DNA of 29,240 bases from a virus. Where the stretch lies: positions 1-29,240 of the IMG/VR virus record IMGVR_UViG_3300021079_000026. One strand, 5' to 3'. The first letter of the stretch is position 1. Every line of letters starts with the position of its first letter. The position numbers and the translations under genes were made by a program. Shown here one piece after another: positions 1 to 29,240 of this stretch. The notes under the pieces were generated by a model. The model was given only the letters and a program-made list of their open reading frames with translations. It was not told where the DNA came from and did not search any database.

Positions 1-532
1 CACTTGTTCCTGATGAACCTGAGCTACCGCTTTCTCCGCTTGAGCCAGATGTTCCCGATGAACCTGAGCTACCACTTGTTCCTGATGAACCACTTTCTCC
101 GCTTGAACCACTTGTTCCTGATGAACCTGAGCTACCGCTTTCTCCGCTTGAACCAGATGTTCCCGATGAACCTGAGCTACCACTTGTTCCTGATGAACCA
201 CTTTCTCCGCTTGAACCACTTGTTCCTGATGAACCTGAGCTACCACTTGTTCCTGATGAACCTGAGCTACCGCTTTCTCCGCTTGAGCCAGATGTTCCCG
301 ATGAACCTGAGCTACCACTTGTTCCTGATGAACCACTTTCTCCGCTTGAACCACTTGTTCCTGATGAACCACTTTCTCCGCTTGAACCTGAGCTACCACT
401 AGTTCCTGATGAACCACTTTCTCCGCTTGAACCAGATGTTCCTGATGAACCTGAAGAACCACTTTCTCCGCTTGAGCCAGATGTTCCTGAAGAACCTGAG
501 CTACCGCTTTCTCCGCTTGAACCTGAAGTTCC
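1..532 (-). repeat. Collagen-like Gly-X-Ser coding repeat
   Basis: Imperfect tandem 9-nt units combine into longer 27-45 nt blocks built from cttgttcctgatgaac-like and ctttctccgcttgaac-like pieces. On the minus strand they encode GSS, GTS and GES triplets in mixed order. Synonymous changes (ggt/gga, tca/agc) mark boundaries between otherwise near-identical copies, which suggests growth by block duplication. The repeat continues past the window start, so its full length is unknown. Confidence 0.9.
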
Positions 533-1378
533 ACCTGTTATTGTTACTGTAATATTTCCACTTCCATTGTCTGTTACAGTCGCTCCGTTAAAAGTTATTC
601 CTGAAACAGGATTTACTGTTGTTGTACCATCTCCAACCGATAAGGCTGAACCTGACCCTGAAGTAATACCTGTAATTGATACTATACTACCATCACTATT
701 ATTTAAAGTTAAAGTTGAGCTTCCACTATTATATGTTCCTCCCGTTACTGTTCCTGTAAACCCTGTAATAGTTACAGTTCCTCCATAGTTATCATATAAA
801 CTTAAAGATGTTGTTGCAGAATAATATGTACCACCTGTTATAACAGTATCGTTCATATTTGCAATTTTCCATCTTGCAGTTTCATGAGTTGCTCCACTAA
901 TACCTTCAATAGTTGACCCTGTCCATGCGTTAACAAAAATAGCACCCGCTTCCGTACTATTCTCACAAGTCCAGTTAATACCATCAAAACCTAAGGCTCC
1001 TGAAGTTTGAGCATTGTTCCATAAAGTTACGTAATTATCAATCACATATTGATATGTTGTATCAGCCGAGATAACATATACCATCATACCCAATCTTCTT
1101 CTACCTGAAGAAATCTCATCACTATAAAGTGTTAAAACGTTAGGTATTGAAAATGGTGCATTATAGTTAAATGTTATTGGAATTGAATTTCCTGAATACA
1201 ATACACTACCTTCCGTACCTGGAGGTATTGTATAAATTAAATCTTGATGCGAATAAACTTCCATGTATCCACCAATATTGTATACACTGAAATTTGTTCC
1301 CGTACTGTTATCGAGAGCAACTCCGACCGGTCCTTCGTAGATTGTTCCCGCAATTGGGTTTTGATAGTTAAAGCTCAT
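1..1378 (-). CDS. Collagen-like tail fibre or adhesin protein (C-terminus beyond window)
   Basis: An open frame runs from an ATG at 1378 to the window edge without a stop, giving at least 459 residues; the C-terminus is missing. About 150 N-terminal residues (start MSFNYQNPIAG) match no family I know. A Gly/Thr/Ser-rich beta-type segment follows (GTYNSGSSTLTLNN, NITVTITGGTSG), a style common in phage tail proteins. From 532 to 1 every third residue is Gly and the third triplet position is always Ser in the stretches read, with Ser, Thr or Glu between: a collagen-like Gly-X-Y stalk of about 59 triplets. Such stalks in phage fibres are known to form extended trimers. It is the last gene seen in the tail cluster, 18 nt after the Thr-Pro protein. 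I infer a distal fibre whose receptor-binding tip may lie outside the window. Confidence 0.8.
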   Translation of the reverse strand, partial: MSFNYQNPIAGTIYEGPVGVALDNSTGTNFSVYNIGGYMEVYSHQDLIYTIPPGTEGSVLYSGNSIPITFNYNAPFSIPNVLTLYSDEISSGRRRLGMMVYVISADTTYQYVIDNYVTLWNNAQTSGALGFDGINWTCENSTEAGAIFVNAWTGSTIEGISGATHETARWKIANMNDTVITGGTYYSATTSLSLYDNYGGTVTITGFTGTVTGGTYNSGSSTLTLNNSDGSIVSITGITSGSGSALSVGDGTTTVNPVSGITFNGATVTDNGSGNITVTITGGTSGSSGESGSSGSSGTSGSSGESGSSGSSGTSGSSGESGSSGTSGSSGSSGESGSSGTSGSSGESGSSGTSGSSGSSGTSGSSGESGSSGSSGTSGSSGSSGTSGSSGESGSSGTSGSSGSSGTSGSSGESGSSGSSGTSGSSGESGSSGTSGSSGSSGTSGSSGESGSSGSSGTS

Positions 1379-1396
1379 GTTCTTTTTTTATTTTTT

Positions 1397-3703
1397 TTAT
1401 ATTAAGGTTGTTCCTTTAAAATAAATATTATTTGCCGAAGCATTTATTCTAAATTCAGGCGATGAATATGTCGTATAAACACGGTATGTTCCTGTAGGAA
1501 TTGTTCCACCTGTATATGTCACAGTCAAGTTATAATATGACGAATTCAAATTTCTAGCAATTAATCCGTTTGGATTATTTGCAGTGTTAGTTGAAACTTG
1601 TGTCATAATCTGACCATTAGTTGCGCCTGTTGAAATATACCAAGTATACCAAGCGTTAGTAGGTGTAGTTCCCGCAGGTATTTGAGTCGTTTGGAATAAG
1701 TACGCTGTAATTGGATTACCATACGCATCGACCCCTCCAGTTGTAGGAGAAATTATACCTGTAATAACTGCTGGTGAGTTTATCGACCATCCTGAATAGT
1801 TTAGGTAAGAATTCATTTGTTGGTTGAACGTTACCGCATTCGCTGTTGTTGCACCATTAACAAAGAATCCACGGAATGCTGAACCTTGTGATACCATCCA
1901 ACCGTTAAAGTTAGCGGTTTGTCCTTGTGGTTCAATTGTTAAATACGCAAATAATGGTTGATTAGTTGGTGTTGGCGTAGGAGTAGGAGTTGTTGTTGTC
2001 GTATTAGTTGGTGTATTTGTTGGAGTTACACTAGGTGTATTAGTTGGTGTCTCGCTTGGAGTATTTGTTGGTGTATTAGTTGGTGTCTCGCTTGGAGTAT
2101 TTGTTGGTGTATTAGTTGGAGTTTCAGTATTAGTTGGTGTATTTGTTGGAGTTACAGTTGGTGTATTTGTTGGAGTTTCGCTCGGAGTATTGGTTGGAGT
2201 ATTAGTTGGAGTTTCAGTATTAGTTGGAGTATTAGTTGGTGTTTCGCTCGGAGTATTGGTTGGCGTTTCGCTCGGAGTATTGGTTGGCGTTACGCTAGGC
2301 GTATTTGTTGGTGTCTCTGTGTTAGTTGGTGTGTTTGTTGGCGTTTGTGTTGGAGTTTCTGTTTGAGACGCAGTAATAGAAGGAGTTGGTGTTTGCGTTT
2401 CAGTCGCTGTTGGAGTTTGACCAGCAGTTGCACTTGGTGTTGGTGTTTGTGTCTGAGTTGGTGTGTTTGTTGGCGTTTGTGTTGGAGTATTTGTTGGTGT
2501 ATCACTTGGTGTATTAGTTGGAGTTTCAGTATTAGTTGGAGTATTTGTTGGAGTTACAGTTGGAGTATTTGTTGGAGTTTCGCTCGGAGTATTAGTTGGT
2601 GTATCACTTGGTGTATTAGTAGGCGTTGCGGTTAATGTTGTTGTAGTTGTCGGTGTTTGTGTAGGAGTTTCAGTTGGTGTATTAGTTGGAGTATCACTTG
2701 GAGTATTTGTCGGTGTTTGTGTAGGAGTTTCAGTTTGAGACGCAGTAATAGATGGTGTAGGTGTTTGAGACGATGTTGCAGTTGGTGTTAATCCTATAGT
2801 CACACTTGGAGTTGGTGTATTAGTTGGTGTAGGAGTAGTTGTTGGAGTCTCTGTTTGTGTTGGCGTATTTGATGAAGTATTTGTTGGAGTTTGTGTTATT
2901 GTTTGAGTTGGTGTATTAGTTGGTGTTTGTGTTTGAGTTATAGTATTAGTTGGTGTTTGTGTCTGAGTTGGAGTACTAGTTGGTGTTGTAACTGCAGATG
3001 TTGCCGTTAACGTAGGAGTCGGTGTTTTAGTGTTTGTAACAGTTGGCGTTGGTGTTGATGTAGGTGTCTCTGTTACCGATGGTGTTGGAGTTGGCGTTAC
3101 ATTAAAGTCTGTTGCTCCTGATTCAGGTACAAAGTCATAAATTGTACTTCCATCAACAGTTGCACTAAATCCTGATAGTTGGGCTGTTTGAGATAAATCA
3201 ACATAAAGACCATCAATATATGTTTGAGTAAATCCTGAAATGGTTCCACTTGGAATTGTCACCGTAACACTTTGAGTTATTGGACTTCCTGTTGTTGTTT
3301 GTAATGTTGAGGTAAAGAATACATTTACATCAATATCAGTTGTGTAAGTTGCAGTTGCCGAATAACCCGCTCCAATAGAACCTGAGAAGAAAAATCCATC
3401 GACAATGATTATGTTTTCTATTAAAGCACTCGTTGGTGTAGGTGTTGGAGTTTTTGTTGGAGTTGGTGTTGGTGTTGTCACACAACCTAAAGGAACTACC
3501 ACTCCATTGAACATATCTGTTCTTGTATAACCTGAACCAAATAAAGATGCATCAACATAAATGCTGAATGGACCTAACGCGTTTGAGTTAGAAGCTAATC
3601 TTACGATGTATGTTGTACATGTAGTTGCACTTTGTTGTTGTATTACCTCAGTATCATTACAACCAGCTGCATTATTTACGACTTTTATATTATAAAGTGC
3701 CAT
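1397..3703 (-). CDS. Thr-Pro repeat stalk protein, putative tail fibre or adhesin (768 aa)
   Basis: ATG at 3703, TAA at 1397. Residues 1-75 form a small domain with the segment [12 protein letters not shown], followed by a short Thr-Pro linker (about 76-92) and a second globular domain of about 110 residues. Then comes a very long Thr-Pro stalk (about residues 203-579) made of [14 protein letters not shown] and TPTQTPT units, and a C-terminal domain of about 190 residues ending GTTLI. This globular-stalk-globular layout suits an extended surface or fibre protein with a spacer. Pro at every second position would favour a stiff, extended chain, and Thr could carry O-glycans; neither is shown by the sequence. 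There is no obvious signal peptide or membrane segment. It lies between the 128-aa Cys-rich gene and the collagen-like gene. Role inferred from architecture and position only. Confidence 0.8.
1966..3097 (-). repeat. Thr-Pro coding repeat array
   Basis: About 1.1 kb of low-complexity DNA built from gttggtgtat, gttggagttt and similar 9-12 nt units that join into 18-60 nt blocks. Several longer blocks recur almost exactly, for instance around 2040-2110 and 2580-2700. All units keep the reading frame, encoding Thr-Pro with Thr, Asn, Ser, Gln, Glu or Val between. Long + strand frames across it (for example 1958-2635) are by-products of the repeat. Confidence 0.9.
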
Positions 3704-3826
3704 CCGCGGATTTTATTTAATAAATACCGCAACTATTCTAATTCCTTACTGATAAACTTAAAAAAATTAAAATGAATTATTTTTTAATATTATTTATTAG
3801 CAAATTGGGTATGATATGTTTAAAGG
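3704..3826 (-). other. 123-nt intergenic leader with hairpin before the Thr-Pro gene
   Basis: This gap is long for such a tightly packed cluster. It is very AT-rich. The part next to the downstream gene carries an inverted repeat (gcggatttt at 3706-3714 against aaataccgc at 3722-3730): four GC pairs, then AT pairs with one bulge. The arm ends two bases from the ATG at 3703, so the folded RNA would cover the ribosome entry site. It could be a regulatory leader or a weak terminator; no promoter is clear. Confidence 0.4.
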
Positions 3827-4213
3827 CTAAATAAAACAACTTGGGTCATCAATTTTTATTGAATTAATAAAACAACTTGGGTCAGCTAAAGTAACTCCAA
3901 AAGTACAAGAAGAGTCTTGAATATTAATATCAACGGTACAATTAGCCATTTCAATAGTAATTTGAAATGTGCAACCAAAAGTACAATCCAATATTTTGAA
4001 TATTGAACAATTATTGGCATCAACCAATGTCAACATTATTTGAGGAGCAGTGTTAAAGATTGAAGGAATAACAGTATTATAATAAACTGTAGGTGGAACT
4101 GCAGAACTTATTGTACCAATCAAAGTTTGATAGTTACCGTAAACATCCGATATGTAAACACTAAACGGATATGCCGTACTTCCTGATATGTCTGTAATTC
4201 TTACCTGCGTCAT
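3827..4213 (-). CDS. Cys-rich 128-aa protein of the tail adhesin cluster, function unknown
   Basis: I place the start at the ATG at 4213, which overlaps the TGA of the upstream SprB-repeat gene as ATGA; a GTG at 4222 in the same frame is less likely. Stop TAG at 3827. The N-terminal half (MTQVRITDISG, then PFSVYISDVYGN) reads as a beta-rich domain and loosely resembles the GPFSIYVD segment at the start of the next gene. The C-terminal half is a string of short Cys-containing strands (CTFG twice, SSCTFG, DPSCFI twice). I recognise no family. Stop/start overlap suggests translational coupling with the SprB-repeat protein, and I infer a partner or accessory virion protein. Confidence 0.7.
   Translation of the reverse strand: MTQVRITDISGSTAYPFSVYISDVYGNYQTLIGTISSAVPPTVYYNTVIPSIFNTAPQIMLTLVDANNCSIFKILDCTFGCTFQITIEMANCTVDINIQDSSCTFGVTLADPSCFINSIKIDDPSCFI
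3830..3884 (-). repeat. 19-bp direct repeat at the 3' end of the 128-aa gene
   Basis: The 19-mer aataaaacaacttgggtca occurs at 3830-3848 and again at 3866-3884, a 36-bp period. Each copy encodes DPSCFI; the last copy runs directly into the stop. This looks like a recent in-frame duplication that lengthened the protein by 12 residues. Confidence 0.8.
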
Positions 4214-6342
4214 GTTAAACACATTATATCGTAGACAATATTTAATTTAATAATTATTTCTTGTCCGTTTAATGAAAAATTGCTATTACTTGTTTGTATT
4301 GTTATTTGGTTATTCAGTTGGTCAATAATAACACCACTAACACCATTAATTCCTAACAATATTGTTCTGATTGTATTATACCATAAATTATCACTTGGTC
4401 CAACATTCAATGTTGTTGCCGTAAAGAATGGTACGCTTACTGAAGTTCCTAATGGGTTAACAAGAACTTGGGCTGTATATATCGCTGTAATCAAATTACA
4501 ATTTGTGTTACCTGATGTAAGGTCAGCGAAACCTTCATTCATCATTTGAAGTAATCCATATTTTGTTGGTGATTGTACTTGGAATAATTCTGCTCCCATT
4601 GCATAACTTTCATAAGAAACATATGATGTTGCACAATTTATTGAAGTTGTTCTTCTCAATGTACATCCTGTTGAATCTGTTATAACAACACTATATGTTC
4701 CGGCAGTTAATGCTGAAACTTGTATTTGTTGTGGATTACCTGAAACATTATTTGACCATTGATATGTAAATGGTGGAGTTCCTGACGTTATGAATGCTGT
4801 TATAGTTCCACTTGTACCTCCACCACAAGAAGTACTATAAAGTGAGTAATCAAGTTGTGGACTTGACGCAACATATACATTTGTAGTTTGAGTACAACCT
4901 GTTGCGTCATTAACTGTAATAATATGTTGTCCTGAAGCAACATTTGAGAATGTTACTGCAGTTAAAGTTGTATCTATAAAGTTAGTTACTCCGTCTAAAG
5001 AAAAATCAAATGGTTCTGTTCCACCTGATGTTCTGGTAACCGTAATTTTTCCATTTCTTTGATTACATGATGTTCCTACAACACTTGTTGAAATTGTGAA
5101 TGTATTTTCTGCATATATCGTTTTTTCATCTATGTAACTACAACCTGAAGAATCACTTACTGCAACAGTATAGGTTCCTGTTGTTAATTTTGGAAAAATA
5201 ATACTTGTTTGAGAATTAGTAATTGCACTTGTACTACCATCGGGTCTAACTAATGTATATGTATATGGTAATGTTCCACCAATCACTGTTATTTGAATAG
5301 AACCATCGGTACTTGAGCATGTTGAATTTAGGGCATTAACTGAAACACTTGAAATTCCTTGTGGTGTTTGTAATGTTGTTCCAGCATTAAGAGTACAAAA
5401 TCCTGCATCTGTAACTAAAAAATTATATTGACCAGCTGTTAAATTACTAATTGTATATTGTTGAGAATATGATATTAAAACATCTCCTGTTGATGCAGAA
5501 TAATAATATGGTGCAGTTCCTCCTGTAATAATAAGAGTAATACTTCCATTTTGTTGTAAACAGCTTGGTGTTGTTGCGGTAAATGAACCAAATCCAATTG
5601 GGTCTACTCTTGTTACCTCAGCAGAATGAGTTACTTGGCAATTTTTAGAATCGGTAATTTGGACAGAATAAGACCCAACAGTCAACCCTGTAATTGTGCT
5701 ACCCGTTGTCCCATTACTCCAAAGATAAGTGTAAGGTGAAACTCCTGTCATACCTGTAACCATTACTTTACCTATAGGAGTACCTCCGCAACTTGAGTTT
5801 GGCACCGCATATAATCCAAAATCAAATGGTGGCGAACTTTCAATAATAAAACTTTCACTTCTACCCGTACAACCACCCAAATCTTGAGCAACCATGTAAT
5901 AAGTTGATGCAGATAAATTACTAAACACAACATTTGATACGTTTGTGACTGCAGAACTTATTAAATTATTAGAATTATTATATAAATAATAATTTGTTGA
6001 AGAATAATCTGATGTTGATGTCCCTGTAACCGCCCCATTATTAAGTTCACAAGTTGTATTAGTAATTCCAATAACACTGGCACAAACTCCGTCTGAAACA
6101 GGAATATTAATATAAAATTGTAAGTTAGTTGGTATTGTTGAATCATTAACTCTAACAACATACGTGTTAGGTACTAAACCACTCCTATATGATGATAAAA
6201 CTGCTTGGTCTTCTCCTAAATCAGGAGCTGTCCATTCAATGGTATATGGTGCGGTTCCTCCTGTAGGAATTAAATTAATTGCACCGACACCTACCGATTG
6301 ACAATCTCCAGTTATCTGTAATATGTAATTAAACGCTGCCAT
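4210..6342 (-). CDS. SprB-repeat tail protein, putative adhesin (710 aa)
   Basis: ATG at 6342 overlaps the stop of the upstream gene (TAATG). The first 570 residues hold about seven repeats of 70-80 residues with the SprB-repeat signature: a Cys near the start, then NG.I or similar, GGT.PY.Y.WS, a turn, LT.G.Y.V.ITDS and a closing GC. Clear examples contain SPYTYLWSNGTTG, TAPYYYSASTG, TLPYTYTLVRPDG and PPFTYQWSNN. SprB is the large mobile cell-surface adhesin of gliding Flavobacterium, and the repeat family is mostly found in Bacteroidota surface proteins. The last 130 residues form a different domain (LWYNTIRTILL ... YDIMCLT) that resembles the end of the upstream 1000-aa protein. No signal peptide is present, which fits a virion protein rather than a secreted one. 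Host binding is an inference. Confidence 0.85.
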   Translation of the reverse strand: MAAFNYILQITGDCQSVGVGAINLIPTGGTAPYTIEWTAPDLGEDQAVLSSYRSGLVPNTYVVRVNDSTIPTNLQFYINIPVSDGVCASVIGITNTTCELNNGAVTGTSTSDYSSTNYYLYNNSNNLISSAVTNVSNVVFSNLSASTYYMVAQDLGGCTGRSESFIIESSPPFDFGLYAVPNSSCGGTPIGKVMVTGMTGVSPYTYLWSNGTTGSTITGLTVGSYSVQITDSKNCQVTHSAEVTRVDPIGFGSFTATTPSCLQQNGSITLIITGGTAPYYYSASTGDVLISYSQQYTISNLTAGQYNFLVTDAGFCTLNAGTTLQTPQGISSVSVNALNSTCSSTDGSIQITVIGGTLPYTYTLVRPDGSTSAITNSQTSIIFPKLTTGTYTVAVSDSSGCSYIDEKTIYAENTFTISTSVVGTSCNQRNGKITVTRTSGGTEPFDFSLDGVTNFIDTTLTAVTFSNVASGQHIITVNDATGCTQTTNVYVASSPQLDYSLYSTSCGGGTSGTITAFITSGTPPFTYQWSNNVSGNPQQIQVSALTAGTYSVVITDSTGCTLRRTTSINCATSYVSYESYAMGAELFQVQSPTKYGLLQMMNEGFADLTSGNTNCNLITAIYTAQVLVNPLGTSVSVPFFTATTLNVGPSDNLWYNTIRTILLGINGVSGVIIDQLNNQITIQTSNSNFSLNGQEIIIKLNIVYDIMCLT

Positions 6343-9300
6343 TAATTTGTGTTACAATTTATATCTATCATTATACCTGCATTTAAACTCACTAATTCAT
6401 TTAAATTTTTTGGTTCACAAGTTAAACTTGTAATTCTTAAGTTATTTCCATTAAGGAAATAAGTAAACCCATAATCATATAACTTTGGAAGAGATTCAAT
6501 TAATGCATTTCTCCATTGTCTATTTGTTGGTACATCGGTACTTCCATATCCTACATAAAATAATGTATTAATTATTGTATCAGTTCCAATAGTTAAATTA
6601 ACATACCAATCTGATTGAATAGAATCTGCAATACATTGTGTTGGTGATAAGTTATTTTGAACTAATAAAGCAGTAACTCTATTATTTAATATTGCACTAA
6701 AATTAGAAACATTCGCATCTCCATTTAGCCAAGGGTATATATAAAAATCAGCATACTCGGTTGCACAGTTATATTGGAATATATTTCCAATAATATAACA
6801 AGGGTCTATTGGTACAGGAATAAATTGACATCCTCTTTGTCTTCTATAAACAAACTTTTGTTTTTGTAATATGGAGTTCTCATATCTAATACCTCCATTC
6901 CAAATTGTTGTGGCAGGAACCATTTGCTCTACCAACTTCAACCAATAAGGTCCAATTCCTTCAACGTAATCAATTAATTTTTGATATGTGTATTTGTTAT
7001 TAGGTACCCCCACTGTTTCTTCAGATTGAATATATTTCCACCAAAGTGATTGTAACGTTGGATATCCTCCTGTTTTACCGTCACTGATATATTGTCTGTT
7101 TCTTGTGTTAATCATATTCTGCCAAAAAGTTTGAGAGAATTCAAAGAATGTTTTCTTCTTTGGTTGTGGGTCAACAAAAGTCCAGTCAACACCACCTGGA
7201 ACAGGATATCCAACAGTTAAACCTGATTCGGGAATAGGATAGTCATATTTAACTGATGAGTCCCAAATACCATAAACTAATCCTTGTCCAGGATTCATAA
7301 AGATATCTGTAATCTTAACATTTAATACCAGTTTTTCATTATCAACAAAATAATAAGCATTGTAATCACCTTGAGTTGATACTCTTATTTTAGTATCATC
7401 TTTTAACCAAGATTTATTATTATCAACTATTTTACTTAATTTAAATCCTTCCGTCATATAAGGGAAATCTCTAAATCTATTCAAATATGTTTGTCCATAA
7501 GTGAATGGTAAAAGTTGAGTTTGTATATCATAGTTTTGTCCTGTATAGACATTCCCATTAACTTGAACATTATCAGGGCTTCTATGTTGTGGTGTTGATT
7601 CATACCAACCAGATCCTATTTGGAAAAAGAATTTCTCAGTATCAATTGGTGCTCTTGGATACCCTTCAAGATCCATAGGATATTCTTCTAATCGTATATT
7701 AGTATCTTCATATATTGAACTTGATGTAAATGCGGTAAATGTTTGTCCTTTTACTTTGTAAGTATCTCCGGGGATATATGCTGGTGAAGTATTAACATAT
7801 GTTCCTCCTGATATTTGAGCAAATTGTGTATAGAACTGGTCAAGATTTATTTTTTGGTCAGCCAAATAGATATGTTCATTATATTCAATTAAAGAATCTG
7901 GTGCTCCAATCAATCTCATAATAAATTCAACTGACCTTCTTGTTCCTTTTGATTTAAACAAATAGGCAGCATTTAAAATAAGATTTCTATAAAAATTATA
8001 ATTTATTTCTGTTGGAGTAAGTGCTCTAGCATAACCTGGATATGTTGGTGTATTTGTATTACCAAAAATAGACCCTAAAAAGTCTTCATTAGTTATAGGT
8101 GAAAAATTAGAAGTCCATCCTAATGTTTGGGCTAAATTAACTAATAGTTGTGAAGGAATATCATTCTCAGGATTATAATTTACTGAGTTCATATAAGCCA
8201 ACGCATCAATAAATTGTTTTACTTGGTCAAAACTTCTACCATATATTTGTAAGACCTTTTCAACTTTTCTACCGAGTGTATCAAAATCTTTTAGTGAATC
8301 ACTTACCAAGAATCTTGAAATTAAATTTGTTTTAAACTCATCCAAATTAATAGCAATTACCTGTAATTGTTCTAAGTAACTATCAAAATTAAATGACCTA
8401 ATATCTAAATTCCATAAACCATCTTTTGGCCATGTAACTTGTTCATTATTGGTATAATATTGACCCGCTTCATTTTGTTGTGGTACTTGGAATACTGCAG
8501 TATATTCAGGTCTAACCAATCTATTGATTAAGAATTTCTCTACTTCATCAAAACTTTCAGAAAATACTTTATCAACAATAAAATCATTTGGTCTAATTAG
8601 ATAATTTAAATTGACTTCAGTATTTCCTGTCCCAAATGGTGCACCCTGAACATAAAATTCTAAATAACCACTTGTAAGACTTACCGATGGAGAAAATCCA
8701 AGTATTTTAAATATATTATTTTCACCTTGGTCATTTGTAAATGCAATACAATAATCAAGATACGTATCATACAAATTTCTATATGGAGATACAGTAATTT
8801 CTCTCGCACTTAAGTTAGTTGAAGCACTATATGAATAATCAATATCAAATGGATTATTAAACCTATCAACATTTACTTTAAAATTAGTTTCATTCTGAAC
8901 AGAATTATATGATATATTATAAGCCGTTGATGCAGTAACAAATGACATGTTATTAAACATCACATCAATTGCCGCAGGGAAATAATTTATAATATGAAGT
9001 ACAGAAACACTAAATCTTTTAGATAGAGCTCCATACAATGAGAAATTAAGAACTTGAGAAACATCATAATTTGGATAGACTCTAAATTGAGTTGCCATAA
9101 TACGTCTGCTTTCCGTCAAATCCTCAATATTCATACTATCAAGAGTCATCGGTTCAGAGAACGCACCTACATTAAATTTTCTATTAACTTTTTCAGTTAC
9201 TCCTGTAGTAAATTCAAAATTACCTTGCGTAAGACCTCCCCCTTGCACGGTTTGTAACCCCACAATATTATCAGAGAAAGTCGCCGCACCACTACCAGGT

Positions 9301-9344
9301 ACTGGCGGATAAAAATATTTTGTACTTTTTATCGTTGTTGCCAT
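6342..9344 (-). CDS. Large baseplate/tail structural protein with gpI-like motif (1000 aa)
   Basis: ATG at 9344 overlaps the preceding stop (TAATG). No whole-length match is recognised. Around residues 440-485 the segment NLILNAAYLFKSKGTRRSVE, followed by FIMRLIGAP, resembles the KGT...L.RLLG motif of P2 gpI-type tail proteins, which sit in the baseplate wedge; this is a motif-level similarity only. The rest is rich in Tyr, Asn and Phe with many short strands. The last 100 residues (from CIADSIQSDWYVN to IMIDINCN) look related to the C-terminus of the next gene product. It sits between the baseplate gene chain and the adhesin genes, so a wedge or fibre-attachment role is plausible. T4 gp7, gp8 and gp10 are possible functional counterparts, but I cannot choose between them. 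Confidence 0.75.
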   Translation of the reverse strand: MATTIKSTKYFYPPVPGSGAATFSDNIVGLQTVQGGGLTQGNFEFTTGVTEKVNRKFNVGAFSEPMTLDSMNIEDLTESRRIMATQFRVYPNYDVSQVLNFSLYGALSKRFSVSVLHIINYFPAAIDVMFNNMSFVTASTAYNISYNSVQNETNFKVNVDRFNNPFDIDYSYSASTNLSAREITVSPYRNLYDTYLDYCIAFTNDQGENNIFKILGFSPSVSLTSGYLEFYVQGAPFGTGNTEVNLNYLIRPNDFIVDKVFSESFDEVEKFLINRLVRPEYTAVFQVPQQNEAGQYYTNNEQVTWPKDGLWNLDIRSFNFDSYLEQLQVIAINLDEFKTNLISRFLVSDSLKDFDTLGRKVEKVLQIYGRSFDQVKQFIDALAYMNSVNYNPENDIPSQLLVNLAQTLGWTSNFSPITNEDFLGSIFGNTNTPTYPGYARALTPTEINYNFYRNLILNAAYLFKSKGTRRSVEFIMRLIGAPDSLIEYNEHIYLADQKINLDQFYTQFAQISGGTYVNTSPAYIPGDTYKVKGQTFTAFTSSSIYEDTNIRLEEYPMDLEGYPRAPIDTEKFFFQIGSGWYESTPQHRSPDNVQVNGNVYTGQNYDIQTQLLPFTYGQTYLNRFRDFPYMTEGFKLSKIVDNNKSWLKDDTKIRVSTQGDYNAYYFVDNEKLVLNVKITDIFMNPGQGLVYGIWDSSVKYDYPIPESGLTVGYPVPGGVDWTFVDPQPKKKTFFEFSQTFWQNMINTRNRQYISDGKTGGYPTLQSLWWKYIQSEETVGVPNNKYTYQKLIDYVEGIGPYWLKLVEQMVPATTIWNGGIRYENSILQKQKFVYRRQRGCQFIPVPIDPCYIIGNIFQYNCATEYADFYIYPWLNGDANVSNFSAILNNRVTALLVQNNLSPTQCIADSIQSDWYVNLTIGTDTIINTLFYVGYGSTDVPTNRQWRNALIESLPKLYDYGFTYFLNGNNLRITSLTCEPKNLNELVSLNAGIMIDINCNTN

Positions 9345-10252
9345 TATGTAGTTATATTTGTAAAGTTTTTACTAAAATCAATATTACCACCTCTACTCTG
9401 TCTAACCTCATATAACAATGCGTTAAATTGGTCTCTAATTTCGTATAGGTTGTATTGTCTGTAAATATTATTTTGAGAATCGTAGATTGTATACACACCA
9501 TCATCCATAGATTTGGTTTGATTACCGTAAAGAGCAATCGCAAGAGATGATATGTCGTATTCAACCATTTCAACTTCTATTGAAATTGGATTAAAGTAGG
9601 TATTTGAAATAATAATACCTTGACTTGGTTGTCCAATATATGGAGTAGCGTTTGGTTTGTTTGAAGGTGATGATGAAGGTGATAAAGTTAAAAACAATAA
9701 ATTAGCACTTCCGTCAACGTATCTATATCTAATAGATTTTTGAGTTGTATTAACTTCATTGGTAACAACTGGTTCACAAAAGAAACATGAAGTTACCACT
9801 CTAAAAAAGTTTGGTATTTTTGAACCATCAGCATTTAAATATTCTACTCTAAATCCAACAAGTCCTTGTGATACAAATTTATTTTGATATTGAACAGGAA
9901 CATTTGTTAAATCAACAACAATACCTTTAACATTTGGTAAGGCACTTAATACTCCACAATCCGTAATTGTTGTTCTAATCTGAGCTGGTCTTACATATAA
10001 AGTATAAATTCCAAGTGCATTAAATTGTTGTGCCGGTAATGTAAGGTTATATAATCCTCCTAATACTTCAACACCGGCATTTCCACCTGTTTCAGAATTA
10101 TTAAAATAAGGCTTTAAAACACTTTGTGCGTCCAATGATGTAAGGACATAGTTATCTGTAACATCTCTAGAGGGTGTATATACCATTTGAATTTCCACAT
10201 CTTGTGGTGATACATCTGATGGTCTAATTGTACCGTATGAACCTATTGACAT
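9344..10252 (-). CDS. Putative baseplate/tail structural protein (302 aa)
   Basis: ATG at 10252, stop at 9344 overlapping the next start. No family is recognised. It begins MSIGSYGTIRPSDVSPQDVE, contains a central CFFCEP pair of cysteines near residue 158, a Ser/Pro/Asn-rich linker (SPSSSPSNKPN, about 192-202) and a mixed C-terminal half that is likely helical near the end (YNLYEIRDQFNALLYEVRQS). The composition suits a soluble virion subunit with no membrane segment. It is one link in a coupled chain of structural genes between gp6 and the adhesins, which is the only basis for the call. Confidence 0.65.
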   Translation of the reverse strand: MSIGSYGTIRPSDVSPQDVEIQMVYTPSRDVTDNYVLTSLDAQSVLKPYFNNSETGGNAGVEVLGGLYNLTLPAQQFNALGIYTLYVRPAQIRTTITDCGVLSALPNVKGIVVDLTNVPVQYQNKFVSQGLVGFRVEYLNADGSKIPNFFRVVTSCFFCEPVVTNEVNTTQKSIRYRYVDGSANLLFLTLSPSSSPSNKPNATPYIGQPSQGIIISNTYFNPISIEVEMVEYDISSLAIALYGNQTKSMDDGVYTIYDSQNNIYRQYNLYEIRDQFNALLYEVRQSRGGNIDFSKNFTNITT

Positions 10253-10275
10253 AATTTAGTTTTTTAATAAATAGT

Positions 10276-11355
10276 TTAAGGATTCTTTTGTACGTTAAAA
10301 AATCCATATCCGTAATTTAACATATCTCCCAAGTTATCCACTTCTCCCAATCTTTGTACTCTTTCATACGCACTATTTTTTCCACGTTCCATGAAGATAT
10401 CCGTTTGTATCTGTGGTTGGTCCATTACTTTAAGTAATGCTTCCAATTTAGTGATTGGAACTGCTGTTAAATTACTATCCGTGAATCCTGAAGATTCTTG
10501 GAAAAAAATGCTTGTTCCGTCAGCATAATCATAAAAGTTTATTCCTGTAATTGTATACGCACTATAAATGGCATCCATATTTGTTATTGAACCCCATATT
10601 TGACCATTTTTAATTACAGGTACTCCAACTTGATATTTTGGATTTCCATATAATGCCAATTCTGTTATCCTTGATGTTGTTATTCCAGAAACAATAAATG
10701 GAACATTAACATAATTGTTTGATGTTTGTGCCGACACAACATTAACCGCATCCCCTGAAAATATATAATCATAACTAACTGGAGTTCCGAACCAATTTCC
10801 TCCTGCCGGAGTAAAATATGCGGTACCTTGTTGATTATAAATGGTAACCTCAGAATAAGGTAAAGTAACGGTCTTTTTAATCTTTGTAATTCCCCATGGG
10901 TTAACTTGTTCCAACATTATCTCATATGTCTTATTGGCTGAAGGATATACGTGAGATATTGAATTAGGAGTATAGGCTGTAACAGGTTGCAATTGTGAAC
11001 CATCACCCCAACTAATAACATATTTTGATAAATCCAAAAACTTTTGAAACTCACTTGAGGTATTATACACATAAACTTTATATGGGTCTTCAGTTGTTGA
11101 TGAAAATATAAAATTAGATACAACATCTTTCTGAAGAACAGCTCCATCAAATTGCGTATAATATCCAGCATCAATTGCCGTTTGAGTTAAAAGTATGTTA
11201 ACCGTAAGTCCCGTTAATAATGAAGTACCATAAGTTCCTCCACTTACCATTTGAGACATCCCCGAATAAACGCCAACAGTTTCACCACTCCAATCTACGG
11301 TGGTTAAATCTGCACTAACAGTCTCTGGGGATACTATAAAATTATAATCTGCCAT
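10276..11355 (-). CDS. Putative baseplate protein with PKD-like domain (359 aa)
   Basis: ATG at 11355 overlaps the previous stop. Residues about 109-165 read as a PKD-like immunoglobulin fold: VISWGDGSQ, then SHVYPSANKTYEIML. The WGDG plus H.Y pattern is the hallmark of PKD domains, which occur in surface and virion proteins and usually mediate protein or carbohydrate contacts. The N-terminal 105 residues and the C-terminal 190 residues are unrecognised; the end (MERGKNSAYERVQRLGEVDN, then YGYGFFNV) looks like a conserved tail that may anchor it to a partner. No signal peptide or membrane segment. A structural role is inferred from its position within the gp25-gp6 chain. Confidence 0.7.
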   Translation of the reverse strand: MADYNFIVSPETVSADLTTVDWSGETVGVYSGMSQMVSGGTYGTSLLTGLTVNILLTQTAIDAGYYTQFDGAVLQKDVVSNFIFSSTTEDPYKVYVYNTSSEFQKFLDLSKYVISWGDGSQLQPVTAYTPNSISHVYPSANKTYEIMLEQVNPWGITKIKKTVTLPYSEVTIYNQQGTAYFTPAGGNWFGTPVSYDYIFSGDAVNVVSAQTSNNYVNVPFIVSGITTSRITELALYGNPKYQVGVPVIKNGQIWGSITNMDAIYSAYTITGINFYDYADGTSIFFQESSGFTDSNLTAVPITKLEALLKVMDQPQIQTDIFMERGKNSAYERVQRLGEVDNLGDMLNYGYGFFNVQKNP

Positions 11356-12146
11356 TATGGGTTAACATATTCATACCATTTTATGGGAAGTGGAGTTCCC
11401 TCTCTGTTTCCTGTTATTGTATTAAACACCTGATAAGTTCTCTTATCATAATCCAACTTAACCTGATAATAGAAATATGTCAAATTATCAAAATTATGTT
11501 CCCCTTGAATCGTTGATTGAGGGACATTCATCATTTTGGTATAAGTTCCAGTCATTGCATTAAAGAACTTGGCAGACATATAAAACGTATCAATATTTAA
11601 GAAAGTTCTTTTCTTTAACCAATAAATAAAATACCCCTCCTTATCTCCAATATAATCCAATACAAAATCAGGCATTTTAATCGTCACAGGTTGTCTTTGT
11701 AATATCGCATCCTTCTTTAATCCTTGCTGTGTTGGTATTATTATAGTTATATAATTCTTTTGTTTTTTATCATCTGTTGAATCATATAAATCTAATTTGA
11801 AAAACGAATTGGCAAAATTATTATCATAATAATATATGTTCCCTGTGGTAAAACCTTCACTTCTATAATCCAATCTCCAATTCAATGGATTAGTTAAAGT
11901 TCCTCCAGAATAAAAATAAAATTGATACTTAATCGCAGTTTCTTGAGATGTTCCCGTAAAAGGAGCGTTTGCAAACCTATCAATCTCAAAATCTCTTCCA
12001 ACCCCAATTACTTCAGTAATAATCTCTTTTTCATATTCATCAACACTTTGGTCCAATCCCAAATAATCCCAATCTAACTGAATAGGAATATTAATTTGTT
12101 TTGCAGTTAAAGTATTCTGCCTAATAAAAAATTTACTCACATCCAT
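11355..12146 (-). CDS. Putative baseplate-cluster structural protein (263 aa)
   Basis: ATG at 12146, inside the end of the upstream gene (14-nt overlap); the stop shares one base with the next start. No family is recognised. The protein is rich in Tyr, Phe and Asn with many alternating hydrophobic residues, as in beta-rich virion subunits; examples are IKYQFYFYSGG and YYQVKLDYDKRTYQVFNTIT. No cysteine cluster, signal peptide or membrane helix is visible. Overlaps on both sides indicate coupled translation with its neighbours, so an assembly partner of the flanking proteins is likely. A homologue of a small T4 wedge protein is possible but not shown. Confidence 0.65.
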   Translation of the reverse strand: MDVSKFFIRQNTLTAKQINIPIQLDWDYLGLDQSVDEYEKEIITEVIGVGRDFEIDRFANAPFTGTSQETAIKYQFYFYSGGTLTNPLNWRLDYRSEGFTTGNIYYYDNNFANSFFKLDLYDSTDDKKQKNYITIIIPTQQGLKKDAILQRQPVTIKMPDFVLDYIGDKEGYFIYWLKKRTFLNIDTFYMSAKFFNAMTGTYTKMMNVPQSTIQGEHNFDNLTYFYYQVKLDYDKRTYQVFNTITGNREGTPLPIKWYEYVNP

Positions 12147-13830
12147 CTATCAACGGTTTAATAGGATAATCAACTCCAAGTAATGAAGAGTTAAAGTTTA
12201 TTCCCTCTGGGATTAATCTAAATACAACATCCGCAAAAGGATATTGGGCAGTATTAAAGAACGGATAATCAACACCTCTCTTTAAATTATCTATAAATCC
12301 AAAAGTATATAAATCTCTCCATCTGAATTGTTGGTCAGATTTTGAAAAATAAGAATATGATGGAACTTGATCGATAAACTTAAGGTCTCCTGTTTCAACA
12401 TAATCCGAGAATACCCTTAAAGTCATCTTGTTGTGTGGGGTATAATAAAATCCTGGTGAATTTTGATCTGTCGTTCTTGTTGTTTGAAAAATATTTTGAT
12501 TATATTTTATTTTTTGATAATAAGGTGAAACAACTCTTTCCAATTGTTCATAGTTATTCCATTCACAAAAATCCCCATCAATAATATCATCTTTTTTTAA
12601 GTCTTGATTAAAATAAAAAGTATATGTTTTTCCACTTTGGCTTCTTGTATATGAAGATACTGGTATATTAGTACTGGAAATTTCATTTGTTGTACTCCAA
12701 TAACTATTTGATACTTTTGTTAGGTTAAATTCCCATCCTTGTTTTAATCCAACGTTATTAAAAGGATTATTAAAATATCCCGTATATCCTTTATTTATTA
12801 CAGTCAAATATAACTCACTAATAGGTCTTTTTTGATTATCTAATAATGTAGTGAAATCCAAGTCATAGTTGGCAGTTACATTATACGCATTACTACTTGT
12901 TAATTGAGATATCCTCGTAACTTGATTTGGAGTTATAGAACTATACTCTAATTTTTTTGTTTCATTAAAAACATTCTTTTCAAAACCAATTTTGGTCATT
13001 ACCGTATCCTCCAAATTCGTTAATATCTTATGTTTTCTAACATAATACTTTGACCTTGTTTCTTCTAAATTAGTAGGATTTATTACTCTTTTAAATGTTC
13101 CAGTAATATTATTATTAAACGTTTTACCAGTATATCCAATATTATAAACATTAAAGATGTATTCCGAACTATCAAATAAATTATTACCTAACGAGTAAAC
13201 TTGAAATAAAGTTGTTTTGTTATAAGCAAATGATAATTCAACATATTCTCCAACGGTAAGCCCATGTGGTGCAATACATTGAAACGCGATTATTGAACTG
13301 CCGTTTTGCTGACTGTTTTTAATAATAAATGGGATTCCTGTTGATGCTGTCCAAGTTAGATTGGAATTATTTAAATTAAAATATAACTTCTTACCATAAT
13401 CATTTTCATATCCATAACTTAAATAATATGTCCAATTATAGGTATAAGCGCTTTTTGCTTTATAAGTAATATGTTGGTCATTTATCTCAGGTCTAAAAAA
13501 ATCAAATTCATAATATTGCGGTAATCCTTTCCATGTTCCACTTGACATTGAAACTTCTGGCTGAGTATAATAAAGATTATATTGGAATGGTGTATATGTT
13601 GTTGTTCCTGTATATGAATTACCATATATGTATGTAAGTTTAAATGTTGGTCTGAATATTAAACAAGCTTGTCTTTCATCATCATATACTTGAGCTAAAC
13701 TAATGGTGCTACTTCTATCATATTCAATAATAGATTGACTTTTTTCTTCTAAAGAAATTGGTATCTCTTGGTCAATAGATGGTGCTGATTGATACTTTAA
13801 TCTACTCGGTATGATTTTATAGTTATTCAA
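12133..13830 (-). CDS. Putative baseplate-cluster structural protein (565 aa)
   Basis: ATG at 13830 lies 8 nt inside the end of the 1571-aa gene; the stop overlaps the following gene by 14 nt. No family is recognised. The sequence is Tyr/Asn/Thr-rich with repeated short strands (YIYGNSYTGTTTYTPF, YNWTYYLSYGYEN) and few charged clusters, typical of elongated beta-rich tail proteins. The C-terminal segment (RWRDLYTFGFIDNLKRG, then YPFFNTAQYPF) looks better conserved in style than the rest. I infer a tail or baseplate component from position and coupling. No enzymatic motif is visible. Confidence 0.65.
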   Translation of the reverse strand: MNNYKIIPSRLKYQSAPSIDQEIPISLEEKSQSIIEYDRSSTISLAQVYDDERQACLIFRPTFKLTYIYGNSYTGTTTYTPFQYNLYYTQPEVSMSSGTWKGLPQYYEFDFFRPEINDQHITYKAKSAYTYNWTYYLSYGYENDYGKKLYFNLNNSNLTWTASTGIPFIIKNSQQNGSSIIAFQCIAPHGLTVGEYVELSFAYNKTTLFQVYSLGNNLFDSSEYIFNVYNIGYTGKTFNNNITGTFKRVINPTNLEETRSKYYVRKHKILTNLEDTVMTKIGFEKNVFNETKKLEYSSITPNQVTRISQLTSSNAYNVTANYDLDFTTLLDNQKRPISELYLTVINKGYTGYFNNPFNNVGLKQGWEFNLTKVSNSYWSTTNEISSTNIPVSSYTRSQSGKTYTFYFNQDLKKDDIIDGDFCEWNNYEQLERVVSPYYQKIKYNQNIFQTTRTTDQNSPGFYYTPHNKMTLRVFSDYVETGDLKFIDQVPSYSYFSKSDQQFRWRDLYTFGFIDNLKRGVDYPFFNTAQYPFADVVFRLIPEGINFNSSLLGVDYPIKPLIDGCE

Positions 13831-16800
13831 TGATAGAATATTTTGTTTTAAATTTATCTAACGCTGTTTCACCTTTAATAGTACCAAAGTAAAAATGAAA
13901 TGGTGCTCCCACTATAAACTTGTCACTTGTTGCTCCCGCTGTAGAATAAACTCCACTTGAGTCGACACTAAAAATATAACCTCTTGCATATAAATCATTA
14001 ACACTTGATGTTGATGGTCTAAAGTAATTTGGAATAGTCTCACTTGTCCTATCTAATCCTTGGAATCTTTTGTTTTGAACAATGTCTTCTTGGTCTGTTG
14101 CCCAAGTATTATTTTCATCACCAAAAATTGTTGTAATGTTAGATAATTTCCACTGATAGAATGGTGTTACCTGTGATTTAATACCATACGGATAAGGGTA
14201 ATAATTTGCATTATCGTTAGTCCTAAAATCAATTCTTCCTGGTGTTAAATAATCTTTAAATTGAATGTCATTTGTTGTTGATGAGAACCAAACACACATA
14301 ATTGGGTGTAGAGGGGTTCCCAATATATTTACAGAATCAGTTGTTGAACCTGAAACCGTTTCATAATACTCAGGTGAAAATTTTATGACCCCCTCTTCAG
14401 AATTAATTGAAAGAAGTTGTGCCAAATCACCATCAATTCTTTTATCGGTTCTACTGAATAGTTGATTTAAAGAGTTGTCTCCAAACTCAATAATTTTTCT
14501 TAAAAATCCTTCGTCTGTAATTCTTGAAATAACAAATAAGTTAACTAAATCAGATGTATCACCATAGCTAGTTGAATCTAAATTAGGCATTACATACCCT
14601 TTTGTTTCAGGGTTAAAAGTTATCTCTTGATAAAAATAATCTTTCATTCCTAAATTCATTATTGTTGTTGGGAACAGTAAGTTTCTTGTGTTTACTGACG
14701 TAGCATCTGGTGCCGGTATTCCAACAAATTTAGCAGAACCTGTATTATAAGGACTACTTCTATAGTAAAAATTGTTTGTTTCAGATTCAAAATAAACTAA
14801 ATCACTACAATAAAGAGAATATGCTTGGTTCTTATTATTATATCTTGTATCAACTTGTATTGGGAACATATACAGACTTCCGCTAACCCAGTTGTTCATA
14901 AATGATTGAGATAAAACTCCACGACATAATCCATAGAAAAATCTAAACCTGAAACTCCATTCTGAGTATGTCGCAAAATCATCTTTAATTGTTCCTAAAT
15001 TTGTAGGGTTTTTCATGAACACATAACACCCATTTTCAACAGGGTCTTCCTGTGTACATTGTTGGTTTACTTGGAAATTTGTCCCTAATCCCTCATAACA
15101 TCCTAACCCAACCATACTCTCACAATTAAAACTTTCAAGTACGTTTGTAACACCAGGTAAGTCCCCTAAATCAGGAGATACTTGAGATGCTCCAAAAGTA
15201 TTACTTGAAGTGGTAATATCTTCACTATCAGTGTTAATCAAATAAAATGTAAATGAATTATTTTGTTGTAGTATTGATGGGTTGTTTGAAAAACTACCTC
15301 CGTCAAGTACATCTGAAGTTGGTAGTCTATCTGTTCTTACAATATTTTTAACATCGTTATTAATTAACAATGTTGGTCCATAAAGATTCGAAGTGGAAAA
15401 TAAACTTGGCGTAAAATAATAATACCCCATCTGTGTTTCATCTGAAATTGTTCCTCCGTAATTGGTACATTGAATAAAAGATAATCCTGAAACATCTTCA
15501 CTATTGTCATATTTTCCAGCATTTGCTCCAACCTCATAAAAACCATTCGAACTTTTACTTACAACCGCAGAATTTAATATTTGTTCTTGTGAGGACTGTG
15601 CAAAAAATGATGATTGTGCACCATAATAGGCTAAATTTGTTGTATTAAACCCTGTAAACATTCCACCAGGTACTGTACTTCCCGATACTCCAGGTTTAAA
15701 GAAATACGACTGATAATACATGTCATTAGTAGTATACTCTTGAATAGTTGTTGACGAGTTATTTAATGCTTGAATAGGTATGTTAATTCTTGTATCTGCT
15801 GTTACAATAAAGTTAGGGTCATCAATATTACTACCAAATAATCTACCTAAACTATAAACGTTTTTATATTTAGGAGAATACGGGTCAACCCCTCTTTGTA
15901 ATATTAAAATGTATTGATTTTCTATATTATCAAAAGTATCAAAAATTGTTACCGATTTTCCATCAGTTATATTAAAATTTGAGAAACCAAACGAACGTTT
16001 AAAAAGACCAAACTGTATTGGAGTTGCTAAAACATTTGGAAAAGATTGAGTGCTACCAGAATTCCAAATTTTTGCAGCGTCAGCAATTGTAATCGCAGTT
16101 ACAACTTGGAAATATTCAATATCAGCCGGATATTTGTAATTAGTTGTGTCCGAACCAAATGGTAAATTATAACTTATTGTCTGTGAGTTTGTGTACTGTG
16201 ATGTTGCATATGTAACATTGACTGTGGTTGCACTAGCTCCATTGTAAGTTTCTCCACTGATACCTGTCTCTATACCATTAACCGTATCCGCTGTGTACGT
16301 CCAGTTTATATCGGTTGAGCCCGTTATAGAAACAGTACTTAATAAATCGCCAGCATTATACTGTATATTAGATAATACGGTAATTGTATTATCTAAATGA
16401 AATTTATTTATGTTAGAGTCTCCAGCAAAAGTTACTTTCACGGAATTCAATCCTGTAAAAAAATTAGACCTTTGATTAAATAAATTAATTCTTTCACCCA
16501 TAGGTAAAGATTTTGATGCTGCAAATCGAGGCCTACCATCACTAAAACTTAGTATTTCAGAATATGGAATTTTATATCTTGATGGGTCTGATATAGCCGC
16601 CAATGCACCAAATCCTCCAACTGCTTGAGATGATATTGCCGCCCACTTTACAACATTTTCAGAAATGTCTTCAGGATTTGATGCCGTGTAATATTGTTCA
16701 AATTTTGTTTGATACTGAGACGCTGATGATAGATAAGTTAAAGTACCTGTTGGGAGATAGTTTGTTGGTCCTCCTGAATTATTTATTGGAAGTGTTTGTG

Positions 16801-18538
16801 CTGATTGTTTACAATCACACGCTTGACATTCGGGATATGTTATCATTGGTAATCTAAACGAATAATCTCTTTTTTGATTACAATTAATCCCTAACAGATT
16901 ACATATAAATCCAAAAGGTCTTACGTTTATGACTGGTATTTTAATACCACATATCCAACAAAGCGCATTTATTAATGTTAAATAAATCCACAACACCAAA
17001 TGCATCGCAAAAAGAATTGCAAGAGCTAATGGCGTTATTAAAGTCATTAATATTGAGAATATAAAAAATAATAAATCAAAATTTCTAAACCCGTCGTTAA
17101 CAGGAAACTTATTTATTGTGCTTTCACAATCGCTGCTATCAATTTCTTTAATTCCAATAAATCTACCTTTAGCGCCTTTTTTATACTCATCGATTAATCC
17201 GGCAACAGTATAAACTTTATTAAACTTGAACTCATAAAATGTATCTTCACAATCTATTACTTCATTTAATCTATTTGTTTTTTGGGTTCCTATAAAACCA
17301 TTTGTATAGCCGCTCCAAGATAATCCGAAATAGTAAGAACTTTTTGTTTGTAGGGGATCGGGCCCATACTCTTTAACATTTGGAACCAAATAATTAGGTC
17401 TTCTAGTTTGAGTTGTTAATGCCGCAGGTTGTTGCCATTTAATTTTAAATCTGTACTTAGCTTTAGTTGGAATACCGACTGTTGGGTTGTTAGATATAAC
17501 TTTTTCACCAAATTGGTTTGTTATCAAATAATCTAAATTCATTGGTAACTCAGTCAACCATACTCCACTTCCATCAATAACATTACCCGCCTGTTCTAAT
17601 TGATATTGTTCTAATATCGGATTTCCATCAGAATCTTGTTGTATTGTTTGTCTTAAGGCTAATATTTGTCCAGGCCCTGACGATAAAGAACAAAGGTTTC
17701 CCATATCATCTCTTGGTTTACAATTTTTTCTAACTCTATAGGCATCAGATGTAGAATACACAGAACCCATGAATGTTGAAGTTGGTTGTATATCTATATT
17801 AGCACTATCTCTTAAATCAAAATCTACTCTATTAATAGCAATTTGGCATAAATCAGGGTCTCCCCACAATGGAGATATTTCAGTATTAACAAATAAATTA
17901 ACAATTTGCGGTAATGAATTAAGGTCAGTTGAAGTTCTGAATTGATTTCCAGCAACTTGAGCCTCAGTTGCAATACCCATTCTAATTAAATCTTGAGGGG
18001 TTAAAGAGAATTCACCAATATCAGATAAGTCAACATCCATAACTAAAGTTTGTTGACCTAATGGAACTCCCATAATCATATAATCACCACTCTCATTTGT
18101 TTTGGCAGTAAACTTATAATATTTGTCATATATTTCTACGACAGTACTTGCTGTTAATGCATCATTTCTTGAAGGTAATGTTCCTGTTGCTGCATGTTTT
18201 GAATATGATTTTTCGTAAGGTAATAAATTGTATCTATATCCATCTGAATTCTTATCAGATATAGATTTGTAGGGATATATACTTTGAATAATAGGATTTG
18301 ATTCATCAACACTTTCAATAGGAATGAATATGGAAACTCTTGCATTTGGTAATCCAAATCCACCATTAGCTGTTATTCTACCAACCACTACACCATAGTC
18401 TGCACAACTTCTAGTATAGATATCTGATTGTTGAATCTTTAATGAAAGAATTTCAAGAAATTCAAACTCTTGGTCTAATTGAACATTAATTGTTTTATTA
18501 ATCCCGAGCTCTGTTTGTATCCTGTATGATTGACCCAT
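13823..18538 (-). CDS. Giant baseplate-cluster protein with internal hydrophobic hairpin, possible gp7 counterpart (1571 aa)
   Basis: ATG at 18538, directly downstream of gp6, the place T4 reserves for gp7 (1032 aa). Sequence similarity to gp7 is not evident. Residues about 48-180 resemble a carboxypeptidase-regulatory-like beta-sandwich: VVVGRITANGGFGLPNARVS, later TNESGDYMIMGVPLG. Residues about 483-535 are strongly hydrophobic (FDLLFFIFSILMTLITPLAL, then LHLVLW-like and LTLINALCWICGI stretches), long enough for two membrane-spanning helices. A cysteine-rich patch follows (CNLLGINC, CQACDCKQ). The remaining 1000 residues are Asn/Ser/Thr-rich and unrecognised. A paired hydrophobic segment in a virion protein could be buried in assembly or could touch the host envelope. 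Alternatives are a tape-measure-like or a membrane-inserting protein; I favour a large wedge/hub component. Confidence 0.7.
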   Translation of the reverse strand: MGQSYRIQTELGINKTINVQLDQEFEFLEILSLKIQQSDIYTRSCADYGVVVGRITANGGFGLPNARVSIFIPIESVDESNPIIQSIYPYKSISDKNSDGYRYNLLPYEKSYSKHAATGTLPSRNDALTASTVVEIYDKYYKFTAKTNESGDYMIMGVPLGQQTLVMDVDLSDIGEFSLTPQDLIRMGIATEAQVAGNQFRTSTDLNSLPQIVNLFVNTEISPLWGDPDLCQIAINRVDFDLRDSANIDIQPTSTFMGSVYSTSDAYRVRKNCKPRDDMGNLCSLSSGPGQILALRQTIQQDSDGNPILEQYQLEQAGNVIDGSGVWLTELPMNLDYLITNQFGEKVISNNPTVGIPTKAKYRFKIKWQQPAALTTQTRRPNYLVPNVKEYGPDPLQTKSSYYFGLSWSGYTNGFIGTQKTNRLNEVIDCEDTFYEFKFNKVYTVAGLIDEYKKGAKGRFIGIKEIDSSDCESTINKFPVNDGFRNFDLLFFIFSILMTLITPLALAILFAMHLVLWIYLTLINALCWICGIKIPVINVRPFGFICNLLGINCNQKRDYSFRLPMITYPECQACDCKQSAQTLPINNSGGPTNYLPTGTLTYLSSASQYQTKFEQYYTASNPEDISENVVKWAAISSQAVGGFGALAAISDPSRYKIPYSEILSFSDGRPRFAASKSLPMGERINLFNQRSNFFTGLNSVKVTFAGDSNINKFHLDNTITVLSNIQYNAGDLLSTVSITGSTDINWTYTADTVNGIETGISGETYNGASATTVNVTYATSQYTNSQTISYNLPFGSDTTNYKYPADIEYFQVVTAITIADAAKIWNSGSTQSFPNVLATPIQFGLFKRSFGFSNFNITDGKSVTIFDTFDNIENQYILILQRGVDPYSPKYKNVYSLGRLFGSNIDDPNFIVTADTRINIPIQALNNSSTTIQEYTTNDMYYQSYFFKPGVSGSTVPGGMFTGFNTTNLAYYGAQSSFFAQSSQEQILNSAVVSKSSNGFYEVGANAGKYDNSEDVSGLSFIQCTNYGGTISDETQMGYYYFTPSLFSTSNLYGPTLLINNDVKNIVRTDRLPTSDVLDGGSFSNNPSILQQNNSFTFYLINTDSEDITTSSNTFGASQVSPDLGDLPGVTNVLESFNCESMVGLGCYEGLGTNFQVNQQCTQEDPVENGCYVFMKNPTNLGTIKDDFATYSEWSFRFRFFYGLCRGVLSQSFMNNWVSGSLYMFPIQVDTRYNNKNQAYSLYCSDLVYFESETNNFYYRSSPYNTGSAKFVGIPAPDATSVNTRNLLFPTTIMNLGMKDYFYQEITFNPETKGYVMPNLDSTSYGDTSDLVNLFVISRITDEGFLRKIIEFGDNSLNQLFSRTDKRIDGDLAQLLSINSEEGVIKFSPEYYETVSGSTTDSVNILGTPLHPIMCVWFSSTTNDIQFKDYLTPGRIDFRTNDNANYYPYPYGIKSQVTPFYQWKLSNITTIFGDENNTWATDQEDIVQNKRFQGLDRTSETIPNYFRPSTSSVNDLYARGYIFSVDSSGVYSTAGATSDKFIVGAPFHFYFGTIKGETALDKFKTKYSIIE

Positions 18539-18628
18539 CTAATGCCTTTAACTATAAATAGTTTATGTGGTATTTTATAAAAAAAATACACCACTTTAAA
18601 TTATAGTTTAAAGATGTTAAAAATAAAC
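18539..18628 (-). other. 90-nt leader between gp6 and the giant gene with two inverted repeats
   Basis: The gap holds two foldable elements. Read on the minus strand, the first is a stem at 18594-18567 (gtggt and atttt paired with accac and aaaat, with a 2-nt bulge). The second is a perfect 6-bp inverted repeat with a 2-nt loop (aactat at 18550-18555, atagtt at 18558-18563), ending about 12 nt before the start codon. Neither has a clear U-tract behind it, so an intrinsic terminator is not convincing. A processing site or translational control element is possible. Confidence 0.35.
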
Positions 18629-20467
18629 TTATGAGAATGTAACTGATTGGAAGTTCTTAACTGATACTCTAATATCTTTGTTTGGATATCTAATTTGATA
18701 TACTTGTGATGGTTGTGCAAATATTGTATCATCTACAGGCCCAATTAATTTTGTTTCAGGATTAGAATAAACCATTGATGTTTCAGCGGAAGAATATTGT
18801 CCTCCTACTTCATTATAGATATCAAGTCCTGCAACAGTTAAAACCCCATTAAGATTTTGAATTATACTTCTAATTTCAGATAGATATATATTCTGCCCAA
18901 GCTGTCTTGTTTGTGGATTGAAATATGTTGAAATTGCATCAATTACTGATGAAATAATTTGACCTGAATTTTGTGCAGCATCTAACACAATTGATAAATC
19001 CACACTAACATCAATTACCTCTGCAGTAAAAATTGAAATATAGTCATTCATCATTCTATAGTTAGATAAATAATTGGCAATATTTTGTTTTAAAGTATTT
19101 GAAACAACATTAGTTAATTTACCTGAAGTATCATATGATAATATTTGAATCATTATTTTATTATCATTTTCAGTTATAGATACTTTAGCTGGTGCTCCAA
19201 ATTGAGCTGGCATATTTCTAATAATTGATTCATAATCTTGTACGGTAACCGCTCTTTTTTGTGCCGAGAAGTTAAAAGATACATAATTTCTAATCTCTTC
19301 AATTGTTGGAAGTCCTGACCCACCAATTGCCGCAGTTACGTTATTACATCTTAAAGAACTAACTACAGATGAGTTTGTTGCTTCAGAAGGTCCATTAACA
19401 AAGAATGATACAGTTCCAATTTGATTAATTACATTAGTTCCTAAATTAGTTTGTAATCCACCACCTACTCTATATTGAATAAATAATGTTGAGTTAGCTT
19501 TCAATGCCGATCCTAAAGAAAAGTTATTTGAATATTTCTGTAGTTCTAATGTTGTACCATAAGTAGTAAATTGGTCTAACGCATCTTGAGCAGTATTTGT
19601 ACCTCCACCAAATGTTAATTTTTTAAATCCTTCTCCGGTGTATTCACTAATAAATCTATCTTGAGTTTGAATATATCTACCAACTTTAATTCCTGGTTGG
19701 TCTGAAGCCTTTGTTGGATCTTCAATAAAAACTCTATCTTCTGCTAAGGCATCTACTTCATACCATCTATTTGTTAATCCCATAAATTCAGCTGATGTTG
19801 GTACATTTGTATATTGTGTTCCATCTTTTAATAAAACACTTGTAATACCTAATACATTTTTTTCAGGTAAAAATAATTCAAAGAATGGTTTTACATCATT
19901 AGGACTGATAGTTCTTTTGAAGACTTTTGTAATACCATTAACAACAATTTCTCTTTTGGTAATTGTATAATTCAATAAAATTCCATTAGAATTAAAATTT
20001 GGTATCTTTAATCTATTAGGGAATCCTTGGGCATTATATGGTGAAAAAAAATCAATATCATATATGTTTTCAAATACTAATCCTGCCCCAACAACTTGAG
20101 ACCCTCTTAATAAGGTTCCAAGATATCTTTCATCCTCTTTATCTCCAAATGCTGGTACTGTAATTGAGAAGTCAACTAAAGAAACTGAAGGCCTTTGTCC
20201 TGGTAATTTTAACCCATAAGTTCTGGCTATGTTATAAACTGAAGATTTTTGTTGTGCGTATTGAAGTACTGTTTCTTGAATACTTCTATCAATATGATAA
20301 TGTAAGTTATCTGCAACAGCAGCATTTAAATCCAAGAATACTGAAAATACAGAAGCATCATTAAAATCTTGTATTAATTCAGGATAATAAGTTCTCACGT
20401 AATTTTGTAATTCCGTTCTTATCGCTTGAAAATCTCTGGTTGTATAAGGTATTTGACGGCTAGCCAT
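18629..20467 (-). CDS. 6: Baseplate wedge protein gp6, baseplate-J family (612 aa)
   Basis: ATG at 20467; length is close to T4 gp6 (660 aa). The N-terminus has the typical gp6/baseplate-J opening: ARQIPYTT-like RDF, then FNDASVFSVFLDLNAAVADN with LHYHIDRSIQET and ARTYGLKLPGQRPS, followed by central beta domains and a C-terminal part with GSGLPTIEEIRNYV, KRAVTVQDYESI and NMPAQFGAPAKVSI. The VTVQDYE segment is shared by baseplate-J proteins. gp6 forms the inner wedge ring that links the hub to the outer baseplate and drives its hexagon-to-star change. It follows gp25 by only 5 nt, the same pairing and order as in T4-like genomes. A firm call by motif and context. Confidence 0.93.
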   Translation of the reverse strand: MASRQIPYTTRDFQAIRTELQNYVRTYYPELIQDFNDASVFSVFLDLNAAVADNLHYHIDRSIQETVLQYAQQKSSVYNIARTYGLKLPGQRPSVSLVDFSITVPAFGDKEDERYLGTLLRGSQVVGAGLVFENIYDIDFFSPYNAQGFPNRLKIPNFNSNGILLNYTITKREIVVNGITKVFKRTISPNDVKPFFELFLPEKNVLGITSVLLKDGTQYTNVPTSAEFMGLTNRWYEVDALAEDRVFIEDPTKASDQPGIKVGRYIQTQDRFISEYTGEGFKKLTFGGGTNTAQDALDQFTTYGTTLELQKYSNNFSLGSALKANSTLFIQYRVGGGLQTNLGTNVINQIGTVSFFVNGPSEATNSSVVSSLRCNNVTAAIGGSGLPTIEEIRNYVSFNFSAQKRAVTVQDYESIIRNMPAQFGAPAKVSITENDNKIMIQILSYDTSGKLTNVVSNTLKQNIANYLSNYRMMNDYISIFTAEVIDVSVDLSIVLDAAQNSGQIISSVIDAISTYFNPQTRQLGQNIYLSEIRSIIQNLNGVLTVAGLDIYNEVGGQYSSAETSMVYSNPETKLIGPVDDTIFAQPSQVYQIRYPNKDIRVSVKNFQSVTFS

Positions 20468-20472
20468 TTATG

Positions 20473-20943
20473 TTAAATATTGATAATTAGAAAATCACTC
20501 TGTGCAAATGTTTGTCCATTTGTAGAATAATCTATTTTTATTTTTGCAGTATACTCTGAAGTTCCTTTACCAGGAAGTCTATAAATTGAAGATTCACTGG
20601 TTCCTACAAAATTTTGACCTGTTGCAATATCAACTTCTTCTTGAGGATCTGCTGGTGTAATTGTTATCCCATTAATTAAAAGATTTGGCATAAAGTTTTG
20701 AACCGCATCTCTAATATCGGATTGAATTGCATCAAATGTTAAACCATCAAAGGGTTCAAAAAGAAATTCATATAATCTTGTTCCAAATGTTGGTAAATAA
20801 TATCTTGAACCTTTCCTAGTTAATAAAAGATGTAATAAGTCTGATTTGATTTCATCTTTTTGAAATTGTGTAAGCTCTAAGTAATCTCCACGAATAGAAT
20901 CATTAAAAGGAAACGCAAGACCATATGTTGTACCATTTGCCAT
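20473..20943 (-). CDS. 25: Baseplate wedge protein gp25 (156 aa)
   Basis: I start it at the ATG at 20943 (MANGTTYGLAFPF). The frame extends 25 codons further to 21018, but that stretch overlaps the end of the 56-aa gene and has no family similarity. The body carries the GPW/gp25 (lysozyme-like fold) signature: EIKSDLLHLLLTRKGSRYYL, then PTFGTRLYEFLFEPFD and a C-terminal NGITI strand. T4 gp25 is 132 aa and sits at the baseplate-sheath junction, where it nucleates sheath assembly with gp6 and gp53. The C-terminus here is about 25 residues longer than in T4 (KIDYSTNGQTFAQSDFLIIN). It is directly followed by gp6. Confidence 0.94.
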   Translation of the reverse strand: MANGTTYGLAFPFNDSIRGDYLELTQFQKDEIKSDLLHLLLTRKGSRYYLPTFGTRLYEFLFEPFDGLTFDAIQSDIRDAVQNFMPNLLINGITITPADPQEEVDIATGQNFVGTSESSIYRLPGKGTSEYTAKIKIDYSTNGQTFAQSDFLIINI

Positions 20944-20963
20944 ATAACATAAATATACTTGGA

Positions 20964-21134
20964 TTATTTTTTTATTAAAGTAGTATTCCCTTTTTGCGCA
21001 TTTGGTTCGTAAGGGCAATGTTTACACCCTTTCCCACAACATGATCCTCTATTCAAAAGAAAATAAGTAGTTAAGACAAAAAGTCCCGACTGTTCATCTA
21101 TGTAATAATCTAAATCTTCAACTAATTTACTCAT
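20964..21134 (-). CDS. Small cysteine-cluster protein, DUF5522-like (56 aa)
   Basis: A short gene beginning MSKLVEDLDYYIDEQSG and ending LIKK before a TAA at 20964. Its core, RGSCCGKGCKHCPYEP, has the CCGxGCxHCPY arrangement typical of the small DUF5522-type proteins found widely in Bacteroidota; the preceding GLFVLTTYFLLNRG matches the usual G-hydrophobic-T.Y.L.RG lead-in. The four cysteines and the histidine suggest metal binding; the cellular function is not known to me. Its ATG overlaps the stop of a 21-codon ORF (TGATG), and it has one of the few good Shine-Dalgarno sequences in the window (aaagga, 5 nt before ATG). Likely acquired from a host. Confidence 0.88.
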   Translation of the reverse strand: MSKLVEDLDYYIDEQSGLFVLTTYFLLNRGSCCGKGCKHCPYEPNAQKGNTTLIKK

Positions 21135-21199
21135 CAATTTCCTTTAATTGAACCGTAAATTACATTTACGATGTTCTGTACTAAGTTATCGTTTGACAT
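21134..21199 (-). CDS. 21-residue ORF between HNH and cysteine-cluster gene
   Basis: MSNDNLVQNIVNVIYGSIKGN starts at 21199, overlapping the last 14 nt of the HNH gene, and ends in TGA sharing a base with the next ATG (TGATG). It contains the Shine-Dalgarno sequence of the next gene. The coupling suggests it is translated as a leader for the DUF5522-like gene, but it could also be a chance ORF or a remnant left by insertion of the endonuclease. No family is recognised. Confidence 0.35.
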   Translation of the reverse strand: MSNDNLVQNIVNVIYGSIKGN

Positions 21200-21743
21200 T
21201 TTCACTTATCAATTTACAAATTTTAATAAAATAATTTTGTTCAAATTTATTTTTCATAATATTAACATCCTTGTGTGTCCATTGTACATTTCCAAATACA
21301 TATCCTTTTGATGAATCAATTCGATCTAACGAGGCGGTATATGACCTATCTTTTCCGTGTCTAGGAAATGTTAATAATTCACCAGTTAATACACATTTTC
21401 TATTTTGTTCCAAAAACAAATTCCAAATGTATTCTATGGTTAAATTAAATTCTATTTTTCTTCTTCCCTTTGTACCCCTAGAACCACGGATAATTAATCC
21501 CCAAAAATTACCTGAAATTTCACCAAATCCCCCCCATTGTGGATGGTTACCACCAATCTTATTTTTATTTATACACCCACAACTTTTTGTTACACCTTGT
21601 CTTAAATGTGTTAATAAAACATTTGTTGTATTTCCACATTCACATTCACAAACATACCTAATGTGACCATTCCTTGTTTTAGAATGTTCATTTATAACTT
21701 TTAATTTTCCAAATTTTTGATTAATAATTTCTAACTTTTTCAT
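21186..21743 (-). CDS. Free-standing HNH homing endonuclease (185 aa)
   Basis: ATG at 21743, TAA at 21186. Residues 29-57 form a small zinc-finger-like module (CECECGN at 32-38, KSCGC at 53-57) often found in front of phage HNH nucleases. The nuclease core covers about 112-165: NRKCVLTG with Cys117, then SLDRIDSSKGY (138-148) and GNVQWTHKDVNIMK (151-164). These give the His/Asn residues expected for ββα-metal cleavage of DNA. Both flanking genes are intact, so it sits between genes and not in an intron or intein. Homing nucleases beside ribonucleotide reductase genes are well known in T4-like phages (for example MobE near nrdA). A perfect hairpin lies at its start codon. Confidence 0.92.
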   Translation of the reverse strand: MKKLEIINQKFGKLKVINEHSKTRNGHIRYVCECECGNTTNVLLTHLRQGVTKSCGCINKNKIGGNHPQWGGFGEISGNFWGLIIRGSRGTKGRRKIEFNLTIEYIWNLFLEQNRKCVLTGELLTFPRHGKDRSYTASLDRIDSSKGYVFGNVQWTHKDVNIMKNKFEQNYFIKICKLISENVKR

Positions 21744-21788
21744 ATTTCACAGACTATAAATATAAATATATCAATAATCTGTGAAATA
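21743..21788 (-). promoter_or_regulatory. Perfect 11-bp hairpin covering the HNH ribosome entry site
   Basis: tatttcacaga at 21743-21753 is the exact reverse complement of tctgtgaaata at 21778-21788, with a 24-nt AT-rich loop. In the minus-strand transcript the 3' arm ends on the A of the HNH start codon, so the folded RNA would hide the initiation region. It begins only 9 nt past the reductase stop. T4 homing endonuclease genes are known to be silenced by such hairpins in early transcripts. No U-tract follows, so it is not a standard terminator. Confidence 0.65.
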
Positions 21789-21797
21789 CTATTAAGT

Positions 21798-24068
21798 TTA
21801 GTTTATTCTAACAATATCACATGACCCATCAGTACCACTACAAGCTTGTGCTGCGAAGTCACTTATGTCTTTATATTGTGGTTTATCTAATATTTCACCA
21901 AAATTAACCTCTCTAAATTGACGAGTAATTGTCTCCCACTTATAAAATAAATGAACATCTTTTAAACAATAAATCATTCTTGTAAGGTCTCCTTTAAAGT
22001 AATTCTTAGCGAATTTCTTTGCTCTTGATAACCAATATTTCTTTAATAATACTTGTTCTCTTGTTCCACTTACTACAATAGAATCATCCAATAATGTATC
22101 ACAAGCTAACCATAAATTTTCATTAAAATAATGTAATCCATCAATAATTAACCCTGAAGCTAAAACTGAACCTTTACCATATGTCTCAACTAATTCATCC
22201 AAATTCAATACAGATGTAAATGGTGCCTGATTAAAATCTTTATCACCATAGTCAGACATAAAACTAACCGCAGTAAATAAATCTCTTTCGTTCCATATAT
22301 AATCAACAATTACATCTTTATCATCAATGATTACAGTACAACTTGTATTATGGTTAACACCTTGGTAAGCACATAACTCATGATTAGTTCCAGCATTCAC
22401 CCAATTCTGTTGAACCAACTTAATTAATTCAAGATGTTTAATACCTTTCATATCTTTCTTGAATAAACCATTCTTAGGATTTTCAACAGGAACAAATACA
22501 ACATAATCACTCTTAGTACTTGACCATACGCTTTCTTCTAATAAGAAAGACATATTTTCAGTTAACCAACTAGCAGTATCACTTCCTTTATTTAATTGCA
22601 TAACTCTGAAATATTTTTCAGAGTGTTCTGGATGAATACCACTTGCAGTACCCAATACAACTGAAGCATTACCTGATGGTTTAACACAAGTAGTTCTTGC
22701 CGCTTGGTTAATATGAATAACTTTTGCAACTTCTTTATTTGTATCTTTTACAACTTGAGCTCCTTCTTGTAATAATTCAGCATTAAATAATTTTGGATTG
22801 TTCATCCATCCTGTAATACTAACACCTAACAAAGCTTCTCTTTCAAAAATCTGTCTACTTGTTTCTCCTAAATAAGGGAAATTAGTATAACCTGCTTGTA
22901 GTGTACCTAAAATAGATGCGTCTCTACAAGCCTTAAAGAATTTTTCTTTTGTTGTACATTTTTCAGCATTTATTTCTGTAAGATTACATCCTTGAATACC
23001 AAATTTATCTTTATTTACTCTAACGAACTCTTCAACCTCATCATATTTAATTTTTGAGAAATCAACATCCATTAATACAGGAATTTTTAAAATTTCAAAA
23101 CATGGGTTGAACATATCAAACCAACTATTAGCAAATACAAATCCGATATCATTTGCTCCATCATTAAGTTTTACAAGATATTCAAATTGTTCTTTCTTAA
23201 CTTCACTTCTCAATAATAAAACTGAGTTATTACTTCTACCTCTTTGCGGGTTTTCCATTCTCCAATTACCTGTCTTAGCATGAATCATTTCATCATCATT
23301 AGGGTCAACAATCATATTCAATGCTGAACGTCTAACACCACCCGATAATACCGCATCAGCTGAATGACAAATAACATCAAAAGCCAAAATTGGTCTAATC
23401 TTATCACCTTCAGTTGTAATCCATTTTTCAATTAACTGCTCAATCTTCTCTAAAGATTGTTTAAGTCCATCAGGACCTGGTGCTCTAAATCCTCCACTAA
23501 TAAATGAACCTTTTTCTCTAATCTGTGAATAATCAAATTTTAATTGATACCCTGCATATTCTGGAAAAGGTTGCTCATCAACAAAGTATGATGACATTAA
23601 TGCCCCCAATGAATCTGCCCATCCTTCAATACTATCTTCAATCACAAATGTTTTTGCTCCTAAAGTTCTTTTTTGAATACGACTTAAATTATTTACAAAT
23701 GGAATAGATAGTCCACCACCAAATCCACAACCAGATAAGGCCAAATAAAATATCTCTTGGAAAACTCTGTTACGAGCAATATGACCTGACGTACAGTTAA
23801 ACATTCTTGTATTATGTTTCATAATCTGTTCATATCTATATTGTAAATTTCTTTGGGATGCCAACACAGATTGTTCTTTCATACTTTCTAACGCTGAACT
23901 CAAATACGCTTCAATATCTTTTGAATATTTTTCATATTTTTTTCTGTGTCCATCAATAATGTTTTCACAAGCATCTTCCCATGTCTCATACCTACCTTTA
24001 CCTTCCAACCATTTGAAGTAATCTGAGTGTAATTTCAAATCACTCAGGAATTTTTTACCTTTTTGCAT
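21798..24068 (-). CDS. nrdJ: Adenosylcobalamin-dependent (class II) ribonucleotide reductase, monomeric type (756 aa)
   Basis: Reduces ribonucleotides to deoxyribonucleotides by a B12-generated thiyl radical. The family hallmarks appear in order: NTRMFNC, then LALSGCGFGGG with a Cys near 113, SGGVRRSALNMIVDP, NPQRGRSNNSVLLL, GCNLTEINAEKC (Cys near 358 and 368), TTCVKPSGNASVVLG and TASGIHPEHS, and a C-terminal pair Cys743/Cys750. These correspond in spacing to Cys119, 408, 419, 731 and 736 of the Lactobacillus leichmannii enzyme (739 aa), so the length fits as well. T4 itself uses the iron-dependent NrdAB pair, so this lineage has a different reductase and needs cobalamin from the host. No intein or intron is seen. 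A TATAAATA box lies 25 nt ahead of the start. Confidence 0.93.
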   Translation of the reverse strand: MQKGKKFLSDLKLHSDYFKWLEGKGRYETWEDACENIIDGHRKKYEKYSKDIEAYLSSALESMKEQSVLASQRNLQYRYEQIMKHNTRMFNCTSGHIARNRVFQEIFYLALSGCGFGGGLSIPFVNNLSRIQKRTLGAKTFVIEDSIEGWADSLGALMSSYFVDEQPFPEYAGYQLKFDYSQIREKGSFISGGFRAPGPDGLKQSLEKIEQLIEKWITTEGDKIRPILAFDVICHSADAVLSGGVRRSALNMIVDPNDDEMIHAKTGNWRMENPQRGRSNNSVLLLRSEVKKEQFEYLVKLNDGANDIGFVFANSWFDMFNPCFEILKIPVLMDVDFSKIKYDEVEEFVRVNKDKFGIQGCNLTEINAEKCTTKEKFFKACRDASILGTLQAGYTNFPYLGETSRQIFEREALLGVSITGWMNNPKLFNAELLQEGAQVVKDTNKEVAKVIHINQAARTTCVKPSGNASVVLGTASGIHPEHSEKYFRVMQLNKGSDTASWLTENMSFLLEESVWSSTKSDYVVFVPVENPKNGLFKKDMKGIKHLELIKLVQQNWVNAGTNHELCAYQGVNHNTSCTVIIDDKDVIVDYIWNERDLFTAVSFMSDYGDKDFNQAPFTSVLNLDELVETYGKGSVLASGLIIDGLHYFNENLWLACDTLLDDSIVVSGTREQVLLKKYWLSRAKKFAKNYFKGDLTRMIYCLKDVHLFYKWETITRQFREVNFGEILDKPQYKDISDFAAQACSGTDGSCDIVRIN

Positions 24069-24092
24069 ATTTCTTTCTTTCTTTTTTTATTT

Positions 24093-24100
24093 TATTTATA
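24093..24100 (-). promoter_or_regulatory. T4-late-like TATAAATA box upstream of nrdJ
   Basis: Reads TATAAATA on the minus strand, 25 nt ahead of the nrdJ ATG, in the 93-nt gap after the helicase gene. It equals the T4 late promoter core, which is used by the gp55 sigma factor. In DNA this AT-rich an 8-mer can arise by chance; its placement in one of the few true intergenic gaps is the only added support. Confidence 0.3.
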
Positions 24101-24161
24101 TTCATAATACTATCAAAGGACTTAATAAAATTAAACCTTCTAAGTTAAAATTTTTAATAAA

Positions 24162-25544
24162 TTAATTAATTGTTGGACCAGCCTCTCTTAATTTTCTCTT
24201 ATCTAAGAGTTCCTTAACCCTATCTCTTTTTCTTTCTTCTTGTTGTTCTTCAAACCCTAAGAAAGTTACCGAACTTTCGGTGTCTATTTCAAGTAGTTCA
24301 TTGTTGAACTTGCAGTTCTCAAATACGACACCATCTTTACCAATTCTTGACTTGGTGATTGCAATTGTGGCTAAATTCATTTCCTTTTGTTGTAATGATT
24401 TTGCAATTGTTATAATAACGTGACCCACCTGAGCCTTTTTTATTGATCCTCCCATTTGGTCTGTAGTCACAACATCTGAAGATATTGAAGACCTATTACC
24501 TTGCGTTGCCGTCCAACCAACAAGATTTAATTCATGACACATAGATTCAAACCCTCTCATAACCGATCCCTCAGCTTTCCACTCATCTTTACTTGTACTT
24601 TCAGGTAATACACAATCAATATAATCCAAAAGGATTAAATCAATTCTAGTACCATCAGCTATTATTTTTCTAACCTGATTCTTAATCTGATTCATAGTCA
24701 TACTATCAGAAGATAACTTCTTTAAAATCAATTCATTCTTCATAGTTTCATGAACCTCATTGATTTTAGACATCACCTCTTCTTTATGAATAACAAGATC
24801 ATCAGGAGCAATACCCGTCCAAAGGGTAAAGTGTTTTCTTTGTACAATCTTTGGATTGTCTTCAAAAAATACCTGAAGAACATTATACCCAAGATTAAAT
24901 GCTGTATTCGCAATCTTTGTTAAGATGGTAGTTTTACCAACCCCCGTAGGAGCTAATATAACACCTATCTCACCCTTTGCCAAACCACCCTTAAGTAGTT
25001 TATCAATTCCGGGTATACCTATCGGTATTGGGTGTCTAAAGTCCTCATCAAGGACTGTATCCAAATTTGCAAAGATATCTGTAATTCCTGTATCTCTCTC
25101 ACCTACTTGCAACGCTTCTCTAACAAGACCCTCAACCTTATCATAAGATTCAAAGTCTCCCTCATTAATTATCTTCTGAGCCTTGTCCATCGCCTTCTGA
25201 AGTTCTTGTTGTTTACAAAACTTCAATGCCTTTTCCTGAACAAAAAGAGTTCCCTCTGATGGAGCATTCTTAATTTGTTTGATTGTATCAACAACAATTT
25301 TAGCAACAAGTTCTTGAGAAATTTCTGACTTAACTATTTGGTCTAAAGTTTCAAAGTTAGGAGTAGATTCATACTTCACATAATACTCCTTAGTCATCTG
25401 TAAGATGATTTTAAAGTACTTGTTATCAAAATAAGAACTCTCAATAACATCCATGATAGATGATGAAAACTCTCTATCCACCACTATTTGATTCAATAAC
25501 TGCAATTGGAAAGTGTTTCCTAAATATTCAAAATTCTTATTCAT
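24162..25544 (-). CDS. 41: Replicative DNA helicase, T4 gp41/DnaB family (460 aa)
   Basis: Unwinds the replication fork 5' to 3' as a hexamer. The N-terminal 170 residues are the helical DnaB-type hexamerisation region. The RecA-like core follows: PIGIPGIDKLLKGGLAKGE, Walker A GVILAPTGVGKTTILTKI (about 194-210), Walker B LILLDYID (about 305-312), WTATQGNRSS, and TTDQMGGSIKKAQVGHVII with the downstream basic KSRIGKDG. Length is close to T4 gp41 (475 aa). No clear Shine-Dalgarno sequence is present. It follows the 150-aa unknown gene by 36 nt and precedes nrdJ. Neither a gp59 loader nor a primase is seen in the window. Confidence 0.93.
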   Translation of the reverse strand: MNKNFEYLGNTFQLQLLNQIVVDREFSSSIMDVIESSYFDNKYFKIILQMTKEYYVKYESTPNFETLDQIVKSEISQELVAKIVVDTIKQIKNAPSEGTLFVQEKALKFCKQQELQKAMDKAQKIINEGDFESYDKVEGLVREALQVGERDTGITDIFANLDTVLDEDFRHPIPIGIPGIDKLLKGGLAKGEIGVILAPTGVGKTTILTKIANTAFNLGYNVLQVFFEDNPKIVQRKHFTLWTGIAPDDLVIHKEEVMSKINEVHETMKNELILKKLSSDSMTMNQIKNQVRKIIADGTRIDLILLDYIDCVLPESTSKDEWKAEGSVMRGFESMCHELNLVGWTATQGNRSSISSDVVTTDQMGGSIKKAQVGHVIITIAKSLQQKEMNLATIAITKSRIGKDGVVFENCKFNNELLEIDTESSVTFLGFEEQQEERKRDRVKELLDKRKLREAGPTIN

Positions 25545-25580
25545 AATTGTTTTAAAATGTTCCCCTATTTAATTAAATAC

Positions 25581-26033
25581 TTACTTACTTAAGTCAAATT
25601 CCAAATATTCGTAACTTAATTTGCTTTCTGAAAAAATGTCAGTCAACTCTCTTAACACATCTTTTAAAAATGGTCGTACGTCCACCGTATAACGAACTTT
25701 TGGTGGAAATAATTTTCCGTCAAAAACTCTATGACAAATTGTCTGATCCCCAACCTTAACAAAAATGTTAAAAATCTCTGGTTCATCGGTAAACGATGTC
25801 TCCATAATTTTTGGGTCATAACTAATTGCATCTCTGTTGTCCATCATGTAAACAACTGTCTTCATTTTTAGATAATATTGTAACTCTTCCTTGAGTGTTT
25901 TAATATACTCATAAAGGTCTACAGAGTTTTTAGCCTTCGCGTTGTACCCTCTAACATTAAAAAATCTTTGAACTACAATATTGTCGTTTAACGTCAATAA
26001 GAATTCCATTTTTGTGCTGTCTTGATCTCTCAT
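25581..26033 (-). CDS. Unknown 150-aa protein of the replication cluster
   Basis: ATG at 26033, 3 nt after the nuclease stop; a second Met at residue 9 is an alternative start. The sequence (MRDQDSTKMEFLLTLNDNIV, FFNVRGYNAKAKNSVDLYEY, then YLKMKTVVYMMDNRDAIS) shows mixed alpha/beta character, with no enzymatic motif or membrane segment that I can identify. It lies between the 5' nuclease and the helicase. In T4 the genes just upstream of gene 32 encode small replication and transcription factors (gp59, gp33, DsbA), so a replisome or transcription accessory protein is possible. That is positional inference only. Confidence 0.75.
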   Translation of the reverse strand: MRDQDSTKMEFLLTLNDNIVVQRFFNVRGYNAKAKNSVDLYEYIKTLKEELQYYLKMKTVVYMMDNRDAISYDPKIMETSFTDEPEIFNIFVKVGDQTICHRVFDGKLFPPKVRYTVDVRPFLKDVLRELTDIFSESKLSYEYLEFDLSK

Positions 26034-26036
26034 AAT

Positions 26037-27038
26037 TTAATTTTTGTTTGTATTTCTTTTTTCTTTTCTAATTAATTTCATAAATGGTGTGAGGAAATTT
26101 ACCCAAGCTTCATCATTCTTGGGAAGATACTTAAAGAGACCATCTTCCATCATCATTCTCATTAAGTTCTTGTAACCCCTATCTGTGGGGTCAATGGTAT
26201 CATTATAAACTTCTTCTACAAATTGTTTGGATTCTTCGGTTAATAATGGAATAGTTAAATCAACTATTTTTTTGTTTGTAATATAAAACTCTTCTCCAAG
26301 TATACCGCTTTTTGTTTTACCAGTCAAAATATTTGATAAACTTTTAATAGGTTTTTTTTGCGGGATATTTCGTGCATTATCCAGTATTTCCTCAATAGTG
26401 CAGGATTTAGACTGCATTTCAGGAAATAACTTTACTAAAGTTTTTTCTCCCAATCCCTGAATACCATCAATATTATCTGACTTATCACCAACAAAGATTT
26501 TACATACCGCAACATTATAGTGCGGTATCTCAATCTTGTTTAACATAATCATATCACCATTCTTATAATATTGTTTAGATACTGGTGAATAAATTGTTAC
26601 TGTTTCTGATATTAATTGGGTGAGGTCTTTATCACCTGAGAAGATGATAATCTGTTCGTCTTTTGCAATCTGACAATAGTATGCTATTAGGTCATCAGCT
26701 TCGTTGTTATCAATCTCAACTTGTCTAATGAATACTTCTTCCAAATATTCCTTAACTCTACCTCTTTGAGTAAGGTATGATTCATAAATTTCATCAGTAC
26801 TTGTTTGAGTTCTATTTGCCTTGTATTGGGGATATAATAATTTTCGTGCGGATGAGTTAGATTCTCCATCCCACATCACAATCACTTTGTCGTGATTATG
26901 TTCTTCCAAGAATTTACGAAGTATATTGATGAAGTGATACACTCCACCAATATGATTACCATCGTAAAAAAGTTCTTTGGCTCCGTGAAAGCCTATTTTA
27001 AAAAGATTGTTACCGTCTACTAAAAGTGTTTTGGTCAC
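26037..27038 (-). CDS. rnh: 5'-3' exonuclease / RNase H of FEN family (333 aa)
   Basis: Removes RNA primers and 5' flaps on the lagging strand. The family motifs are intact: LLVDGNNLFK (about 5-14), VIVMWDGESNSSARKLLYPQ and YKANR in the arch region, NNEADDLIAYY (about 110-120), IIFSGDKDLTQL (about 131-142), and FVGDKSDNIDGIQGLGEKT (about 182-200), which supplies the helix-hairpin-helix. The acidic residues that bind two metal ions are all present. Length is near T4 RNase H (305 aa). The start is GTG at 27038, preceded by an A-rich stretch and no Shine-Dalgarno sequence. It lies between UvsX and the 150-aa gene. Confidence 0.93.
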   Translation of the reverse strand: MTKTLLVDGNNLFKIGFHGAKELFYDGNHIGGVYHFINILRKFLEEHNHDKVIVMWDGESNSSARKLLYPQYKANRTQTSTDEIYESYLTQRGRVKEYLEEVFIRQVEIDNNEADDLIAYYCQIAKDEQIIIFSGDKDLTQLISETVTIYSPVSKQYYKNGDMIMLNKIEIPHYNVAVCKIFVGDKSDNIDGIQGLGEKTLVKLFPEMQSKSCTIEEILDNARNIPQKKPIKSLSNILTGKTKSGILGEEFYITNKKIVDLTIPLLTEESKQFVEEVYNDTIDPTDRGYKNLMRMMMEDGLFKYLPKNDEAWVNFLTPFMKLIRKEKRNTNKN

Positions 27039-27070
27039 TTTATTTATTTAATCTGTAAGTAAAATTGTGT

Positions 27071-28063
27071 CTATTCTGTAATGTCATCACCTGATTCTTC
27101 TAATACAATTTCACCTGTACCAGAAAGAATTCCATTCCAATATTGGGAATACTCTTTCTTATAAATTTCCAACGCCTCTTTGGTATCATCAATATACCCT
27201 TGAGGAACTGCGATTAATTTACCATCATTATATCCCAAACCATTTACGTGGTTCTTCAAAATTGAAATCTTAGTTCTGATTGCATATCTTACAGTTCTTC
27301 CTCCTTTGGTTGCTGTGATGTGGTTAATACCAGCACTTGCTTGGTTACCAAAAAGGAATACTAATGAAGATGCTAACCATAGTGCTTCTCCACCTTTTGC
27401 TTTGATTGTTGGTTGTCCGAATGGATTGTCTGGAAGAGCAACCCATGGTTGATTAACAACAACTAAAGTATTGTAATAAGCGTAATCTTCTTTCTTTGAT
27501 TTAGAAATTCTTGAGTGAACTCCCATACCAATTTTATCGGCAAGTGTCGCAGCGTTATGTTGCTTTCCACCTTTACCATCAAATGTCATCTTACAAGGAA
27601 TTGAACCTACAGAATCCCAAAGGAATAAAATAGATTGTTGTATGTCTCCTTTCTCTTGGGCATCCAATACTTCATTGATGAAGACGGTAACTTGTTCAAT
27701 ATAATCAAACCCATCATTAAAGATGAAGTCACCATCCCACTCGCCGTCTGAGTTCTTTTTGGCATCCAATCCTAATTCAACAGCATGTTCCCAACTCCAT
27801 TTCTTTTCAGTAATGATAAAGACAGGTAAATGACCTTTCTTTTGAGCATCTGCGGCAGCCAAAATCATAGCGGTTGTTTTAGAACTATTACTATGTCCCA
27901 AAAACATATTAATACCTCCCATAACAGGACCTGGCAATCCACTTGCACTTAAGAACGCCTCACCACAATTGTAGTAGTTCGTTTCTTTATATTTTGTTTT
28001 AGTTGAGAACTTATCTTTAAATCCTCCAACACCTTCTTTTTTCTTAATTCCCGCCATCTTCAA
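27071..28063 (-). CDS. uvsX: UvsX/RecA-type recombinase (330 aa)
   Basis: Forms filaments on ssDNA and drives strand exchange for recombination-dependent replication. Its nucleotide site is GHSNSSKTTAM (about 54-64), a Walker A in which the usual Gly before Lys is Ser; T4 UvsX is likewise atypical there (Phe-Lys). The Walker B strand is SILFLWDSVGSIPCK (about 142-156). VNQPW, KAKGGEALWLASSLVFLFG and the preceding KGG turn mark the RecA core. The C-terminus is acidic (EESGDDITE). The first ATG at 28063 overlaps the upstream gene by 20 nt; a second ATG two codons on is an equally good start. UvsY is not seen here. Confidence 0.92.
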   Translation of the reverse strand: MKMAGIKKKEGVGGFKDKFSTKTKYKETNYYNCGEAFLSASGLPGPVMGGINMFLGHSNSSKTTAMILAAADAQKKGHLPVFIITEKKWSWEHAVELGLDAKKNSDGEWDGDFIFNDGFDYIEQVTVFINEVLDAQEKGDIQQSILFLWDSVGSIPCKMTFDGKGGKQHNAATLADKIGMGVHSRISKSKKEDYAYYNTLVVVNQPWVALPDNPFGQPTIKAKGGEALWLASSLVFLFGNQASAGINHITATKGGRTVRYAIRTKISILKNHVNGLGYNDGKLIAVPQGYIDDTKEALEIYKKEYSQYWNGILSGTGEIVLEESGDDITE

Positions 28064-28340
28064 TTTTTTTAATATTTGGTAACTTATTTATTTTGTTTGG
28101 TCTATAAAACATACTATCTTCTTCATATAAGGTACCAATTTCTTCTTCATGAAAAGTTATCAATTTAAGACCTAATTCACCATCCTCACTCTCTTCCTTT
28201 AACATACCAAATAAAACCGTATCACCAATTTGTTTGGCTCTACCTGAATGATACCCCTTATCTTTTAACTGACTTAATATTTCATAAGACAATGTTTTAT
28301 TATCTCTTGATTGTAATTCAATCTCTTCTTTAAATGTCAT
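28044..28340 (-). CDS. Small unknown protein between gp32 and uvsX (98 aa)
   Basis: ATG at 28340, first gene after the gp32 terminator; its end overlaps uvsX by 20 nt. The sequence is charged and Glu/Lys-rich (MTFKEEIELQSRDNK, LSQLKDKGYHSGRAKQIGDT, MLKEESEDGELGLKL), with a predicted helical start and short strands after it. No cysteine motif, membrane segment or known family is recognised. Its place beside uvsX suggests a recombination or replication accessory, but it does not resemble UvsY to my eye. Function unknown. Confidence 0.75.
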   Translation of the reverse strand: MTFKEEIELQSRDNKTLSYEILSQLKDKGYHSGRAKQIGDTVLFGMLKEESEDGELGLKLITFHEEEIGTLYEEDSMFYRPNKINKLPNIKKIEDGGN

Positions 28341-28350
28341 ATTAATTTAA

Positions 28351-28378
28351 TAAAAAGGGTGGAGTATTAACTCCACCC
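28351..28378 (-). terminator. Intrinsic terminator after gp32
   Basis: Perfect 9-bp stem (gggtggagt at 28357-28365, actccaccc at 28370-28378) with a 4-nt loop (atta), followed on the minus strand by TTTTTATT. It begins 8 nt after the gp32 stop. This is the strongest terminator-like element in the window. T4 gene 32 also has a strong terminator behind it, which fits separate high expression of the binding protein. Confidence 0.92.
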
Positions 28379-28386
28379 AATATAAT

Positions 28387-29240
28387 TTAGAATGGTAAAT
28401 CTGTGTCAATTTCAGCATCTTCTTGTGAGTCAACAACTTTTGCAGGAGATGATTTCTTACCTCCACCAAAAGTATCCGAAGAAACAGTTGAGTCTCCATA
28501 AGCATATCCACCTTTTTCAGTGTCCCATTTTGGAGTTTCTCCACGAGCAATTGCTTCAAGATATTCAACAGGTTTTTTAGAATATACATCTAACCAAGTT
28601 AATTCGTCATTAACCCAAGCTTTTGATTGATCATCTTCAACATGAAGAGGTGTTGGGTCATCATGCATAATAGTTGATACCGCAGTATACTCTTTACCAT
28701 TTGGAGCCTTTGATTTGTTTAACTCAATGATAAGGTCACGTCCTTTTTCAGCGTCAGTAATATCACCTTTGTTTCTCCAAATTGGAATAATTTTATCCAA
28801 GATACCATCATTCTTATAGTTGTGCTTAAATCTCCAAAACTTTGGACCATCTTCTTCGTGGTCTCTGTCAATAACCTTAACGATGTAGAACTTACGCGAC
28901 TTATATTGTTTCGCCAATTCTTTATCAGAATCTTTACCCGTAGACATCAACTCTTCATAAACCTCATTCAAAGGTGAACGTTCGTTGTCATTTTTTGCTG
29001 GGTCATAAAACTTTTGCCATTGTCCACCAACTTGAATTTCGTGGTACCAAGCTTCTTTAAATGGTGAAGAACCATCTGTTGTTGGAAGAATTCTTACTCT
29101 TCTTTGTCCTGACTTCTCTTTATCACTAAGGATTAAAGCGAAATACTTTTTCATTCTTTCGTCTTGCGACATTTTGAACTGCGGGCCTGCCCCTTGTTGT
29201 TTTGTTTTTTCATACTGTGCCAATACGGCGTCTAATACAT
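28387..29240 (-). CDS. 32: ssDNA-binding protein, T4 gp32-like (N-terminus beyond window)
   Basis: Coats single-stranded DNA at the fork and recruits replication and recombination partners. The frame stays open to the window edge (VLDAVLAQYEKTKQQG), so a TTG at 29223 is not the true start. At least 284 residues are present (T4: 301). Supporting segments are the core RRVRILPTTDGSSPFKEAWY, EIQVGGQWQKFYDP, SRKFYIVKVIDRDHEEDGP with KFWRFKHNYKNDG, and an acidic C-terminal tail ending DAEIDTDLPF, a typical SSB partner-binding tip. The zinc-finger cysteines of T4 gp32 are absent: no cysteine occurs in the visible sequence. Identification rests on these segments plus the position before uvsX, rnh and the helicase. 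Confidence 0.88.
   Translation of the reverse strand, partial: VLDAVLAQYEKTKQQGAGPQFKMSQDERMKKYFALILSDKEKSGQRRVRILPTTDGSSPFKEAWYHEIQVGGQWQKFYDPAKNDNERSPLNEVYEELMSTGKDSDKELAKQYKSRKFYIVKVIDRDHEEDGPKFWRFKHNYKNDGILDKIIPIWRNKGDITDAEKGRDLIIELNKSKAPNGKEYTAVSTIMHDDPTPLHVEDDQSKAWVNDELTWLDVYSKKPVEYLEAIARGETPKWDTEKGGYAYGDSTVSSDTFGGGKKSSPAKVVDSQEDAEIDTDLPF

Follow-up and report, generated by a model that had tools for sequence, protein, structure and literature searches.

The nearest precedent for the protein described here is the BACON array of crAss-like phages, in which a tandem BACON repeat (crAssphage gp64) is tail-associated and has been suggested to act at the host surface (PMC6949934). Our window, a 29,240-bp IMG/VR virus record, encodes a protein with several likenesses to these arrays: its repeats are Ig-like, stand in tandem and come from a family of Bacteroidota surface proteins, it is apparently tail-associated and belongs to Bacteroidota phages, its array length is characteristic of one lineage, and a host-surface role is suggested for it. 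It differs in that the repeats are SprB repeats, in belonging to another phage group with a contractile baseplate (gp25 and gp6), and in having an anchor domain common to a neighbouring baseplate-cluster gene and N-terminal repeat blocks that are replaced. The SprB-type adhesins that Bacteroidota use for gliding or carry on their surface, among them the Aureispira grappling-hook protein GhpA, share PF13573 repeats with paired cysteines, but they are far larger and T9SS-exported, whereas the phage protein has seven repeats, no export signals and a phage anchor domain. The Hoc/fibritin-Ig proteins (phrog_2973, and the Citrobacter phage KKP_3664 protein encoded after gp12) also have tandem Ig-like domains and show weak sequence similarity; however, they sit on the head or whisker and score best against Ig_3/I-set, while here SprB scores best. 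One family member has probably been deposited already under an automatic name: A0A6J5LD72 ("SprB repeat", uncultured Caudovirales phage, 714 aa, in BFVD) is of the same length class, and the model of our C-terminal domain matched it over 140 columns (TMq 0.83, E=1.3e-10). Our literature search found no study of A0A6J5LD72 and no publication describing phage virions with SprB repeats.

The gene lies at 4210..6342 on the minus strand, as are all features given below with coordinates written in this way, and it starts with ATG and encodes 710 residues, in agreement with the position, strand and length in the first-pass annotation, which had been made from the sequence alone and had proposed about seven SprB-like repeats, no signal peptide and a separate C-terminal domain. 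Against Pfam, the protein matched PF13573 (SprB) with E=1.2e-29 and 102.1 bits (cut-off 28) in six separate stretches, which bears out the proposed family membership; the listing to E=1 contained no Ig_2, Ig_3 or I-set family and no BACON match, so Ig families do not score best as they would for a generic phage Ig-like protein. PF13573 matched 10/10 records of related phages but 0/14 genomes used as controls, so the repeats are beyond chance. The spacing of the cysteines defines exactly seven repeats of ~80 residues with two cysteines each, the first at residues 14, 98, 185, 261, 342, 426, and 506 and one closing cysteine per repeat, with three more cysteines after the seven-repeat region. These are repeat 1 (residues 4-90, 6073..6333, Cys14..Cys87), which lies within an exchanged block described below; repeat 2 (91-177, 5812..6072, Cys98..Cys158), the most diverged from cellular repeats; repeat 3 (178-255, 5578..5811, Cys185..Cys235), the most SprB-like, with 54.9 bits to a cellular repeat; repeat 4 (256-335, 5338..5577, Cys261..Cys316); repeat 5 (336-419, 5086..5337, Cys342..Cys401); repeat 6 (420-498, 4849..5085, Cys426..Cys483); and repeat 7 (499-570, 4633..4848, Cys506..Cys560), which is kept in the block-replacement pairs. 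The pairing of signal peptide and T9SS C-terminal sorting domain that marks a whole SprB gliding adhesin was not seen in the 710-aa protein: the N-terminus MAAFNYILQITGDC has no signal peptide by eye, as noted earlier, there was no match to CHU_C or TIGR04131, and Por_Secre_tail scored 11.5 bits against a cut-off of 27.

AlphaFold2, run with a 29-sequence alignment (mean pLDDT 82.7), modelled the protein as a row of beta-sandwiches followed by a disordered linker (573-585, pLDDT below 50) and an alpha/beta domain at 587-710, so that the separate C-terminal domain is visible in the model; with a pTM of 0.33 the relative placement of the domains is unreliable. The top Foldseek matches in the PDB were fragments of GhpA (E=6e-19 to 1e-17), but VIA-align placed GhpA at Z 9.4 among many FnIII/Ig chains at Z about 9-11. 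Since these chains score equally high in the second aligner, fold alone cannot identify the SprB family, and our assignment of the repeats comes from the sequence profile, not the fold.

The genes upstream of the SprB-repeat gene are a baseplate wedge gp25-like gene (20473..21018; phrog_261 1.7e-17, PF04965 3.2e-10), a baseplate wedge gp6/Baseplate_J-like gene (18629..20467; phrog_219 5.9e-25, PF04865 7.3e-8) and then six unnamed genes (1571, 565, 263, 359, 302, and 1000 aa), the last at 6342..9344. Downstream follow a small, fast-evolving 131-aa gene (3827..4222), a Thr/Pro-rich 768-aa protein (1397..3703), and a collagen-like tail-fibre-type protein. The SprB-repeat gene shares bases with the genes on either side (6342/6342 and 4210/4222), and in this sense of overlapping genes the earlier description of a coupled virion gene chain holds. 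A tail sheath match was present in 10/10 large related records, three of them above the curated cut-off, placing the gene in the baseplate cluster of a sheath-bearing phage. The arrangement is stable. Across contig sets that partly overlap (some contigs are counted in more than one), gene order through the 1000-aa gene was identical in 43/43 contigs encoding the SprB-repeat protein; starting from the 302-aa gene, the SprB-repeat protein came next in 67/67 contigs extending past the 1000-aa gene, the remaining contigs of that set stopping within 38 bases of the 1000-aa gene or earlier; and in a more distant set it stood next to the 1000-aa gene in 58 contigs, with no contradicting cases. In eight other distant contigs the next frame was either a gene of the N-terminal-extension type that is truncated where the stretch ends or the arrangement of related loci L174 and L177, where the N-terminal extension is a gene of its own placed before the core. 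Several observations concern the surrounding genes. The 302-aa gene (9344-10252) is 64-99% identical across the group and occurs in at least 588 IMG/VR contigs, and although it has no Pfam or PHROG name it is a useful marker for these phages. The collagen-like GSSGSSGTS protein (2-1378) and the Thr/Pro-rich protein adjoin the SprB-repeat region, and a peak in GC skew (0.635 at 2001-3000) is due to the Thr/Pro-rich gene. In L099, L106, L107, and L111 the product of the 131-aa gene lies within far larger frames (386-786 aa), as if it were an attachment domain for variable fibres. An HNH/endonuclease VII-like gene (21186-21743) lies between ribonucleotide reductase and the baseplate genes.

The C-terminal domain, here S_C (residues 571-710, 4213..4632), has a homologue in the 1000-aa protein, namely that protein's own C-terminal domain (6345..6839), and the gene for the 1000-aa protein is always directly upstream. 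Alignment of the two profiles with hhalign gave a probability of 92.6 and E=4.7e-7 over 95 columns, compared with a probability of at most 10.5 for the other tested pairs, 0.1 for the reversed profile, and at most 1.0 (best E=0.056) for 30 column shuffles. HMMER cross-hits between the two domains in relatives reached 1e-10. The S_C fold had no PDB match at E<=0.001, and for the 1000-aa protein, which may resemble P2 gpI-type tail proteins, neither Pfam nor NCBIfam gave a relative and no PDB sequence matched significantly. The same terminal domain in two adjacent genes suggests a common docking or oligomerisation site, and S_C is probably a docking module, a reading drawn from its being shared with a gene placed in the baseplate by its neighbourhood.

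Among 92 non-redundant relatives the seven-repeat core was 563-600 residues long (median 572) and was followed by the same C-terminal domain, and both cysteines were present in 601 of the 644 repeat units. What varies is the ends: relatives have N-terminal extensions of up to 1355 residues and C-terminal ones of up to 694, while the window's protein has neither. In the extensions Pfam recognises DUF285 repeats and a VWA domain, with a DUF642 match just under the cut-off; TPT-rich linkers also occur there, and LRR-like and propeller-like stretches were made out by eye only. TPT-rich stretches like those of the 768-aa protein are fused to the SprB protein in some relatives. In a repeat tree, repeats 1, 2, and 7 formed strongly supported phage-wide clades, repeat 5 a weaker one and repeat 3 did so in 10/12, while repeats 4 and 6 were not clean clades and cellular repeats interleaved; the tree has 75 columns only, its bootstrap is unsettled, and it says nothing on how often repeats entered phages. 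That several repeat positions form clades across diverse phages indicates that the array is older than the group's diversification. The first-pass annotation had suggested that a phage borrowed a host surface repeat. Membership of the SprB family agrees with this; a recent borrowing does not, because the core is old, keeps its repeat number and has been inherited vertically (it could be traced down to about 33% identity among phages), and because longer matches to cellular relatives show only 32-44% identity. The first-pass annotation had also raised the possibilities that the repeats bind the polysaccharides that SprB binds or attach to moving SprB; the sequence speaks neither for nor against these. 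A second SprB-repeat frame was seen elsewhere in the records of L126, L187, L203, L209, and L188, that of L203 having 1866 aa.

The phage group very probably infects Bacteroidota, as judged from translation signals and relatives of the repeats. A Shine-Dalgarno (SD)-like motif preceded 0/18 genes in the window and 1% of 667 genes in related loci (shuffles 2%), which compares with 3% in a Flavobacterium phage, 2% in Bacteroidota chromosomes, 58% in a Citrobacter phage, and 30% in Mel-JY01. Bacteroidia ribosomes do not recognise SD (PMC9976891). The repeats had been read earlier as a strong clue to the host, and the SD result bears this out independently; the search for relatives in host genomes, using repeats 3-4, agreed, as 80/80 of the matches listed were Bacteroidota by record title (one doubtful name among them was checked), in a scan by short exact peptide patterns that favours close motifs. 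Among the matches listed, the nearest cellular relatives are Bacteroidota surface proteins. The 302-aa marker gene had no relative in a set of genomes from 84,980 species, and gp6 and gp25 are the only genes of the cluster that also occur in the nearest cultured phages (Flavobacterium phage immuto, Mel-JY01, LR756508).

Pairwise DNA comparison revealed that the N-terminal part of the array is exchanged as a block. Between the window and related locus L008, identity was 87-93% at the end of the 1000-aa gene, fell to 56-77% over a stretch that begins with repeat 1 and ends midway through repeat 5 (about residues 8-400, 5143..6321), and then returned to 82-96%. Sharp-edged replacement was also seen in L030/L067, with edges nearly matching those of window/L008, and in L174/L177, where only repeats 1-3 were replaced and the N-terminal extension was conserved, so an outermost N-terminus is not universal. 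Fourfold-degenerate sites were 0.36-0.54 identical inside the block and 0.78-0.93 behind it, and this divergence points to recombination; since such sites diverge too, positive selection alone is a disfavoured explanation for the differences in repeats 1-5. In 141 close pairs we counted the segments that lay over 22 points under the background of their own pair: they numbered 69/705 in repeats 1-5, 7/563 from repeat 6 to the C-terminus, and 3/4029 in five neighbouring genes. Because pairs share sequences, these counts are not independent events; clear replacements are few, at least three of them being independent. In the three clearest pairs the exchanged blocks were 51-76% identical to other phages vs 31-39% to cellular proteins. 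Such localised allele exchange of the presumably target-facing part is what a receptor-binding protein would show, and it is newly found direct evidence that supports an adhesin role, although block recombination can also occur without receptor selection.

Taking these results together, we consider it fairly probable that the 710-aa protein is a host-contact arm on a contractile-tail baseplate with exchangeable N-terminal repeats. S_C, common to the 1000-aa protein, would dock the arm on the baseplate, and the seven SprB-type Ig-like repeats would form an arm of fixed length, with repeats 6-7 beside the anchor and repeats 1-5 meeting the Bacteroidota cell surface, probably at surface glycans or surface proteins. 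Homologous recombination would swap the N-terminal repeat block and so change recognition while keeping repeat number and base, and some relatives also have Thr/Pro linkers and different head domains added at either end. The presence of the arm in the virion, its docking, its orientation, and its surface binding are what we infer from this pattern.

The same protein could instead be a passive Ig-like spacer, a stalk of fixed length that binds nothing itself and serves to place the fibre proteins encoded downstream (131 aa, Thr/Pro-rich, collagen-like). Ig-like and FnIII spacers are common, the number of repeats is strictly constant, the structural comparison returned the many FnIII/Ig chains mentioned above, and obvious heads sit on extensions beyond the core in some relatives; but the replacement is selective, taking repeats 1-5 or 1-3 as a block and leaving repeats 6-7 and S_C in place, which is unexpected for an inert spacer, and we regard this explanation as unlikely. 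We think it considerably less likely still that the protein is a virion decoration or whisker, an Ig array like Hoc or fibritin that keeps the phage close to surfaces such as polysaccharide matrices and does not bind the infection receptor. It did match phrog_2973 (Hoc-like head decoration, E=4.1e-17), its PDB sequence matches were a neck-whisker protein and a decoration protein, and PF13573 also scores the Ig repeats of a Citrobacter phage fibritin. However, the gene lies in the baseplate cluster after a protein with the same C-terminal domain and not in a wac/hoc position, and SprB outscores all Ig families here whereas Ig_3 wins in the Citrobacter KKP_3664 fibritin. A third reading is a phage-encoded host-surface protein shown on infected cells for adhesion or superinfection control. 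A 642-kb uncultured phage record does contain a gene of this kind, with an apparent signal peptide and T9SS tail, but the reading is improbable in the extreme for the present gene, which encodes neither a signal peptide nor a T9SS C-terminal domain and lies within the baseplate cluster in every contig. In that record (LR756502.1, deposited as a huge phage) the frame, at L046:3927-8939, has 1670 aa and combines 13 SprB repeats with a PKD domain and a sorting domain of T9SS type B; it is apparently a gene for an exported adhesin of host type.

New here are the homology of S_C to the 1000-aa protein, the block replacement, the absence of SD motifs, and the finding that all listed cellular relatives are Bacteroidota. 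A host-contact arm of the kind we favour would give a testable map of specificity (repeats 1-5) vs anchor (repeat 7 and the C-terminal domain). A further and very doubtful step is that the arm mimics the host's gliding adhesin, its SprB repeats pairing with SprB-type filaments of the host or with their targets; if so, the phage would couple to the track of surface adhesins that moves along a gliding host, and the blocks of repeats that are exchanged would follow different host adhesin or glycan types. More broadly, a Bacteroidota host can be proposed for a phage group for which we found no isolate in this analysis, and that widespread uncultured group, represented by the contigs with the 302-aa gene, encodes a conserved tail-cluster protein made of Bacteroidota adhesin repeats, which makes it a second case, beside BACON, of a Bacteroidota surface repeat array in Bacteroidota phages.
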